A stretch of DNA of 64,000 nt, taken from Akkermansia muciniphila (GTDB lineage: Bacteria > Verrucomicrobiota > Verrucomicrobiia > Opitutales > Opitutaceae). Both the position numbers and the translations under genes were made by a program. The DNA is taken from positions 1 to 64,000 of the forward strand of contig CAMCZZ010000015.1 in the NCBI GenBank assembly GCA_945888375.1, read 5' to 3'. Shown piece after piece: positions 1 to 64,000 of the stretch; position 1 is the stretch's first letter, and the number at the start of each line of letters is the position of its first letter. The notes below the pieces were generated by a model that was not told the origin of the DNA, did no database searches, and saw nothing but the letters and a program-made list of their open reading frames with translations.

Positions 1-32
1 CGGCGGTCCTCGCCCCCTTGGGTTGTTTCCTC

Positions 33-500
33 GTTTCAATCCGCGCCCCGATCCGAGGACCGGGGCGACCGCCACCACGACATGCCGGCTGTGCTCGTCG
101 CTCCAGTTTCAATCCGCGCCCCGATCCGAGGACCGGGGCGACATTTGGAGGTTAAGAAGGGTGGGGAAGGTCATCTGTTTCAATCCGCGCCCCGATCCGA
201 GGACCGGGGCGACACGACCTCGTGCAGCTCGCCCGCGGGCAGTTCTTGTTTCAATCCGCGCCCCGATCCGAGGACCGGGGCGACTCGCCGCTGCAATGGC
301 CTAACCAACCAACCACCGGTTTCAATCCGCGCCCCGATCCGAGGACCGGGGCGACGGCCTTCAGCGGCTCGCCACATGAGCCACTCTCCGTGTTTCAATC
401 CGCGCCCCGATCCGAGGACCGGGGCGACCTGCTTGCCGGCGAATACGCCGAAGGGGTGAAGGAGTTTCAATCCGCGCCCCGATCCGAGGACCGGGGCGAC
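33..500 (-). CRISPR. Type I-C CRISPR array, 7 repeats visible, continues off the left edge
   Basis: Seven identical 37-bp repeats lie at 33-69, 106-142, 177-213, 248-284, 319-355, 392-428 and 464-500. The six spacers between them are 34-36 bp, and bases 1-32 are most of a further spacer. On the plus strand each repeat begins GTTTCAATCC and ends CGGGGCGAC. In transcript sense (minus strand) it begins GTCGCCCCGG and ends GATTGAAAC, the usual 3' handle of type I-C repeats. CGCCCCG and CGGGGCG inside the repeat form a 7-bp hairpin stem, the usual target of Cas5c processing; type I-C has no Cas6. The leader and cas2 lie to the right, so new spacers are expected to enter at the 464-500 end. Confidence 0.98.
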
Positions 501-687
501 CGCGTTTAGTTTTTAATGCTAAACACTAAGGGGTTATAAGTGCTAATCGCGAAACTGTCAAAGAACAGAAAGACCACGGCATCGCTTTAACATAACTATC
601 TCTCACCACACTAAAAACCAAGCGGTTACACACTTCGCGAAGGGGTGCAGGGGAGGACAAAGCGGAAGGTTCGCCTCTTTTACCTCT
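501..687 (-). promoter_or_regulatory. CRISPR leader
   Basis: This stretch between the first repeat and the cas2 stop is much richer in A and T than its surroundings and holds no ORF that I would call. It sits where a type I-C leader should be, downstream of cas2 and next to the newest repeat. It contains the promoter described separately. It also has an inverted repeat, GTTTAG (504-509) and CTAAAC (519-524), separated by 9 bases. That repeat lies close to the repeat junction, near the predicted transcript start. Confidence 0.8.
533..561 (-). promoter_or_regulatory. Sigma70-type promoter for pre-crRNA
   Basis: On the minus strand a perfect -35 box TTGACA (plus-strand 556-561) is separated by exactly 17 bases from TATAAC (533-538). 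Transcription would start near 526, about 25 bases before the leader-proximal repeat that ends at 500. Position, direction and spacing all fit transcription of the array. The match is seen directly; activity is inferred. Confidence 0.75.
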
Positions 688-984
688 TCACAAAGTCAAG
701 GTGTCCTCCACTACGTTTACGGGCTGCACCGCGCCGTAATGTTCGATCCGATCCTTAGCCGATTGATCGATAAAATACACGCGAAGAGAATCCTGTTCCG
801 TATCAATCGCTGCAAGCAAACGGGTCTTCAATTCCACCCATTCTTTTTGACCGAGCTGCATTTCAAAGACGGATTTTTGCACCCGCACGCCATAGGAGGT
901 GCATGCTTTAGCAACACGGCGCAAGCGGCGAGCCCCGGCCCGCTCTTCCTTGGTGCAAACATCGTAGGTGATAACCAGGAACAT
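688..984 (-). CDS. cas2: CRISPR-associated endonuclease Cas2 (type I-C)
   Basis: This 98-aa protein has the usual Cas2 size and start, MFLVITYDVCT, with the conserved Asp at the end of the first beta strand. GVRVQKSVFE is typical of the second half of the ferredoxin-like fold, and SLRVYFID matches the third conserved strand. Cas2 is the dimeric scaffold of the Cas1-Cas2 integrase that inserts new spacers. It is the last gene of the operon before the leader, and 14 bases separate it from cas1 upstream, so the two are surely co-transcribed. Confidence 0.97.
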   Translation of the reverse strand: MFLVITYDVCTKEERAGARRLRRVAKACTSYGVRVQKSVFEMQLGQKEWVELKTRLLAAIDTEQDSLRVYFIDQSAKDRIEHYGAVQPVNVVEDTLTL

Positions 985-998
985 TATTAACCTCTTGT

Positions 999-2036
999 TT
1001 AACTAAACAGATGCGGAGTGTAGTCCAAATCCGAGCGCAAAGCCCGCGCCAATAATTTGGCCTGGATAAACACCAATTGGCCGTGGCGCACTTTTTCCTG
1101 AAACAGAGGGTGGTTGGCTTCCTCGAGTTTTCTTTGCTGGTAGGCCGATACCAGGGCTTTTCTAGCCGTCTCGCTCAACTCGACGGCACCGCCTTCACGG
1201 TGAACGAACTGGCTAACCTTTAACTCACCACGATTGAATAGCGTTAACGCGAGCCGCTCCACCCAAGGGCGAAACTCCTCCATCAGATCCAGCGCCAGTG
1301 ACGCACGTCCCGCCCGGTCGGCGTGCAGGTAGCCGACAAAGGGGTCCAGCCCCACCGCCGTGAGCGCCGAAACACAATCGTGCCGGAGCAACGCATACAA
1401 AAACGAGAGGGTGGCGTTGATCGCATCGCGAGGGGGGCGACGACTCCGCCCATCGAAGGGAAAACTCGCCCGCAACGCCGGACGCAGATGCAGGGCAAAC
1501 ACTTCAAAATGCAGTGCCGCCGCGCGGCCCTCCACGCCCCGAATCACATCCGCATCGTCGGGCGTGCGGCCGAGCTCGCGCAGCAGGTGGGCGTGGGTTT
1601 CGGCGGCGATGCGCAGGCGCTCGCGATCCTCCACGCCGGCGGCGTCGCGCGCGCTTCGCGAGAGGAGCCAGCGCACGTTGTGGAGTTTACCCGCCACGAA
1701 GGCGCGGGCCAGCGCGGTCGAGCGGGCGGGCGAGGAGGCGGCGGTATGCTGGGCGCGGCGCAGCAGGACCGAGCCCTGGGGGACGCCCTCCACGCGCGCC
1801 TCGAGCCGGCCCCAATCGGTGAAAAAACACACGCTAGCGCCGTGTTCCCAACACAGGCGCATGGCCGAGGGCGACACGTAGATGTCGGCCCCGAAAACGA
1901 AGACCGACTCCAGGTTATGGACGGGCAGCGAAAGCTTGAGCTGCTTCTCATGCTCGACACGCAGGGCGAGGCCATCGCGGCGCAAGGAAAGACCCGGAGT
2001 CAGCAGGTAGAGGACGTTTTGCAGAGTCTGGGCCAT
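999..2036 (-). CDS. cas1: CRISPR-associated endonuclease Cas1 (type I-C)
   Basis: This 345-aa protein is the spacer integrase and matches the length of type I-C Cas1. It opens MAQTLQNVLYLLTPG, followed by the beta-rich N-terminal domain. The helical domain carries the expected metal ligands: Glu169 in RGVEGRAA, His238 in GYLHADRAG and Asp250/Glu253 in LDLMEEFRPW. It starts 17 bases after the vapC-like stop, so a toxin-antitoxin pair separates it from cas4, which normally adjoins it. The catalytic residues all appear intact. Confidence 0.97.
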   Translation of the reverse strand: MAQTLQNVLYLLTPGLSLRRDGLALRVEHEKQLKLSLPVHNLESVFVFGADIYVSPSAMRLCWEHGASVCFFTDWGRLEARVEGVPQGSVLLRRAQHTAASSPARSTALARAFVAGKLHNVRWLLSRSARDAAGVEDRERLRIAAETHAHLLRELGRTPDDADVIRGVEGRAAALHFEVFALHLRPALRASFPFDGRSRRPPRDAINATLSFLYALLRHDCVSALTAVGLDPFVGYLHADRAGRASLALDLMEEFRPWVERLALTLFNRGELKVSQFVHREGGAVELSETARKALVSAYQQRKLEEANHPLFQEKVRHGQLVFIQAKLLARALRSDLDYTPHLFS

Positions 2037-2053
2037 CGCTTGGCGTCTGGGAA

Positions 2054-2494
2054 TCAGGCGGGCGGGATCACGTTCATCGGGCGCAGACCGAAATGGGGGG
2101 CGGCGGCGAGCAGGTGGCGGTCGTTGGAATAGATTTCCTTAAACCCGGCATCGGCGGCGGCGCAGAGGTGGAGGCAGTCGGCAGAGCGCAGAAAGAGCGT
2201 GGCGGGCAGGGTTTGATAGGCGGAGTAGGTGGTCTCCAAAAGCTCAGGCGTAACGGGCAAAAAGGATACGATGCCGTCGGTGCAATCCTGGGAAAATTGC
2301 TGCATGTGCTCCGCTACCTCCGGGGCGCGCAAACGGCCTTCGCGCAGGTGACGATGAAACACGGACGCGACCTCGATTTTAGCCAGCGCCACGCTCTGCA
2401 GCGAGCCGGCCTTAAGCGCGACCGACCTGACTTCGCCGTGGCCGAGTTCGGGCAGGTAGCACTTGGCGAGGTAAGTGCTGTCGAAGTAGATCAT
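2054..2494 (-). CDS. PIN-domain ribonuclease toxin (VapC family)
   Basis: This 146-aa protein is predicted to be a Mg-dependent endoribonuclease toxin. The four acidic residues expected of a PIN active site are visible: Asp5 in YFDSTYLAK, Glu41 in LAKIEVASV, Asp106 in SADCLHL and Asp125 in YSNDRHLL. The start codon overlaps the stop of the Phd-like gene as ATGA (2491-2494), the usual antitoxin-toxin coupling. The cassette lies between cas4 and cas1 with the same orientation, 17 bases before cas1. The cellular RNA target cannot be read from the sequence. Confidence 0.92.
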   Translation of the reverse strand: MIYFDSTYLAKCYLPELGHGEVRSVALKAGSLQSVALAKIEVASVFHRHLREGRLRAPEVAEHMQQFSQDCTDGIVSFLPVTPELLETTYSAYQTLPATLFLRSADCLHLCAAADAGFKEIYSNDRHLLAAAPHFGLRPMNVIPPA

Positions 2495-2736
2495 CGGGCG
2501 TCGCGTTCTTCGGAGATCATCTGGCCGCTATCGAGATCGGACATTGGCATGGACTGGAGCTTGAGAAAACCGGGACGCAGACGACGGTGAGCGAAGGTGA
2601 GGCGGGCGGGCTCGGCGACGGCGACCAGACGGGCGACGGTCTGGCCGCGATCGGTGACGGTGATGGGTTCGGTGGCGGCCTGGCGGACGTAGTGGCCAGT
2701 GCGGGTGTGGAGTTCGCGGATGGAGATGGTTTTCAT
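2491..2736 (-). CDS. Phd/YefM-type antitoxin
   Basis: This 81-aa protein begins MKTISIRELHTRTGHYV, the typical Phd/YefM N-terminal DNA-binding fold. It continues with PITVTDRGQTVARLV, the second conserved block of the family. I chose the ATG at 2736 because the reading frame further upstream has no family similarity and runs into cas4. It should neutralise the PIN toxin encoded immediately downstream with a 4-base overlap, and may autoregulate the pair. The 56-base gap after cas4 could hold a private promoter. Confidence 0.88.
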   Translation of the reverse strand: MKTISIRELHTRTGHYVRQAATEPITVTDRGQTVARLVAVAEPARLTFAHRRLRPGFLKLQSMPMSDLDSGQMISEERDAR

Positions 2737-2792
2737 CGGAAAAAGAAGAGCGACAGCAAGATGTGTCCAATGTGTCACATTGCGGGAGGCGG

Positions 2793-3416
2793 TCAATACT
2801 CGCGCGGTTCAAAGAGGCGGGCGCGGCGGGAGGGAAGGGCGGCGGCCTCGGGCAGGCAGGCGGGGCGGAGGGAGCAGCCGTCGCAACGCGGGGTGAGCAC
2901 GGCGGCGGGCGCGGCGGCGCGGGCAAGGGTGGCGCGGAGGGCGTCGAGCGTGGCGAGGGTGAGGGAGCGGAGTTGGGCGTCGAAGACGACCTCGTCGCGT
3001 TTGGCGGAGGCGGCGTGGAAGATGAGGCCGGACTCGATGCGGAGGCCGAACATTTCTTCGAGGCAAAGGGCCTGGGCGCAGAGTTGCACCTGATCGTTGG
3101 ACCAGCGGCGGGAGGGGCCTTTTTTGTATTCGACCGGGCGGGCGGCGGCGATGTGGGTGGCGTCGGCCGGATCGCGGCGAACCTCGACGAGGTCGGCTTT
3201 GCCGGAGAGGCCGAGGGTGTCGGAGAAAAGCGGGAGGGCGCGGAGCAGTTCCCAACCGGCGCGGTGTTCGTAGCCGGGGGTGTCCACGGCCTCGTGGGCG
3301 AGGTCGCCGAGGAGGGTGTGCTCGTTGGTGCCGCGAAGGCCGTCCACGAATTTCAAGTGGGCGCGGCGCTCGCAATAGAGGTGGTCGTTCAGGGCGCTGA
3401 GGGGAAGCGGGTCCAT
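2793..3416 (-). CDS. cas4: CRISPR-associated exonuclease Cas4
   Basis: This 207-aa protein trims and selects prespacers by PAM for Cas1-Cas2. The N-terminal Cys of the Fe-S cluster is in LYCERRAHLKF. The RecB-like nuclease motifs follow in order: His in LAHEAVD, Asp in GLSGKADLVE, Glu-x-Lys in PVEYKKG, and QVQLCAQALCLEEM. The three C-terminal cluster cysteines are in CDGCSLRPACLP. All expected motifs are present. It is flanked by toxin-antitoxin cassettes on both sides: the Fic set ends 11 bases upstream and the Phd/VapC set follows. Confidence 0.96.
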   Translation of the reverse strand: MDPLPLSALNDHLYCERRAHLKFVDGLRGTNEHTLLGDLAHEAVDTPGYEHRAGWELLRALPLFSDTLGLSGKADLVEVRRDPADATHIAAARPVEYKKGPSRRWSNDQVQLCAQALCLEEMFGLRIESGLIFHAASAKRDEVVFDAQLRSLTLATLDALRATLARAAAPAAVLTPRCDGCSLRPACLPEAAALPSRRARLFEPREY

Positions 3417-3427
3417 GGGTGATAGGG

Positions 3428-3943
3428 CTACTGACCATGTTTTAAGGGGGCTGCGGAGTCCACGGGAGAATCCGCGACCTCGGCCGGGGCCGGGCGGCGA
3501 GCGGCTTTGAGCTGGGCGATCCGTTGAAGGAGGGCGCTCTGGGCCTCGCGTTCGGTGCGTAGGGAATCCAGGACGTGGGCGAGGTGTTCCTCGCGCGGGA
3601 GGCGGGCGTGGCGGTTAAAGAACGAGAAGGCTGGGCTGGGGCGGCGTTCGATTTCGGGGCTTGGGGTGTCGAGGTCGGCTTGGTAGTCGGCGCGTTGGGA
3701 ATCGACGCGTTTTTCGGCCTCGGCTTGGAGCTGGGCGTCGTTGAGGGCGGCGAGATCGTAGCAAGCGGGGCTGTGCTGGCGGATGACTTCCCAGATCGCC
3801 AAGGGGATTTCGATGCGGAGGCCGCGCGGGGTGGCTTCGAAGTCGCAGCCGCCGAGATCGAGCCAGACGTTTTTCGCGGGGTCGAAGCATTCCTCGAAAA
3901 GATGAAAGGAAGGGCCCGAAACGAGGGAGCTTTTGGTGGACAT
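3428..3943 (-). CDS. Unknown protein between Fic toxin and cas4
   Basis: I do not recognise this 171-aa protein. From the ATG at 3943 it reads MSTKSSLVSGPSFHLFEECF, then a compact aromatic-rich segment (WLDLGGCDFEATPRG, EIPLAIWEVIRQHSP). A charged helical C-terminal half follows, with LPREEHLAHVLDSLRTEREAQ likely forming a coiled coil. It is probably soluble, with no signal peptide or membrane segment. It starts 17 bases after the Fic stop and ends 11 bases before cas4, so it is in the same transcript. It could be a third part of the Fic cassette, a cas accessory protein or a passenger. A longer frame starting at 4000 overlaps the fic gene and is less likely. Confidence 0.6.
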   Translation of the reverse strand: MSTKSSLVSGPSFHLFEECFDPAKNVWLDLGGCDFEATPRGLRIEIPLAIWEVIRQHSPACYDLAALNDAQLQAEAEKRVDSQRADYQADLDTPSPEIERRPSPAFSFFNRHARLPREEHLAHVLDSLRTEREAQSALLQRIAQLKAARRPAPAEVADSPVDSAAPLKHGQ

Positions 3944-3960
3944 GGGGGAAAGATGTGGGG

Positions 3961-4488
3961 CTACGCTGATGTATCGGCTCGAGCGAAACGCTCCCGCCAC
4001 ACCGCCATGAGAGGTCGCCAGTCGAGGCGGTCGGCGGCTTCAAGCGCGGTAAAGTAAGTGGCTCGGGCGGTCTCGCCTTCGGCGGCCAGCACGACGCGGG
4101 GTAGATCGAGGCGGCGGAGCAGTTCCAACAGGAACAAGCGAATGGTCCGCCCGTTGAAATCTCGAAACGGGTGGACAGTGAGGAAACGCCCTTCGGCGAA
4201 GGCCAGATACTCGAGAGTGAGGTCGGACAAAGCGGCGGAAGCCTCATCCCAACGAACGGCGAGATCGGCGGCGTAGGTTCGCATATCCAGCGGAACCTGA
4301 TGGGGCGGGGGCGGGCGCAGCCGCCCCACGCTCACCTCAATGTCGCGCCAACGCCCGGCCCAATCCGGCACGAGATCGGCGCCGAGGCAGGCGTGCAGAT
4401 CGAGCAAGAGGTGCTCGTCGAGCGGGCGCGGGGCGAAAACATCCTGATAAAGCGCGGCCTCGGCCAGGGCGACGCGCTCGGCCAGCAA
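3961..4488 (-). CDS. fic: Fic-domain toxin (probable AMPylase)
   Basis: Fic proteins transfer AMP or another nucleotide monophosphate to target proteins. The active-site loop HPFRDFNGRTIR is present (residues 106-117 from the TTG at 4488), with His, Phe, acidic residue, Asn, Gly and both Arg in place. The usual first Gly is Phe, which also occurs in some Fic proteins. The helix upstream (LTLEYLAFAEGRFLTV) and the C-terminal part (YFTALEAADRLDWRPLM) fit the family. The frame stays open upstream to GTG 4710, but that overlaps the antitoxin. Conserved-looking residues (ATRWIETTRGILSYQQ) lie upstream of the TTG without an ATG, GTG or TTG nearby. The true start may be ATT 4533 or a frameshift. Confidence 0.85.
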   Translation of the reverse strand: MLAERVALAEAALYQDVFAPRPLDEHLLLDLHACLGADLVPDWAGRWRDIEVSVGRLRPPPPHQVPLDMRTYAADLAVRWDEASAALSDLTLEYLAFAEGRFLTVHPFRDFNGRTIRLFLLELLRRLDLPRVVLAAEGETARATYFTALEAADRLDWRPLMAVWRERFARADTSA

Positions 4489-4493
4489 AGGGG

Positions 4494-4706
4494 CTAGTTG
4501 CTGGTAGCTGAGGATGCCTCGCGTGGTTTCAATCCAGCGGGTGGCGTTATCCGGGCGAGTGTCGCGCGGATGGTCTCCAGCGGCACGGGTTCCCCCTCGA
4601 AGGCCATGCTCTGGGCCACATCCGCCGGGATTGCTTCCCAGCGGTGACGCAGCTTGGTCTCCGCCGGGAGGCGGCGCCAGCGGGCGATGTTTTGGGTCCA
4701 AGTCAT
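4494..4706 (-). CDS. Small Fic antitoxin (VbhA/class I type)
   Basis: This 70-aa ORF starts at ATG 4706, 40 bases after the cas7 stop. It contains SMAFEG at residues 33-38, an exact match to the (S/T)xxxE(G/N) motif. In class I Fic modules that motif pushes a Glu into the Fic ATP site to block AMPylation. The flanks (RHRWEAIPADVAQ before, EPVPLETIRATLARI after) fit the helical antitoxin. The size is close to VbhA. It ends 5 bases before the TTG of fic and overlaps the longer fic frame. It is easily lost behind the long fic frame that begins at 4710. The inhibitory role is inferred from the motif and position. Confidence 0.8.
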   Translation of the reverse strand: MTWTQNIARWRRLPAETKLRHRWEAIPADVAQSMAFEGEPVPLETIRATLARITPPAGLKPREASSATSN

Positions 4707-4746
4707 GCACGAGGAGTGTGCCGATAGAGGCCGGGGCGTCAACCGG

Positions 4747-5616
4747 CTAGAGCTTGCGGTGGAGCTTGATGCCGGCGGGCAGGTTGGCCTCGTCGATGGA
4801 GAGCGCGTAGTCGGCGAAGTCGCGGGCGACGGTGACGCCGGGTTTGGCGGAGATTTTGACGCGCTCGAAGAGTTTATGGGCGGGGGCATTGCCGAGCGGG
4901 GTGGCGTGCTCGAAGACGAGCAGGGCTTGCGGGGCCATGGTGCCACGCGAGGCGGAGCGGTCATGATCGAACATCATGGCGAGCGCCTGCCAGAAGAGTT
5001 CGAGGTCGTCGGTGGTGAAGCCGGTCTCGTTCGCGAGATTGGCCGAGATAAAGCCATGGCAGCGGTAGAGGCCGTAGGGGATGAGGTTTTTCCGGCCCAT
5101 CGTTTGATTCGGCGACTCGGCGTCCTTGGCCTCGGCGACGGCCATGCGGGTGATGCTGACATCGAGCGGCAAGACGGGGTCGATGCTGCGGGAAAAGCTG
5201 AGCTGCACCGGGCCGCGCACCTGCCCGGCGTTGACGCCGGTGGACATGACGGCGCCAAAAGTGCGCACGTCGAAGTAGCGGGCGCACATCTTGGCTCTGG
5301 CGGTGGAGACTTGGTCGCGGGTGGTGCCTTTCTTGGCGTCGATCTTATGCCCGAGGTCGTCGTGGGCTTTTTGGATGCGCTCGTTGAGCACGGCGCTTTG
5401 CTGGATGAAGATATCGTAGCCTTCGGTGCCGCCGGGTTTGGCGATTTGCACGAAGTTGCGGATCTTACGTTTGAGGCAGACGTCGGAGACGAGGCCGTGC
5501 ATATCCTGCGGGTCTACGCGAGGGGAGTTGGCGGCGTCGGGGTCGCCGTTGGGGTTACCGTCTTTGCAGTCGAAGAGGTAAACGAAGTCGTAGCGGGCGA
5601 TGAGTGGCTGGGACAT
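4747..5616 (-). CDS. cas7: Cascade backbone protein Cas7 (Csd2, type I-C)
   Basis: This 289-aa RAMP protein forms the helical backbone of the I-C Cascade along the crRNA. The start is typical of Csd2: a strand (ARYDFVYLFDCKDGNPNGDP) followed by HGLVSDVCLKRKIRNFV. TFGAVMSTGVNAGQVRGPVQ in the centre matches the conserved Gly-rich part, and NLIPYGLYRCHGFI the later block. It lies 50 bases downstream of cas8c and is followed by the Fic antitoxin rather than directly by cas4, so the canonical cas7-cas4 junction is split by the insertion. Confidence 0.96.
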   Translation of the reverse strand: MSQPLIARYDFVYLFDCKDGNPNGDPDAANSPRVDPQDMHGLVSDVCLKRKIRNFVQIAKPGGTEGYDIFIQQSAVLNERIQKAHDDLGHKIDAKKGTTRDQVSTARAKMCARYFDVRTFGAVMSTGVNAGQVRGPVQLSFSRSIDPVLPLDVSITRMAVAEAKDAESPNQTMGRKNLIPYGLYRCHGFISANLANETGFTTDDLELFWQALAMMFDHDRSASRGTMAPQALLVFEHATPLGNAPAHKLFERVKISAKPGVTVARDFADYALSIDEANLPAGIKLHRKL

Positions 5617-5666
5617 GATAAGTAGTGGTGTTGAGGATGTGGGAACGGATGATGGCGGGGGATAAA

Positions 5667-7415
5667 TCAGGTGTTGGCGGCGGCCGTGGCAGCGGCGGCT
5701 TCTTTGCGCTCGGCGGTGCGGCGGCGGTAGTCGGCCTTTTGGTGGTAGTAACCGAGGGCGAAACGGCCTTGGGCCTCGAGGTCGAGCGAGGCGGGGAATT
5801 TAGCTCCGAGGGCGTCGGAGATTTCTTCGAAGTCTTTGCGCACGTTTTCGGCGATACCCCCGCCGGCCTTGGCGAGGTGGAACTGGGCGTTGCGGTGGAG
5901 GCGGCCCATGACGAGGGCGGGGGTGACGCTGGCGCTGGCGTAAAAGCGCTCGACCACGCCGGCGTTGACGCCTTCAAGGGCGAGGTATTGCAGGCGATCA
6001 AAGACGGCGAAGAGTCGGCCGCAAAGGTAGGCGGGGTGGCGGGATTCGGGATCGAGGGCGGTGGTCATGGTGGTGTGGTTGGGTGAGTGGGCGGAGCGAT
6101 TGAGGTAGGCGCGGATGAGGGCCATGCGAGCGGGGTTGAGGCGTGGATCGGAGGCGTCGCCGGGGCCTTTGTTTTCGATCTGCTGGCGACGCAGGGCGGC
6201 GGCGAGGGCGGTCTGGGGAAGGGGCGTGCCGCGCAGGGCGGCGTAGAGTAGCTGGGTGGGGATTTGAGGAGGGAGTTCGTCGATCTTGTCGCGCACCATG
6301 GCGTAGAGTAGGCGACCGAGTTTGAAGGCGTTGTCCTCGCGGATGCCGTCGGGTGCGATGATCGTCAGGTCGGTGAACCAGTTGCGGACGTGGGCCTCGA
6401 CTTCGGGCACGGTAGATTCGAGCCAGTCGCGCACGACGATGCGGGCACCGTTGCCCGAAAGGCTCATGGCGTAGTAGGCGTTGGGCGTAAGTGCGGAAGG
6501 CGCGATGCCTTTCTGGGCGGCGGTGAGCAGGTTTTTGACGTCGGCCTCGTCGGCGGCGGTGAGCAGGGCGAAGAGGGCGGTCGGAGCTGGTTCGCGGGTC
6601 CAGTGGAGGTGGACGGCGTCGTTTATCCGCAGGCCTCGGGGGATGAGGGCGTTTAGTGCGGAGCGGAATTTGAGTTCGGAATCGGGGCTGACGGCGGCGT
6701 TTTGGGCCTGCTCCAAGCCGTAGGAAGTGAAGCTGTCTTTATCGAAGGAGATGAGGTTGGTGCCGGTGGCCAGACCGCCGGGCACGCCCTTGATCTTTTC
6801 GGTGGTGTCGAGCACCGCGCCGAGCCGCCCTGAGGCGAGGCAGACACGTTGGCTGAGGGTGGTCGAAGCGCGGAGGGTTGAGCGCCGCTCACGCCAGAAG
6901 GTTTTCAGGGTGGGGTCGTCGAGGAGTTGTTCGCCGGAGATCGAGAAGGTGGCGTTGTCGGTGGGCTTGGCTTTGGCGGCGATGAGGGCGGCGTGCAGGC
7001 GGGCCAGCTCGGCGTCGTTTTCGAGGAAGGCGAGCAGCGCGGTCAGTTTGGGGGCGGCGGCGGGCGCACGGACGATGGCGTCGCGGAGGAGTTCTTTGAA
7101 GTAGGCGTGTTGGACGCGGCGGCCTTCGGCTTTTTCGGGAGCCTTTGGGTTTGGTATCAGGACGGCGCGCTCCAGACTGTCGGCAAGGAAGTGGGATTTG
7201 TCGCCTTGGTTGAGCTCGTTGGGCGAGGTGAATGCGCGGAGGAGTTTCTTGGGCTGCGGCTTTTTGACGGTGGGGTCGTCGTAGAGCGGGATGGGGTCGC
7301 CGGAGAGCGCGCCATGGGTGTCGAGGGAAATGAGCCAGTGGATGGACGTGGCCTCGAAGTCAGGATCGCCGAGGTTTTCTCGCTCTGCGTAGGCGAGGAG
7401 GGCTTGGAGCATCAT
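5667..7415 (-). CDS. cas8c: Cascade large subunit Cas8c (Csd1)
   Basis: This 582-aa protein is the large subunit of type I-C Cascade, which reads the PAM and recruits Cas3. It begins MMLQALLAYAERENLGDPDF, as Csd1 proteins do. Later blocks such as FTSYGLEQAQNAAVSP and YYAMSLSGNGARIVVRDW are typical. I chose ATG 7415 because it overlaps the cas5c stop as ATGA and is preceded by a strong Shine-Dalgarno sequence, GGAGGTG, seven bases upstream. The C-terminus is Ala- and Lys-rich. In type I-C an internal start within cas8c often yields a separate Cas11c small subunit; I could not place it here. Confidence 0.96.
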   Translation of the reverse strand: MMLQALLAYAERENLGDPDFEATSIHWLISLDTHGALSGDPIPLYDDPTVKKPQPKKLLRAFTSPNELNQGDKSHFLADSLERAVLIPNPKAPEKAEGRRVQHAYFKELLRDAIVRAPAAAPKLTALLAFLENDAELARLHAALIAAKAKPTDNATFSISGEQLLDDPTLKTFWRERRSTLRASTTLSQRVCLASGRLGAVLDTTEKIKGVPGGLATGTNLISFDKDSFTSYGLEQAQNAAVSPDSELKFRSALNALIPRGLRINDAVHLHWTREPAPTALFALLTAADEADVKNLLTAAQKGIAPSALTPNAYYAMSLSGNGARIVVRDWLESTVPEVEAHVRNWFTDLTIIAPDGIREDNAFKLGRLLYAMVRDKIDELPPQIPTQLLYAALRGTPLPQTALAAALRRQQIENKGPGDASDPRLNPARMALIRAYLNRSAHSPNHTTMTTALDPESRHPAYLCGRLFAVFDRLQYLALEGVNAGVVERFYASASVTPALVMGRLHRNAQFHLAKAGGGIAENVRKDFEEISDALGAKFPASLDLEAQGRFALGYYHQKADYRRRTAERKEAAAATAAANT

Positions 7416-8131
7416 GAGGCACCTCCGAGTTGCGGGCGGACTTCGGACCAAGCGGGGACGGTGACGACGCCGTTTATCAAGGTGGCGCGGAAAAAGGTGA
7501 TCTGGGGGCGTGCCTCAATCTTACCGGGAACCCAGCTCTCACCGACGTCGAGATCGAAGACGTCATAAAGCATGAGGCCGAGGTCAGCGTCGCGGTTGAG
7601 TTCGGGAGCGACCTGCATGGCGGCGGCGGTGGCGGGCTCGTAGTGGGCGGGGAACTCGCGGCAGCCGAAGCTGGGCTGGTGGAAACACTGGCCCTGCTCG
7701 ATGCGGCGGCGGGCCATGCCGTAGTATTTGCCGAGGTTGTCGTCACCGGTGGGTTCGTCGTAGCATGACGGGCGCTGGCGGGGGCGGCCTGCGAGGCGGG
7801 TGAGTTCGAGGCTGGCCTCAATGACGTAGTCCACTTGGCGGAGAGCGAGGGTGTTTCGCTGGGTGCGATCCTCGTCGGCGAAGAGCGGCTCAGGGTTGCG
7901 CGAGGCCTTCGACTTCACCTCGTTGCGGCGAAAGGCGAGGAACTGGATGGGGCGGCGCACGGCGATGCGGTGGATGCGCCAGCGGAATTGAGGTTTGTAG
8001 AGGATGGCCTCAAGCAGGCCGCGGGCGGCGCTGGGCGTGATGACGGGGTAGCTGACGCGCTCGACCTTCATCTCGGGACGGGTGAAGCAGGCGAGGTCGC
8101 CCCAGGCGCGGAGGTAGATGGGTTGGTTCAT
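7412..8131 (-). CDS. cas5c: crRNA-processing endonuclease Cas5c (Csd5)
   Basis: This 239-aa protein replaces Cas6 in type I-C: it cuts the repeat hairpin and stays on the crRNA 5' handle in Cascade. It begins MNQPIYLRAWGDLACFTRPE, the conserved RAMP strand of Cas5c, followed by ITPSAARGLLEAILYKP. GKYYGMARRRIEQGQCFHQP and FGCREFPAHYE are typical later blocks. The ATG at 8131 overlaps the cas3 stop as ATGA, which supports this start over a longer reading frame. The 3' end also overlaps the cas8c start, so cas3, cas5c and cas8c are translationally coupled. Confidence 0.96.
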   Translation of the reverse strand: MNQPIYLRAWGDLACFTRPEMKVERVSYPVITPSAARGLLEAILYKPQFRWRIHRIAVRRPIQFLAFRRNEVKSKASRNPEPLFADEDRTQRNTLALRQVDYVIEASLELTRLAGRPRQRPSCYDEPTGDDNLGKYYGMARRRIEQGQCFHQPSFGCREFPAHYEPATAAAMQVAPELNRDADLGLMLYDVFDLDVGESWVPGKIEARPQITFFRATLINGVVTVPAWSEVRPQLGGAS

Positions 8132-10431
8132 TGGCAAAGTTGATCGAGGGAGGGTTCTCCGAGGCCGAGCTGTTCGTCGTAGTGGCCGTTCCAGAAATAG
8201 AAATCGGTGTCGGGGAGGGGTTGGACGATGACGCCGCGCGCGAAGGCGGGAGTGTATGCAGAGAGATAGAGGTTCACCGAGTAGCGTTGCACAAGCCGCC
8301 ATTCGTCGCGTGTAAGGTGTTTTTGTGTGCGCATTTTGGCGATGAGAGCCTTGCCCTCGCCCCACTCCACGACGACGGAGCGAGTGCCATCGTCGATGAG
8401 GGAGCAGGCGCGGGCGGCGGCGGGGAAATCGAGTTTGGCCGAGGCGGCGTAGGCGGGGTCGTCCTGCGCGGAGGAGGGGCCAAGCGTGCCGTAGAGGCGG
8501 GCGAAGTAGGCGGTGTAGGTCGCGGGATCGTGCAGGTCGGCGTCGGGGTGCTCGTGGAGAAAGGCCTCAGTGAGTTTGGTCGCCTGTTCGTAGGTGCCGC
8601 GCTGCATAGCGTGATCGAGAGGGCGGAAAATAGTGACTTGACCCGGCTCGGTTTGGCGACCCTCGCGGTTGCAGCGGCCTGCGGTCTGGATGATGGAGTC
8701 GAGCGGACCGGCGGCGCGGAAGACGCGGGGGAAATCAACGTCCACGCCGGCCTCAATGAGTTGGGTGGAAACGAGACGGCAGGGCTCGGGATGAGCGCGG
8801 TTGAGGCGGCGGCGAATCTCGGCGAGCTGCTGCTGACGATGCGCCGGGCACATGGCGGACGAAAGGTGGAAACGATGCTCGGGAGGGAGGGCGTTGAACA
8901 GGTCGCGGGCATGACGCTTGAGGTTCACCACGCACAGAACCTGCGGGTAACGGGCGAGTTCGTCGGCGAGCTCGGGCCAAGTGGGGGCCTGTGCGGGTGA
9001 GCGGCGGACGATACGGGTGCGGCGCAGACCGTCGGCCATGATTTTGGGCTGGGAGGAGATTTCGACCGGGGACCAGCCGCCCGGAATGGCGGCGGAGGCG
9101 GCGGCGAAGGCGGGCTGGGTGGCGGTGCCAAAGACGGCGGTGACGCCGTAGTCGCGCACCAGGGTGGTGACGCTGCTGAGGAGCGAGGGGACGAGGCGGG
9201 CGGGCAGGGTTTGCACCTCGTCGAAGAGCACGATGGAGCGGGCGATGTTGTGCAGTTTGCGACACTGCGAGGGGCGGTGGCCCAAGAGGCTCTCGAAGAA
9301 CTGAACGTTGGTAGTGACGATGATCGGGGCGTCCCAGTTTTCCTGGGCGAGGCGGGCGCGGCGCAGGCTCTCGTCCTCGGCGTCGGCTTTCAGGTCGTCA
9401 CGGCGTTCGGCGGGGGCGACGGCGCTGTGGTGTTCGAGCACGTAGTTGGGGCCGAAGTGGGGCGCGAGCAGTTCGCGATAGATGCGGGCGGTCTGCTCGA
9501 TGATGCTGGTGTAGGGGATGACGACGATGATGCGGCGGAGGCGGGCGGGATCGTCGGCGGGCAGACAGGCGTTGTGCGTGGCGGCGTGACGGAGGGCGAA
9601 GGCGAGGGAGGCGAGGGTTTTGCCGCTGCCGGTGGGGGCGGTGAGGGTGAAGAGGCCGGGTGGGCGCTCGGCAGCGGCGAGGGCGTCTTGGAGGAGCTGG
9701 CGGCGGAGTTGGTTGACGAAGCCTTCGGAGGATTTGGCGGCGAGAGATGCGAGCAGGTGGGCGAGGGCGGACTCGGGTTGCAGGGGCGGCGGCAGGCGGC
9801 GTGCAGCCTGGTCGGGGGCGAAGTGCGCCTCGGTATCGAGGAAGTCCGCATCGACGAGGCAGGAGAAAATCAAACGCGTGCGGAGCGCGGTGGCGAAGAG
9901 CGCCGCTGGGGTAGTGGCAAGCGGGGCGGGAGTGGGTGAGGCCGGCACGAACACGTCGTCGTCGGCCATGCGGGCGGTGAGTTGAGCGAGAGATTCGGGG
10001 AAGCCGTTGAGCTTCGCGGCGGAGTCGGGGCTATTGAGGTTTTTGAGGCGGGATTTGAGGGCTTCGAGGGATGTTTCGGCGTCGTTTTCCGCGAAGGCAG
10101 GCATGCCGGTGTGGTGGCCCTCAATGGCGAAGGCGGCAGGCAGGTGTTTGTGGGTGGTCGCGGCGGCGAGCGTGCCCATCGACCAGTGGTTAATGCCGTG
10201 GATGCGGGGATCGCGGAGGCGGGCTTGGAAGCGAGCGGAGTATTTCCCCAGGTCATGCAGCAGGCCAGCGAGGCGGGCTTCGGCGGCGGCTTCGGGGCCC
10301 ATGGGGGCGGCGAAGCGGGCGGCCAACTCGGACACGTTGCGCAGGTGCTCGGCTAGGGGTTGCCATTTGCCAGAGGACTCAGGCAACCGCGTGCCGTCAG
10401 CGTCTTCGGCGGTGTGGGCGTAGTAGGGCAT
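8128..10431 (-). CDS. cas3: CRISPR-associated helicase-nuclease Cas3
   Basis: This 767-aa protein unwinds and degrades target DNA after Cascade binding. The N-terminal HD nuclease domain shows His29 in AEHLRNV, His59-Asp60 in LLHDLGKYS and a later His in GINHWSMG. The SF2 helicase part carries Walker A TAPTGSGKT, the DEVQ box in IVLFDEVQTLP, motif III in VFGTATQP and motif VI in QTAGRCNREG. TQLIEAGVDVDFP is motif V. All key residues look intact, so interference is probably functional. It is the first cas gene after the WYL regulator, 60 bases downstream of it. Confidence 0.97.
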   Translation of the reverse strand: MPYYAHTAEDADGTRLPESSGKWQPLAEHLRNVSELAARFAAPMGPEAAAEARLAGLLHDLGKYSARFQARLRDPRIHGINHWSMGTLAAATTHKHLPAAFAIEGHHTGMPAFAENDAETSLEALKSRLKNLNSPDSAAKLNGFPESLAQLTARMADDDVFVPASPTPAPLATTPAALFATALRTRLIFSCLVDADFLDTEAHFAPDQAARRLPPPLQPESALAHLLASLAAKSSEGFVNQLRRQLLQDALAAAERPPGLFTLTAPTGSGKTLASLAFALRHAATHNACLPADDPARLRRIIVVIPYTSIIEQTARIYRELLAPHFGPNYVLEHHSAVAPAERRDDLKADAEDESLRRARLAQENWDAPIIVTTNVQFFESLLGHRPSQCRKLHNIARSIVLFDEVQTLPARLVPSLLSSVTTLVRDYGVTAVFGTATQPAFAAASAAIPGGWSPVEISSQPKIMADGLRRTRIVRRSPAQAPTWPELADELARYPQVLCVVNLKRHARDLFNALPPEHRFHLSSAMCPAHRQQQLAEIRRRLNRAHPEPCRLVSTQLIEAGVDVDFPRVFRAAGPLDSIIQTAGRCNREGRQTEPGQVTIFRPLDHAMQRGTYEQATKLTEAFLHEHPDADLHDPATYTAYFARLYGTLGPSSAQDDPAYAASAKLDFPAAARACSLIDDGTRSVVVEWGEGKALIAKMRTQKHLTRDEWRLVQRYSVNLYLSAYTPAFARGVIVQPLPDTDFYFWNGHYDEQLGLGEPSLDQLCQ

Positions 10432-10491
10432 TTAAGCGGGGGGGGCGCGGGCTGAATACTGCGAAGTTCGTGATATCGTGCGCCTCCAACT

Positions 10492-11613
10492 TTAGCGGGT
10501 AAGGCGGGCCACCCGGTGTCCCGCCCGATCTTTTCCGGAATTTTTACGCGTTGAACCCAAAGCGCCGATTTCCGGGGCGTAAGCTGAGGCCATGGCGGCG
10601 ATCTCGACGGCGAGGTTTGCGCGCAATTCCGGCGGAGCCAGCGCTTCAACGTGGCCCCCACTGGCAAGGATACGGCGAGACACGTCGATAACGTTATTCA
10701 GTCGAAAGGTCGCCTCAGCACCTCCATCGGGGAGGTCACGCAGCTTTTGCGTCGTATGCCAGGGGCGTTCGCGGACATAAGGCGCGGCGATGGCATCAAA
10801 TCGCAGACGGACTTCGATTTCGGTCGTTCCGGTGAAACGACCTAGGCTGCCAGCGAGATAGGTCTTAATTTTCTCGGGCGGCGGGGGCGTGAAGCTCCGG
10901 CCTAGGGCTGAGATTGTCTGGATACGGGTTAGCAGGAAATTCCTCCAACCTTCGCGGGAGATATCCTCGGCCACGAGCATCCAGCGGTGCTCCAAATAGG
11001 CAAGGTGGAGGGGTCGCACGGCACGGCGTTCAGGCAGTGCTTCGCCGGGCTTTTGATAGGTCAGCATCAGTTCGCGACGGGTGATAATGGCATTTAACAG
11101 ACCAGCGAAGTGGCGTTGTTCAAAGGAGTTGTTGTCTGCTTCCTCCTGATGCAGCACAGCACGCAGATCGGCTGCGGGTAAAGAAACGGCTGCTCCGGCA
11201 AAGCGGGCGATTTTTTCCAACGTCGCCGTCAGGGTGCGACCGAGCGGAGTGCCTTCCCAGGCAGCAAAAGTGCGGCCGGCGAGCACCACAGCAAGGGCTT
11301 CATCGGCGTCGAGCCGGAGTCCGGTTAGAAGGTCAAATGGGGCGGTGTAGCGGTAAGTGCGGGCGGCGGCGTCCCAAGCGATAGGAGCGCGATGAAAATC
11401 GCGCAGGCGCTCGATGTCTCGCTTCACGGTGCGGGCGGAGAGTTCGTGTTCCCGCGCGAACCCTGCCGCGGAAACACGCTGACCGGTTGCCAAGCGGCGG
11501 TGTAATTCGATCACCCGGGTGCTCGCAGCGGGCCCGGCGGAAGCAGCAAATCTTCGGTCTGAGGCGGAAAGCACACGCCAATTTTGCATAAGTGCTTCGA
11601 TGGGTAAAGCCAT
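10492..11613 (-). CDS. WYL-domain transcriptional regulator of the cas operon
   Basis: This protein of about 373 aa has an N-terminal helix-turn-helix (RVIELHRRLATGQRVSAAGF followed by SARTVKRDIERLRDF) and a central WYL ligand-binding domain. The latter is seen in REL MLTYQKPGEALPERRAVRPL and HLAYLEHRWMLVAEDI, with a WCX-like C-terminal extension. It lies directly upstream of cas3 on the same strand with a 60-base gap, so it is the first gene of the CRISPR transcript or a leader regulator of it. WYL proteins are known CRISPR regulators in other types. Start candidates are GTG 11640, ATG 11613 and ATG 11589. The role here is inferred from position. Confidence 0.85.
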   Translation of the reverse strand: MALPIEALMQNWRVLSASDRRFAASAGPAASTRVIELHRRLATGQRVSAAGFAREHELSARTVKRDIERLRDFHRAPIAWDAAARTYRYTAPFDLLTGLRLDADEALAVVLAGRTFAAWEGTPLGRTLTATLEKIARFAGAAVSLPAADLRAVLHQEEADNNSFEQRHFAGLLNAIITRRELMLTYQKPGEALPERRAVRPLHLAYLEHRWMLVAEDISREGWRNFLLTRIQTISALGRSFTPPPPEKIKTYLAGSLGRFTGTTEIEVRLRFDAIAAPYVRERPWHTTQKLRDLPDGGAEATFRLNNVIDVSRRILASGGHVEALAPPELRANLAVEIAAMASAYAPEIGALGSTRKNSGKDRAGHRVARLTR

Positions 11614-11825
11614 GACTCCAAAACCGGGAATGCCCCGCACAGCAGCAAAGAGAAAGTGCTTCCGGGGCTGTTGGCGCTACCCGCCTCCTTCTTAGTGCAG
11701 GCAAAATCGAGGGAAAGGCCCGCTACACAGAGCGATAACGCAAGGCATCCGGACACCAAACCCTTCTCCAACGGGGTGGCGGTTGAGGTCGCACCCGGCG
11801 CAGGACACGCACCCGCAGAAAACAA

Positions 11826-11854
11826 AAAACCGCCACGTTTGCGCGTGGCGGTTT
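11826..11854 (-). terminator. Rho-independent terminator of tRNA-Arg
   Basis: An 11-bp perfect inverted repeat (AAACCGCCACG at 11827-11837 and CGTGGCGGTTT at 11844-11854) has a 6-base loop. On the minus strand it runs into TTTTTTGTTTT, just downstream of the tRNA 3' end. The region from here to the WYL gene start (11614-11825) shows no gene I can support. Confidence 0.85.
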
Positions 11855-11859
11855 AAAAA

Positions 11860-11936
<77 letters not shown>

Positions 11937-12090
11937 GCGATGGGAGGTAAGACAAAGCAAGGTTACGAAAGCCCGCGCAAGCGCTTTTTCAAAAAAAACC
12001 AACCGGGACCCAAACGTCTCCCCCGCGCCACACCGGAAGCGGCAAACCTAAGGTTGAAAAGCGCGCCCCCCGCCTCACTAATCACAACAC

Positions 12091-12375
12091 GTGGCCAAAT
12101 CGACCAACACCTCTCCTGCCAGCGAAACCACCGGCGCCGAAACCTCGTTTGAGACCTCCATGGCACGACTGGAGGCCATCGTCGAAGCGATGGAGGCCGG
12201 CGACGTGCCGCTCGCCGACTTGCTGGCCAAATACGAGGAGGGCACCCGCCTCGTCGCCCGTTGCGAAGAGCGACTGAAAACCGCCGAATTGAAAATCGAA
12301 CAACTCAAACGCCAGCGCGACGGCTCCCTCCGGCCCGAAGCCTTTACCGCCGCCCAAGCTCCCGAATCCGCCTAA
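12091..12375 (+). CDS. xseB: Exodeoxyribonuclease VII small subunit
   Basis: This 94-aa protein carries the XseB signature: SFETSMARLEAIVEAMEAGD followed by LADLLAKYEEGTRLVARCEE and a short coiled-coil tail. It is the small regulatory subunit of the single-strand exonuclease VII; xseA is not in this window. It starts at GTG 12091 and is followed 14 bases later by dxs, a common xseB-dxs arrangement that suggests one transcript. The first 18 residues are a low-complexity lead not seen in all homologues. Confidence 0.94.
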   Translation: MAKSTNTSPASETTGAETSFETSMARLEAIVEAMEAGDVPLADLLAKYEEGTRLVARCEERLKTAELKIEQLKRQRDGSLRPEAFTAAQAPESA

Positions 12376-12389
12376 TTTTTCCGCCCTCC

Positions 12390-14318
12390 GTGCCCGCCTC
12401 CGTCCCTCCTCCCCCGAGCAACCCGCGCCTGCTCGACCTTATCCGCTCACCCGACGACGTCAAAGGTCTGTCTTCCACGCAATTACCTGCACTGGCCGCC
12501 GAGATCCGGGAAGAACTGATCCGCGTGACCGCCCGCAACGGCGGCCACATCGGCCCGAACCTCGGGGTGGTCGAGCTGACCATCGCCCTGCACCGGGTTT
12601 TCTCCACCCCTCGAGATAAATTTGTCTTCGACGTGGCCCACCAGGGCTACGTGCACAAGCTCCTCACCGGCCGACTCGCCGGGCTGCAAAAAGTCCGGCA
12701 GACCGGCGGTGCCTCCGGCTTCCTCAATCGCACCGAAAGCCCGCACGATGCCTTCGGCGCCGGCCATGCCGGCACTGCCCTCTCCGCCGCACTGGGCATG
12801 GCCACCGCCCGCGACTTGAAGGGCACCGATGAACACGTGGTCGCCCTCTGCGGCGACGCCGCCTTCACCTGCGGGATCACCCTCGAGGCGCTCAATAACG
12901 TCGTCAGCTCGACCAAACGCCTCGTGGTGATCCTGAACGATAACGAGTGGTCCATCGCCCGGAACGTCGGAGCCATCGCCAAATACCTCAACCGGCTCTC
13001 GACCAACCGCACCTACAACAAGGTCTACCACGACGTGGAACAGTTCTTCCTCGGCCTGCCCGGCGGCCAGGACATGAACCGGCTGTGGAATAAGTGGAAG
13101 CGCGAGACGAAGGACTTCTTTGTCGAATCCTCCCTGTTCGAGAAATTCGGCCTGCGCTACCTCGGCCCGATCGACGGTCACAACCTCGAAGAGCTGGTCA
13201 AAAACCTCGAGTTCGCCCGCGATACCGACACCCCGATCCTGCTGCATATCATCACCGAAAAAGGCCGCGGCCTCGAAGCCGCCCGCGCCCATCCGGAGAA
13301 GTTTCACGGCCTGGGCGCCTTCGACCCCACCACCGGCGAGGCCAAGTCCGGCCCGCCCGGCACCCCGCCCAGCTACCAGGATGTCTTTGGCCGCGAACTC
13401 GTCCGCCTCGCCACCGCAGATTCCCGCATCGTGGGCATCACCGGGGCCATGCCCAGCGGCACCGGCCTGAACCAGCTCGCCGCCGCCGTGCCGCGCCAGT
13501 TTTTTGATGTCGGCATCGCCGAGGAACACGCCGTGGTCTTCGCCGCCGGCCTCGCCACCCAGGGCCTGCGCCCGGTCGTGGCGATCTATTCGACCTTCCT
13601 GCAACGTGCCTTCGACAACATCCTGCACGACGTCGCCCTCCAAAACCTGCCGGTGACCTTCTGCCTCGACCGGGCCGGCCTCTCGCCCAACGACGGCGCC
13701 ACCCACCACGGACTCTTCGACCTCGCCTACCTGCGCTGCGTGCCCCGCGCCGTGATCATGGCCCCGCGCGACGAACACCAACTCGCCGCCATGCTCCGGA
13801 CCGCCCTAGCCCACGACGGCCCCGCCTTTATCCGCTACCCCCGCGGCTCCTGCACCGGCACCCCGCCACCCTCCGAGTGCACCATCCTGCCCCTCGGCCG
13901 GGCCGAAATCCTCCGCCCCGGCCGGGAAGTGGTGCTGTGGGCGATCGGCACCTTGTGCGCCGACGCCCTAGACTTGGCCAACCGCCTCCAGACCGAGGAC
14001 CAGCTCGACGTCGGCGTGGTCGATGCCCGCTTCGCCAAGCCCCTCGACCGCGAACTCCTGCTGACCCAGGCCGCCGAGGCCCGGCTGCTCGTGACCTTGG
14101 AAGACGGCGTCGTCACCGGTGGTTTCGGCACCGGCGTGCTGGAGGCCCTTTCCGAAGCCGGCGTAAACACCCCGGTGGAACGTCTGGGTTGGCCCGACGT
14201 CTTCGTCGACCACGGCTCTTCCGTCGCGGAGCTTCGCGCCGCCCACGGCCTGGCCCCCGCCGACTGGCTGCGCCGGGTGCGCACCCGGCTGGCCCGGCTC
14301 GAGGCCCTGCCCGCCTGA
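12390..14318 (+). CDS. dxs: 1-deoxy-D-xylulose-5-phosphate synthase
   Basis: This 642-aa thiamine-diphosphate enzyme makes DXP from pyruvate and glyceraldehyde 3-phosphate, the first step of the MEP isoprenoid pathway; ispG is also in this window. HIGPNLGVVELTIALH and FDVAHQGYVHKLLTGR are the conserved N-terminal blocks. FFDVGIAEEHAVVFAAGLA holds the catalytic Glu. The TPP motif reads GDAAFTCGITLEALNN...LNDNEWSI, with GDA instead of the usual GDG. I chose GTG 12390, which gives a family-length protein; a longer frame from 12261 overlaps xseB. Confidence 0.95.
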   Translation: MPASVPPPPSNPRLLDLIRSPDDVKGLSSTQLPALAAEIREELIRVTARNGGHIGPNLGVVELTIALHRVFSTPRDKFVFDVAHQGYVHKLLTGRLAGLQKVRQTGGASGFLNRTESPHDAFGAGHAGTALSAALGMATARDLKGTDEHVVALCGDAAFTCGITLEALNNVVSSTKRLVVILNDNEWSIARNVGAIAKYLNRLSTNRTYNKVYHDVEQFFLGLPGGQDMNRLWNKWKRETKDFFVESSLFEKFGLRYLGPIDGHNLEELVKNLEFARDTDTPILLHIITEKGRGLEAARAHPEKFHGLGAFDPTTGEAKSGPPGTPPSYQDVFGRELVRLATADSRIVGITGAMPSGTGLNQLAAAVPRQFFDVGIAEEHAVVFAAGLATQGLRPVVAIYSTFLQRAFDNILHDVALQNLPVTFCLDRAGLSPNDGATHHGLFDLAYLRCVPRAVIMAPRDEHQLAAMLRTALAHDGPAFIRYPRGSCTGTPPPSECTILPLGRAEILRPGREVVLWAIGTLCADALDLANRLQTEDQLDVGVVDARFAKPLDRELLLTQAAEARLLVTLEDGVVTGGFGTGVLEALSEAGVNTPVERLGWPDVFVDHGSSVAELRAAHGLAPADWLRRVRTRLARLEALPA

Positions 14319-14347
14319 CCCTCTCTCCCGCCCTCCCCTTCCCTCCC

Positions 14348-15877
14348 GTGCCCTCCTACCCGGTCCGCTCCCCCAAATCCAAAGCCAACCTTGTCCAAAC
14401 CTTCCGGGGCGAGACGCGCACCGCCGTGCCGCTGCATCCGCTGGAACAAGCGCTCGTGGTGGTGGCGATCCTTCACCTCTGTTTCCTGCCCTGGGCCTTT
14501 GGCACTCGCGCGCCCTGGGCGCAAATCATCTCCCTCGTTCTTGCGGTCCTCTCCTTTGGCATCGCCCTCTGGCCGCGGCGTTACAGCGGTGAACTCGCGC
14601 CCGAGGGCGATTTCACGCTCCACACCTGGCCCCGCCTGTTGCGCTTCCCCCCCTTCTGGCTCGGTCTCGGCTTCTGCACTTTCATCGTGCTCGGCGCCCT
14701 CAATCCGTCCTACGAACGGATGAGCAACGGCACCGTGTGGTATCTCAAGCCGCTCGAGCACATCGACTGGTTACCCTCCGGCCTCGACGCCCCGTTCACC
14801 ATCATGAACGCCTGGCGCACCCTCGTCATCGTCGCCGCCGTATGGCTGCTGGCTTGCGCCCTCTGGACCGCCATCACCCGCCGCACCGCGATCCAGACCA
14901 TTCTCACCGCCGTCGTGATCAACGCCGCCATCCTCTCCCTGATCGCCATCGTGCAAAAAATGAGCGGCGCGGATAAGATCCTCTGGTTCTTCAGCGGCGC
15001 GCCGAGCTACTTCCACGGCACGTTTTACTATAAAAACCACGCCGCCGCCTATTTTAACCTGACCGCGATCGTGGCGGCGGGCTTGATGATCTGGCATCAC
15101 ATCCGCGGCCTGCGCCACCTCGAACGGAGCAGCCCCTCGCCGGTTTTTGCCTTTGGTTTCATCGTGATCGGATCCTGCGTCTTCATGAGCGGTTCCCGCA
15201 CCGGCATGATCCTGCTCGCTGGCTACATCCTGATCATGGTCACCACTTACCTGCTGTGGCGCACCCGGCGCAGCGCAGGACCCTCCAACCGCCTCCTCAC
15301 CGTCCTGGCCACTCTGGCGATCCTCGGTTTTATCTCCACAGCCATTTACTTCCTGAACCTCGACAAGAGCATAGACCAGATCCGCCGTCTCGCCAACGAA
15401 GACAAACAGTGGTCGGTCGAGGCCCGTATCCAGGCCCGCGAAGCCACCTACGAACTCTTTCGCGACCAGCCGCTGACCGGTTGGGGCGCCGGCAGCTTCC
15501 GCCACGCCTTTCCCACCCACCAGCAAAACTACCCGGACATCTACCGGGGCCCCGCACGCCGTTATTTTTATTGGGAGCATGCCCATAACGACTACGTGCA
15601 AGCCCTCGCGGAGTTCGGCGTCATCGGCTTTGCCCTGCCCGTGCTCGCCCTGCTCTGGCTGATCGCCAAACTCTGCCGGCTCGGCGGCCTCGGCCAGCCC
15701 GCGTTTCTGCTGACCCTCTTCGGCCTCGGCCTGACGCTCTGCCACTCCTGGGTGGATTTCCAGCTCTACAACGCCTGCATCCTCACCACCTTCGGCGCCA
15801 TCGCCGTCATGCTGGTCCGCTGGGCCGAGCTCGAAATCAACCCGAGCAACATCAGCCCCTCCACCCTCCGGGGTTAA
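14348..15877 (+). CDS. O-antigen ligase / Wzy-like polytopic membrane protein
   Basis: This 509-aa protein has about a dozen hydrophobic segments and belongs to the O-antigen ligase/polymerase group (Wzy_C). The periplasmic part contains TGWGAGSFRHAFP and HAHNDYVQALAEFGVIG, the typical conserved stretch before the last membrane helices. GSRTGMILLAGYIL carries the conserved SRTG. It probably ligates or polymerises a lipid-linked glycan on the periplasmic face. Starting at GTG 14348, 29 bases after dxs, it is probably co-transcribed with it. The substrate cannot be told from sequence. No other glycan genes are adjacent. Confidence 0.8.
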   Translation: MPSYPVRSPKSKANLVQTFRGETRTAVPLHPLEQALVVVAILHLCFLPWAFGTRAPWAQIISLVLAVLSFGIALWPRRYSGELAPEGDFTLHTWPRLLRFPPFWLGLGFCTFIVLGALNPSYERMSNGTVWYLKPLEHIDWLPSGLDAPFTIMNAWRTLVIVAAVWLLACALWTAITRRTAIQTILTAVVINAAILSLIAIVQKMSGADKILWFFSGAPSYFHGTFYYKNHAAAYFNLTAIVAAGLMIWHHIRGLRHLERSSPSPVFAFGFIVIGSCVFMSGSRTGMILLAGYILIMVTTYLLWRTRRSAGPSNRLLTVLATLAILGFISTAIYFLNLDKSIDQIRRLANEDKQWSVEARIQAREATYELFRDQPLTGWGAGSFRHAFPTHQQNYPDIYRGPARRYFYWEHAHNDYVQALAEFGVIGFALPVLALLWLIAKLCRLGGLGQPAFLLTLFGLGLTLCHSWVDFQLYNACILTTFGAIAVMLVRWAELEINPSNISPSTLRG

Positions 15878-15888
15878 GCCGCAAAAAA

Positions 15889-15912
15889 GCCCGCCTCGTT
15901 TAAGAGGCGGGC
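15889..15912 (-). terminator. Terminator downstream of the FKBP gene
   Basis: GCCCGCCTC (15889-15897) pairs with GAGGCGGGC (15904-15912) across a 6-base loop. On the minus strand it is followed by TTTTTTGC, so it ends the FKBP transcript. It lies between two convergent genes and may also slow plus-strand transcription. Confidence 0.8.
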
Positions 15913-15934
15913 GAAAAGCGCGCTTAGCCGCGAC

Positions 15935-16729
15935 TTACTTGGCGTCCTCAGCGGAAACCGGAGGGGTGGTCACCGAGACCGGCTCGGCGGCGGGCGCCGG
16001 GGCCTTGATCTCGAGCAACTCCACGTCAAAAATCAGGGTGGCATTCGGAGGAATGGAACCACCCGCACCCTGCTCGCCGTAGCCGAGCTTCGAGGGGATG
16101 TAGAGCTTCAGCTTGCCGCCGACGCCGGTCAGCTGAAGACCCTCGGTCCAGCCGGGGATAACGCCATTTAGCGGGAACTCCGCCGGGGTGCCGCGCTGCA
16201 CCGAGCTATCGAAAACGGTGCCGTTCACCAAGGTGCCGGTGTAGTGGACCTTGACCGTGTCGGTGGGCACGGGCTTGGCGCCGGTGCCCTCTTGGATGAC
16301 CTCGTAGCAAAGACCGGTCGGAGTGGAGAGAACCTTGGGGTTTTTCTTCAACTCAGTGAAAAAAGCCGCCGACTCTTGGTCAGCTGCCGCCGCGAGGCGG
16401 GCCTGCGCGACTTGCTGGCGACCGCCCAATACGCGCTGGATCTCGGGGCCGAAAGCCTCGGGGTTGAATTTATTCTTCTCGCCGCTGAAAGCCGCATCGA
16501 GGCCCTGGAGCGCGGCCGCTTTTTCCTCGGCGGTCAGATTAAACTCGGCGATGCCGATGCGCTGGCCGACGAGATAACCAAAGGCCTCGAACACCTGGAC
16601 GTCCGTGTAGGCGGGAGCCGCCGGGGCGGCGGGAGCCGGGGTCGCGGCGGCCTCATCGGCGGCGCGAACAGTGCTGAGGGCGCCGACGGCGGCGAGAGTG
16701 GAAGCCTGCAGAATGCGAACGAGTTTCAT
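15935..16729 (-). CDS. Secreted FKBP-type peptidyl-prolyl isomerase
   Basis: This 264-aa protein starts at ATG 16729 with a signal peptide (MKLVRILQASTLAAVGALST, probable cleavage after VRA). An Ala/Pro linker follows, then a Mip/FkpA-like N-terminal helical domain (YLVGQRIGIAEFNLTAEEK). The C-terminal FKBP domain has VKVHYTGTLVNGTVFDSS, GVIPGWTEGL and GGSIPPNATLIFDVELLEI, with the Tyr, Asp, Trp and Ile-Pro residues of the active pocket. It should assist folding of exported proteins in the periplasm. A terminator follows it. Confidence 0.94.
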   Translation of the reverse strand: MKLVRILQASTLAAVGALSTVRAADEAAATPAPAAPAAPAYTDVQVFEAFGYLVGQRIGIAEFNLTAEEKAAALQGLDAAFSGEKNKFNPEAFGPEIQRVLGGRQQVAQARLAAAADQESAAFFTELKKNPKVLSTPTGLCYEVIQEGTGAKPVPTDTVKVHYTGTLVNGTVFDSSVQRGTPAEFPLNGVIPGWTEGLQLTGVGGKLKLYIPSKLGYGEQGAGGSIPPNATLIFDVELLEIKAPAPAAEPVSVTTPPVSAEDAK

Positions 16730-16905
16730 GCGTGGGTAGGGTGGATGGGAGGTGGATCGAAGATGGGCCAAGAGGTGGGCTCACCAACGGAAGTTTCACC
16801 CTGCCGCCCAACGCGCCCCGGTGGCAAACCCATAGTCAGCCCCCCCCGGGTTTCCTTTCGCAGGCTTGTCGGCGGCCCCGCGCGCCCCTTTTCTCACTAC
16901 CCCGC

Positions 16906-18828
16906 ATGCACCCCCACTCGTTCTGGACCAGCGCCGACGGCCATATCCTCGCCGTCCGGCGTAAAGACGCCCGCACCCTTTCCGTCACGCTCGGTTTCCA
17001 GCCCCGCCACCCCGCCGAATGGGAGTTTATCCAGGCCCACGCCGCCTCCCTCGCCTTCACCGAACGCAGCACCCTCGCCCGGGTCGGCATCGAGATGCTG
17101 ACCCTGAGCCCGCCTCGCGTGGGAAAAACCGGCGTCGTGCTCGAAGCCGACGCTTTTCTCTACGACCAGAGCTTCCCCAACGCCCCCTACTGGCAGCAAC
17201 TCCTCCGCCCCGGCACCCCGGTCGGCCGCCTTTTCCACGCCCCAGCCGGGGCCAAACTCACGTCCACCGAGATCTGGGAAGCACTCAAAGCCAACCGCCT
17301 CAAACTCCCCGCCACCACCAGCATCGACCGCTACGGCCGCGTCTTTCTCACGCCCCACTCCGTCACTTACACCCTGAACCCCCGCCTCTCCCGCCCGGCC
17401 TTCGAACGCCTGATCGCCGGCGATTCCGGCCGCGGCTTTCTCGATAAAGTCCAGGTCCGCCGCGAGGCCTCCCCCATCTCGGTCGCCCCCGGCTCCGGCA
17501 TCCTGACCAGCTGCTCGATGTATCTCAAGGAACACTACGTCGTGCTCAACCCCGGCGCGGGCAACTTCGGCATCCACACCAGCGCGGTGCTGCTCGATCC
17601 CATCAAAACTCACGGCACCAACATCATGCTGGAGATCTACAACCTCGGCGAACACCCGGTGGTAAATCCAGTCGTGTCCGTGGACGTCTACCGCGCCCCC
17701 CCCGCCTCCGACGCCCCCGTCAAAAGCCAGACCCGGCGCCGCCAGCAGGACGTGAATGCCGCCCGCGCCCTGTATGATTGCCTGGAAGCCAACCCGCCCC
17801 CGCCCGACGCGGCCGCCGCCAAGCCCCGCACCCGCGTGACCGTCGAGGGCCAGAGTTCCACCATGGCCAACCCGTCCGTGGTGGTGCAGGCCGCCACCTT
17901 CGCCGCCTTGCGCGAGAAACCCGCCAGCAGCACCCGCGGCGGCATCTGCGGACACCCCACCATGATCCAGGCCCTCGACGCCGCCCCCGCCGGCGCCGAC
18001 ACCCTGCTGGTTGATTATTTTCCCAATCTGCTGGAGCACGTCGAACTCCTCACCCGCCTCGCCAAAACCCCGATCAAACGCCTCGTCTTCCGCCGCCCGT
18101 CCCGCACCCACGGCTTCTTCCTGTCCAGCAACGCCCACGCCCGGCTGGATACCTTCGAAGCCCTCGGGATCAAGGTCTACTGGTTCAACGCCGAACTGGG
18201 CGACCTCTACCTCCATGCCTACCGGAAAAACCACGGCTTTTTCGTCCGCGAGGAATTAGTCAAACGCTTCCAGGAGTCCACCCTGCTGGCCTTCTACGGC
18301 AGTGCCATCGGCCTGGACGAGTCCCAGACCCGGCGTATCTCCGGCCTGATTGACCGCCTGGCCGGCTTCATGGGCCCAAACGTCGGCGTGCTCACCGGCG
18401 GAGGCGGCGGCGTGATGCGCCTCGCCACCGATCAAGCACGCGAAAAAGGCGCCCTCACCGGCGCCTGTTTCCTCGAGCTGGAGGCCCAGCCCCCCGAGCT
18501 CGGCGTGGACTTCTTTAATACCTTCCAGGAAACCTCGCGCCACTTCCGGCAAAAGTGGTTCGAAGTCGCCGACTTTTGCATCTTCAACACCGGCGGTGTC
18601 GGCACCTTGGAGGAAGTTGGGATCGAGTTGTGCAATCTCAAGTTGGGTATCCGCCCGCGCGTGCCCTACGTCTTCCTCGACCGCACCTATTTCTCCCCCC
18701 TGCGCGATCAAATCACGCTAATGGTCAGCGAAAAACGCGCCCCCGCCTGGATGCTGGATTATCTCTTGTTTACCGACGATCCCGACGAAGTGCTGGGCTT
18801 TTACCGGCAAAAGCTTCAGGTGCTCTAA
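16906..18828 (+). CDS. LOG-domain protein with a dUTPase/DCD-like N-terminal segment
   Basis: This 640-aa protein has no simple match that I recognise along its length. Residues about 202-250 ([20 protein letters not shown], then [16 protein letters not shown]) resemble the core of the trimeric dUTPase/dCTP deaminase family. Residues 463-600 look like a LOG/lysine-decarboxylase-like Rossmann domain: [34 protein letters not shown] and [13 protein letters not shown]. The usual PGGxGTxxE motif here has Thr for Pro. LOG enzymes cleave nucleotide monophosphates at the N-glycosidic bond. The middle part (about 290-450) is unassigned. It is followed 14 bases later by purD, which suits a nucleotide role. 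I chose ATG 16906. Confidence 0.65.
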
Positions 18829-18842
18829 CTTTTTTTACCCTC

Positions 18843-20126
18843 ATGCTCCCCTCCTCCGTCCTCGTCGTCGGCTCCGGCGGCCGCGAACACGCCCTCGTCC
18901 AGGCCCTCCTCGCCTCTCCCGCCCGCCCCCGCGTGCTGTGTGCACCGGGCAACGCCGGCATCGCCGCCGAGGTAACCTGCTTCCCCGTCGCCGCTGACGA
19001 CATCCCCGGCCTGGTCGCACTCGCCCGCCGCGAACGCGTGGCTTTCGTCGTGGTGGGCCCCGAAGTGCCGCTTTCCCTCGGCTTGGTCGATGCCCTCGCC
19101 GCCGAAAATATCCCCGCCTACGGCCCCCGCGCCGATGGCGCCCAGCTGGAAGCCTCCAAGGTGTTCACCAAGGAAATCCTTCTGAAACACCGCATTCCGA
19201 CCGCCCCCGCCGGCGTCTTCACCGAGCTCGAGGCCGCCCTCGCCTATCTCCGCGCCCGCCGCACTCCCATCGTGATCAAAGCCGATGGCCTCGCCGCCGG
19301 CAAAGGCGTGGTCGTAGCCCAGCACCCCGCCGAAGCCGAGGCCGCCGTGCGCGATATGCTTGCCGATAACAAATTCGGCGCGGCCGGCTCCCGCGTGCTG
19401 ATCGAGGACTGCCTGTTTGGGGAGGAAACCAGCCTGCTGGTCGTCGTGTCTGGTAGCCACTACGTCATCCTCCCGACCTCCCAGGACCACAAGCGGGTGG
19501 GCGACGGTGACACCGGCCCAAACACCGGCGGCATGGGCACCTATTCTCCCGCCGAGGTGGTCACCCCCGCGCTACTCGATCGCATCGAAAACGAAATTGT
19601 GCGCCCCTCGGTGAACGCCATCGCGGCCGAGGGCATCGATTTCCGCGGCACCTTGTTCATCGGGATCATGCTGACCGCCGACGGCCCCAGCGTGCTGGAA
19701 TACAACACCCGCTTCGGCGACCCCGAGACCCAGGTGGTGCTGCCGCGTATGGCCGAGGACCTGCTGGCCTTGCTCTGGCAGGCCGCCCTGGGCCAGATCA
19801 CCGCTTCGCGCCGCGCCGCGGAAATCCCCGCCCACGCCTTGTGCGTGGTGCTCGCCGCCCAAGGCTACCCCGGCGCCTACGCCAAGGGTGACGTCATCAC
19901 ACCGCCTGCCGCCCTCGCCCCGGGCGTGAAAATCCTCCACGCCGGCACCGCCCGCAACCCCGGCGGTCAACTCGTCAGCCATGGTGGCCGCGTGCTCGGC
20001 GTCACCGCGCTCGCGCCCTCGCTCCGCCAGGCCGCCGACGCCGCTTACCGCGTGTGCGACCAGATCGAGCTCGCCGGGAAAATCTACCGCCGGGATATCG
20101 GCGCCCGCCAGTTGCAACGACGTTAA
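18843..20126 (+). CDS. purD: Phosphoribosylamine-glycine ligase
   Basis: This 427-aa ATP-grasp enzyme makes glycinamide ribonucleotide in purine synthesis. It begins [20 protein letters not shown], the N-domain signature. [20 protein letters not shown] and [16 protein letters not shown] belong to the ATP-grasp part. [20 protein letters not shown] and [17 protein letters not shown] complete the conserved motifs. Length is normal for PurD. It starts at ATG 18843, 14 bases after the LOG-domain gene. The other purine gene here, purH, is 15 kb away on the other strand. Confidence 0.96.
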
Positions 20127-20209
20127 GACGCCCGCCGGGCTTTTCCTTTGCCCCGCGCCTCTCTTTTTGCCGCCCTCCCCCTCTGCCCGTAACCCTCACC
20201 CATCCTGCC

Positions 20210-20659
20210 ATGCCCGCCATCCCCCCCACCACCATCGCCATCGGCTCCGACCACGCCGGCTTCAGCCATAAGGAGGGCATCAAGGCCGCCCTCCTGGCCG
20301 ACGGTCATACCGTAAAAGATTTCGGCACCTACTCCGCGGCCTCCTGCGACTACCCGGACTGGATCCGCCCCACCGCCGAAGCCGTCGCCCGCGGCGAGTT
20401 CCAATACGGGATCGTCCTCGGCGGCTCCGGCAACGGCGAGGCCATCGTGGCGAACAAAGTGAAGGGCATCCGCTGCGGCCTTTGCTGGAACGAAAAGGTC
20501 GCCATCTGGAACCGTTCCCACAACGACGCCAACGTGCTCTCCCTCGGCGAACGCACCGTCACCCTCGAGGAGGCGTTGCACATCGTCCGCACCTGGCTGG
20601 CCACCCCCTTCGAGGGCGGACGCCACCAGCCCCGCATTCAGAAAATCGAGACCACCTGA
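20210..20659 (+). CDS. rpiB: Ribose-5-phosphate isomerase B
   Basis: This 149-aa sugar-phosphate isomerase interconverts ribose 5-phosphate and ribulose 5-phosphate. IAIGSDHAGFSHKEGIKAAL is the N-terminal signature, and NRSHNDANVLSLGERTV and EGGRHQPRIQKI are typical later blocks. The loop GGSGNGEAIVANKVKGIR has the Glu used as catalytic base in actinobacterial-type RpiB, rather than the Cys of the E. coli enzyme. It starts at ATG 20210, 83 bases after purD, and may be in the same transcript. Confidence 0.95.
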   Translation: MPAIPPTTIAIGSDHAGFSHKEGIKAALLADGHTVKDFGTYSAASCDYPDWIRPTAEAVARGEFQYGIVLGGSGNGEAIVANKVKGIRCGLCWNEKVAIWNRSHNDANVLSLGERTVTLEEALHIVRTWLATPFEGGRHQPRIQKIETT

Positions 20660-20754
20660 CCCGCCCCGCCCCCGGCGAGGTTTCCAAGCCAAGCAGCAAA
20701 ATCCGCTTGCCGCTATCCCGCGACAAAACCTAGCTGAACCCTTGCAGATGTCGG

Positions 20755-20831
20755 CGGGGTGTAGCTTAGCCTGGTAGAGCGCTACGTTCGGGTCGTAGAG
20801 GCCGTGAGTTCGAATCTCACCACCCCGACCA
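20755..20831 (+). tRNA. tRNA-Pro (anticodon CGG)
   Basis: This 77-base tRNA pairs CGGGGTG with CACCCCG in the acceptor stem, with the C1-G72 pair usual for proline tRNA. The anticodon stem CTACG/CGTAG encloses TTCGGGT, giving anticodon CGG. The T arm has GAGTTCGAATCTC. An encoded CCA follows the discriminator A (20829-20831). Confidence 0.97.
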
Positions 20832-20907
20832 TCTGCCGAAACGAGCACCAGCCTGCCGATCCACCGCCCGCGACTTGCGTCCCGCTCGAAAGGAGGCCAT
20901 TCGCCCT

Positions 20908-21531
20908 ATGCCTCCCGCCACCCGGATGACTCCCCTCGCCGCCAAACGCACCATCGACATGCAGGTCCTCGCCGACTGGATCGAGCCGCGCGCCCGCGTG
21001 CTCGACCTCGGTTGCGGGCGCGGGGTGCTGCTGGAGTTCCTCGCCCAGACGCGCGGCGCCCAGGCCTTTGGCGTGGATCTCGATTTTGCCAAGATCACCG
21101 CCTGCGTCCGCCGCGGCCTGTCCGCCTACCAGGGTGATATGCTGGGCTACATGCGCGCCCTGCCCGCCGGTCATTTTGACCACGTCGTCTGCTCCCGCAC
21201 GCTGGAGGAAGTCCCCGACCCCGCCGCCGTCATCGCCGAGGCGCTCCGGGTCGGCCGCGCCGTGACCGTCGGCTTTGCCAACCACGGTTATTGGAAAAAC
21301 CGTTATGCCACCCTCGTGCTTGGGCGCAAACCGGTGAACCCGGTCTACCCCGCCACCTGGCAGCACAGCCGCCCCGCCAACCCCGCCACCATAGCGGATT
21401 TCGAGGACTTCGCCGCCGAGGCGGGCTACCGCGTGGCCCGGCGCACCCATCTGCGCGGGGACTGGAAAAGTCCGTGCGGGTTCGCGCCCAATCTGTTCGC
21501 CGGCTACGCCCTCTACCAACTCACGCGCTGA
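20908..21531 (+). CDS. metW: MetW-like methyltransferase
   Basis: This 207-aa protein has a class I SAM fold: VLDLGCGRGVLLEFLAQTRG is motif I, and FDHVVCSRTLEEVPDP a later motif. GFANHGYWKNRYATLVLGRK and NPVYPATWQHSRPANPATIADF are specific to MetW. MetW usually works beside the homoserine acetyltransferase MetX, which is not next to it here. I chose ATG 20908 because AAAGGAGG lies 11 bases upstream. The gene converges on ispG with an 11-base overlap of the 3' ends. Confidence 0.92.
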   Translation: MPPATRMTPLAAKRTIDMQVLADWIEPRARVLDLGCGRGVLLEFLAQTRGAQAFGVDLDFAKITACVRRGLSAYQGDMLGYMRALPAGHFDHVVCSRTLEEVPDPAAVIAEALRVGRAVTVGFANHGYWKNRYATLVLGRKPVNPVYPATWQHSRPANPATIADFEDFAAEAGYRVARRTHLRGDWKSPCGFAPNLFAGYALYQLTR

Positions 21532-23569
21532 GCGCCGGCGCCGCCTCGGCCGGCGGCTCGACCCATTTGCCGTGCTCCTTGATCAAAGCCACCAGCCGGT
21601 CGTCCGCCTCGGCCTGCGGCAGGTTATACTGCACACACTGTTTGCCGACGTAGAGGTTGATCTTGCCCGGCGCCCCGCCGACGTAGCCGAAATCGGCGTC
21701 CGCCATCTCGCCCGGGCCGTTCACGATGCAACCCATGATGGCGAGCTTCACGCCCTTTAAGTGCCCCGTCCGCGCCCGGATGCGTTGCGTCGTGGTCTGC
21801 AAATCGAAGAGCGTGCGCCCGCAACTCGGGCACGCCACGAACTCGGTCTTGGTGCTGCGCGTGCCCGCGCCTTGAAGAATGTTATAGGCGAGCTTCAAGG
21901 CCCGCGCCGGATCCGTCTCCGTCTCCACGCTCACGAGGTCACCGAGGCCGTCGCAGAGCAACGCACCCGCGAGGACCGAGGCATCGAGCAAACGCGATAA
22001 AAAGTCCGGCGCCGGGGCGACCTGCGTGGCCTCAGTGGCCCGGATCCAGAGCGGCGCCCGCGAACCCAGCCCCGCCAGCGCCTCGGCCAATGCCCGGTAA
22101 CGACCGGGGGCGTGGCGGCGGTCTACGCCGCTGGCCCGGTCATCCAGGGTGAAGAGGAGACCGGCGTCACCGAGCTGGCGCACCGTGTCGCCCAAGACCG
22201 CCCCCGCGAGCGCCTCCGCCGTGGTCGCCACCGCCAGCGCATGCCCCCCGGCCCGGGCCCACTTGGCAAATCCCGCCAGCGCAGCGGCGTCATCGGCCGT
22301 GCCGGCAAAGGTCCGCATCAACACCAACGGGCCCGTCGGCCGTGCCGCCAGCAGGTGTGACGGTAGCATATCGGCCGCCAAAGCCAGAAAACCGACCGCG
22401 CCCGCCGGCCAGGTGGCGGCAGCCGCAGCCTGGAGTTCTGCCGCGTCGCACACCGGCACCAAGAGGCCTTCCAGCGGGGTATCCCCCAGCCGCACGCCGG
22501 CGAAACGTGCCGCCGCAACCGCGATCTCAGCGGGGCCGGCCAGGCGCGTAATCACCCGTGGCGGCGCCTCGCCGCCGGCCACCCACCCCGCCCCCAGCGG
22601 CAGCGCCGTCGTGGCCCGGCGGGAGTAGAGGTAAGGGTCCACCCGATCCGGCACTCCGCCCGCCGCGCCCACCGGCACCCAGGCGGCCATGGCCTTGCGC
22701 ACGAGGGCCTGGGCCACGGGGATCTCATAAACACTGTCCTCGGTCAGGGACACGCGGATGGTGTCGCCCAGCCCGTCAAAAAGGAGCGAGCCGATGCCGA
22801 TGGCCGACTTGATGCGGCCATCCTCGCCGTCGCCCGCCTCGGTGACGCCGAGGTGCAGCGGGTAGTCCATGGCCTCGGCGTCCATGCGCGCCACCAAGAG
22901 GCGATAGGCCTGGATCATCACCTTCGGATTCGAGGCCTTCATCGACAGGATGATGTCCTCATAACCCAGCCCCCGGCAGATGCGGAGAAACTCCAGCGCG
23001 CTCTCCACCATGCCGAGCGGGGTGTCGCCGTAACGGTTCATGATGCGGTCGCTGAGCGAGCCGTGGTTCGTGCCGATGCGCAGGGCGCGGCCGAGCTGCT
23101 TGCAGCGCAAAATCAAGGGCGTCACCGCCTCGCGGATGCGGTCCAGTTCCTCGTCATAAGCGGCGTCGGAATACTCGCGCACCGCGAATTTCTTTTTGTC
23201 CGCGTAGTTACCCGGGTTGATACGGACCTTCTCCACGTGTTCGACCGCCTCCATCGCGGCCGAGGGCAGGAAATGGATATCGGCCACCAGCGGCACCCGG
23301 CCGAAACCGGCGGCGGCAAACTGCTCGCGGATGGGCTTGAGGCAACGCGCGGCCTGCACGTTGGGCGCGGTCACCCGGACGATTTCACAACCCGCCTCGG
23401 CCAGCGCGATCGCCTGCCGGACCGTCGCCTCCACATCCTGGGTATCGCTGGTGGTCATGGACTGCACGCGGACGGGATTGGCCCCGCCCACGCCGACGCT
23501 GCCGATCTTCACCTCACGGGTGTGCCGCCGGATGGTTTGGAAACGGGAAAGGGCGTAGGGAGTGCTCAT
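21521..23569 (-). CDS. ispG: 4-hydroxy-3-methylbut-2-enyl diphosphate synthase, long form
   Basis: This 682-aa enzyme of the MEP isoprenoid pathway converts MEcPP to HMBPP using a 4Fe-4S cluster. IGSVGVGGANPVRVQSMTTS and ADIHFLPSAAMEAVEHVEKV define the TIM barrel. CPSCGRTLFDLQ and IMGCIVNGPGEMADADFGYV hold the cluster Cys residues and the conserved GPGE. The length shows the long form with an extra domain between barrel and reductase parts, as in PVC and Bacteroidetes bacteria and plants. I chose ATG 23569; a longer frame to 24331 runs antisense to the CPBP gene. Confidence 0.95.
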   Translation of the reverse strand: MSTPYALSRFQTIRRHTREVKIGSVGVGGANPVRVQSMTTSDTQDVEATVRQAIALAEAGCEIVRVTAPNVQAARCLKPIREQFAAAGFGRVPLVADIHFLPSAAMEAVEHVEKVRINPGNYADKKKFAVREYSDAAYDEELDRIREAVTPLILRCKQLGRALRIGTNHGSLSDRIMNRYGDTPLGMVESALEFLRICRGLGYEDIILSMKASNPKVMIQAYRLLVARMDAEAMDYPLHLGVTEAGDGEDGRIKSAIGIGSLLFDGLGDTIRVSLTEDSVYEIPVAQALVRKAMAAWVPVGAAGGVPDRVDPYLYSRRATTALPLGAGWVAGGEAPPRVITRLAGPAEIAVAAARFAGVRLGDTPLEGLLVPVCDAAELQAAAAATWPAGAVGFLALAADMLPSHLLAARPTGPLVLMRTFAGTADDAAALAGFAKWARAGGHALAVATTAEALAGAVLGDTVRQLGDAGLLFTLDDRASGVDRRHAPGRYRALAEALAGLGSRAPLWIRATEATQVAPAPDFLSRLLDASVLAGALLCDGLGDLVSVETETDPARALKLAYNILQGAGTRSTKTEFVACPSCGRTLFDLQTTTQRIRARTGHLKGVKLAIMGCIVNGPGEMADADFGYVGGAPGKINLYVGKQCVQYNLPQAEADDRLVALIKEHGKWVEPPAEAAPALSA

Positions 23570-23695
23570 GACGGGAATCGAAGGGTCAAGTTGGCCGCGC
23601 CCGTCCGTCTCGGCAAGACCTCCACGCCGTTTGCGACCATCGCCTCCGGGCGAGTGCCGGGTTGCACGCGCCGCCGCGTTTGTTTCGCTGGGCGG

Positions 23696-24310
23696 ATGAA
23701 CGACCCCTTGTTTCTTTTGATTGGCCTCGGCGTGGCGGGTTACTTCGCCTGGCTCTGGCGGGCCGATCTGCTGGCCAACCGCGCCGCCGCGGGCGCACCG
23801 GCCAACCCGCTGCCCGGAGCCCTGCCCGCGACCACCCGCGCCATCGTGATCGGCATGCTCGGGGCGGTGGTGCTGGTCGCCCTGGAGACTTGGGGCGAAC
23901 TCCGGCTCGGGGTGGCCGAAGAGCAAACCGAGATCACCTGGCTGTTTGCCCTCTATTCGGTCTTCGCCGCCGCCATCATCGAAGAACTGGTTTTCCGCGG
24001 CTACCTGGTGATCGAAGGCAGGGGACGACGCACCCTCCAGTGGGGCGCGGCCGGAGCCTCGGTCGCCTTCGCGCTCGCCCACCCCCACCTGTGGAAATGG
24101 GAGGACGGCGTGCTCACCTGGAACTTTGACATCAAAGCCTGGTTCAGCACCGGCTGCCTGTTCATCGGCTCGCTGTGGTTCTACGCCTGCCGTTTCGGCC
24201 CCTGGAATGCCAACGGCTCCCTGCTGCCATGCTTCACCGCGCACGCCGTAAAAAATCTCGCCGTCGTCGCCGTGAAAGCCGCGCAAGGCTTTGTCGTGGG
24301 CCCATGGTGA
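23696..24310 (+). CDS. CPBP-family intramembrane protease
   Basis: This 204-aa membrane protein shows the CPBP (CAAX protease and bacteriocin processing) motifs. IIEELVFRGYLVI has the paired Glu and Arg, FALAHPHLWK the first His and PCFTAHAVKNLAV the second His with Asn. Five or more hydrophobic segments are visible. It is divergent from ispG with a 126-base gap. The ATG at 23696 begins a hydrophobic N-terminal segment (MNDPLFLLIGLGVAGYFAWL). The substrate is unknown; roles range from protein processing to self-immunity. Confidence 0.88.
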   Translation: MNDPLFLLIGLGVAGYFAWLWRADLLANRAAAGAPANPLPGALPATTRAIVIGMLGAVVLVALETWGELRLGVAEEQTEITWLFALYSVFAAAIIEELVFRGYLVIEGRGRRTLQWGAAGASVAFALAHPHLWKWEDGVLTWNFDIKAWFSTGCLFIGSLWFYACRFGPWNANGSLLPCFTAHAVKNLAVVAVKAAQGFVVGPW

Positions 24311-24410
24311 TGCCCAAACCGGCGGCCGCACGGCCCGCCCTCCCGGGCCATGTTTAGGTTAAAAAATTCCTTCGCCTCCCCGCCCCACTCCTGCCACAGA
24401 GTCGCTTCTT

Positions 24411-25145
24411 ATGGGACGCCAATGGCTACACGCGAAACGCGCCGTCGTTAACAACCGCAAAGGTCAGCTGGTCGGCAAGCTGGTCAAGGAGATCACCGTC
24501 GCCGCCAAACTCGGCGGAGGTGACCAAGGGGCCAACGCGCGCCTTTTCACCGCCGTCGAAAAGGCCAAGAAAGCCTCCGTCACCCGCGACGTGATCGAAC
24601 GGGCCATCCACAAGGGCGCCGGCACCGGAGGCGAAAAGAGCGACCTTACTCACGTCACTTTCGACGGCTACGCCCCCCACAAGGTGCCCGTCGTCGTCGA
24701 GTGCTACACCGATAACGTCCAGCGCCTCGCGCCCGAGATGCGCGTGCTTTTCAAGAAGGGCATTCTCGGCACCACCGGTTCCAACAAGTTTCTTTTTGAT
24801 CACGCCGGGATCGTGGAGGCCTACACCGCCGCCACCACACCCGACCTCGAGGCCGCCGCCATCGAGGCCGGGGCGAACGACTTCGCCGCCCTTACCCACG
24901 CCGAGAACGACGATATCCCCGCGGAGGGCGCGTCCGGGGCACGCTTCCTGTGCGAGCGCACCTCCATCCACGCCGTCTCGGAATGGCTCAAGGCCAACGG
25001 CTGGACCGTCATCACCTCCGAAATGGGCTACCTCGCCAAGACCTACCCCGAGCTCGGCGAAACCGAGCGCGCCGAGGTCGGCGAGTTCCTGCACGCCCTC
25101 GAAGACAACGACGACGTGCAGCGCGTCTGGGCCGCCTTCCGCTAG
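24411..25145 (+). CDS. YebC/PmpR (TACO1) family protein
   Basis: This 244-aa protein has the standard family layout. The N-terminal stretch KRAVVNNRKGQLVGKLVKEI and GGDQGANARLFTAVEKAKK lack the commonest wording (HSKWANIKHRK) but keep the pattern. VIERAIHKGAGTGG, YDGYAPHKVPVVVECYTDN-like and GILGTTGSNKFLFDHAGI follow. Members act as transcription regulators or as translation factors that relieve ribosome stalling. A 12-base gap separates it from the next gene. Confidence 0.92.
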   Translation: MGRQWLHAKRAVVNNRKGQLVGKLVKEITVAAKLGGGDQGANARLFTAVEKAKKASVTRDVIERAIHKGAGTGGEKSDLTHVTFDGYAPHKVPVVVECYTDNVQRLAPEMRVLFKKGILGTTGSNKFLFDHAGIVEAYTAATTPDLEAAAIEAGANDFAALTHAENDDIPAEGASGARFLCERTSIHAVSEWLKANGWTVITSEMGYLAKTYPELGETERAEVGEFLHALEDNDDVQRVWAAFR

Positions 25146-25156
25146 GCCCCCGTCCC

Positions 25157-25681
25157 ATGCCTGCCCCCGGACGCCCGGTGCTCATCACGCTCGGCGCCCT
25201 CGCGGTGCTGGCGGCTTTGCTCATCGGCCTGCCCTGGTTGAGCCCCGGACGCGGGGTGGAACGCTCTTTCGACCATCTGCTCGGGGCGATTGCGGATAAA
25301 GATACGCCCGCCCTCGAACGCCTGTTCGGACCCGACTACGCCCCCTCGCTCGGCCACGACCGCGCCGCCACCCTTCGCCTCGCCGCCGAGATCCGCGGCC
25401 AGTTCGCGACTTGCTCCCTCCGCCGGGAACAGTCCGAGCTCATCCTCGATCCCTCCAGGCAAAGCGCCACCACCCGGGCCCTCATCCGTTTCCGCGGCCA
25501 GGGCAGCCCGGTGGCCCGCGCCGTCGTCGAAGCCTCGGCCGCCACCACTACGCCGGTGGTTTTTCGCTGGCGGCGCAATTCCTGGAAACCGTGGGACTGG
25601 CGCCTGGTCGGCATCGAACACCCCGACGCCGCGCGCGCCCTCGCCCGTTTCGAACGCCAGGCCGCCGTGCTCGGGCTCTGA
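25157..25681 (+). CDS. Membrane-anchored protein of unknown function
   Basis: I do not recognise this 174-aa protein. It has one N-terminal membrane segment (LITLGALAVLAALLIGLPWL) followed by a soluble domain. That domain, with AIADKDTPALERLFGPDYAP, a stretch of beta strands and FRWRRNSWKPWDWRLVGIEH, looks like an NTF2-like small alpha-beta barrel. It follows the YebC-type gene by 12 bases and is probably in the same transcript. It converges with the SUMF1-domain gene 6 bases downstream. Confidence 0.7.
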   Translation: MPAPGRPVLITLGALAVLAALLIGLPWLSPGRGVERSFDHLLGAIADKDTPALERLFGPDYAPSLGHDRAATLRLAAEIRGQFATCSLRREQSELILDPSRQSATTRALIRFRGQGSPVARAVVEASAATTTPVVFRWRRNSWKPWDWRLVGIEHPDAARALARFERQAAVLGL

Positions 25682-25687
25682 ACCGCT

Positions 25688-27475
25688 TCAACGGTCCGCA
25701 GGCAACTCCATCACCACCCGGAAACCGATGTGCCGGGCGCGATCCACCTTGGAACGCGATTCAAGGACAAATTTCGCCAGCGCCTCGGGCGAGTCCAGAT
25801 TGCTCCCGCCCGCCAGCATGGCGCGATCTAGGCTGGCATCGGCATCCAGCCACTCGGCCAGATTCCCCACCAGATCACGGTAGCCGTTGGGGTTTGCCCG
25901 CCCGCCCTCCGTGGTGCCGACCTTGCCGTCCCCCGCCGAGCTGCGCACTTCGCCGGGATTATTCCCCAGCGCCCCCCGATATTCGGACTCGGCCGGCAGA
26001 CGCACCTTCGCCCCCAGTATCCAGCTCAGGCGGGTGCAAAACTCCTGGGCGTCGGCCCAGTTCACCGAGTCCACCGGCATGCTCCGCCCCGGATTGCGGC
26101 TGGGGTTGGTGTTCATGACGGTTTCATAAATGTCCTGCGGCATTTCACTCGCTAGCATCAGCCGGTCATTCACCCCGATCAAAGGCAGCAAGCGGTCAAA
26201 AACCTTGTCCTGCACCCCCTTGATTTCGGCGCGCTTCAGACCGAGGTAACTCAATTTGATCCGCAGAGTGCCGTCGACGTAGTTGCTGCGCGGGAAATCT
26301 TTTTCCAACAACTCGGTCAGCTCCAGGGCCCGGGGCAGGGCCTGGTCGGCCGAGACGAGCCGCCGCCGCCGCAGGTCGGCGCTGATCGAACGCTCCAGTC
26401 GGGTGAGCTCGACGGCGATGGGCTGGGAACGGGCGGTCTGGAGCTTGGTTTCCAACACTTCGATGCGCTTAGAGGAGACGAAACGGCTGCGCGCAAAGAG
26501 CAGATTGACCTGCTGCTGGCGGGTCAGGGCCTCGAGGTAGAGGGCCGCGGCGGCCTTGTTGTTGCCCGAGCGGTCGGCGAGATCACCCTCGGCCTCCTTC
26601 GCATCCAGTTCCTTGACGATACTGGCGGCATTGAGCGTGGCGATTTCCGCCTCGATCCGGTCGAGCCCGGCGAGATCGGCAAACCGCGTCGTCCCAAATT
26701 CGCGATTGATCCGGTCAAGGACATCGCGCGCGGCGGTGTAGCCGGCGAGGGCATCCGCCCAGCGCTCCCCGGCCACCGCCTGGCGGGCTTTTTCCAAGGC
26801 CTTTTCCTTCTCCTGGTTGAGCGGGTAAACCTGCAGCGCCAGCAGGGATTTCTCGATCTCGGCCTCGCGCACATAGTTTTTAAACCGGGAAGGAGCCGCC
26901 CCGGTGTTCACCGCGCGCTGGAGCTGCAAGGCCTCGTCGTAGGCCGCGGCCGCCTCGCTCAAACGCAGTGCCTTCACCGCCTCATCCCCGTCCTCGATAC
27001 GCTGCTGGATGGTGCCGAGGGCGCGCTTGGCCCGCAACGCATCGTATTCACTCTCCAGTCGCTCAAGATTTTGCTGCTGCGCATAGTCGCCATGCACGGC
27101 CGAACGGGCGATTTCGCGCTGCTTGGCCACCGCCTCGGCCAGGACCAGCAGGGCCTCGTCTGAAATAATGTCCGCGGCGGAGAGTCCTTTGTAGCGGGCC
27201 TCCAGCTCCGCCACCTCCGCGATTTTCTTCAATAAAACCGGATCCGTGGCCGAAATGGTCTCCTTGGGGACTTCCGTGACCGCCCGGCCCGGGCCGGACG
27301 TGGCGAGCAAAAACCAGAGGCCCGCCAGCAGCACCACCCCCAAGCCAATAAAAATCGAAGACCGCGAGGCGGTCCATAAGTCATACAGCTTCTGGCGCTG
27401 GCGATAAGATAGCATGGGGAGTAGTCCGAGCAAAGATGAGGCGACGAGAAATGCAATGATTGGCAAGTTTATCAT
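25688..27475 (-). CDS. Membrane protein with C-terminal SUMF1 (FGE-sulfatase-like) domain
   Basis: This 595-aa protein has two N-terminal hydrophobic segments (INLPIIAFLVASSLLGLLPM and SSIFIGLGVVLLAGLWFLLA). A long helical, tetratricopeptide- or coiled-coil-like middle follows (about residues 75-440). The C-terminal domain resembles the formylglycine-generating-enzyme fold: NPSRNPGRSMPVDSVNWADA, RLPAESEYRGALG, GYRDLVGNLAEWLDA and HIGFRVVME. The domain is short and I see no catalytic Cys pair, so it is probably a binding rather than an enzymatic module. I chose ATG 27475. It is divergent from tyrA. Confidence 0.8.
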   Translation of the reverse strand: MINLPIIAFLVASSLLGLLPMLSYRQRQKLYDLWTASRSSIFIGLGVVLLAGLWFLLATSGPGRAVTEVPKETISATDPVLLKKIAEVAELEARYKGLSAADIISDEALLVLAEAVAKQREIARSAVHGDYAQQQNLERLESEYDALRAKRALGTIQQRIEDGDEAVKALRLSEAAAAYDEALQLQRAVNTGAAPSRFKNYVREAEIEKSLLALQVYPLNQEKEKALEKARQAVAGERWADALAGYTAARDVLDRINREFGTTRFADLAGLDRIEAEIATLNAASIVKELDAKEAEGDLADRSGNNKAAAALYLEALTRQQQVNLLFARSRFVSSKRIEVLETKLQTARSQPIAVELTRLERSISADLRRRRLVSADQALPRALELTELLEKDFPRSNYVDGTLRIKLSYLGLKRAEIKGVQDKVFDRLLPLIGVNDRLMLASEMPQDIYETVMNTNPSRNPGRSMPVDSVNWADAQEFCTRLSWILGAKVRLPAESEYRGALGNNPGEVRSSAGDGKVGTTEGGRANPNGYRDLVGNLAEWLDADASLDRAMLAGGSNLDSPEALAKFVLESRSKVDRARHIGFRVVMELPADR

Positions 27476-27549
27476 CGCCCCGCCCAAACCCGCCCCGGCC
27501 TTGCCCGAAGGCTGGACAAGACGCGCGCTGCTTTCACCTTGAAGGGGTC

Positions 27550-28401
27550 GTGATCCAACACCTCGCCATCCTCGCTCCCGGCCTTCTCGGCTCTTCCGTG
27601 GCCCGGGCCGCCCGGGAACGCGGCCTGGCAGGCCGGATCACGGTCTGGGCCCGCCGCGCCGAGGTCCGCGCGGAATTGCGCGGCCAGCCCTGGCTGGATG
27701 ACGTCGCTGACACCCCCGGCGCGGCCGTCGCCGAAGCATCCCTGGTCGTGCTGGCCGCTCCCGTTGACCGGATCATCGAGCTGGATCAGGAAATCGCCCC
27801 CCGCCTCGCCGCCGGCGCCATCGTCACCGACGTAGGCAGCGTGAAGGGCCCCATTTGCACCGCCGCCGCCCGGCACCCCCGTCCCGCCGGCGCCTGCTTC
27901 CTCGGCTCCCACCCCATGGCCGGCTCGGAAAAAACTGGCTGGGAACACGGCCAACCCACCCTGTTTGAAAAACGGGTTTGCTTCGTCACCCCCACGGACA
28001 ACACCCCCTCCGGGGCCCTCGTGCAACTGGAGAAATTCTGGCGTGCCCTCGGCGCCGAGGTCGTCGTGGCCGCACCCGCCCAACACGACGAAATCGTCGC
28101 CCATATCAGCCACCTGCCCCAAGCGGTGGCCACCAGCCTAGCCTGCGCCCTCGCCCACAAAGAGGGGGACTGGCGGCACCTCGCCGGCAACGGCCTGCGC
28201 GATACCACCCGGATTGCCGCTGGCGACGCCACCATGTGGGTGGAGATTTTCCAGCAAAACCGCGCCGCCATCCTCGAGGCCCTCGCCCGCCAGGAGGAGG
28301 AGTTTACCGCTTTCCGTCTCGCCCTCGAGCGCTCCGACTGGGCCGACCTCCGCGCCCGCTTGGAGCGCGGCAAGGCCTGGCGGGATGGCTTCCGCACCTG
28401 A
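27550..28401 (+). CDS. tyrA: Prephenate dehydrogenase
   Basis: This 283-aa NAD(P)-dependent enzyme converts prephenate to 4-hydroxyphenylpyruvate for tyrosine synthesis. The Rossmann motif is LAILAPGLLGSSVARAARER, with the first Gly replaced by Ala. LGSHPMAGSEKTGWEH holds the catalytic His, and HDEIVAHISHLPQAVATSLA the second conserved block. GLRDTTRIAAGDATMWVEIF is also typical. It starts at GTG 27550. Twelve bases separate it from aroA, so it leads a tyrA-aroA-cmk-plsC transcript. No ACT or chorismate mutase domain is fused. Confidence 0.94.
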   Translation: MIQHLAILAPGLLGSSVARAARERGLAGRITVWARRAEVRAELRGQPWLDDVADTPGAAVAEASLVVLAAPVDRIIELDQEIAPRLAAGAIVTDVGSVKGPICTAAARHPRPAGACFLGSHPMAGSEKTGWEHGQPTLFEKRVCFVTPTDNTPSGALVQLEKFWRALGAEVVVAAPAQHDEIVAHISHLPQAVATSLACALAHKEGDWRHLAGNGLRDTTRIAAGDATMWVEIFQQNRAAILEALARQEEEFTAFRLALERSDWADLRARLERGKAWRDGFRT

Positions 28402-28413
28402 CCGCTACCCGCC

Positions 28414-29775
28414 ATGTCCCAACCGTCCCCCCTTCCCGATTGCCTGCCCATCACCCCGTTCACCGGGCCCGTCTCCGGCACCGTCAAACTGCCCGGCTCA
28501 AAGAGCCTGACCAACCGCGCCCTGCTGCTCGCCGCCCTCTGCGACCGGCCCGTCGCCCTCGGCGGGGCCCTGTTCAGCGATGATACCGAATTGATGGTCG
28601 GGGCCCTGCGCGCGCTTGGTTTCCACGTGGCCGCGGACCAGGCCGCCGGCACTTTGAAGGTGGAGAATCAGGCCGCCGCCTTCCGCGCCGAAACCCCGGT
28701 TGAGTTATTCGTCGGCCTGGCCGGCACCGCCGCGCGCTTCCTCACCGCCCTCTGCGCCGCCGCCCCCCGCGGCACCTACCGCATCCAAGGCACACCCCGC
28801 ATGAACGAGCGCCCGATGAAGGGCTTGCTCGACGCCCTGCGCGCACTCGGCGCAGACATCCGTTGCCTCGGCGCGGAAGGGTTTTTCCCCATCGAAATCC
28901 ACGCCTCGGGCCTGCGCGGGGGCAAAGTGAAAATCGACGCCACCGAAAGCAGCCAGATGCTGTCCGCCCTGCTCATGGTCGCCCCGCTGGCCGACCGCGC
29001 CGTCGAGGTCCACGCCATCGGCGGCGTGCGCTGGCCCTTTGTCAGCATGACCGCACGCATCATGGCCGCCTTCCAGCCGGGAGCCGAGGACAACGTCGAA
29101 CGCGTCAGCGATACCTGCTTCCGCGTCCTTAAAGGCGGCGTGCCCGCCTACTCGGCGCCCTCGACCTACGCGATCGAACCGGACGCCAGCGCCGCCAGCT
29201 ACTACGCCGCCCTGCCCTTCGTGGTCGGCGGCCGCCTGCGTCTCGAACACCTGCACTTGGGAATGCAAGGTGACACCGCCTTTCTCGACGTGCTCGCCCG
29301 CGCCGGCGCCACCGTGAATGCCACTTCCGGCGGTTTCGAGGTATCCTACCATCCCACGCATTCCCGTCATGGCGTGGATGAAAACTTCAACGCCTTTTCG
29401 GACACCTTTCTGACGCTGGCGGCGATCGCCCCCTTGTTATCCGGCCCTACCTTTATCACCGGCATCGCCCACACTCGCCGGCAGGAAACCGACCGGGTGG
29501 CCGGCATGGCCGCCGAACTCCGCCGCCTGGGTCAGGAAGTGCTGGAAACGGAAGATACCCTCGTCATCACCCCGCGGCCGCTGATCCCGGACGTGACCGT
29601 GCACACCTACCACGACCACCGCTTCGCCATGAGTTTCGGTATCCTCGGTTGCCACGACCTCCGCGGGGACGGCCGGCCTTGGTTATCGATCGAAAACCCC
29701 GGTTGCTGCGCCAAAACCTTTCCCCACTTTTTCGATTTGCTGGAATCCCTCCGCCGCAAAGCCTCCGCCGCTTGA
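28414..29775 (+). CDS. aroA: 3-phosphoshikimate 1-carboxyvinyltransferase (EPSP synthase)
   Basis: This 453-aa enzyme joins shikimate 3-phosphate to PEP in aromatic amino-acid synthesis. VSGTVKLPGSKSLTNRALLL is the N-terminal signature with the conserved Lys and Ser. FVGLAGTAARFLTALCA (with GTAAR) and RMNERPMKGLLDALRALGAD follow. KIDATESSQMLSALLMVAPL and HRFAMSFGILG complete the set. Length is normal. It sits between tyrA and cmk; together with aroB on the other strand, part of the shikimate pathway is in this window. Confidence 0.96.
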   Translation: MSQPSPLPDCLPITPFTGPVSGTVKLPGSKSLTNRALLLAALCDRPVALGGALFSDDTELMVGALRALGFHVAADQAAGTLKVENQAAAFRAETPVELFVGLAGTAARFLTALCAAAPRGTYRIQGTPRMNERPMKGLLDALRALGADIRCLGAEGFFPIEIHASGLRGGKVKIDATESSQMLSALLMVAPLADRAVEVHAIGGVRWPFVSMTARIMAAFQPGAEDNVERVSDTCFRVLKGGVPAYSAPSTYAIEPDASAASYYAALPFVVGGRLRLEHLHLGMQGDTAFLDVLARAGATVNATSGGFEVSYHPTHSRHGVDENFNAFSDTFLTLAAIAPLLSGPTFITGIAHTRRQETDRVAGMAAELRRLGQEVLETEDTLVITPRPLIPDVTVHTYHDHRFAMSFGILGCHDLRGDGRPWLSIENPGCCAKTFPHFFDLLESLRRKASAA

Positions 29776-29789
29776 ACCCGACCGCCCCC

Positions 29790-30464
29790 ATGGCCCCCTC
29801 CTTCCTCATTGTCGCCATCGACGGCGGCGCAGCCGCCGGCAAATCCACCACCGCCCGAGCCCTGAGCAGCCAGTTCAACCTGCTGCACGTGGACACCGGC
29901 TCCTATTACCGGGCCGTCACCCATGAACTGCTCCGCCAGGGAGTGCCCTCCGACGATACGGCGGCCATTGCCCACGCCGCCTCCGGTTTGGCCCTCGGCA
30001 CCCGCGTGCAAGGCCACCGCGCCCAGATTGAAATCGGCGGCCACGGCGTCGACGAAGCCGCTTTGCGCGGCCCGGCCGTGAACGCCGCCGTCTCCCACTT
30101 CGCCGCCGTCCCAGCGGTGCGCTCCGCCTTGCTCGCCTACCAGCGCGATCAAGCGCGCATCGCCCGCGAACACGGGTTTGCCGGACTGGTGATGGAAGGC
30201 CGCGATATCGGCACGGTGATTTTTCCTGACGCCGATTTCCGCTTTTTTCTGCACGCCGATCCCGCGGAACGCGCCCGCCGCCGCGCTGCCGAGGGGCAGC
30301 AGGATTCCATCGCCGAGCGCGACCGACTCGACAGCACGCGCAAAGCCTCGCCGCTGCAATGCCCGCCCGGCGCGACCGGCCTCGACTCCACCCACCTCAC
30401 ACTCGAGGAAGTCGTCGCCCGCGTCTCCGCCCCCATCGCGGCCCGCCTCGCCGCCAACACCTGA
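29790..30464 (+). CDS. cmk: Cytidylate kinase
   Basis: This 224-aa kinase phosphorylates CMP and dCMP. The P-loop reads IDGGAAAGKSTTARAL, slightly different from the common GPSGAGKGT. LLHVDTGSYYRAVTHELLRQ is the CMP-binding block, LVMEGRDIGTVIFPDADFRF the next, and DRLDSTRKASPLQ the lid region. It starts at ATG 29790, 14 bases after aroA. The aroA-cmk pairing is common in bacteria. The plsC gene starts 11 bases after it. Confidence 0.94.
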   Translation: MAPSFLIVAIDGGAAAGKSTTARALSSQFNLLHVDTGSYYRAVTHELLRQGVPSDDTAAIAHAASGLALGTRVQGHRAQIEIGGHGVDEAALRGPAVNAAVSHFAAVPAVRSALLAYQRDQARIAREHGFAGLVMEGRDIGTVIFPDADFRFFLHADPAERARRRAAEGQQDSIAERDRLDSTRKASPLQCPPGATGLDSTHLTLEEVVARVSAPIAARLAANT

Positions 30465-30475
30465 ACGCTCAAGCC

Positions 30476-31141
30476 ATGGCCGACGCCGGCGAACGCTTCC
30501 CGCAGCTGCGCATGGGGCGCTTGTATGGGTTCTCCCATTATATTCTTAATGGCTTGCGCCAGGCCTTTTTCCGCGGCGAGGTCGCCGGTCTGCGGCACGT
30601 GCCCGCCAGCGGCCCCTTTCTCGTGGCCGCCAATCACGCGAGCCACCTCGACCCGCCCTTCATCGGGGCGGTCCTGCCCCGGCAACTGGCTTTTTTCGCC
30701 CGCAAAACACTCTGGGGGCCGGGCGCCGGCCAGTGGTGGATGGATGGAGTCGGCGCGATCCCGGTGGATCGCGATGGCTCCGATCTCGCCGCGATCAAGC
30801 GCGTGCTTGCCACACTCGATGCCGGCGGCGCCATCGCCCTCTTCCCCGAGGGCACGCGTTCGCCCGACGGCCAGATGCAGCCCGCCAAGGCCGGCGTCGG
30901 GATGATCGTGTGCAAGTCCCGCGTGCCGGTCCTGCCCTGCCGTATCTTCGACAGCCACATCGCCTTCGGCCGCGGCAGCGGGCTGCGACCGGGAACTCCG
31001 GTGCACATCGTTTTCGGCGCCCCGCTCCAGCCCGCCGACTACGACCGTCCAGCGGACGGCAAGGAGCGCTACCAACGCGCCAGCGAACGCATCATGGCCG
31101 CCATCGCCGCCCTTCCGGCCCCGCCGGTCACGGTGGTATGA
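30476..31141 (+). CDS. plsC: 1-acyl-sn-glycerol-3-phosphate acyltransferase
   Basis: This 221-aa membrane-associated acyltransferase makes phosphatidic acid. The catalytic motif NHASHLDPPF (HxxxxD) is at about residue 45. FPEGTRSPDGQMQPAKAGV is the acyl-acceptor motif, and VPVLPCRIFDS the following block. The N-terminus is amphipathic rather than a clear transmembrane helix. It starts at ATG 30476, 11 bases after cmk, as the last gene of the tyrA-aroA-cmk-plsC run. It converges with the HesB/IscA-like gene. Confidence 0.93.
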   Translation: MADAGERFPQLRMGRLYGFSHYILNGLRQAFFRGEVAGLRHVPASGPFLVAANHASHLDPPFIGAVLPRQLAFFARKTLWGPGAGQWWMDGVGAIPVDRDGSDLAAIKRVLATLDAGGAIALFPEGTRSPDGQMQPAKAGVGMIVCKSRVPVLPCRIFDSHIAFGRGSGLRPGTPVHIVFGAPLQPADYDRPADGKERYQRASERIMAAIAALPAPPVTVV

Positions 31142-31186
31142 ACAGCCCCCCGCGCCCCATCAAGCCAGCCCGCCCCGCCCCTGAGG

Positions 31187-31588
31187 TCAGACTGAAAAAC
31201 TCTCGCCGCAAGAGCACGAGGCCTTGGCATTCGGGTTGGTGAACTTGAAACCTCCGGCGATGAGGGCGTTGGAGTAGTCCACCACCGTGCCCTTGAGGTA
31301 AAGCGCCGTCTTGGGATCCACCAGCACGCGCGCTCCGCCGGTCGGGACCAGAATATCGCCACGTTTTGGCGCGGGTGCAAAACGCAGCTTGTAACTGAGC
31401 CCGTTGCAGCCGCCGCCCGAGATCGCCACCCGTAAAAACTCCCCCTGGGCCTCGCGGGCCACCAGCGCCGCGACCTTGCGCCCCGCCGCTTCCGTCAAGC
31501 GCACCAACCGCTCATCCCCCGCACGCACCTCGACCGCCGGCGACGGAGCGGCGTCAGAAGAAGTCGGTGCCTTCAAGAGTGTTTCCAT
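31187..31588 (-). CDS. HesB/IscA-type iron-sulfur cluster assembly protein
   Basis: This 133-aa protein is an A-type Fe-S carrier. FLRVAISGGGCNGLSYKLRF has the first conserved Cys and NPNAKASCSCGESFSV the CxC pair near the C-terminus, so all three cluster ligands are present. VDPKTALYLKGTVVDYSNAL is the typical central block. It has about 25 extra N-terminal residues compared with ErpA. I chose ATG 31588, preceded by GGTGAG; a start at 31606 is possible and would overlap pdxA further. It is the last gene of a minus-strand run. Confidence 0.92.
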   Translation of the reverse strand: METLLKAPTSSDAAPSPAVEVRAGDERLVRLTEAAGRKVAALVAREAQGEFLRVAISGGGCNGLSYKLRFAPAPKRGDILVPTGGARVLVDPKTALYLKGTVVDYSNALIAGGFKFTNPNAKASCSCGESFSV

Positions 31589-31599
31589 AAAAGTGAAAC

Positions 31600-32565
31600 T
31601 CACCATGTCCGCCCGGCCGCGACACGCAAGGCCGCCCGGTGCGCCGCCAGCCGGCGCGCGACCCGCACCGCGTTGGCAAAACTCTTCGCCGAAGCCAGGC
31701 CCCGGCCCGCGATTTCGAAACCAGTGCCATGGTCCGGACTGGTCCGCACCCAAGGCAAACCGAGGGTGACATTCACCGCTAAATCAAACTCGAGAGTCTT
31801 CAGCGGAGCCAGACCCTGGTCGTGGTAGAGCGCGATGACCGCGTCGAACTCGCCGTTCAACTGTCGCCAGAAAACCGTGTCAGCCGGCAAGGCCCGCGAA
31901 AGCCCAGGGTGGGTGTGGCGCAGCCGGTCAAGGATGGGATCGAGCCGGTCCCGCTCTTCACTGCCGAGCAAGCCACCCTCGCCGGCATGGGGATTCAACC
32001 CGCAGACCGCGATGCGAGCCGCCAAGTCCTCCGCGGCGCAGAGTTCCGCCGCGGCCGCCGCCGCGCGGGCAAGGCCCGGCTCGTCAAGCGCGGCGGACAC
32101 CGCCGAAAGGGGAATATGCCAGGTCGCGAGCACGACCCGCAGGCGCCCGCCGCAAAAGGCCATCACCGGCTCCCCGCCCCACTCCGCCGCAAAAAATTCG
32201 GTCTGGCCGGGGAAAACCCAGCCGATCCGCGCCATCGCGCTTTTCGCGACCGGCCCGGTGACTACCGCCGCCACCCGCTCCTCGCGCGCCGCCGCCGACG
32301 CGCCCCGCAAGGCCTCGGCCGCGATCCCCGCACCGAGGTCGTCAGGCCGACCAGGCGTTGCCACAAAGCCACCCGGCCCCACCGGACAGGCCCGGAAGCA
32401 CCCCGCTTGGGGCAGACGCTGCAGCCAGGACGGCGGACCGTAAATCTCGACCCGCGCCACCTCCGCCGGCGTCGCCTCACGCAACCACGTCGTAATCACC
32501 TCCGGACCCACCCCCGCCGGATCTCCGCAAGTGATGGCCAGCCACGGCTCCAGCGGCACGCTCAT
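31600..32565 (-). CDS. pdxA: 4-hydroxythreonine-4-phosphate dehydrogenase
   Basis: This 321-aa enzyme oxidises 4-phosphohydroxy-L-threonine in vitamin B6 synthesis. LAITCGDPAGVGPEVITTW is the N-terminal signature. AAVVTGPVAKSAM, FPGQTEFFAAEWG, CGLNPHAGEGGLLGSEE and IALYHDQGLAPLKTLEF hold the metal-binding His and Asp residues. VRTSPDHGTGFEIAGRG completes the pattern. Its start overlaps the lpxA stop as ATGA (32562-32565), so translation is coupled to lpxA. Confidence 0.95.
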   Translation of the reverse strand: MSVPLEPWLAITCGDPAGVGPEVITTWLREATPAEVARVEIYGPPSWLQRLPQAGCFRACPVGPGGFVATPGRPDDLGAGIAAEALRGASAAAREERVAAVVTGPVAKSAMARIGWVFPGQTEFFAAEWGGEPVMAFCGGRLRVVLATWHIPLSAVSAALDEPGLARAAAAAAELCAAEDLAARIAVCGLNPHAGEGGLLGSEERDRLDPILDRLRHTHPGLSRALPADTVFWRQLNGEFDAVIALYHDQGLAPLKTLEFDLAVNVTLGLPWVRTSPDHGTGFEIAGRGLASAKSFANAVRVARRLAAHRAALRVAAGRTW

Positions 32566-33350
32566 GACATGACCGGGCCCTGCGCCGCCTCCGCCGCCGC
32601 TTGGCGCGCCGCGCGCACCAACGCACGCACCGGCCGGGCAAAACCGCGTTTACCACCCTCGAAAAAAACCAGAAACCGCCGCGCCTCCGCACTGGCTGGC
32701 GCGTTCTCGCCCGCCGCCGCCTCTTCCGCTAGCCGGCGGATGTCGCCAAAACGAAAATAAACCCGGCGAAAAGCCTCCTTCAGCTCGCGAATCGTCTCAC
32801 GCGGCAGGCCCCGCCGCTTGAGCCCCACTAGATTGAGCCCGCTGATCTCGTCGCGCTCCGCCACGATCACAAAGGGCGGCAGATCTCGGGTGATGCGCGC
32901 CAGACCGCTGATCATGACACTCTCCCCCACTCGCACAAACTGGTGCACCCCCGCGCCGCCGCCGACAAAGGTGAAGGCCCCCACTTCCACGTGCCCCGCA
33001 AGCATGACGTTGTTCGCCAGCACCACATCGTCCGCCACCGCGCAGTCATGGCCCACATGGCTGCCCGCCATGAGAAAACACCGCGCCCCCACCACCGTGG
33101 CCTGGCCCGCGGCCACCGCCCGGTTCACGGTGACGTTTTCACGGATGACCGTGCCTTCGCCGATCCGGGCAAAACTCGGCGTCGCCCGGTCAAACTTGAG
33201 GTATTGCGGATCGCCGCCCACCACCGCCCCCGGATGCACCACCACCCGGTCGGCCAGGACGGCGTGCCGGGTGACAACCGCACTCGCCATGATTTCACAG
33301 TCCACGCCCAGCTGCGCGCCGGGTTCGATGATCGCGGTCGGATGTATCAT
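32562..33350 (-). CDS. lpxA: UDP-N-acetylglucosamine O-acyltransferase (LpxA)
   Basis: This 262-aa enzyme performs the first step of lipid A synthesis, which shows that the host has an outer membrane with LPS. It has left-handed beta-helix hexapeptides (IHPTAIIEPGAQLGVDCEIM, TVIRENVTVNRA). HVGHDCAVADDVVLANNVML and FVGGGAGVHQFVRVGE hold the catalytic His region. The C-terminus is helical as in the family. The other early lipid A genes (lpxC, lpxD, lpxB) are not adjacent. Confidence 0.95.
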   Translation of the reverse strand: MIHPTAIIEPGAQLGVDCEIMASAVVTRHAVLADRVVVHPGAVVGGDPQYLKFDRATPSFARIGEGTVIRENVTVNRAVAAGQATVVGARCFLMAGSHVGHDCAVADDVVLANNVMLAGHVEVGAFTFVGGGAGVHQFVRVGESVMISGLARITRDLPPFVIVAERDEISGLNLVGLKRRGLPRETIRELKEAFRRVYFRFGDIRRLAEEAAAGENAPASAEARRFLVFFEGGKRGFARPVRALVRAARQAAAEAAQGPVMS

Positions 33351-33398
33351 TTAAACCGAAACCCTCTGCTTCCCTGCGGGCGGTTTCAAGCCTCGCCC

Positions 33399-34031
33399 TC
33401 AACGGCCGGGACGCACCGGCAAAAGATCCAGCTGGGGATCCCGCAGGAGGTCATAATTCTTGAGGATGCGCAGAACCTCCAGCGTGTCGCTTTTGCGATA
33501 GCTGCGATTGACCTCCACCTTTTCGACGAGGTCCAAAAGGATGGCGCGAAAGGAGAGGATGCCGTCCACCCCGCGCGCCTTGAGCAACGCGACACTCTGC
33601 GAGCGGAAGGGTTCCTGTGTCGGCAAGGCGGGCAATACAAGGATCTTGGAAAACTCCTCCGCCCCGCCACCGGCCTCGCCGTCCACGTTGGGGAAAAATC
33701 GCGCCGCTTGCTTCTGAACCGCTTCCTCCAGGAATTTAAAAATCTCCGGCGAGCTCCGGAGCATACCCGGCGTAAACACATCCGTGTGCCACGGCTTCAC
33801 CGCGACAATCGCCCGGTGCAAGTGGGGCAACTCGGTGGCGAACAGGAAAAAATCCGGCCGCCGCCGGTCCCGGGTCCACGTAGGGTTGTAGACCACCAGA
33901 TCGATTTCCTCCCCGCTGGTTTTTCGCCGCGCCTGCACGGCGTGCTTGCGCACCTGGCGCACAAAGAACCCGTTTTGCTCAAAATACTCCCGGACAATTC
34001 CTTCATCAATGGCGGACACGGACCCAGCCAA
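33399..34031 (-). CDS. Conserved-looking protein of unknown function
   Basis: I do not recognise this 210-aa protein. It begins at TTG 34031 (GTG 34019 is an alternative). SAIDEGIVREYFEQNGFFVRQVRK is an alpha-helical start. GEEIDLVVYNPTW and then HRAIVAVKPWHTD have the spacing of a PD-(D/E)xK nuclease-like core (Asp on one strand, x-x-Lys on the next), but the acidic residue before Lys is missing. SVALLKARGVDGILSFRAIL and NRSYRKSDTLEVLRILKNYD follow. It lies between aroB and lpxA on the same strand. Confidence 0.65.
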   Translation of the reverse strand: MAGSVSAIDEGIVREYFEQNGFFVRQVRKHAVQARRKTSGEEIDLVVYNPTWTRDRRRPDFFLFATELPHLHRAIVAVKPWHTDVFTPGMLRSSPEIFKFLEEAVQKQAARFFPNVDGEAGGGAEEFSKILVLPALPTQEPFRSQSVALLKARGVDGILSFRAILLDLVEKVEVNRSYRKSDTLEVLRILKNYDLLRDPQLDLLPVRPGR

Positions 34032-34072
34032 ATCGCAAACGCCCGGAGGCCAAACTCCAAATTACGGGAAGC

Positions 34073-35158
34073 CTACGCGGCACCGACTTCGCGAAAGGCC
34101 GCCGCCGCCAGGGCCGGGTCAACCCCGCCCAGAGTCGCCGCTTCACCCGGCGCACGCAGCACCACAAAACGCAGTCCGCCGGCGCGGACCTTTTTATCCC
34201 GCCCCATCGCGGCCGCGAGAGAGTCCAACGGCAGCGGCTCGCGCAGTCGCACCGGCAAACCATGCGCCGCCACCACCGCATCGACCCGCGACACCATGCT
34301 GGCGCCGACCAGACCGAGTTTTTCCGATAAACGGGCGGCGGCGCAGAGACCGACCGCGACCGCCTCGCCGTGCAGGTAAACGCCGTAGCCGGTGACCTGC
34401 TCGATGGCGTGGCCAAAGGTGTGGCCAAGGTTGAGCAACGCACGGCCGCCCTCGGCCGCCGTCTCGCGCTCATCCGCCTCGACGATGCCGGCCTTGATCG
34501 CGCAACAACGCCTGACCACCGCCGCCAGATCGCCGGATGCAAAAGTAAGCGGCTCGCGCTCCAGGCGCGCGAGGAGCGCGGCGTCGCCGAGCAGACCGTA
34601 TTTGATCACCTCGGCCATGCCGGCGGCAAATTCGCGCGGCGGCAGGGTGGCGAGCAACGCCGTGTCCACGTGCACCGCCGCCGGTTGGTGAAACGCACCG
34701 ACGAGATTTTTGCCCGCGCCGAGGTTTATCCCCGTCTTTCCCCCGACCGAGCTGTCCACCATGGCCAGAAGCGTGGTCGGCACTTGGATAAAAGGAATGC
34801 CGCGCAGATAACTGGCGGCCGCGAAGCCCGCCAGATCGCCGATCACACCGCCGCCGACCGCGACAAGCAGAGAACCCCGATCGAGCCGGTGCTCCGCCAG
34901 AAAATCCCAGACCCGCCCGAGCTGGGCGAGGCACTTGGTGCCCTCGCCCGCTGGCAAAACCAAACGGGGATAGTCCCCGCCCAGCGCCTCGAGCGCCCCC
35001 GCTTGCCGGAGGGCGATCTGCGTGTCGGTTACCACCGCCACCCGGCGGCCGACAACGCGCGCGGCGTCTAGCTCCGCCCGCAACCGGCCCAGGATGCCTG
35101 CGCCGAAAAACAAGTCGTAGCTGCGTTCGCCGAGATTAACGCGAAGGGAGTTTTCCAT
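34073..35158 (-). CDS. aroB: 3-dehydroquinate synthase
   Basis: This 361-aa NAD- and metal-dependent enzyme closes the ring in the shikimate pathway. [20 protein letters not shown] and [23 protein letters not shown] are the conserved NAD and substrate motifs. [24 protein letters not shown] and [10 protein letters not shown] give the Glu and His metal ligands. I chose ATG 35158, which begins [16 protein letters not shown] as expected; the longer frame from 35194 adds non-conserved residues. purH lies 63 bases upstream. Confidence 0.96.
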
Positions 35159-35221
35159 CGCAAAGAACAAACCGGGCGCATTCCGGAGGGTCAACCCGCC
35201 AGTGCCCGCCCGGCCGCCCGC

Positions 35222-36769
35222 TCAGTGTTTGAAGTGGCGCAGACCAGTGAAGACCATGGCCATACCGCGGGCATCCGCCGCCGCGATGACCTCTTCGTCC
35301 CGGACCGAACCACCCGGCTGGATCGCCGCCGTGGCGCCCGCCTCGGCCGCCGCGATGAGGCCATCCGGAAACGGGAAAAGCGCTTCCGACACCACCACCG
35401 AGCCGTGCAGATCGAGCGTGGCCTCGCCGGCCTTCCACACCGCGATGCGCGAGCTGTCCACCCGCGCCATCTGGCCCGCGCCGACCCCCAGCGTCTGTTC
35501 ACCGCGGCAGTAGACGATGGCGTTCGATTTTACGTGTTTGCACACGCGCCAGCCAAACAGCATGGCCGCCCACTCCTCAGCCGTGGGCTGGCGCTTGGTG
35601 ACCACCTTGAAGTCGGCCGGGTTGCCAAGGATCTTGTTGCGATCCTGCACCAGCAGGCCGCCGATGACCGAGCGCACATCGAGCAGCGACTCCGCGCCGA
35701 CCCCCTCCTTGGCGATCATTAGGCGCAGGTTTTTCTTCTTCGCGAAGACCGCCAGCGCCTCGTCGCTGAAACGCGGGGCGATAATCACCTCGGTAAAAAT
35801 GTCGGCGATGGTGCGCGCGAGCCCCGCCTCAAGGGTGCGGTTGACGATGATGATACCGCCAAAAGGCGCCTGGCGGTCGGTCGCGAAGGCCTTTTCCCAA
35901 GCCAGCTCGAGCGTCTCGTCCGAGGCGACGCCACAGGGATTGGTGTGCTTGAGGATGGCCACCGTGGGCTTCTCAAACTCGCCGATCAGGTAGGTGGCCG
36001 AGGTGATATCGAGGATGTTGTTATACGAGAGCTCCTTGCCCTGAAGCTGGGTGAAATGCTCGTGAAAGGAACCGTAGAGGGCGGCCTTCTGGTGGGGATT
36101 TTCGCCGTAACGCAGACCCTGGGCCTTGGGCAGGCTGAGCGAAAATTGCTTGGGGTAACCGCTCAGCGCTTCGAGATCCGGCTCGTCGGCATGGGACTCG
36201 AGGTAACGCGCGATGGCCCCATCGTAGCTGGCGGTGCGCTGGAAGACTTTCAGCGCCAGTTTGCGCCGCAAAGCCGCCAGGCCGGCGGGCTGGGCGAAGG
36301 CCGCGAGCACGGACGCATAGTCGTCGGGATCACAGACGACCGAGACGGCTTCATGGTTCTTGGCCGCGCTGCGCAACATGGAGGGTCCGCCGATGTCGAT
36401 ATTCTCGATCGCCTCCTCGAAATGCACGTCCTTGCGGGCGACGGTCTGCTCAAAGGGGTAGAGATTAACCACCACCAGATCGATGAGATCGATACCATGC
36501 TCCCGGGCGGCTTCGAGGTGCTCGGCCTTGTCGCGCCGGCAAAGGAGGCCGCCGTGGATCTTGGGATGGAGGGTCTTGACCCGCCCCTCCATCATCTCGG
36601 GGAAGCCCGTATGCTGACTGACCTCGGTGACCGGCAACCCCTCGGCCGCCAGCAGCTTGGCCGTGCCGCCAGTTGAGAGCAGGGTGTAGCCGTGAACCTT
36701 GACCAGGGAGGTCGCGAATTCAACCAGACCGCGTTTGTCGCTTACCGAGAGCAGAGCCAGCTTTTGCAT
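35222..36769 (-). CDS. purH: Bifunctional AICAR formyltransferase / IMP cyclohydrolase
   Basis: This 515-aa enzyme does the last two steps of purine synthesis. The N-terminal MGS-like IMP cyclohydrolase domain has [40 protein letters not shown] and [20 protein letters not shown]. The transformylase domain has [31 protein letters not shown] and the Lys-His pair within it. [20 protein letters not shown] is the C-terminal block. ATG 36769 begins [10 protein letters not shown]; the extension to 36958 is not conserved. Confidence 0.96.
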
Positions 36770-36845
36770 AGTAAAAAGGGAACGTGTGCGGGCCGTGTCC
36801 GGCGCTGGCAAGCCGCTTGTCCGGCCGCCGGCAAACACCCCCGCT

Positions 36846-37601
36846 TCAGGGCGCATGCGGAGCCTCGTCCGGGCCGCCATGCCCCGCATGAGCCCCTGCC
36901 TCCGCCGGCAAGGTGTGGCGATGAAACCAGCCGTGGACCGCGTCGGTGCCGCGAACAACCGTCAACGCACCAAACGCCACCAAAAAGGCCCCCGCCAGCC
37001 GCAGGCCCCGCCCGCGCACCTTGGCGGTGAGTCGTTGCCCCAGCCAGCCGCTGACCAGCAAAGCCGGCAGCGTCGCGAAACCAAAAACATAAGCCCCCGC
37101 CACCACGCCTTCCAACGAATCACGACTGACCAGATAAAACAGGGCCGCCAGCGAAAGACCGCAGGGCAGAAATCCATTGATCCAGCCCGTGAGCACACAA
37201 CGCCAGAGCGAGGGCGTGGCCCACAACACCCGCAACGCGCCACAGGCCCGGCCCACCAGACGCCCCTCGTTCGCCAAAGCCCCCGCCCAGCGCCAAGCAA
37301 AGAGATAACCCAGCCCGATCACAATCATCACCCCGCCGGCCAACCCGGCCAACCAGTCCTGCAAGCGGGCAAGTGGCGCGACGAGGTCCACCCAGCCCTC
37401 CGCCAGTAAAAGCAAAAGCCCCAGAAAAACATAGGCCGTGGCCTTGCCGAGTTGGTAGGCTACATGGCGCGCCAGCAGCAGCCCCACCCCACCCCGCACT
37501 CCCGCCGTGACGGCCACCGCGAAGGGCGCGCACATGCCGGCGCAGTGCGCCCCGCCGAGCAAGCCCATCAAAGCCACCGCACCGTAGTCGGACCAGATCA
37601 T
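36846..37601 (-). CDS. SafE/UreH-like membrane protein (COG2836 type)
   Basis: This 251-aa protein has six or seven hydrophobic segments. The first contains [17 protein letters not shown], with the Cys-x-x-x-Cys typical of the sulfite-exporter/UreH-like transmembrane family. [16 protein letters not shown] is the second-half repeat with Pro-Cys-Gly. The C-terminal tail is His-rich. Relatives are linked to metal delivery, often copper for cytochrome oxidase; no such partner is adjacent. I chose ATG 37601, which begins at the first membrane segment. It is upstream of purH on the same strand. Confidence 0.8.
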
Positions 37602-37731
37602 CGGCGCGCACCCTTGTCCCGCCCCGCCGACACGCAAGCCCGCGTCAACCTCGCTCCCGGCGATTAGCGCCACACGCATGAGGGATTTGCAGTGCTACTT
37701 GCCAAGCGTGCCGTCCTGCCTTGTTTGCCCC

Positions 37732-38145
37732 ATGCAGTCTTCGCCCATGCCCGCTTCGCTCGCCCTACCCGGTCTCTCCGCCCGTCTCGATAAACTCGTT
37801 TACCACCACGGCGGCAAGTGCCTGCCCCCCGACCAGCCGCACGCCTTCGTTTATTTTGTGACGATCCGGAACGCCACCGAGCACACCATTACCCTCCTCG
37901 GCCGCAAGTGGGTGCTTACCCACGCCGATGGCTCCCGCCAGGTGATCGAGGGCGACAAGATCGTCGGCGAGACCCCCGTGCTCACCCCCGGGGAAAGCTT
38001 TTCCTACAACAGCTACCACGTAGCCGGCGGCGACGTCACCGCGCTCGGTAGCTTTCACGGCATCGATGAGAACGGTCGCCCCGTGCACGTGGTTCTCAAC
38101 CCGTTCGCCATGCACATCCCGCCAGCCTCCGACGCCGACCGCTGA
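37732..38145 (+). CDS. apaG: ApaG-domain protein
   Basis: This 137-aa protein is an ApaG/DUF525 beta-sandwich. HAFVYFVTIRNATEHTITLL and RKWVLTHADGSRQVIEGDKI are the first conserved strands. IVGETPVLTPGESFSYNSYH contains the typical PGESF and Tyr-Thr/Asn-Ser. FHGIDENGRPVHVVLNPFAM is the last block. The biochemical role is not settled. I chose ATG 37732 (37747 is possible). It is divergent from the SafE-like gene and converges with the small membrane protein gene 13 bases away. Confidence 0.9.
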   Translation: MQSSPMPASLALPGLSARLDKLVYHHGGKCLPPDQPHAFVYFVTIRNATEHTITLLGRKWVLTHADGSRQVIEGDKIVGETPVLTPGESFSYNSYHVAGGDVTALGSFHGIDENGRPVHVVLNPFAMHIPPASDADR

Positions 38146-38158
38146 GGAGCGACCAGCG

Positions 38159-38587
38159 TCAAACGTCAATCACTTCGCCACCCGGCCCGCCCGGCTTCTT
38201 TTTTCCGCCCCGCCCCGGGCCGCTCCCGCCCGGCGGCCGCCCGATCATCCGATTTAGCACGAAATTCGTCACGCCCACGATCGCCGCCCCGCCCAGAGCC
38301 GACCAGAACCCGTCAACCGTAAATCCGGTGACCAGCTTGCCCACCAGAAGGAAAAGCCACGCATTGATGACCACCAAGCCCAGCCCGAGGCTGAGCAAAA
38401 TAAAGGGGAGAGTGAACAACACCAGGAGGGGCCGGAGCACCGCATTGAAAAAACTGAGCAACACCACCACGAGGAAAAGCGTTTCCCCGTCCGTGTAATG
38501 GATGCCGGGCACCAGGCGGGCCGCGAGGGCCACGCCCAGCGCCAAAACGAGCCAACGCAGGATCAGACCGAGCAAAGGACTGTTCAT
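38159..38587 (-). CDS. Small membrane protein, phage-holin-family-4-like (PF04020 type)
   Basis: This 142-aa protein has four hydrophobic helices. It begins MNSPLLGLILRWLVLALGVA, with ARLVPGIHYTDGETLFLVVV and FFNAVLRPLLVLFTLPFILL, as in the YvlD/PF04020 family. NAWLFLLVGKLVTGFTVDGF is the third block. The C-terminal tail is Gly-, Pro- and Lys-rich. The family name includes holin but most members are chromosomal with no known lysis role. It is divergent from the DeoR-type gene with an 87-base gap. Confidence 0.85.
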   Translation of the reverse strand: MNSPLLGLILRWLVLALGVALAARLVPGIHYTDGETLFLVVVLLSFFNAVLRPLLVLFTLPFILLSLGLGLVVINAWLFLLVGKLVTGFTVDGFWSALGGAAIVGVTNFVLNRMIGRPPGGSGPGRGGKKKPGGPGGEVIDV

Positions 38588-38674
38588 GCCGCGGACCATC
38601 CGCCCCCCGCCGCCGGTCGCAATGCCGAAATTAAAATCTTCCCCGCAACCCCTCCCCCGCGTATCGCGAAGGGA

Positions 38675-39442
38675 ATGACCACCAAGCAGCGCCTCGACCT
38701 GATCGAACGCTACATCCACGAGCACAAATACGCCGACCTGCACACCCTCGCGACGCGCTGCGCGACCTCACTCTCCACCGTCCGCCGCGCCCTCGACACC
38801 CTGGAAACCCGCGGCGTGCTCCGGCGCCACCACGGCGGCGCCACCCTCGTCGCCACCGACGAGCGCGCCCGCGAATACGATTTCATCGCCCGCGACGAAC
38901 GCCAGTCGGCGGAGAAACACGCCATCGCCCGCCGCGTCGCCGATCTGGTCAAGCCCGGCATGACCGTGATCCTCGACGGCGGCACCAGTGTCTACGCCGT
39001 CGCCCGCCTGCTCGTGGCCAAACGCCTCCAAGTCATTACCAACTCCCTGCCGATTGCCGCCCTTTACGCCGACCTTGGTTCACTCGAGACCATCGTGACC
39101 GGCGGCAGCATCGACAGCCGCCTCGGCGTGCTGGTCGGCCCCCTCTGCGAACAGTCCCTAGCCCAGATCCACGCCGACCTCGCCATCCTCGGAGGCGCCG
39201 GCGTCACCGAAACCGGGGTGTGGAACCATAACGCCCTCATCGTCGCCACCCAGCGCCGCATGATCGCCGCCGCCGAGCGCACCGTTTTCGCTATCGACGG
39301 CTCGAAGTTCGGCCGCAAGGCCCTCGCTCTGGCCACCGGCTTCGAGCCCCGCCTGACCCTGGTCACCGATCGCGAACCCGCCCCTGCCGTCGCTGCCTCC
39401 ATCCGCGCCGCCAAGGCCGGCCTCGACGTCGCCTCCAGCTAG
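38675..39442 (+). CDS. DeoR-family transcriptional regulator
   Basis: This 255-aa protein has a DeoR N-terminal helix-turn-helix (RLDLIERYIHEHKYADLHTL, LSTVRRALDTLETRGVLRR) followed by HHGGATLV, the typical hinge. The C-terminal sugar-phosphate-sensing domain has MTVILDGGTSVYAVARLL, VITNSLPIAALYAD and FAIDGSKFGRKALAL. It probably senses a phosphorylated sugar. No catabolic genes are adjacent, so its target is unknown. I chose ATG 38675, which follows AAGGGA closely. Confidence 0.93.
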   Translation: MTTKQRLDLIERYIHEHKYADLHTLATRCATSLSTVRRALDTLETRGVLRRHHGGATLVATDERAREYDFIARDERQSAEKHAIARRVADLVKPGMTVILDGGTSVYAVARLLVAKRLQVITNSLPIAALYADLGSLETIVTGGSIDSRLGVLVGPLCEQSLAQIHADLAILGGAGVTETGVWNHNALIVATQRRMIAAAERTVFAIDGSKFGRKALALATGFEPRLTLVTDREPAPAVAASIRAAKAGLDVASS

Positions 39443-39501
39443 ACCGCCCGCGGATCGCGCCCGAGGTTTGCGTTCAGTCCCACAGTGGCCTTCGTGCCCG
39501 C

Positions 39502-42500
39502 GTGGCCAGAAACACCGCCTTCCCCCGACCCGCCGCCCCCGCTTGCATCCGCCTGCGCGGCGTCCGCCAGAACAACCTGAAGGGCTTCGACCTGGATCTG
39601 CCCTTGGGTCGCTACATCGTGGTCACCGGCCCCAGCGGAGCAGGCAAGAGTTCCCTCGTGTTCGATACCCTCCACGCCGAGGGCCAGCGCCGCTACGTGG
39701 AGACCTTTTCGGCCTACACCCGCCAGTTCCTCGACCTACTCGACAAGCCGAGGGTGGATTCGATCGAGAACATCCGCCCCTCCATCGCCATTGAGCAGAC
39801 CAATACGGTCAAAACCTCGCGCTCCACCGTGGGCACGATGACCGAGCTGACCGACTACTTTAAGGTCTGGTTTAGCCACGTCGCGAGCTGCTTTGACCCC
39901 GCCACTGGCCTGCCCGTCGAGGACGATACCCCGGCCACCATTTGGGATAAAGCCTCCGCCACCCGCGCCAGCGAAACCGTGGTGGTCGCCTTCCAAATCA
40001 CCCGCCCCGCCAACCTCGCCTGGCCCGAGATCCTCGCCAGCCTGAAGGGCCAGTCCTACGCGCGCGTGCTGCTCCCCGACCTGAGCACCCACCGCCTCGA
40101 CGACCTCCTCGCCAACCCTGCGCCGCTCGCCGAGGCCACACACCTGTTCGTCGCGCAGGATCGCCTCACCCTTACGCCCGACGCCCGCCTCCGCTTTCTC
40201 GAAGCCGCCGAACAAGCCCTGCACTTCGGCCAGGGCCAGCTCCACCTTTTCGCCCCCGCCGCTGCCGGAACTTCAACCCCCTCCCCCCTTCAACTGGTGC
40301 CCGCCGGGCACTTTTCCCGCGGCCTGCACTCGCCCGAGACCGGCCGCACCTTTCGCCCCGCCAGCCCCGCCCTGTTCTCCTTCAACTCCCCGCTCGGGGC
40401 CTGTCCGCGCTGCCGGGGCTTTGGCCGCGTGATCGAGATCGACCTAAACCTCGCCATCCCCGACCGCTCCTTGTCCATCGCCGATGGCGCGATCAAGGCC
40501 TGGCAAGGCGAGACCTACGGCGAATCCCAAAAGGACCTGCTCCGCTTCGCCAAAAAAGCCGGCCTGCCCGTCCACACCCCTTTCGCCGACCTCTCTCCCG
40601 CGCACCAAAAACTCGTCCTCGAAGGCGAACCGGACTACGGCCAACCGGGCCGCGAATGGCCCCACGCCTGGTATGGACTGAAGGGGTTTTTCTCCTGGCT
40701 GGAGAAGAATACTTATAAGACGCACGTCCGCGTTTTCCTTTCCCGCTACCGCGCCTACAACCCCTGCCCGGACTGCCACTCCACCCGCCTGCAGCCGGAG
40801 TCGCTCTGCTGGAAATGGCGCGGCCAAACCCTCCCTGACCTATACCAACTCCCCGTCGCCGAACTACTCGATCTTATCACCGCCTCCCCTGACGCGCCCC
40901 AGCGCCACGGCACCCGATCTTTGACCCTAGACCTTCCAACCTTCGACCCTTCCTCATCCGCCTCCAGCGCCCACCTCGCCTTAGATTCCATCCGGACTCG
41001 TTTGCGCTACCTCGTGCAAGTCGGCCTCGGCTACCTCACCCTCGACCGCACCAGCAAGACCCTCTCCGGCGGCGAGACCATGCGCGTGGGCCTGACGTCC
41101 TGCCTCGGCACCTCGTTGGTCGACACCCTCTTCGTCCTCGACGAGCCCTCAGTCGGCCTGCACCCGCGGGATATTGACCGCCTCATCGGCATCATCCGCA
41201 CCCTCGTGGAGGCCGGCAACACCGTCGTCGTGGTCGAGCACGACGAAGCCATGATTCGCGCCGCCGACCACGTCCTCGAGATCGGGCCCGTGCCCGGCGC
41301 CAAGGGTGGCCACCTCGTTTTCCAAGGCGACCTGCCCGCCCTCCTCGCCGACCCAAAATCCCTGACCGGCGCCTACCTCTCCGGCCGCCACTCCATCGCC
41401 ACCCCGACTACGCGCCGCCCGATCGGGCATCGGTCCTTGGACCTTGGTCATTCCAGCCCGACCGCCTGGCTCACCTTCACCGGAGTCAACAAACACAACC
41501 TCCGCGACCTCACTTTCCGCCTCCCCCTCCACCGCTTCGTCGCCCTCTCCGGCGTCTCCGGCTCCGGCAAGTCCACCCTGCTGGATAAAGTCATCCATCA
41601 GGGCCTGCTTGCGAAACGCCGCCAATTCACTGAGGACGCCGCGCAGATCCACGCGATCACCGGCGACGAGGCCTTCACCGAGATCGTGCTCGTCGACCAG
41701 TCCCCGCTCTCCCGCACCCCGCGCTCCAACCCCGCCCTTTACACCGAGGCTTGGGACCTGATCCGCGACCTCTACGCCAAGACCCCCGCGGCCCAGGCCG
41801 CCGGTTACAGTTCTTCCTCCTTTTCCTTCAACGCCGGCGACGGGCGCTGCGACCATTGCCAAGGCCTAGGCTATGAGAAGGTCGAGATGCAGTTTCTCTC
41901 CGATGTCTTCGTGCCCTGCCCCGTCTGCGAAGGCTGCCGCTTCAAGCCCGAGGTGCTCGCCGTCACCCACCGGGAAAAATCCATCGCAGACCTGCTCGCT
42001 ACTTCGGTCGCGGATGCCCTGGTGCACTTCGCCGCCGAGCCCGCCATCCGCAGCCGCCTTGCCGTGCTGGACGAGGTCGGCCTCGGCTACCTCACCCTCG
42101 GCCAACCCCTGAACACCCTCAGCGGCGGCGAGGCCCAGCGCCTGAAACTGGTCAAATACCTCGGCGGCCACACATCCTCCGCCCTTGCAAACTCCGGACT
42201 TCAGCCCGGCGGCGCCCTCCTGCTGTTGGACGAGCCTACCACCGGCCTCCACCGCCACGATGTCGCCCGCCTGCTGCATGTGCTCCAATCCCTCGTCGAT
42301 CGCGGCCACAGTTTAATCGTGATTGAGCACAATCTGGATGTGCTGAAAGCCGCCGACTGGCTGATCGAGGTCGGCCCCGAGGCCGGCGCCGGCGGCGGCT
42401 GCATCGTCGCCGAGGGCACCCCCGAAGAGGTCGCCCGCGCCCGCACCGCCACCTCGCCCTACCTCGCCGGGGCCCTCCTGCCGGCCTTTGACACCTCCGG

Positions 42501-45399
42501 CGACCTTCTCGCCGCCGAACCTGCCCCCACCCCCTTCCTCGCCGCCGGCGCGGCCGAGCTGCGGCTGGAAGGCGCCCGCGAAAACAACCTCAAGAACCTC
42601 TCCCTCTCCATCCCCCACCGCCAGCTCAGCGTGGTCACCGGCGTGTCCGGCTCGGGCAAGAGCACCCTCGCCTTCGACATCATCTTTGCAGAAGGCCAGC
42701 GGCGCTTCATGGATTCGATGAGCGCCTACGCCCGCCAGTTCGTGGAGCAGATGCCCCGCCCCGCCATCGACCGCCTCACCGGCATCCCGCCCACCGTCGC
42801 CATCGAGCAACGCATCACCCGCGGCTCCCGCAAGAGCACCGTCGCCACCATCACCGAGGTCGCCCAATATCTCCGCCTGCTCTACGCCCGCCTCGGCGTG
42901 CAACACCACCCCGACACCGACCGCCCCGTCCAGCCGCTCTCGCCCCCGCAGCTGCAAAAACTCCTCACCAAAGTCCTCGCCACCCCCGCCGCGACCAAGG
43001 CCCGGCACCTCTACCTCTGCGCCCCGCTGATCCGCGGCCGCAAGGGCCACCACCAGCCCATCGCCACCTGGATCGAGAACCATGGCTACGAGCTCATGCG
43101 CGCCGACGGCCGCGTATTTCCCGTCTCCGCCTTCGCCAAACTCGACCGCTACGCCGAGCACGATGTCGAGGTGGTGGTGAGCGATTTGAAGGCGCTCACC
43201 ACCACCTCGGGTCCAAAGTCAAAAGGCTCGGGTGAAAACTCGCAATCCCCCGCCGCGCCCCAGCGCGGCCGCACCCGACCTTCGACCTCCGACCTTAAGG
43301 CCTTCGACAGTGCCAGCGCCGCATTGCACGCGGCGCTGGCACTCGGCAAAGGCGCCTGTTTTCTGCTCACCGAGAAGGGCATCGTCCTGTCCTGGTTTTC
43401 CACCACGCGCACCGACGCCGAGACCGGCGAGAGTTTCCCCGAGCTCGACCCCAAGCATTTCTCGCACAACTCCCCGCGCGGCTGGTGTCCCACCTGTCGC
43501 GGCCACGGCCGCGTCTTCCCCTGGATGCTGGTCCCGGAGGAGGACAACGAGGACGACCCCGCCGCCCGTCTGCGCGCCTTCGGTATCGATTCCGAGGACG
43601 ACGTCGCCGACACCGGCACCCCCTGCCCCGATTGCCACGGCCAGCGCCTCGCCCGCAGCCCCCGCGCGGTGAAACTCCACTTCACCGGCAAACACACCCC
43701 GCTCTCGCTGCCCGCCCTCCTGTCCCTCACTCCCGCCGCCCTCATCGCCACCCTCGACCGCCTCGCCCTCGATGAACGCGGCCGCGCCATCGTGCAGGAC
43801 ATCATACCCCAGATTCGCGAACGCCTGAAGTTCCTCGATCACGTCGGCCTCGGCTACCTCTCCCTCGACCGCCCGACCGACACCCTCAGCGGCGGCGAGG
43901 CCCAGCGCATCCGTCTGGCCGCCCAGCTCGGCACCAACCTCGCCGGCGTGCTCTACGTGCTCGACGAACCCTCCATCGGCCTGCACGCCCGCGACAACGA
44001 GCGCCTGATCGAGACCTTGCTCGCCCTGCGCGACAAAGGGAACACCCTCCTCGTGGTCGAGCACGACGACGAGCTGATGCTGCGTTGCGATCGCCTGATC
44101 GACCTCGGCCCCGCCGCCGGTATCCACGGCGGCGAAATCCTCGCCGAAGGCACTCCCGCCGAAGTGAAGCGCGTTGAAAAATCCCTCACCGGGCGATACC
44201 TCACACGAGGCATCAAACACCCCCTGCGCGGCGCCTACCGCTCCATCGGCCAAAGGGGTTCACGCGTCCAACGTGCCGGCGCGGGCGTCCCAACTGAACC
44301 TTGTTCCTGGCTCACCCTAACCGACGCCCGTCTGCGCAACCTCAAGGGCTTCGACGTGCGCATCCCGCTCGGCCGCCTCACCCTGGTCTGCGGCCCGTCC
44401 GGCGCGGGCAAATCGACCCTCTTCCGCGACCTCCTCTTCCCGGCCGTCACCCACGCGATCAAAACCAAGACGACCAAGCTCACGGGCAAAGCCTACGCCA
44501 AAGCCACCGTCCACGCCTCCGATCTCCTCGCTCCGAGCTCCTCGCTCCTCACTCCCTTCTCCGCGCTCACCGGAGCCCAGGTTTTCAAACAGGTGATCGA
44601 GGTCGACCAGTCCCCCATCGGCAAAACCCCGCGCTCCACCCCCGCCACCTACCTCGGCATCTTCGACCTCATCCGCACCTTTTTCGCGGGCATCCCCGAG
44701 GCAAAAATCCGCGGCTACTCCGCCGGGCGTTTTTCCTTCAATACCGCCGGCGGCCGCTGCGAGACCTGCGCCGGCGCCGGCCGGGTGAAGCTGGAGATGG
44801 CCTTCATGCCCGACACCTACCTGCCCTGCGACGACTGCCGTGGCACCCGTTACGCGCCCGAACTCGCCGACCTGCGTTGGAAGGGCAAAAACATCGCCGA
44901 CGTGCTCGCGCTTACCTTCGAGGAGGCCGTCGCCTATTTCGACTTCCACAGCCAGCTCAGCCAAGTCTGCCAGCTGATGTGCGACTGCGGCCTCGGCTAC
45001 CTCACCCTCGGCCAGTCCAGCCCCACCCTGTCCGGCGGCGAAGCCCAACGCCTCAAACTTGTCACCGAACTGACCCACGGCCTCGCCAGCTACCGCGAAC
45101 GCTCCCGCAACCTCGGTTTTCAAAACCTCTACATCCTCGAGGAGCCGACCATCGGCCTGCACCTGAGCGACTGCGAAAAACTTATCCACGTCCTGCACTC
45201 GCTCGTGGACCAAGGCCACACCGTGATCGTGATCGAGCACCACCTCGACCTCCTCGCGGAAGCCGACTGGATCCTCGAACTCGGCCCTGTCGGCGGCCCG
45301 GATGGCGGGGAGTTGCTCTACCAAGGCCCCCTCGCCGGTCTGCTAAAACAAAAGCATTCGCCCACCGCCCCCTTCTTACGCGCCAAGCTCGGAGGCTAG
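39502..45399 (+). CDS. uvrA: Giant tandem UvrA, two complete UvrA units in one protein
   Basis: This 1965-aa protein recognises DNA damage in nucleotide excision repair. Four ABC ATPase modules are visible. Walker A loops lie near residues 43 (GPSGAGKSS), 684 (GVSGSGKST), 1048 (GVSGSGKST) and 1631 (GPSGAGKST). The matching LSGGE signatures are near residues 519, 872, 1463 and 1843. Each half also has Cys-x-x-Cys zinc motifs, for example [24 protein letters not shown] and CETCAGAG. Halves meet at about residue 1010. Normal UvrA is roughly half this length. As I recall, chlamydial UvrA is also a tandem form. All sites look intact. It starts at GTG 39502. Confidence 0.94.
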
Positions 45400-45416
45400 C
45401 GAAAGCCGGCGCAGGC

Positions 45417-46337
45417 TCACCCCGCAGCCAGGGCCGCATTCGCGGTTAGTTCGGCGTGGAGCCGTGCCAACTCCGGCACCGGGACGCCGAGAAGACGGGC
45501 ACGGCGCAGCGGCTCACCCCAGATCGGATCCAGTTCGAGCGGTCGGCCGGCCAGAAAATCGAGCAAGGTCGAAGGCCGGTAGGCCATGTCCCGGGTGATG
45601 CGCACGTTTTGCTCCAAAAACGCATCCTCAATCTCCACGCCTTCGGCGCGAGCCGCCGCCTGCACTTCACGCATAAGGGCCCACACCCGCGCCTCCCGCG
45701 CGGGGTCGCGCAAGACCTCGTCGCTGGTCAAACCACCCTCCGTGAGCGTCAGACCGTTGAAAGGCACATTCCAGACCAGCTTGCGCCAGCGCACCGCCGC
45801 CAGGCTGGCGGCTACCCTGGCCCGCACCCCGGCACGTCCGAATACCTCGGCCACCGCTTCGGCGCGGCCCTCGGAGGCCCCGGCAAAGGCCCCGAGCTCG
45901 ACGTAGCCCTCGGTCAGACAAGTGGCCCTGCCGGGCGCGAGACGATTTACCCCGACAAAACACAGGCAACCCACCGTGCGCTCTCCGCCGACGACCGCCG
46001 CCACCGCCTCGTCCACCCCGAGGCCGTTTTGGAGGTTCACCACGAGGGTGGCGGGGCCGAGCAAGGGCGGAAGCAGGCGGAAAAGTTCGCTGTTAGCAGT
46101 GGCCTTGAGCGCGACCACCACCAGATCCACCGGCCCGATCTCGCCGGGCTCGCCGGCCACCTGCGCCGGTCGCAAGTGCCGGGTCTCGCCCGCCCAGTCT
46201 AGGGTTACGCCCTCCGCACGCAGGAGGTCCCGGTCACTCCGCGCCAGATAGGACACCTCGCAGCCGGCCAGCACCATGCGACCGCCATAATAAAGCCCCA
46301 GCGCACCCGCCCCGACCACCGCGATCGTTTTGATCAT
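45417..46337 (-). CDS. panE: 2-dehydropantoate 2-reductase
   Basis: This 306-aa NADPH-dependent enzyme reduces ketopantoate in coenzyme A synthesis. IAVVGAGALGLYYGGRMVLA is the Rossmann motif. VVVALKATANSELFRLLPPL and VVNLQNGLGVDEAVAAVVGG follow. VRWRKLVWNVPFNGLTLTEG has the catalytic Lys and Asn, and YRPSTLLDFLAGRPLELDPI the C-terminal block. The start overlaps the DUF2937-like gene stop as ATGA. Other ketoacid reductases share the fold, so substrate certainty is moderate. Confidence 0.9.
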   Translation of the reverse strand: MIKTIAVVGAGALGLYYGGRMVLAGCEVSYLARSDRDLLRAEGVTLDWAGETRHLRPAQVAGEPGEIGPVDLVVVALKATANSELFRLLPPLLGPATLVVNLQNGLGVDEAVAAVVGGERTVGCLCFVGVNRLAPGRATCLTEGYVELGAFAGASEGRAEAVAEVFGRAGVRARVAASLAAVRWRKLVWNVPFNGLTLTEGGLTSDEVLRDPAREARVWALMREVQAAARAEGVEIEDAFLEQNVRITRDMAYRPSTLLDFLAGRPLELDPIWGEPLRRARLLGVPVPELARLHAELTANAALAAG

Positions 46338-46951
46338 AAGACTATCCGTGGCCCGTCGCCAGGGACGCGGTCAACCTCATCTTCCGGTCCCCGCTTGGCC
46401 GCCCGCCAGCGCACCCGCCCCAGTAGCGCGCGCCCCGGCAGGACCACGAAGATCCGATATAACACGAGTGCCAAGACCATGCCGGCGCCGGCATAGACCA
46501 AGCCCTCGGTCGTGACCGGCACCGCCGGCTTGAAAACCGCCCACGCCCGCGCCGCGATGCCCGCATCGACCTGGCGGAGAAAAACGAAAGGCCGCTCCCA
46601 GAGCGCAGCCGCTCGCAGGGCCGCCTCCGCCGTCTCCAAATCCAGCACCCTCGCCTGTGCCTCGGCGATGGCGTCGCCCAGTCGAGCCACCGGGGCCGCC
46701 GCCTGCGCCCGGGTAGTCTCGATCAACCGCGCCAGAGTGATGCCGCTCTCGCGGGCGACGGCCTCATAGCGGGCCAAAGTCAGCCGAGCCTCGTCGAGGT
46801 GTCCGCCAAGGCGTTGCAGGTATTGCTGGTAAAACTCCGGCGCCTGCGAGAGCCCGACCGCACCAAGCACGCAAAGCGCGCGATCAAGCAAACGCTCGCC
46901 CGCGCGCGCAAGAGGGCGCAACGGGGCGGTCCAGGCGCGTCGAGACATCAT
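46334..46951 (-). CDS. DUF2937-like membrane protein
   Basis: This 205-aa protein has a hydrophobic segment near each end and a helical middle. LDRALCVLGAVGLSQAPEFY followed by QYLQRLGGHLDEARLTLARY matches the DUF2937 pattern as I know it. GLVYAGAGMVLALVLYRIFV is the C-terminal membrane helix. No function is known for the family. I chose ATG 46951. It is coupled to panE by a 4-base overlap and divergent from the ExoD-like gene. Confidence 0.8.
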   Translation of the reverse strand: MMSRRAWTAPLRPLARAGERLLDRALCVLGAVGLSQAPEFYQQYLQRLGGHLDEARLTLARYEAVARESGITLARLIETTRAQAAAPVARLGDAIAEAQARVLDLETAEAALRAAALWERPFVFLRQVDAGIAARAWAVFKPAVPVTTEGLVYAGAGMVLALVLYRIFVVLPGRALLGRVRWRAAKRGPEDEVDRVPGDGPRIVL

Positions 46952-47051
46952 TCCCGCAGTTTGCGGTCTTGGAATCCCGGGTGCAACGCCGGGCTGTTTC
47001 CCTCCGCAAACGCCTCGCCTTGGCGAAATGCAGGCCAATTAATCCACCATC

Positions 47052-47747
47052 GTGTCCTCCTCCGCACCCGCCACCCCTCCGCCACCCAAACCATCCCCGG
47101 GCCACACCGACGACCGGCTCGGCGACGCCCTGCGCCACTTGGCCGCGCGTTTTGCCGACCGGCCCACCCCGCTGGGGGAGGTCCTGGATACGCTGGGTCC
47201 GCGGGCCTCCGCCCTTCTAGTAGTCATCTGCGCCCTGCCCTTCTCCACCCCGATCAGCATCCCCGGCCTTTCCACGCCTTTCGGCCTGGTCATCCTGCTC
47301 CTGGCGGCGCGTTACCTGGGCGGTCTCCCGCCCTGGCTCCCGGGCCGCTTGCGGCGGGTGGAACTCCCGCCTTCCTTTCTCGGCAAACTGCTCGCCGCCA
47401 GCGCCCGGTTGGTGGGCTGGCTCGAACACCGGCTGCGCCCCGGGCGCCTCGCCTCGCTGGTCGATCAGGAGTGGAAACTGCGCCTTCACACCACAGTCGT
47501 GATTCTGGCCGCCCTGCTCCTCATGCTCCCGCTCCCCCCTCTCCCTCCCTTTACCAACACGCTGCCCGCATTGGTGGCCGTGGTCATGACCATGGCTGCG
47601 CTCAAGCGAGACGGCGCGGGCGTGCTGGCCGGCTACGGCCTGTTTGTTTTCACCATCGGCTACTTTGTTTTCTGGGGCGCGATCGTGCTCGAGACCTTTC
47701 GGCGCTTCGGCGGAAAGGTGCTGGAACTTTTCACGGGCGGGGCCTGA
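47052..47747 (+). CDS. ExoD-like membrane protein
   Basis: This 231-aa protein has a Pro-rich start followed by LGEVLDTLGPRASALLVVIC, ALPFSTPISIPGLSTPFGLV and LAARYLGGLPPWLPGRLRRV. This is the ExoD/PF06055 pattern. Three or four hydrophobic segments are visible. In rhizobia exoD mutants are affected in exopolysaccharide and stress tolerance, but the mechanism is unknown. It starts at GTG 47052 and converges with the RlmI-like gene, 13 bases away. Confidence 0.87.
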   Translation: MSSSAPATPPPPKPSPGHTDDRLGDALRHLAARFADRPTPLGEVLDTLGPRASALLVVICALPFSTPISIPGLSTPFGLVILLLAARYLGGLPPWLPGRLRRVELPPSFLGKLLAASARLVGWLEHRLRPGRLASLVDQEWKLRLHTTVVILAALLLMLPLPPLPPFTNTLPALVAVVMTMAALKRDGAGVLAGYGLFVFTIGYFVFWGAIVLETFRRFGGKVLELFTGGA

Positions 47748-47760
47748 GCGGCCGCAGCGC

Positions 47761-49086
47761 TCACCAGACCCGCGCCCAGAGCAGCTTGAGGTAACGGCTC
47801 TCCAGACAGTTGGAATAAACCGGATGATCCGCTCCGGGCCCCGAACGCTCGAAGAACTGCAGCCGGCGGTTCAAGCGGTGCGCCCCCTTGATGACGTGTT
47901 CCTCGAAATCCTCGAGCGAGAGCAGGCCGGAGCAGGAACAGGTCACAAACACCCCGCCCGGCTTTACCAGGGCAAGGGCTAGCTGGTTAAGATCCTCGTA
48001 TTTGCGCCGACCCTCGGCGTTGCCGGCGGCCTCGCGGGTGAAGATGAGCTTGGGCGGATCGAGCACGACGACGTCCCATTTCTCGCCGTTCTGGGCCATC
48101 TGGCGGGCATAGGCAAAGGCATCGGTGTGAACAAATTTTATCCGCGCCTGGTTGAGGTTGGCATTACGCTTGGCTTGGGCGAGGGCGGCCTCGTCGAGAT
48201 CCACCGCAGTCACATCCTCAGCCCCGCCGGTGAGTTTGGCATTGAGCGAGAAACCCGCACTGTAGCAGCACAGGTCGAGCACGCGGGCGCCGCGGGTGAA
48301 CTTCGCGAGCAGGCGACGGTTTTCGCGCTGATCGCAGAAAAAACCGGTCTTGTGGCCCTCGGCGAAGTCCACCTCGTAACGGATGCCGTGCTCGCGGATC
48401 TTCACCCGGGCAGGGGCGGCGGCGTTGGTTTCGTTGAACCAGCTCGGCTTGATGCCCTCGAGCGAGCCAAGGTCATGGTCAACGTGCACGCGGGCGAATT
48501 TCGTGCCGGCCAATTCATGGAGCAGCGGCAGCCAGCCGGGCAGGCGGCGGGCCATGCCAAAGCTGGTGACTTCGCAGAGTAGGGTATCGGCGTAGCGGTC
48601 CACGATCAGACCGGAGAGCCCGTCACCGTCGGAGTTGACCAGACGATAGGCGTCGGTGGTCGCATCAAGTTGGAAGATATCACGCCGGAGCGCGACCGCC
48701 CGGCGCAGGGCGGTCTCGAAATAGGCCTCGCCGAGCAGGGCGTCCGCCCCGTGGGCAACGACGCGCAGGACCATCTTGGCGCGGGGGTTGTAGACGCCGA
48801 TGCCGAGGGGCTGGCCGCCCTTGTCATAGACGTTGACCAGATCGCCCGGACGCGCGTCGGAAGAGGCCTCGCCCATCAGGCGCGGAAAGATGGCGGGCTG
48901 GAAGGTGAAGTATTTCAACTGCACCCAGGGGCGAAGACGCTCCGCCGGGGGCACTGGCGGCGGCAACTGCCGCCCGCCGCCCGGAGCCGGCGCAGGTTGG
49001 AGCAGGCTCTCGTCGTCACCTTCCGCGTAAGGTTCGGCTGAAGGCTCGGAAGACGGCGGGATGGAGGCGGACGGGGCGCGTTGCAT
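47761..49086 (-). CDS. RlmI-like rRNA (cytosine-C5) methyltransferase
   Basis: This 441-aa protein has about 50 disordered residues, then a PUA-like domain (FTFQPAIFPRLMGEA, GDLVNVYDKGGQPLGIGVYN), then a middle domain (SDGDGLSGLIVDRYADTLLC). The SAM-binding domain follows, with GHKTGFFCDQRENRRLL, VLDLCCYSAGFSLNA, VTAVDLDEAAL and VVVLDPPKLIFTR. Family members methylate 23S rRNA (C1962 in E. coli). The motif Cys in CSCSGLLS near the C-terminus is also typical. Specificity is inferred from overall similarity. Confidence 0.92.
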   Translation of the reverse strand: MQRAPSASIPPSSEPSAEPYAEGDDESLLQPAPAPGGGRQLPPPVPPAERLRPWVQLKYFTFQPAIFPRLMGEASSDARPGDLVNVYDKGGQPLGIGVYNPRAKMVLRVVAHGADALLGEAYFETALRRAVALRRDIFQLDATTDAYRLVNSDGDGLSGLIVDRYADTLLCEVTSFGMARRLPGWLPLLHELAGTKFARVHVDHDLGSLEGIKPSWFNETNAAAPARVKIREHGIRYEVDFAEGHKTGFFCDQRENRRLLAKFTRGARVLDLCCYSAGFSLNAKLTGGAEDVTAVDLDEAALAQAKRNANLNQARIKFVHTDAFAYARQMAQNGEKWDVVVLDPPKLIFTREAAGNAEGRRKYEDLNQLALALVKPGGVFVTCSCSGLLSLEDFEEHVIKGAHRLNRRLQFFERSGPGADHPVYSNCLESRYLKLLWARVW

Positions 49087-49230
49087 GATTCGTTAGGCCG
49101 ACGGGAAAACCGCAAAGCCGGCGCGCCGGCGACGTTTTTCTCCGCGACCATGCCCACGTGTCGGTTGACGCCAACGGCGGCGGCGGGCTTAAAGACATGC
49201 GTCGCCGGCTACCACCCCACCCTTCCCCGC

Positions 49231-50190
49231 ATGAAAAAACTCTTCTGGTTCGCCCTCGCCTTCGCGCTGGCCGCCTACCTCGGCGTCATCCTCAAAAACA
49301 CATGGGAAACCACCGAGTTCTTCCTGGCCAACGGCCGAGAAGCCACGGTCAAGGTGGGCAAAAAATATAACGAGTCCCGTTGGGCAGAACCGCTGCCGAT
49401 CAAAAAAATCTCTGCCTACACCGGCACGATGGCAGACACACACGGGGTCCTCATCGAAACCGACTGGGCCTTAAACGAAAAGCAGACCTACCCGATCCGC
49501 TTCCTCCTGCGCGACGTCGCGGCGGAGGCACGACGGATGTCGGTGCGGGAGTTATCCAATAATATCCGCTTGCACACCAAGGAGGACGGCACCCCGGTGA
49601 CCTTGCAGGACACCGATCTGTTTGAACGCGCCCTCGACAAGGCCATGGGGCCGCCCGCCCCGGGCGTCCACCTCCGACCCCGCCCCGTGGCCGAGGCCGC
49701 CCCGGATACCACCGCCCCCACGGTGCCCTTCCTGATCGTCGAGCCCGGCGCCCTCGCCTGGCAGGTGATCTGGAGCAACACCCAAGCAGGCGAGTGGGCG
49801 GTGCTGGTGGCGTGGCTGCTCACCTTGCAATGGCTTTTCACCCACGCCTGGGGCCTGCCCTGGCGGTCCGCTCTTCGACCCAAGGCCGACAAAAAAGACT
49901 TTGTGCATCCTTCTTTGCGCCGCATCGAGGCCGACCGACCCGATGCCCCGAAGGCCAAAATAGCATACAAGCCTCGCAAAACCCCAGCCGCGGAGGCTCC
50001 GCCCGTCGCTCCCGAAACCCCCGCTCCCGCCCGCCCCTCCATCCCCCTGCCCCCCAGCGTGGTTGCCCCCACGGTCGAGCCGCCCGTGCCCTACTCAACC
50101 GCCACCACCGCCCCGCCCTTCGAAACCCCGGAGGGCACAGGCGAGCCCGCCTTGAAGCTGGCCCGAAAGAAAAATCCCGAGACCAACTGA
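49231..50190 (+). CDS. Membrane protein of unknown function with Pro-rich tail
   Basis: I do not recognise this 319-aa protein. It has an N-terminal membrane helix (KKLFWFALAFALAAYLGVIL), a periplasmic-looking region with beta strands (NGREATVKVGKKYNESR, ISAYTGTMADTHGVLIETDW) and a second helix (WAVLVAWLLTLQWLFTHAWG). A long Pro-, Ala- and Lys-rich tail follows. I chose ATG 49231, which begins at the first helix. It is divergent from the RlmI-like gene and the CoA-transferase gene begins 122 bases downstream. Confidence 0.7.
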   Translation: MKKLFWFALAFALAAYLGVILKNTWETTEFFLANGREATVKVGKKYNESRWAEPLPIKKISAYTGTMADTHGVLIETDWALNEKQTYPIRFLLRDVAAEARRMSVRELSNNIRLHTKEDGTPVTLQDTDLFERALDKAMGPPAPGVHLRPRPVAEAAPDTTAPTVPFLIVEPGALAWQVIWSNTQAGEWAVLVAWLLTLQWLFTHAWGLPWRSALRPKADKKDFVHPSLRRIEADRPDAPKAKIAYKPRKTPAAEAPPVAPETPAPARPSIPLPPSVVAPTVEPPVPYSTATTAPPFETPEGTGEPALKLARKKNPETN

Positions 50191-50312
50191 CCGCAGGTCG
50201 AGTGCCGTGCGAAGCGAGTAGAGAAAGCGGCAGCTGCAAGTTTCGGAATGGAACTGCGGATGCTTGAGCCGGCCCGGCTTGCCCCCTCACCCAAAGCGCG
50301 GAAACGCCTCTC

Positions 50313-51809
50313 ATGCCTTTTACCTTCCCTGTCCTCACCGCCGCCGAGGCCGCCGCTCTGATCCCGCACGGCGCTACCGTGGCGTTCGGTGGTTTCACGC
50401 CCGCTGGCACACCGAAGGAGATCCCTGCCGCTCTCGCTACCCGCGCCCTTTCCGAACACGACGCCGGCCGCCCCTTCCAGATAGGCGTGATCACCGGCGC
50501 CTCCACCGGCCCCTCCCTCGACGGCGCCCTCGCCCGGGCCGATGCCATCTCCTTCCGCACGCCCTACCAATCCGACCCCGACCTGCGCCAAGCCATCAAC
50601 ACCGGGCGCGTGCGCTTCTTCGACCTCCACCTCAGCCAGGTCGCCCAACACGTCCGCACCGGCGCCCTCGGCCCCCTTCACTGGACCATTCTGGAGGCTT
50701 CCGATCTCACGCCCGACGGCCGCGTCATCTTGACGAGTGGCGTTGGCGCCGCCCCCACCTTCGCCCGCCTCGGCGAGCGCATCCTCATCGAGCTAAACGC
50801 CCGCCACCCCTCCACCCTCCGCGGCCTGCACGATATCTATGAGCCCGTGGATCCGCCCCACCGGGGCGAGATCCCGCTCTACGACGTCTCCGACCGGATC
50901 GGCCAACCCTGGCTCCAACTCGATCCCGCCAAGATCGCCGGCGTGGTCCTCACCGACCGCGAAGATGAAACCGCCGCCTTCGCCGCGCCCGATGCCATCA
51001 CCACCCGCATCGGGGCAAACGTGGCCGATTTCCTCGCCGCCGAACTCCGCGCCAGACGAATCCCAGCCGGATTCCTGCCGCTGCAATCCGGCGTGGGAGA
51101 CATCGCCAATGCCGTCCTCGGCGCCCTCGGCGCCCACCCGGAGATCCCCCGCTTTTCGATGTATTCGGAAGTGCTCCAGGACGCCTCCCTCGCCCTGCTG
51201 CGCACCGGCAAGTTGCAGTTTGCCAGCGGATGCTCGCTTACCCTCAGCCCGCCCGCCCTCCAAGGCCTCTACGCCGACTGGGCTGAACTACGCTCGCGCC
51301 TCGTTCTCCGCCCTCAGGAAATCACCAACCACCCCGAAATCGTCCGCCGCCTCGGCATCATCTCGGTCAACACCGCCCTCGAGGCCGACCTTCAGGGCAA
51401 CATCAACAGCACCCACCTCTTCGGCCAGACCCTGATGAACGGCATCGGCGGCTCGGGCGATTTCACCCGCAACGCCCACCTGTCCATCTTCACCTGCCCC
51501 TCGCTCCAGAAAGGCGGTAAAATCAGCACGCTCGTGCCGCACGTTACCCACGCCGACCACAGCGAACACTCGGTGCAGGTGATCGTCACCGAGCGCGGCG
51601 TGGCCGACCTGCGCCGCCTCGACCCCCGCCAGCGCGCCGAACGCATCATCGCGAAATGCGCCCACCCCGATTTCCGCGAAGACCTGCGCCGCTACCTCGC
51701 CCTCTGCCGCGAAGGCCACGAACCCTTCGCCTTCGAGCACGCCTTCGCCTTCCACCGCCGCTTCCAACAAACCGGCGACATGCGCGGCGCCTTCAGCGCC
51801 CCCGCCTGA
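50313..51809 (+). CDS. Acetate/succinate CoA-transferase (acetyl-CoA hydrolase family)
   Basis: This 498-aa protein transfers CoA between acids, most likely succinyl-CoA and acetate. [20 protein letters not shown] and [20 protein letters not shown] are the N-terminal blocks. [20 protein letters not shown] contains the catalytic Glu that forms the glutamyl-CoA intermediate. [20 protein letters not shown] and [20 protein letters not shown] are typical of succinate:acetate CoA-transferases. Its 3' end overlaps the convergent ymdB gene by 17 bases. Confidence 0.92.
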
Positions 51810-52581
51810 GGTGGAGGAGCTCCACTTTGAGCGTGCGTTTCTCGACCTCGTCGTAGTCCACCACCGCGCCCGAGATGCGCACGTCGCCCTCCGCGACCTC
51901 CAGCTTGCGCGGCATGCCGTCGAGGAAACGCTCCACCACCGGCTTGATCTCGCGCCCCAGCACCGACGCATACGGCCCGGTCATGCCGACGTCGCACATA
52001 AAGCCCGTCCCGCCCGGCAGCACGCAGGCGTCCGCCGTCGGCACGTGGGTGTGGGTGCCGAGCACCGCCACCGCCCGCCCGTCGAGGTGCCAGCCGAGCG
52101 CGATTTTTTCGCTCGTCGCCTCCATGTGCGCTTCCACGAAAAACCCGTCCGCCTCCGCCGCCAGTTTCCGCAGCATGGTGTCCGCCCCCAGAAAGGGACA
52201 CTCCGCCTTCAAGCCCATGAAGGTCCTCCCCAGCACGGTAAACACCGCCAGGCGAAAGCCCTTCACGTTGACGATCACATGGTCCGCCCCGGGACAGGCA
52301 CCAGGCAGGTTGGCCGGGCGGCAGACTCTGGGGAAATCGTCGATCTCCACCTCCCAGCCACGCTGGTCCCACACGTGATCGCCTAGCGTGATGGCATCGA
52401 CGCCGCTCTGGAGCAGACCTTTGGCGATGCCGCCGTTAATGCCCGCGCCCGCCGCCGCGTTTTCTCCATTGGCAATGACCGCGTCGAGTTTCAGCTCGGA
52501 ACGCAGACGCGGCAACCGCTCCATCAACATCTCCCGCCCCGGCCGCCCGACGATATCGCCCACAAATAAGATTCGTAACAT
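51793..52581 (-). CDS. ymdB: YmdB-type metallophosphoesterase
   Basis: This 262-aa protein belongs to the TIGR00282/YmdB group of dinuclear metal phosphodiesterases. It opens [20 protein letters not shown], with Asp, then [20 protein letters not shown] with Asn-Glu-Asn. [40 protein letters not shown] and [20 protein letters not shown] give the His ligands. Bacillus YmdB hydrolyses cyclic AMP-type nucleotides and affects development. I chose ATG 52581. It converges with the CoA-transferase gene. Confidence 0.92.
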
Positions 52582-52683
52582 CCGCGCACCGTGCGGACCG
52601 AGCGGCCTCCGTCCAAGTCTAAACCCGGATACCGCGCTTATCGCGGGATCCGGCCTCAAGGCAACGGCTCCGTCCGCGCCTCC

Positions 52684-53871
52684 TCACGCCCCGAGGTCGT
52701 GCGCCCGCAAAATCGCCGCCTCGTCCGTCGCCACCGGCGTCGCACTTAAAGGATATTGGAAGGTCCGGCCCTCGTAGTTGCGAAAGACCGCCGCCTCGCC
52801 GTCGAGTTTCTCCAGATACTCGGGATTCATCGGGACCTTCCCGCCGCCACCCGGCGCGTCGATGACATACTGCGGTATCGCGTAGCCGGTGGTGTGCCCG
52901 CGCAGGGCTTGAATGATCTCCAGTCCCTTGCGGACATCGACCTTGAAGTGCGAGCCGCCGGTGATGAGGTCCATCTGGTAGAGGTAGTAGGGCCGCACCC
53001 GCATGCGCAGAAGTCGATGCACCAGGGCCTTCATGACGTCCGCGTCGTCGTTCACTCCGCGCAAGAGCACGGATTGATTTCCCAGCGGCACGCCTGCATA
53101 GCTCAGCCGCTCACAGGCCGCCTTCAACTCGGCCGTCGCCTCGCGCGGGTGATTGACGTGGATACTCATCCAGACCGGCCCGTGTTTTTTAAAAATCTCG
53201 CAAAGCTCCGGCGTGATGCGCTGGGGCAGGAACACCGGGATGCGCGAGCCGATGCGGATGAACTCCACGTGCGGAATCGCGCGCAAACGCCCCAGCAGGT
53301 GGTCGAGCTTGCGGTCGCTCAACAGGAGCGGATCGCCGCCCGAGAGCAGCACGTCACGCACCTCGGGGTGGCTCTCAATGTAGCGTAAACCCTGCTCGTA
53401 TTCGGGATGGAAATTGTAGTCCTGCGCGTTCGAGACCAACCGGCTCCGCGTGCAATATCGACAGTAGGCCGCGCAGCGGTCGGTCACCAAAAACAACACC
53501 CGGTCGGGGTAACGGTGCACCAGACCGGGCACCGGCGAATGCTCATCTTCGCCCAACGAATCCAGCATTTCCTCGGCATGCAGTTGAGTCTCGCCGCTGC
53601 GCGGGATCATCTGGAGGCGGATGGGGCAGTTAGGGTCGTCGCGGTCGATGAGGTTGAAGAAGTAGGGTGTGATCGCGAGGGCCAGCTTCTGGCTGGCAAA
53701 GAGGACACCGGCCCGCTCGTCAGCCGTAAGGGTCATGTAGCGCTCCAGTTCCTCGAGCTTGGTGATGCGGTTCTTGAGCTGCCAAGCCCAGTCGTTCCAG
53801 TCACTCGCGGGCACGTGCTGCCAGAGCCCCTGCCCCTCGAACCAGACGGCGCGATCTTCCGTGTATGCCAT
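52684..53871 (-). CDS. kamA: Lysine 2,3-aminomutase (radical SAM)
   Basis: This 395-aa radical SAM, PLP-dependent enzyme interconverts L-lysine and beta-lysine. The cluster motif is CAAYCRYC (Cys133, Cys137, Cys140). VLLSGGDPLLLSDRKLDHLL and EFIRIGSRIPVFLPQRIT are typical. Both Asp residues that bind the lysine amino group in clostridial KamA are kept (YLYQMD and YVIDAPGGGG), which favours lysine over glutamate. SHFKVDVRKGLEIIQALRGH contains the PLP Lys region. Beta-lysine may serve as osmolyte or for EF-P; no partner gene is adjacent. Confidence 0.92.
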   Translation of the reverse strand: MAYTEDRAVWFEGQGLWQHVPASDWNDWAWQLKNRITKLEELERYMTLTADERAGVLFASQKLALAITPYFFNLIDRDDPNCPIRLQMIPRSGETQLHAEEMLDSLGEDEHSPVPGLVHRYPDRVLFLVTDRCAAYCRYCTRSRLVSNAQDYNFHPEYEQGLRYIESHPEVRDVLLSGGDPLLLSDRKLDHLLGRLRAIPHVEFIRIGSRIPVFLPQRITPELCEIFKKHGPVWMSIHVNHPREATAELKAACERLSYAGVPLGNQSVLLRGVNDDADVMKALVHRLLRMRVRPYYLYQMDLITGGSHFKVDVRKGLEIIQALRGHTTGYAIPQYVIDAPGGGGKVPMNPEYLEKLDGEAAVFRNYEGRTFQYPLSATPVATDEAAILRAHDLGA

Positions 53872-54010
53872 GATTATGTCGGGTCACCGTGCGCACCCCG
53901 CCGCCCCTGTCAAACCGCGCGCACTGGCAGTCGCTTGGCAGACGCAAGCAGGTTTTCTTGCGCTTGCCAAAGCCCCGATCGCCGTCCTTGTGTGCGCCGT
54001 TTAAGTTCCC

Positions 54011-54412
54011 ATGCGTCGCTTCTCCTCCCTCCTTGTGCTCTGCGCCTGGCTCCTTGCCAGCGGCGCGCACTGGGACCTCGCGCAGGGCTTTGGCTGGGCT
54101 CGCATGGTGGTGAGCTACAGCCGCACCATGCCGCTGGAGGACGCCCTTCGCCTCACCTTCTCGCCAGAAAATCTTTGCGGCGTCTGCGAATTCGTGGCCG
54201 AAAACAAAACTCGTTCCTCCGCCGAAGGCTTTGCCTCGAACGCCCCGGCCGCCCCCGAGTCCCCCGAGAAGGGCAAACTGGTCCTCGCGACCGCCCCCGA
54301 GCATTTGTTTGTGTTTGGCTCCGCGACTGCGCCCTCCTGGCCGGCGGAGCTTTTTTTGGCCGACGCCTGCGCCCGTCCGGCACCGCCCACCGAGCCGCCG
54401 CGCGCGGTCTGA
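54011..54412 (+). CDS. Small secreted protein with a Cys-x-x-Cys motif, unknown function
   Basis: This 133-aa protein starts at ATG 54011 with a signal peptide (RRFSSLLVLCAWLLASGAHW). WDLAQGFGWARMVVSYSRTM is followed by PENLCGVCEFVAENK, whose Cys-x-x-Cys could bind metal or a disulfide partner. The remainder is Ala- and Pro-rich. It is the first gene of the exported-protein cluster, on the same strand. I have the impression that such proteins sit near metal genes in related bacteria, but I cannot confirm it here. Confidence 0.65.
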   Translation: MRRFSSLLVLCAWLLASGAHWDLAQGFGWARMVVSYSRTMPLEDALRLTFSPENLCGVCEFVAENKTRSSAEGFASNAPAAPESPEKGKLVLATAPEHLFVFGSATAPSWPAELFLADACARPAPPTEPPRAV

Positions 54413-54613
54413 TCCAAGCTCCCGCAAGCGGCTCACGCGGTTCCCGACATGGGAACCCTCGTGCCGCTTTTTTGGCCCGCGGTGTCCGCGCCGACCCTGC
54501 ATTAGGCCTCCTTCTTGAGCATTGCGGCCCCGCGCCCGATGCGGCGCACCCTTGGATCCTTCGATCCCGGCCAAACCGGCCGTGCATAAGCAAATTAAAC
54601 AACTTCCTTCATC

Positions 54614-55531
54614 ATGAAATCCTCCTTCTTCGTCTCCGCCGCCCTCGCGGCCCTCATCACCGGCGCCACCGCCTCCGCCCACATCGGCTTCAGCGGCACG
54701 CGCAATTTCGACACCCTCGTTCTGGGCGTCCCGGAAACCAGCTCCGATCGCACCGTCGGCGGTGCCTACGGTTGGGCCGACGGCACCGATGCCAACCTCG
54801 GCGACAGCCATCGCCAAACCTACTTCCGGTTTGTGTTGGGCAGCCCCACCGACGTGACCGTCTCCGTCGCCCGCCGTGACGGCACGCAAACCGGCGCGCC
54901 CGGCGTGTTGTTGCCCGGCTTCTCGCTTTACCGCATCGGCACCGGCACCATGCCGGCCAGCACCCACGACGGCGCCGCCGCTTCGATCGCCTACCTCACC
55001 ACCACCTTCGGCACGGCCGGCGTGGCGGAAGCGTTCACCGACTCGAACACCGACACCTTCTGGACCCCGGGCGAAAGTTTCACCGATGCCAACGGCAACG
55101 GCGTCTGGGACTCCGCCGGCCTGGGCAACTCCGGCAAAGAAGGCTCCTTCAACGCCCTCGGCGACTGGCAGATCTACAACGACGCGGGGGCGGTCGGTGA
55201 TTTCCGCTACATCGGTCACGCCGCCGACGGCGGCGCCGGGAACTACGGCCTCGCCTCCGGCATCAACGGCGACGCTCTCGCCGACGGCTTCGTCACCGCC
55301 AGCTTCACCGGTCTCCTGGCCGGGGAATACTTCATCGCCGTGGGCGGCGCCAGCTACGCCGACCAAGCGAACTTCAATAACAGCGGTGAATATGGCACCA
55401 CCGGCGTCACCTTCCCGACCTATGGGATCACCGTCTCCGTGAGCGCCATCCCGGAACCGTCTTCCGCCGTCGTCCTCGCCGGCCTCGGCGCCATCGGTTT
55501 CGCCGCCCTCCGCCGTCGCCGTAGCGTCTAA
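54614..55531 (+). CDS. PEP-CTERM sorted surface protein
   Basis: This 305-aa protein has a signal peptide (KSSFFVSAALAALITGATAS) cleaved before AHIGFSGTRNF. The C-terminus carries the PEP-CTERM signal: IPEPSSAVVLAGLGAIGFAA followed by LRRRRSV. This directs the protein to exosortase processing; the exosortase is not in this window. The body is beta-rich and contains DANGNGVWDSAGLGNS, a calcium-loop-like Asp/Asn pattern. It follows a 201-base gap that probably holds its promoter. The function is unknown. Confidence 0.85.
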   Translation: MKSSFFVSAALAALITGATASAHIGFSGTRNFDTLVLGVPETSSDRTVGGAYGWADGTDANLGDSHRQTYFRFVLGSPTDVTVSVARRDGTQTGAPGVLLPGFSLYRIGTGTMPASTHDGAAASIAYLTTTFGTAGVAEAFTDSNTDTFWTPGESFTDANGNGVWDSAGLGNSGKEGSFNALGDWQIYNDAGAVGDFRYIGHAADGGAGNYGLASGINGDALADGFVTASFTGLLAGEYFIAVGGASYADQANFNNSGEYGTTGVTFPTYGITVSVSAIPEPSSAVVLAGLGAIGFAALRRRRSV

Positions 55532-55555
55532 AAACGACCTCTTCGCCACTGTCCT

Positions 55556-56173
55556 GTGTCCTCGCACCGCGCCTTCACCCTGATCGAGTTGCTCGCGAGC
55601 ATCGCCATCGTCGGCGTGCTCGCGGGTCTGCTCATCCCTGTGACCGGCGCGGTGCGCAACAAGGCCCGCGCCGCGCAATGCCTGAGCAACCTGCGCCAGG
55701 TCGGCGCGGCGTCCTTGCTTTATGTGAACGAACACCGCGGCCGCCTGCCCTCCGTCAGTCATATGCGCTTGGATGGGCTATCCTACTCCTGGACCGAAAC
55801 ACTTCAGCTCTATGTCGGTCCCCATTTTATCGGACGCTGCCCGGCCCGGCCCGAGCATCTCGCCAAAGTGACTTATGGCTGGAACGACCTGCTGGTCACC
55901 CCCGCCGGAGAAGGAGTGCGCTTTGGCGCCTGCCGCACGCCGTCCGCCACCCTGATGCTCGCCGAAATTCCCGACGATTACACCGCCGAACACATCCACT
56001 TCTCCGGCGCGGCGCGCGGCGTCACGCCCGCGTTTTTCCGCTCCAATGTTCGCGTGGATGTCCACGGCTCCACGTCAAACTACCTCTTCGTCGACGGCCA
56101 TGTCGCCCCGCTCGACTGGAACGCCATTCAAGGCCGGCTCGCCACCCCTCAATCGGTTCTGGTCTACCCATGA
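55556..56173 (+). CDS. Type II pseudopilin with H-X9-DG motif
   Basis: This 205-aa protein starts at GTG 55556. It has a class III prepilin leader (SSHRA cut before FTLIELLASIAIVGVLAGLL), with Ala rather than Gly before the cleavage site. It continues as the N-terminal helix with RNKARAAQCLSNLRQVGAAS. The C-terminal VHGSTSNYLFVDGHVAPL holds the H-X9-DG signature, common in Verrucomicrobia and Planctomycetes. Its stop overlaps the next start as ATGA (56170-56173), so the two are translationally coupled. Confidence 0.88.
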   Translation: MSSHRAFTLIELLASIAIVGVLAGLLIPVTGAVRNKARAAQCLSNLRQVGAASLLYVNEHRGRLPSVSHMRLDGLSYSWTETLQLYVGPHFIGRCPARPEHLAKVTYGWNDLLVTPAGEGVRFGACRTPSATLMLAEIPDDYTAEHIHFSGAARGVTPAFFRSNVRVDVHGSTSNYLFVDGHVAPLDWNAIQGRLATPQSVLVYP

Positions 56174-56961
56174 AAACCCGCGCATTTCTCGCCTCCTGCC
56201 GTCGGTTAATGGGCACTTGGATGCCGGCTTTGGGCCTGGCCCTGCTAAGCCCGGTTTTGTCCGCCCACAGCCACGTCGACGTCCAAGCCGGCCCTTCGGG
56301 CCAGCTGGTCCTAGTGGGAGCAACCAAGGAGACGATGCTTTACGTTCCGCCCGGCGAGCCCTTCACGCTCTACGCCCCCCGGTTCCCCGGCGGCTACTAC
56401 GCCACCGAGCTCACCTTTTCCTCCGAAGACCCGCTGACCCCGAACGCGCTTCCGCGCATCCAAATAATTTCCGTTTCCGGCCCCGCCGGGGCGACCTTCG
56501 CCTTTTGGGAAGCGGGAGCGACCACGCCGACCTGGACCTGCGCCACGGGCTGGAACGCGAGCGGCGGCGATTATCCCGAGTTTATCACCTACGAAGACGC
56601 CAGCGGCGTGGGCCACATCCACGGCCGTCTTTTCACCGCCACCCATCCGGGCACTTACACGGTCGCCTTCCGCGCCATCGACGGCACGGCGTCCTCCCCC
56701 CGCGCCGCGAGCGCACCCTACGTCGCCACCATCGAGGTTCTCGCCACGCCGCCGCTCTCGATTCGTGCCGAAGGCGGCTCCGCCCGGCTCGCCTTCGTCA
56801 GCCGTCCCGACCTGAGCTACGATCTCCAGGCCTCCGCCACCCTCGCCGCCGACGACTGGACGACCATCGGGTTCGCCAGCGGCACCGGGTCGGTCATCGA
56901 ATTCACCGATCCCCTCGCGGACCGCCCCCGCGTATTCTACCGCCTCGTCGAGTATCGCTAA
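56170..56961 (+). CDS. Exported His-rich protein of a metal-linked cluster
   Basis: This 263-aa protein has a signal peptide ending near PVLSAHSHVDVQAG. The body is a beta-sandwich with YAPRFPGGYYATELTFSSED and the stretch GVGHIHGRLFTATHPGTYTV. That stretch resembles the H-x-H..W-x-F-like surface-anchored domain found near metal uptake genes in Gram-positive bacteria. The C-terminal part (YDLQASATLAADDWTTIGFA) is a common Verrucomicrobia sandwich. It is translationally coupled to the pseudopilin and precedes the TonB receptor by 41 bases. Metal binding is inferred, not shown. Confidence 0.65.
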   Translation: MKTRAFLASCRRLMGTWMPALGLALLSPVLSAHSHVDVQAGPSGQLVLVGATKETMLYVPPGEPFTLYAPRFPGGYYATELTFSSEDPLTPNALPRIQIISVSGPAGATFAFWEAGATTPTWTCATGWNASGGDYPEFITYEDASGVGHIHGRLFTATHPGTYTVAFRAIDGTASSPRAASAPYVATIEVLATPPLSIRAEGGSARLAFVSRPDLSYDLQASATLAADDWTTIGFASGTGSVIEFTDPLADRPRVFYRLVEYR

Positions 56962-57002
56962 TCCGATCCGCGCCGCAATCCTTGCCCAAATCCCCGTCCG
57001 CC

Positions 57003-59054
57003 GTGAAAAACTACCGACATCCGCGCCGATTCCTCGCCGCCGCCCTACTGCCCGTCGGCCTCTCCGCCCACCCCGCCGCGCCGGCCGATCTCGAAGCGCT
57101 TGAGACCCTCGACCCGGTCGTCGTCTACGGTCGCTCGCTCGACCTCGTCGGCGAGGCCGGCACCTCCTCGCAGGGCCGCGTCGGCGCCGCCGAGCTCGCC
57201 CAACGCCCCTTCCTCCGCCGCGGCGAGCTACTCGAGGTCGTCCCCGGCCTCGTCGTCACCCAGCACTCCGGCAGCGGCAAGGCCAACCAGTATTTCCTGC
57301 GCGGCTTCAACCTCGACCACGGCACCGATTTCGCCGTCTCGGTCGACGGCATGCCGGCGAACGCCCGCTCCCACGCCCACGGCCAGGGCTACGCCGACAC
57401 CAATTTTCTCATCCCCGAGCTGATCGATCACGTCGATTACCAGAAGGGCGCCTTCGCCGCCGAAAACGGCGATTTCTCCGCCGCCGGCGCCGCCCAGTTT
57501 TCCCTCGTCCGCGTCCTGCCCCAAGGCTTCGCCAAAATCGAACTCGGCGAGGACAATTACACCCGCGCCGTCGTGGCCGAAACCTTCCGCCAACCGGCCG
57601 GCTCCACCGCCGCCACCACCGTCGCCGCCGAGGCCGGCTACGCCGACGGTCCCTGGGAAAAACCCGAAGCCTCCCGCCGCCTGAACGCTTTCGCCCGCCA
57701 CGTCTGGGAGGCCGGCCCGAGCGACTACGCCTTGACCGCCCTGGCTTACGACGGCCGCTGGAACTCCTCCGACCAGATCCCGCTTCGCGCCGTCGAGGCC
57801 GGGGACCTCGGCCGCTACGGCAACCTCGACTCGTCCGACGGCGGCGAAAGCCGCCGCGCCAGCCTGTCCTTCGACCGCGTGACCCGCCAGCCCGACGCCA
57901 CCACCCTGCTCAACGCCTACGTCGTCGGCAGCGAACTCGATCTGTATTCCAATTTCACCTACTTCCTCGACGACCCGGTGAACGGCGACCAGTTCAACCA
58001 GCGCGAGGACCGCGTGCTCCTCGGCGGCTCCGCCAGCCGCACCTGGGACGGAACGCTCGCGGGCCGCACTCTATTGACCAGCGTCGGGCTGCAACTGCGC
58101 CAGGATTTCATCGACGTCGGCCTGCATCGCACCGTCGACCGCCGCCGCCTCGCCACCGTGCGCCGCGACGACGTCCGCGAAGGCAGCGCCGGACTCTTCG
58201 CCGAGAGCACGCTGGCCGTGGCCTCCTGGCTGCGCGCCACCGGCGGCGCGCGCGGCGATTTCTACGTCTTCGACGTCGAGGGCCGCGACCCGGTCAACTC
58301 CGGCACCGAGACCGCCGGCATATTCAGCCCCAAGCTGGGCCTCGTCGCCGGCCCTTGGGCGAAGACCGAGCTCTACGCCAACGCCGGACTCGGCTTCCAC
58401 AGCAACGACGCCCGCGGCGTAACCGACCCGGTCGATCCCGCCACGCCGCTCGTCCGGGCGAAAAACGCCGAGCTCGGCGTGCGCACCTCCGCCCTGCCCG
58501 GATTGGTGAGCACCGTGTCGGTCTGGCGGCTCGATTTCGATTCCGAGCTCGCCTACGTCGGCGACGCCGGCGCGACCGAGGCCGGCGACCCGACGCGGCG
58601 TTATGGCGTCGAGTTCGCCAATTTTTACCGCGCCACGTCCTGGCTGGCCTTCGACACCGACGTTGCCTTCACCCGCGCCCGCTACACCGGCAACCCGCCC
58701 GGCGGCGACCGCATCGCGAATTCCATCTCAGCCGTCACCACCGCCGGTGTGATCCTGAACTTCGAGTCCGGCTGGTCCGGCAGCCTGCGCGCCCGCTACT
58801 TCGGTCCGCAGCCGTTGAACGAGGACGCTTCGATCACCGCCCCCGAGTCGCTCACGTTCAACGCCCGCCTCGCCCGCCGCCTCGGCGACTGGGAACTCGC
58901 GCTCGACCTGCTCAACGTCTTCGACCGCGACAACTACGACATCGCCTACGCCTACGAGTCCCGCCTCGCGACCGAGGCGGCGCCGGTCCTCGACACCCAT
59001 TTCCACCCCGCCGAACCGCGCACCGTGCGCGCCAGCGCCACCTACCGTTTTTAA
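57003..59054 (+). CDS. TonB-dependent outer-membrane receptor
   Basis: This 683-aa protein starts at GTG 57003 with a signal peptide (RRFLAAALLPVGLSAHPAAP). The plug domain shows LETLDPVVVYGRSLDLVGEA, the TonB box region, then VVPGLVVTQHSGSGKANQYF and LRGFNLDHGTDFAVSVDGMP. YADTNFLIPELIDHVDYQKG follows. The C-terminal barrel ends FHPAEPRTVRASATYRF with the terminal Phe expected of outer-membrane proteins. It should import a chelated nutrient with TonB-ExbBD energy. The ligand cannot be told; the neighbouring CusF-like gene suggests copper or another metal. Confidence 0.93.
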   Translation: MKNYRHPRRFLAAALLPVGLSAHPAAPADLEALETLDPVVVYGRSLDLVGEAGTSSQGRVGAAELAQRPFLRRGELLEVVPGLVVTQHSGSGKANQYFLRGFNLDHGTDFAVSVDGMPANARSHAHGQGYADTNFLIPELIDHVDYQKGAFAAENGDFSAAGAAQFSLVRVLPQGFAKIELGEDNYTRAVVAETFRQPAGSTAATTVAAEAGYADGPWEKPEASRRLNAFARHVWEAGPSDYALTALAYDGRWNSSDQIPLRAVEAGDLGRYGNLDSSDGGESRRASLSFDRVTRQPDATTLLNAYVVGSELDLYSNFTYFLDDPVNGDQFNQREDRVLLGGSASRTWDGTLAGRTLLTSVGLQLRQDFIDVGLHRTVDRRRLATVRRDDVREGSAGLFAESTLAVASWLRATGGARGDFYVFDVEGRDPVNSGTETAGIFSPKLGLVAGPWAKTELYANAGLGFHSNDARGVTDPVDPATPLVRAKNAELGVRTSALPGLVSTVSVWRLDFDSELAYVGDAGATEAGDPTRRYGVEFANFYRATSWLAFDTDVAFTRARYTGNPPGGDRIANSISAVTTAGVILNFESGWSGSLRARYFGPQPLNEDASITAPESLTFNARLARRLGDWELALDLLNVFDRDNYDIAYAYESRLATEAAPVLDTHFHPAEPRTVRASATYRF

Positions 59055-59094
59055 CCCGTTTGCCCCGTCGCCCATTTCGCCCATCCTTCACCAT

Positions 59095-59445
59095 ATGAAA
59101 CACCGCCGCGCCGCCATCGCCGCCCTGCTCGTGGCCCTTTCCATCGCCGGCCACGCCGACGACGCCTGCCCGGCCTGCCTCGCGCCCAAGCTCCCCGCCG
59201 CCGAGACCGCCCCCGAGGCCGGCCACCCGTTGCGCGGCGTGGTCGTGGCCGTCCTGCCCGAAAAATCCGCCCTGCTGGTCAAGCACGAGGAAATCCCAGG
59301 AGTAATGTCCGCCATGACGATGCTCCTGAAGGTCGACGCCCCCACCCTCGCCGCCGCGAAAAAAGACCAGGCGATCACCGCCACGCTGGTCAAAAAATCC
59401 GATGGCTGGTGGCTCGAATCCGTCCAAACTTCCCCGGCCCAATAG
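59095..59445 (+). CDS. CusF-like periplasmic copper-binding protein
   Basis: This 116-aa protein has a signal peptide (HRRAAIAALLVALSIAGHAD), a short segment with CPACLAPK, then a CusF-like domain. The latter reads HPLRGVVVAVLPEKSALLVK, HEEIPGVMSAMTMLLKVD and GWWLESVQTS. In CusF the motif His, Met, Met and Trp binds Cu(I) or Ag(I); His, two Met and Trp are present here. It follows the TonB receptor by 40 bases and is the last gene of the cluster. It converges with modA. Confidence 0.85.
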   Translation: MKHRRAAIAALLVALSIAGHADDACPACLAPKLPAAETAPEAGHPLRGVVVAVLPEKSALLVKHEEIPGVMSAMTMLLKVDAPTLAAAKKDQAITATLVKKSDGWWLESVQTSPAQ

Positions 59446-59454
59446 CCACAGGCT

Positions 59455-60228
59455 CTACTCGGCGGACAAAAAGCCGAAACGCGCGAACACCGCCCGCGCC
59501 TCGGGCGTCGCCAGATGCGCGACGAAGCGGCGCGCCGCCTCGGGTGCAGGTCCGTCCTTCACCAACGCCACCGGATAGAGGATTCGCGGGCCCTCGGCCG
59601 CCGGCACCTCGTGGACGATGCGCACGTCCTTTGAGATCAGTGCGTCGGTCTTGTAGACGATGCCCGCATCGGCATCGCCCGCCGCCACGGCCGCCAGCGC
59701 CGCGCGCACGTTCCCGGTTGCGACGACTTTGGCTGCGACGCCTTCCCATAGCCCGGCCTGGGTCAAAAACTCCCGGGCGTAGATGCCCGCCGGCACGGTG
59801 GAAGTCTCGGCGAGAGCAAGCCGGCGCACCGCCGGGCCAGCCAAATCCCTAGGCTTAAAAATTACCGCCCCCTCGTGGGCATTGACGATCAGGACGAGGG
59901 CATTCGAGAGCAGATTGCACCGCGTAGGCGGGACAATGCAGCCAGCCCGGGTCAGTTCGTCCATCTTCGCGGCATCCGCTGAGAAAAATACATCCGCCGG
60001 GGCGCCCGCTGCGATCTGCCGTGCCAGCGTGCTGGAGGCGCCTAGATTGAACAGAATGCGATCCCCGCTGGCAGGTTCGTAAACCTTCACCACAGCCGCG
60101 AGCGCTTCAGTCAAACTGGCGGCAGCAAAAACGGTTACTGCTTCCGCGCGCGTTGTTGCCGGGCAAAAGAAACTGGCGGCGAGGCAAGCCCAGCCGAGTC
60201 GCACAAAGGGTCTCATGGCTGCTCGCAT
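59455..60228 (-). CDS. modA: Molybdate-binding protein ModA
   Basis: This 257-aa protein has a signal peptide ending near PATTRAEA. VTVFAAASLTEALAAVVKVY is the ModA signature, followed by FNLGASSTLARQIAAGAPAD and VFFSADAAKMDELTRAG. VATGNVRAALAAVAAGDADAG and IVYKTDALISKDVRIVHEVP are the C-terminal lobe. It would deliver molybdate or tungstate to a ModBC transporter, but no modB or modC is in this window. Start ATG 60228 or 60216. It faces the CusF-like gene with a 9-base gap. Confidence 0.92.
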   Translation of the reverse strand: MRAAMRPFVRLGWACLAASFFCPATTRAEAVTVFAAASLTEALAAVVKVYEPASGDRILFNLGASSTLARQIAAGAPADVFFSADAAKMDELTRAGCIVPPTRCNLLSNALVLIVNAHEGAVIFKPRDLAGPAVRRLALAETSTVPAGIYAREFLTQAGLWEGVAAKVVATGNVRAALAAVAAGDADAGIVYKTDALISKDVRIVHEVPAAEGPRILYPVALVKDGPAPEAARRFVAHLATPEARAVFARFGFLSAE

Positions 60229-60270
60229 CCCGGGGCCGTCCGGGCATTGCCATCAATCAATGCGCCGCAC

Positions 60271-61608
60271 CTAGGCGGCATCCTTGTGCTGCGAAAGAGG
60301 TGTCGCCGTTTTTTTCGCGTCATTGCGACGGCGAAAGCGGGGCTTTCTCACACCGGCGACCGCGGCGCCATCGATGATGACCTCGCAGACATCCTCGCGG
60401 TTCGGCAGTTCATACATGACCTCGAGCATGATCTGCTCCAGAATGGCCCGAAGGGCGCGCGCGCCGGTTTTGAGCTGGATGGCCTTGAGCGCCACCGCAT
60501 TCAGGGCCTCGGGCGTGAAGCGGAGGACGATACCGTCCATCGCGAAAAGCTTGGAGTATTGTTTTACCAAGGAGTTCTTGGTTTCGGACAATACCTTCTC
60601 CAAGTCGGCCAGCTTCAGCGGAGCGAGCACGGAAACCACCGGCAGGCGTCCGATAAATTCGGGGATCATGCCGAAACGCACCAAATCCTCCGGCGCGAGC
60701 GACCGCATGAGCATCTCGGCGGCCTCATCCGAACCTTCGGGTGCTGCCTGACGGGACTGGCCGGGGGCATGCGCAATAAAGCCGATACCGCGGGCGCCTA
60801 GGCGCCGTTGCACGATCGCATCCAGCCCTACGAAAGCCCCGCCGCAGATGAACAAAATATTGTGGGTATTCACCTGCACCAGCTCCTGGTTGGGATGCTT
60901 GCGCCCGCCCTGCGGGGGGACGTTGCAGACCGTCCCTTCCAGGATCTTCAAAAGGGCCTGTTGCACGCCCTCTCCGGATACATCGCGAGTGATCGAGACG
61001 TTCTCGGTCTTGCGCCCGATTTTATCGATTTCGTCGATATAAACGATGCCACACTCGGCCCGCTTCACATCAAAGTTGGCATTCTGGAGCAAACGCACGA
61101 CCACGTTCTCAACGTCATCACCCACGTAGCCGGCCTCGGTAAGAGTCGTCGCATCGGCGATGGCAAAAGGCACATCGAGGATGCGGGCCAGCGTGCGGGC
61201 GAGCAGGGTCTTGCCTGAGCCAGTGGGACCGGCGAGGAGGATATTGCTTTTCTCGACCTCCACACCGTTGAACTCGGCAGAAAGGGCTCCGGCTCCCTTT
61301 TCACCAACGTCAGCCATAAAGCTGAGCCGCTTGTAATGGTTATAGACCGCGACCGAGAGCACCTTCTTGGCGTGGTCCTGACCAATCACGTGCTCATCGA
61401 GCGTGCTCTTGATCTCCGACGGCTTGAGCATACGAAACGCCGGTCGACGATCCGCCGCCGGCGCCGCCAGCTCACGGTCGATGATCGTTTTGCAAACGTT
61501 TACGCATGAATCGCAAATATACACGCCCGGCCCCGCGATGATCTTGCGGACCTCCTGCTGCGGCTTGCCGCAAAAAGAACAGAGATTAACGCGTGTTGCC
61601 TTTGCCAT
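60271..61608 (-). CDS. clpX: ATP-dependent Clp protease ATP-binding subunit ClpX
   Basis: This 445-aa AAA+ unfoldase has an N-terminal zinc-binding domain ([11 protein letters not shown] and [10 protein letters not shown], four Cys). The AAA module has [33 protein letters not shown] and the ClpP-binding region near [30 protein letters not shown] contains the RFG-like sensor part. Length is slightly above E. coli ClpX, with a basic C-terminal tail. No clpP or tig lies next to it. It follows the HDOD gene on the same strand. Confidence 0.96.
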
Positions 61609-61708
61609 TTGAGATCAGTGAAGGGAGGGAAAGGTCCTTGGAAAGCTCGAAAAACAAGCAGCTTCTAAACTTGGGCGCAGCGTTTTGATCGATGCCGGGG
61701 CGTGTCGC

Positions 61709-62605
61709 TCAAGCGGCAAAAGGCTGCGGATCATCTCCCAGGCTGAGGTCGCGCTTGACTTGCTCAAGACGGTCGCGGACCTGCGCAGCCAGGCGTTCCA
61801 GCGCAAAAAGGTTCAGATCAATCGGCGCCAGTAAACGTGGCTCCGGAGCGTGCGGCCGGCGATGGTCGTCGAAACAAACCCGCGCACGCACCCACTTGGC
61901 CGCGTAAAGCAAACTGCTCAACTGCCGGTGCTCGAGCGATTCCAGCGGATCATACTGGCAGCGCAAGGGCTCGGATATTTCGAAAGGGAAATCCCAGCCA
62001 CGCAGAACCTCCGCACCCACCTGGGCATGCGTGCAGCCGATCAATACCCGTTCGCTCTCCGCATATTCCCGAGGAAAGGCCTTGGCAAAGAAGCCGATGG
62101 TGGGCTGATGCCGCTGCAACCACTGGTCAATCGCAACCATGCCGACACCGTGCAGGAGTCCCAAAGTGTAGGCGATGCGGGTATCTGCTCCGCGCATATC
62201 CGCAATCAACTCGGCGGCGATGCCGCAAGAAACGGAAAGGTTCCAGAGCTCATCCGCCTCCAGCGAGTAGGCGACGAGAGGACGCACCAAAACCTGCTCC
62301 GCCACGGCATGGGCCACAATTTCGTAAATTAGATCAAAGCCGATGCGCTGCACCGCCATCTCGATGGTGGAGCAACGATGGTGCCGCGAATGCAGCCTGC
62401 AGTTCCCGGCCTGCAACACCCGCGCTGAGAGGCCCGGATCCAGACGGATAAGATCAACGATCTGGTAAATCGAGGCATCCTCCTGCTCGAGGCAGTGCTT
62501 GAGCAGGGGCAGCACACGCTGCGCTGACGGCGGATAACGCATCGCCCGCGCGATGATCTCGGGCGGGACCAGATCGGCGGAAAATGAAGCGGCGGCGTTG
62601 GGCAT
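61709..62605 (-). CDS. HDOD-domain protein
   Basis: This protein of about 298 aa is an HDOD domain: PPEIIARAMRYPPSAQRVLP, QIVDLIRLDPGLSARVLQAG and IEMAVQRIGFDLIYEIV, with RIAYTLGLLHGVGMVAIDQW later. The HD pair that would bind metal is replaced, as is usual in HDOD. Family members take part in signal transduction linked to motility or stress. I chose ATG 62605; GTG 62623 is possible. It is upstream of clpX, with a gap of 100 bases. Confidence 0.9.
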   Translation of the reverse strand: MPNAAASFSADLVPPEIIARAMRYPPSAQRVLPLLKHCLEQEDASIYQIVDLIRLDPGLSARVLQAGNCRLHSRHHRCSTIEMAVQRIGFDLIYEIVAHAVAEQVLVRPLVAYSLEADELWNLSVSCGIAAELIADMRGADTRIAYTLGLLHGVGMVAIDQWLQRHQPTIGFFAKAFPREYAESERVLIGCTHAQVGAEVLRGWDFPFEISEPLRCQYDPLESLEHRQLSSLLYAAKWVRARVCFDDHRRPHAPEPRLLAPIDLNLFALERLAAQVRDRLEQVKRDLSLGDDPQPFAA

Positions 62606-62770
62606 GGGCGGAATGTGTTGCACCTTTTACTTCGACGCAAAGGCGCGAAACTTTTGCCCGATCTTGGTGTTTGCACCCGAAAGTATCCAAACCGCGGCCA
62701 CAAAGCGCGCAGCTCAAAAGTGCTCGCCAAAACCCGCCAGCCTGAAACGGCAGCACCGCAGTAGTGTCGA

Positions 62771-62869
62771 TCAACGACTCTTTTTTTCGCGCTTCTCGGC
62801 CTTCTTCTCAGCCGGAGTTTTGAGGGGTTTTTTCTTGGTCTGCTTTTGGGAATTTTGTGATTTGGCCAT
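62771..62869 (-). CDS. Tiny Lys-rich basic protein, 32 aa
   Basis: A short ORF from ATG 62869 gives a 32-aa protein that starts MAKSQNSQKQTKKKPLKTP and ends in EKRE-KKSR, almost entirely Lys, Gln, Ala and Glu. It is likely a small nucleic-acid- or ribosome-binding protein. It lies 90 bases upstream of a second Lys-rich protein's stop on the same strand, which points to a paired origin. Function is unknown. The codon choice and clean start and stop support coding, but the length makes this uncertain. Confidence 0.55.
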   Translation of the reverse strand: MAKSQNSQKQTKKKPLKTPAEKKAEKREKKSR

Positions 62870-62960
62870 AAGGAAAGTTTGGTTTCTGACAGGAACAGGC
62901 GGGCGCGCATCACCTCCGGCTAAACCGGAGGCTGTCGCGCCGGGCTACAGGCGTTGAGTT

Positions 62961-63104
62961 TTACTTCTTTTTGTTAGCGGCGATCTTCGCCTTGGTGGCC
63001 TGCTGGGCGTTGATCAAAGCCTGCTTTTTTTGATTCACGCCGTCGTTTTTCGACTGCTTTTGGTCGGCTTTTTTCTGAACGGATTTTGGAGAACGGTCGC
63101 CCAT
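62961..63104 (-). CDS. Small Lys- and Gln-rich protein, 47 aa
   Basis: ATG 63104 begins a 47-aa protein: MGDRSPKSVQKKADQKQSKN, then a Gln/Ala/Lys stretch ending AANKKK. It is predicted to be helical and very basic. It is in the same direction as, and upstream of, the 32-aa protein; both may be in one transcript. The intervening 91 bases hold no gene. Function is unknown; I believe proteins starting MGDRSPKSVQKK occur in several bacterial groups, but cannot check that here. Confidence 0.65.
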   Translation of the reverse strand: MGDRSPKSVQKKADQKQSKNDGVNQKKQALINAQQATKAKIAANKKK

Positions 63105-63319
63105 GGTGGTGAGTTGATTGGTGTTTTTGGACCCTCGGAATGTTCGTTTCCCCGAAGGCGCGCCGCTTTATCACCCCGCCCCGCCCCCATGGCGAGTTCC
63201 ATCGGCACCAGCAGGAACGCCCTCCTGACGTGCGCACCTGCCTGCAGACTGTTTGCTATGAAGCACTCGACTCGCTTGCCCACTGAAGGATGGATGACCA
63301 ACGTCCAAATCCTTTTACC

Positions 63320-64000
63320 ATGTCCACCTGGTCCCGCTTCACCCAATATCGTTACCACCACGCCTCACTAGGCTTCGCTCTCGACTACAGCCGCATCCCC
63401 TTTCCGGCGGGTTTTCTTTCCGAGATGGAGCCCGCCACGCAGCGCGCCTTCGCCGCCATGACCGCATTGGAAAAAGGCGCGATCGCCAACCCTGACGAAA
63501 ACCGCATGGTTGGGCACTACTGGCTGCGCGACGCTAAACTCGCCCCGAACGCCGAGCTGACCCGCGCCATCGAGGACTCCCTCGCCCAGATACGCACCTT
63601 CTCCGCCAACGTGCACACCGGCCGCCTGGTCGGCTCCACCGGCAAAGCCTTTACCCGCCTGCTGGTCATCGGCATTGGCGGCTCCGCCCTCGGCCCCCAA
63701 CTCGTCAATCACGCACTGGGATGTCCCGGCGCGGACAAAATGGCCGTGTCGTTTTTCGACAACACCGATCCCGACGGCATCGATTACGTTCTCGCCCAGC
63801 TCGCCGGACACCTGCCCGAGACCCTCGTCGTGGTCATCTCCAAGTCCGGCGGCACGGTCGAGACCCGCAACGGTATGCTCGAGGCCGCCGCCGCGTTTTC
63901 CGCCGCCGGGCTCGCCTTCGCCAAGCACTTCGTCGCCGTCACTGGCGAAGGTTCAAAACTCGACCAGATTGCCCTCGCCCAAGGCTGGCTTGCCCGATTC
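63320..64000 (+). CDS. pgi: Glucose-6-phosphate isomerase, 5' part (cut by window edge)
   Basis: ATG 63320 opens a reading frame that stays open to the window edge, 227 codons. It reads MSTWSRFTQYRYHHASLGFA, then LLVIGIGGSALGPQLVNHAL, which is the sugar-binding signature of phosphoglucose isomerase. VSFFDNTDPDGIDYVLAQL and VVVISKSGGTVETRNGMLEA follow and are typical of PGI. It interconverts glucose 6-phosphate and fructose 6-phosphate. The catalytic C-terminal part lies beyond the window. Confidence 0.92.
   Translation, partial: MSTWSRFTQYRYHHASLGFALDYSRIPFPAGFLSEMEPATQRAFAAMTALEKGAIANPDENRMVGHYWLRDAKLAPNAELTRAIEDSLAQIRTFSANVHTGRLVGSTGKAFTRLLVIGIGGSALGPQLVNHALGCPGADKMAVSFFDNTDPDGIDYVLAQLAGHLPETLVVVISKSGGTVETRNGMLEAAAAFSAAGLAFAKHFVAVTGEGSKLDQIALAQGWLARF

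What the first reader, a model, noticed from the sequence alone, without database searches (positions are those of the whole stretch)
4494..4706. Hidden antitoxin ORF for the Fic toxin
A 70-aa ORF in the frame overlapping fic contains SMAFEG, an exact (S/T)xxxE(G/N) inhibition motif of class I Fic antitoxins such as VbhA. Seen: the ORF, the motif and its spacing to fic. Known: the motif's Glu blocks ATP binding in Fic. Inferred: this is the cognate antitoxin. A gene caller that takes the long fic frame starting at 4710 would miss it.
Basis: partly seen in the sequence, partly recalled or inferred. Interest (0 to 1): 0.7.

Follow-up and report, generated by a model that had tools for sequence, protein, structure and literature searches.

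The report
Antitoxin nested inside a CRISPR-operon Fic toxin
A small antitoxin gene lies hidden, in a shifted reading frame, inside the gene of the Fic toxin it probably restrains, in the middle of a bacterial CRISPR immune operon; in some related systems the toxin is fused to the CRISPR enzyme Cas3, which hints that CRISPR defence is wired to a self-poisoning switch.

Summary
In detail: window 4494-4706 (minus strand) encodes a 70-aa protein with SMAFEG, one frame off from fic. It is a real gene: one scan gave 149 relatives, 80 loci kept, and the conserved Fic N-terminus follows in the -1 frame in 71 of 84 rows. Best reading: a class I FicTA-like pair with an unnamed antitoxin family; the Fic model is nearest to VbhT and EcFicT. 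Docking could not be tested.

(1) The long fic frame from GTG 4710 is probably real too: 50 of 51 loci without a start just before the Fic core keep the fic frame open through the antitoxin, against 3 of 20 with one. The antitoxin is thus nested, out of frame, in the toxin gene. (2) The pair sits in a type I-C cas operon; 41 of 80 loci have cas hits, 28 of them I-C or I-G effector genes. In 11 loci one ORF joins Cas3 to Fic (9 with the active-site motif), the antitoxin in the linker. Toxicity, neutralisation and purpose are untested.

The parts
4494..4706 (-). antitoxin gene, 70 aa, ATG at 4706, stop TAG 4496-4494
   Evidence: conserved family
4593..4610 (-). SMAFEG inhibition motif, residues 33-38 of the antitoxin
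   Evidence: sequence; S33 and E37 invariant in 38 aligned rows, which were partly chosen by this motif
3961..4710 (-). fic toxin gene, long frame from GTG 4710 (249 aa), -1 frame relative to the antitoxin, which it contains whole; a TTG at 4701 is another possible start
   Evidence: frame kept open in relatives; in-frame ATG just upstream in relatives
3964..4545 (-). conserved Fic core, from 'ATRWIETTRGILSY' on; here it overlaps the antitoxin's 3' end by about 50 bases (less in some relatives, none in Rhodococcus)
4138..4173 (-). Fic active-site motif HPFRDFNGRTIR
4715..4742 (-). candidate antitoxin promoter TTGACG-16-CACACT, placed to start RNA at about the antitoxin ATG (weak -10)
   Evidence: best sigma-70-like hit in 290 nt upstream; a stricter scan found none
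4747..5616 (-). cas7c (csd2), upstream neighbour
5667..7451 (-). cas8c (csd1)
7412..8365 (-). cas5c (true start probably further in: model matches from residue 83)
8128..10431 (-). cas3
   Evidence: HD domain above cut-off, helicase core 101.6 bits against 102.45
3428..4000 (-). ORF of unknown function between fic and cas4
   Evidence: no family
2793..3416 (-). cas4
2491..2796 (-). Phd/YefM-type antitoxin (second toxin-antitoxin pair in the same operon)
2054..2494 (-). PIN-domain toxin
   Evidence: 22.1 bits, just below the Pfam cut-off 23.6
999..2036 (-). cas1c
688..984 (-). cas2
33..501 (.). CRISPR array, 7 repeats seen; it reaches the start of the window, which is also the start of the contig

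Best explanation
Window 3961-4710 is a toxin-antitoxin pair in which the antitoxin gene (4494-4706) is nested whole, in the other frame, within the 5' part of the fic toxin gene (GTG 4710). The Fic protein is an AMP-transferase-fold toxin of the VbhT/EcFicT kind; the antitoxin puts the end of a helix (SMAFEG) into its active site, the Glu pairing with the second Arg of HPFxDFNGRxxR (inferred from known pairs). The pair is built into a type I-C cas operon. Expression is probably split: the toxin is read on cas-operon transcripts from a start a few bases before the antitoxin start (or as part of Cas3 in some relatives), while the antitoxin can also be made from its own promoter, whose RNA would begin at about the antitoxin ATG and so lack the upstream toxin start. 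Most likely use: a guard. Loss or shut-off of the locus, for instance by a phage, lets a less stable antitoxin decay and frees the toxin. Shown: conservation, frames, open long frame, cas linkage, fused ORFs. Inferred: binding, toxicity, promoter use, purpose.
For: Antitoxin frame conserved in independent searches. Fic model (pLDDT 86, made of relative L070) nearest to VbhT 3shg Z 20.3 and EcFicT 5jff Z 19.9, then FICD 18.9. Antitoxin part modelled as three helices, pLDDT about 90, motif at the C-end of helix 15-36, as described for EcFicA's SRRLEG (PMC5033356 passages). Nesting: the fic frame is open through the antitoxin in 50 of 51 loci without a start 8-12 codons before the Fic core, against 3 of 20 with one; thinned to under 75% identity 15 of 16 against 2 of 10 (13 of 84 rows without a recognised Fic N-terminus dropped). 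For the 53 open loci the chance of an open frame, given the antitoxin protein and codon use, averages 0.33. In 35 of 42 standalone nested loci an ATG in the fic frame lies within 25 nt upstream of the antitoxin start, against 2 and 5 of 42 in the other two frames and 2 of 18 in ordinary pairs. Cas linkage: 41 of 80 loci hold cas hits (5 I-C, 23 I-G, 5 cas1/cas2, 8 cas3/cas4 only; 39 none); close by, 36 of 80 (19 of 80 without cas3) against 0 of 17 other Fic loci. Promoter: best hit falls in one 4-nt register in 33 of 57 non-redundant loci (about 0.8 expected from 4 of 291 positions; register chosen).
Against: No experiment. No complex model. No detectable sequence relationship of the antitoxin with VbhA or EcFicA (1 of 38 rows hits Pfam VbhA at E 0.18; no PDB match). 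SMAFER in 33 of 84 rows departs from [S/T]xxxE[G/N]. The Fic motif has F where the classical one has G, so catalysis may differ. The window's -10 is weak and a strict scan found no promoter there. A TTG at 4701, inside the antitoxin gene, could also start the long fic frame, and some relatives have other fic-frame starts in the first half of the antitoxin. 39 of 80 loci have no cas hit in the stretch held. The I-G queries for the cas count came from the loci themselves, and a cas3-only hit may be another helicase. Open-frame counts are not phylogenetically independent. The fic frame is broken, truncated or missing in 30 of 76 loci (L070 is counted there because it is fused).
Confidence: 0.8

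Rival explanations
1. Ordinary class I FicTA with a short overlap: fic really starts inside the antitoxin gene at an unusual start codon, and the open long frame is a by-product of G+C-rich sequence.
For: 18 loci have stops in the fic frame and 17 of these have a start 8-12 codons before the Fic core, so this layout exists in the family. The window is 65-66% G+C here.
Against: In the window the fic frame has no ATG, GTG or TTG after the TTG at 4701 until past the Fic core's start, nor ATT, ATC or CTG in the 14 codons before the core. An open frame in 50 of 51 such loci is far above the chance value, and ATGs cluster just upstream of the antitoxin in the fic frame.
Confidence: 0.12
2. Programmed -1 frameshift: ribosomes that begin on the antitoxin slip back and make an antitoxin-Fic fusion, so a single chain carries its own inhibitor.
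For: The Fic core is in the -1 frame (48 of 55 rows in which the active-site motif was found); L070 has antitoxin and Fic in one frame.
Against: A slip would need no open fic frame upstream of the slip site, yet positions where a stop could arise are free of stops from the first antitoxin codons on. I saw no classical slippery heptamer by eye in the overlaps printed. L070 differs from L044 by one inserted base and may be an assembly error.
Confidence: 0.05
3. CRISPR-regulated toxin-antitoxin of the CreTA kind, in which a crRNA-like RNA represses the toxin.
For: It lies in a cas operon, and 10 bases of the repeat (GTTTCAATCC) occur at 4526-4535 (seen by eye).
Against: With up to 3 mismatches in the first 15 repeat bases, no site lies between the array and 16994; the 10 bases differ in relatives such as L037. 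The antitoxin is a conserved protein.
Confidence: 0.02
4. The pair is a passenger: a mobile addiction module that lands in cas operons without being part of CRISPR function.
For: 39 of 80 loci show no cas gene; related pairs are on Rhodococcus plasmids, 8 of 9 typed conjugative; fic is broken, truncated or missing in 30 of 76 loci; a second, Phd/PIN pair sits in the window's operon.
Against: Cas3-Fic ORFs in 11 loci from Pseudomonadota, Acidobacteriota, Rhodothermota and unassigned bacteria, and I-C and I-G rows on several branches of the Fic tree, seem more than landing by chance.
Confidence: 0.35

Closest known systems
Class I FicTA: VbhT-VbhA (Bartonella schoenbuchensis) and EcFicT-EcFicA/YhfG (E. 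coli)
   Same: small antitoxin gene just before the Fic core; [S/T]xxxE[G/N] at the C-end of a helix (model); Fic fold (Z about 20); invariant second Arg; class definition from PMC5033356 passages
   Different: antitoxin sequence unrelated at detectable level; HPFxDFNGR in place of HPFxDGNGR; antitoxin nested whole and out of frame in the toxin gene; in cas operons; Cas3 fusion in some relatives
Fic toxins in type I cas loci, Zhang, Doak and Ye 2013 (PMC3936711; passages read; author names recalled)
   Same: 10 Fic/DOC genes in cas loci; those from genomes lie with cas3; one (Geobacter) beside an antitoxin
   Different: that antitoxin resembled TIGR02612, ours matches no family; the passages I read report no nested antitoxin and no Cas3 fusion
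Type I-G locus of Thioalkalivibrio sulfidiphilus (PMC9638904; passages read)
   Same: two toxin-antitoxin pairs between csb2 and cas4-1 of a type I-G operon
   Different: the passages do not say what the pairs are; not compared here by sequence
Intragenic antitoxins RpnS in RpnL (PMC10327210; passages read)
   Same: gene within a gene, antitoxin inside its toxin gene, internal promoter and start
   Different: there the small protein is the toxin's own C-terminal domain; here another frame and an unrelated protein
Sofic with AS1 (PMC12249575; passages read)
   Same: small antitoxin of a Fic protein that acts against phage
   Different: AS1 is downstream of a class II Fic; no CRISPR link reported in the passages
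CreTA guards of CRISPR-Cas (PMC9458426; title and start of the abstract in a search listing)
   Same: toxin-antitoxin tied to CRISPR-Cas
   Different: RNA antitoxin and toxic RNA there; proteins here

Membership tests
Class I Fic toxin-antitoxin | Fic-domain toxin with catalytic His, acid, N-G-R and second Arg | tested here: met
   Pfam Fic E 1.9e-11; H, P, F, D, N, G, R and second R invariant in 35 rows; the first G of the classical motif is F in all of them
Class I Fic toxin-antitoxin | separate small gene before the Fic core with [S/T]xxxE[G/N] | tested here: met
   window SMAFEG; 51 of 84 rows end in G, 33 of 84 in R; rows partly chosen by this motif; here the small gene lies within the long fic frame
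Class I Fic toxin-antitoxin | toxin fold closest to class I FicT | tested here: met
   VbhT and EcFicT are ranks 1-5, Z 19.1-20.3; Bep8 19.1 and class II FICD 18.9 follow, so the lead is slight
Class I Fic toxin-antitoxin | antitoxin homologous to VbhA/EcFicA | tested here: inconclusive
   no family or PDB match; 1 of 38 rows hits VbhA at E 0.18
Class I Fic toxin-antitoxin | inhibitory Glu placed in the Fic active site | tested here: inconclusive
   two fused-chain models, neither confident in both parts
Class I Fic toxin-antitoxin | toxin arrests growth, antitoxin relieves it | not testable with these tools
   needs expression in a laboratory strain
mobile mystery protein B (TIGR02613) | score above the curated cut-off | tested here: not met
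   34.6 bits against 124.4
CreTA | crRNA-like RNA from an ectopic repeat near the toxin | tested here: not met
   no site at up to 3 of 15 mismatches between the array and 16994; more degenerate repeats were not sought
Intragenic (Rpn-like) antitoxin | antitoxin inside its toxin gene | tested here: met
   4494-4706 lies within 3961-4710; long frame supported
Intragenic (Rpn-like) antitoxin | same frame, antitoxin a part of the toxin | tested here: not met
   -1 frame

The most novel reading that the evidence does not exclude
In this family the toxin gene has become an arm of the CRISPR machine: Fic is made mainly when the cas operon is read, as a long form or as a Cas3-Fic fusion, while a separate antitoxin is overprinted out of frame on the linker together with its own promoter, which gives an RNA starting at the antitoxin ATG that lacks the upstream toxin start. 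Cas3 and its poison thus cannot be separated from the antidote by recombination, and failure of antitoxin supply during infection turns the interference enzyme into an AMP-transferring suicide effector.
Probability: 0.3. Interest if true: 0.85.

Novelty: new variant of a known kind. Interest (0 to 1): 0.68.

Why it matters
Toxin-antitoxin pairs in cas operons have been seen before, but how they are coupled to immunity is mostly open. Here the coupling is written into the DNA: an antitoxin, and in many relatives apparently its promoter, are overprinted on the toxin gene, and in some type I-G systems on the linker of a Cas3-Fic ORF. That gives a direct test of whether a CRISPR effector carries a suicide switch. 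It also supplies a new antitoxin family that a gene caller can miss because the long frame wins, and a case in which a whole antitoxin gene is coded out of frame inside its toxin, with comparative evidence that both frames are kept.

Tried and rejected
Pfam, NCBIfam and PADLOC for the antitoxin: nothing above a cut-off. PDB sequence search with the antitoxin profile: one hit at E 0.36, taken as chance. Viral contigs: 29 pattern stretches, no relative. Plasmids: 9 records for the antitoxin, all Rhodococcus; for the L103 Fic core 16 records (14 Rhodococcus, 1 Pontibacter, 1 Hymenobacter) and no DNA-level match. Phylum scan with the profile: 5 of 387 genomes; G135 (E 3e-4, two stop codons in the match) was not read on its match strand, and G273 (E 8e-4) showed no Fic on reading; neither was pursued or counted.

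Complex model: L070, whose deposited sequence has antitoxin and Fic in one frame, was folded with Fic rows (Fic good, residues 26-39 with much of the motif under pLDDT 50) and with mainly antitoxin rows (antitoxin good, Fic poor, mean 64). Mixed alignments A5, A9, A10 were misaligned by MAFFT and not used; A8, used for the second model, has its 4 Fic rows misaligned at their N-termini. No claim about docking rests on them. A structure search with the second model told nothing about the antitoxin part.

Circular test discarded: group B was defined by its open frame, so its '0 of 358' T-ending codons is true by definition; the test quoted is, where groups are set by the start codon. Frameshift and CreTA readings were considered and set aside (see rivals). 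A strict -10/-35 scan found no promoter in the window stretch though one at the expected place in L112. Rfam on 1-12000: one tRNA only.

Rows left out: one search dropped 13 of 84 (no recognised Fic N-terminus or, for L052, a cut antitoxin); one search dropped 5 of 84 and then thinned 79 to 57; the tree kept 56 rows with at least 150 aa of Fic.

Papers: nine searches. In the listings, abstract starts and passages I saw there is no report of a Cas3-Fic fusion or of an out-of-frame nested Fic antitoxin; the term search found 0 papers. Passages of PMC10910872 mention many toxin-antitoxin modules near CRISPR loci, with no whole word 'Fic'; passages of PMC12669027 held nothing on this. Most subscription papers are not in that library.

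Full report
What is there. On the minus strand the window carries a type I-C cas operon: cas3 (8128-10431), cas5c (7412-8365), cas8c (5667-7451), cas7c (4747-5616), then the antitoxin and fic, an unknown ORF (3428-4000), cas4 (2793-3416), a Phd-type antitoxin with a PIN toxin (2491-2796, 2054-2494), cas1 (999-2036), cas2 (688-984) and a CRISPR array at 33-501 that reaches the start of the contig. Fic is one base out of frame with it, and its long form opens at GTG 4710, four bases before the antitoxin ATG.

The antitoxin is a real gene. The frame is 91% identical in a same-genus genome, 54-56% in another genus and 60% in another family. tblastn of the window protein against plasmids found 9 Rhodococcus plasmids; in the two opened, a 63-residue 'hypothetical protein' precedes a 'Fic family protein'. 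A scan of one genome per species found 149 relatives, of which the tool kept 80 loci. W10, V30, S33, M34, A35, E37, E39, P40 and V41 are invariant in 38 aligned rows. The motif is SMAFEG in 43, SMAFER in 33 and SMAMEG in 8 of 84 rows (the 80 loci plus the window, L022, L030 and L031); the scan used a pattern holding this motif, so these counts are biased. No Pfam, NCBIfam or PADLOC family reaches its cut-off, and no PDB chain matches by sequence.

The toxin. The Fic core is Pfam Fic, below the cut-off of TIGR02613, and matches PADLOC's candidate defence family PDC-S04 at E 2.7e-20. Its motif is HPFxDFNGRxxR, F replacing the usual first G, in all 45 loci listed, which were picked by a looser form of the motif. 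A model of L070, a relative whose deposited sequence reads antitoxin and Fic as one chain, has mean pLDDT 86, and its nearest solved structures are VbhT with VbhA (Z 20.3), EcFicT with EcFicA (19.9) and, close behind, FICD (18.9). With antitoxin rows in the alignment the antitoxin part becomes three helices at pLDDT about 90 with the motif at the C-end of the helix 15-36. For EcFicA the motif SRRLEG likewise ends a helix and Glu28 binds the second Arg (PMC5033356, passages). Neither model is confident in both parts, so docking is untested.

Nesting. The Fic active-site motif was found downstream in 55 of 84 rows; in 48 of these it is in the -1 frame. Of the other seven, five show Fic in pieces in different frames, L070 is fused, and in Rhodococcus L030 fic is a separate gene. 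The conserved N-terminus 'ATR[WFY][IVL]ET' was recognised in the -1 frame in 71 rows, 53-58 codons into the antitoxin. 18 of the 71 have stops in the fic frame before it, and 17 of these have a start codon 8-12 codons before it: ordinary overlapping pairs (L093 is the exception). In most of the others, the window included, there is no such start. If fic simply began elsewhere near the core, nothing would keep the frame open upstream; yet it is open in 50 of 51 loci without a near start, against 3 of 20 with one (15 of 16 against 2 of 10 after thinning to under 75% identity). Drawing synonymous codons for the antitoxin proteins of the 53 open loci gives an open frame in a third of cases on average. 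In 35 of 42 standalone nested loci an ATG in the fic frame lies within 25 bases upstream of the antitoxin start (27 of 42 at exactly -7), against 2 and 5 in the other frames and 2 of 18 in ordinary pairs. So the long fic frame is most likely translated, and the antitoxin gene nested in it. The exact start is not fixed: in the window GTG 4710 or TTG 4701, and some relatives have further fic-frame starts within the first half of the antitoxin.

Cas3-Fic ORFs. In 11 loci the fic frame runs on upstream for 2.5-2.8 kb without a stop, and all 11 have a cas3 tblastn hit there. The ORFs are 927-1866 aa. Nine reach the Fic active-site motif; in L067 and L075 Fic is incomplete, and L112 runs on past Fic. 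The five scanned with Pfam all have Cas3 helicase domains and a C-terminal Fic domain. Of two scanned with NCBIfam, L098 matches the whole Cas3g model (854 of 854 positions), L103 in its best stretch the first 590, with Fic behind. The antitoxin lies out of frame in the linker. Two of these ORFs are on chromosome-level assemblies (L098, L110), which speaks against assembly error. L098 and L110 also have an ATG 11 codons before the Fic core, so Fic could be made separately there.

Cas linkage. Of the 80 loci 5 have I-C effector genes, 23 I-G, 5 cas1 or cas2, 8 only cas3 or cas4 hits (which may include other helicases), and 39 none within the stretch held. By layout, in 84 rows: ordinary pairs 1 of 18, standalone nested 23 of 43, fused 11 of 11 (partly by construction), unclassified 8 of 12. 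With flanks of 1.5 kb, 36 of 80 have a cas hit, 19 of 80 without counting cas3, against 0 of 17 unrelated Fic loci of the window's relatives; the I-G queries were taken from the loci themselves, and some control stretches are cut by contig ends. On the Fic tree of 56 rows the three layouts need 6 changes (shuffled mean 22.7), and I-C and I-G rows are mixed among the nested Verrucomicrobiota rows, so the pair seems to have moved between operon types; several end branches are long and many forks weak.

Own promoter. In 33 of 57 non-redundant loci the best sigma-70-like match in the 290 bases upstream falls in the same 4-base register, the -10 hexamer's last base at -10 to -7 from the antitoxin ATG (about 0.8 expected if placed at random). 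The register was chosen after reading the sequences. By layout: standalone nested 20 of 27, ordinary 7 of 14, fused 6 of 10, unclassified 0 of 6. RNA from there would begin at about the ATG and lack the upstream toxin start. In L112 it is TTGAAG-17-GATAAT inside the cas3-fic ORF. The window's copy is weak: TTGACG-16-CACACT is its best site, but a strict scan lists none. Matrix values were my approximation of E. coli frequencies; other phyla may differ.

Against. 39 of 80 loci show no cas gene; fic is broken, truncated or missing in 30 of 76 loci with room for it. As the loci were found by the antitoxin, this shows only that the antitoxin can outlast the toxin, which fits a toxin-antitoxin pair but also a passenger. 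Nothing shows that this Fic is toxic or transfers AMP.

Known and new. Fic genes in type I cas loci were reported in 2013, one beside an antitoxin of another family (PMC3936711 passages). Toxin-antitoxin pairs in a type I-G locus are mentioned in PMC9638904 (passages). Antitoxins inside toxin genes are known for Rpn, as the toxin's own C-terminal part (PMC10327210 passages). A small antitoxin downstream of the phage-defence Fic protein Sofic is in PMC12249575 (passages). In nine searches I saw no report of an out-of-frame nested Fic antitoxin or a Cas3-Fic fusion. I therefore rate it a new variant of a known kind.

Noticed in passing
window 2054-2796 (minus): A second toxin-antitoxin pair (Phd-type antitoxin, PIN toxin) lies in the same cas operon between cas4 and cas1; no hit to it in the same-genus locus L021.
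   Followed up: partly
window 3428-4000 (minus): ORF of 190 aa between fic and cas4 with no family and no tblastn hit in the 80 loci.
   Followed up: partly
L103 2203-5568, L098 3231-6734, L110 3225-6734, L089 3231-6737, L096 763-4104: Type I-G Cas3 fused in frame to Fic, antitoxin out of frame in the linker.
   Followed up: yes
L070 6001-6753: Antitoxin and Fic in one frame through a single extra base relative to L044: natural single-chain form or assembly error.
   Followed up: partly
L107, L108, L111, L113, L035: Antitoxin kept in I-G or I-C loci where no intact fic follows: possible orphan antitoxins.
   Followed up: no
L022 8653-8990 (G021): I-G locus with antitoxin and a fic cut short after its N-terminal part.
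   Followed up: no
L031, L048, L053: Loci without cas hits that share a SNF2-like helicase (L048 copy: DISARM DrmD hit below cut-off): other defence neighbourhoods may host the pair.
   Followed up: no
window 4526-4535: Ten bases identical to the end of the CRISPR repeat (GTTTCAATCC) in the antitoxin-fic overlap; different in relatives such as L037, probably chance.
   Followed up: partly
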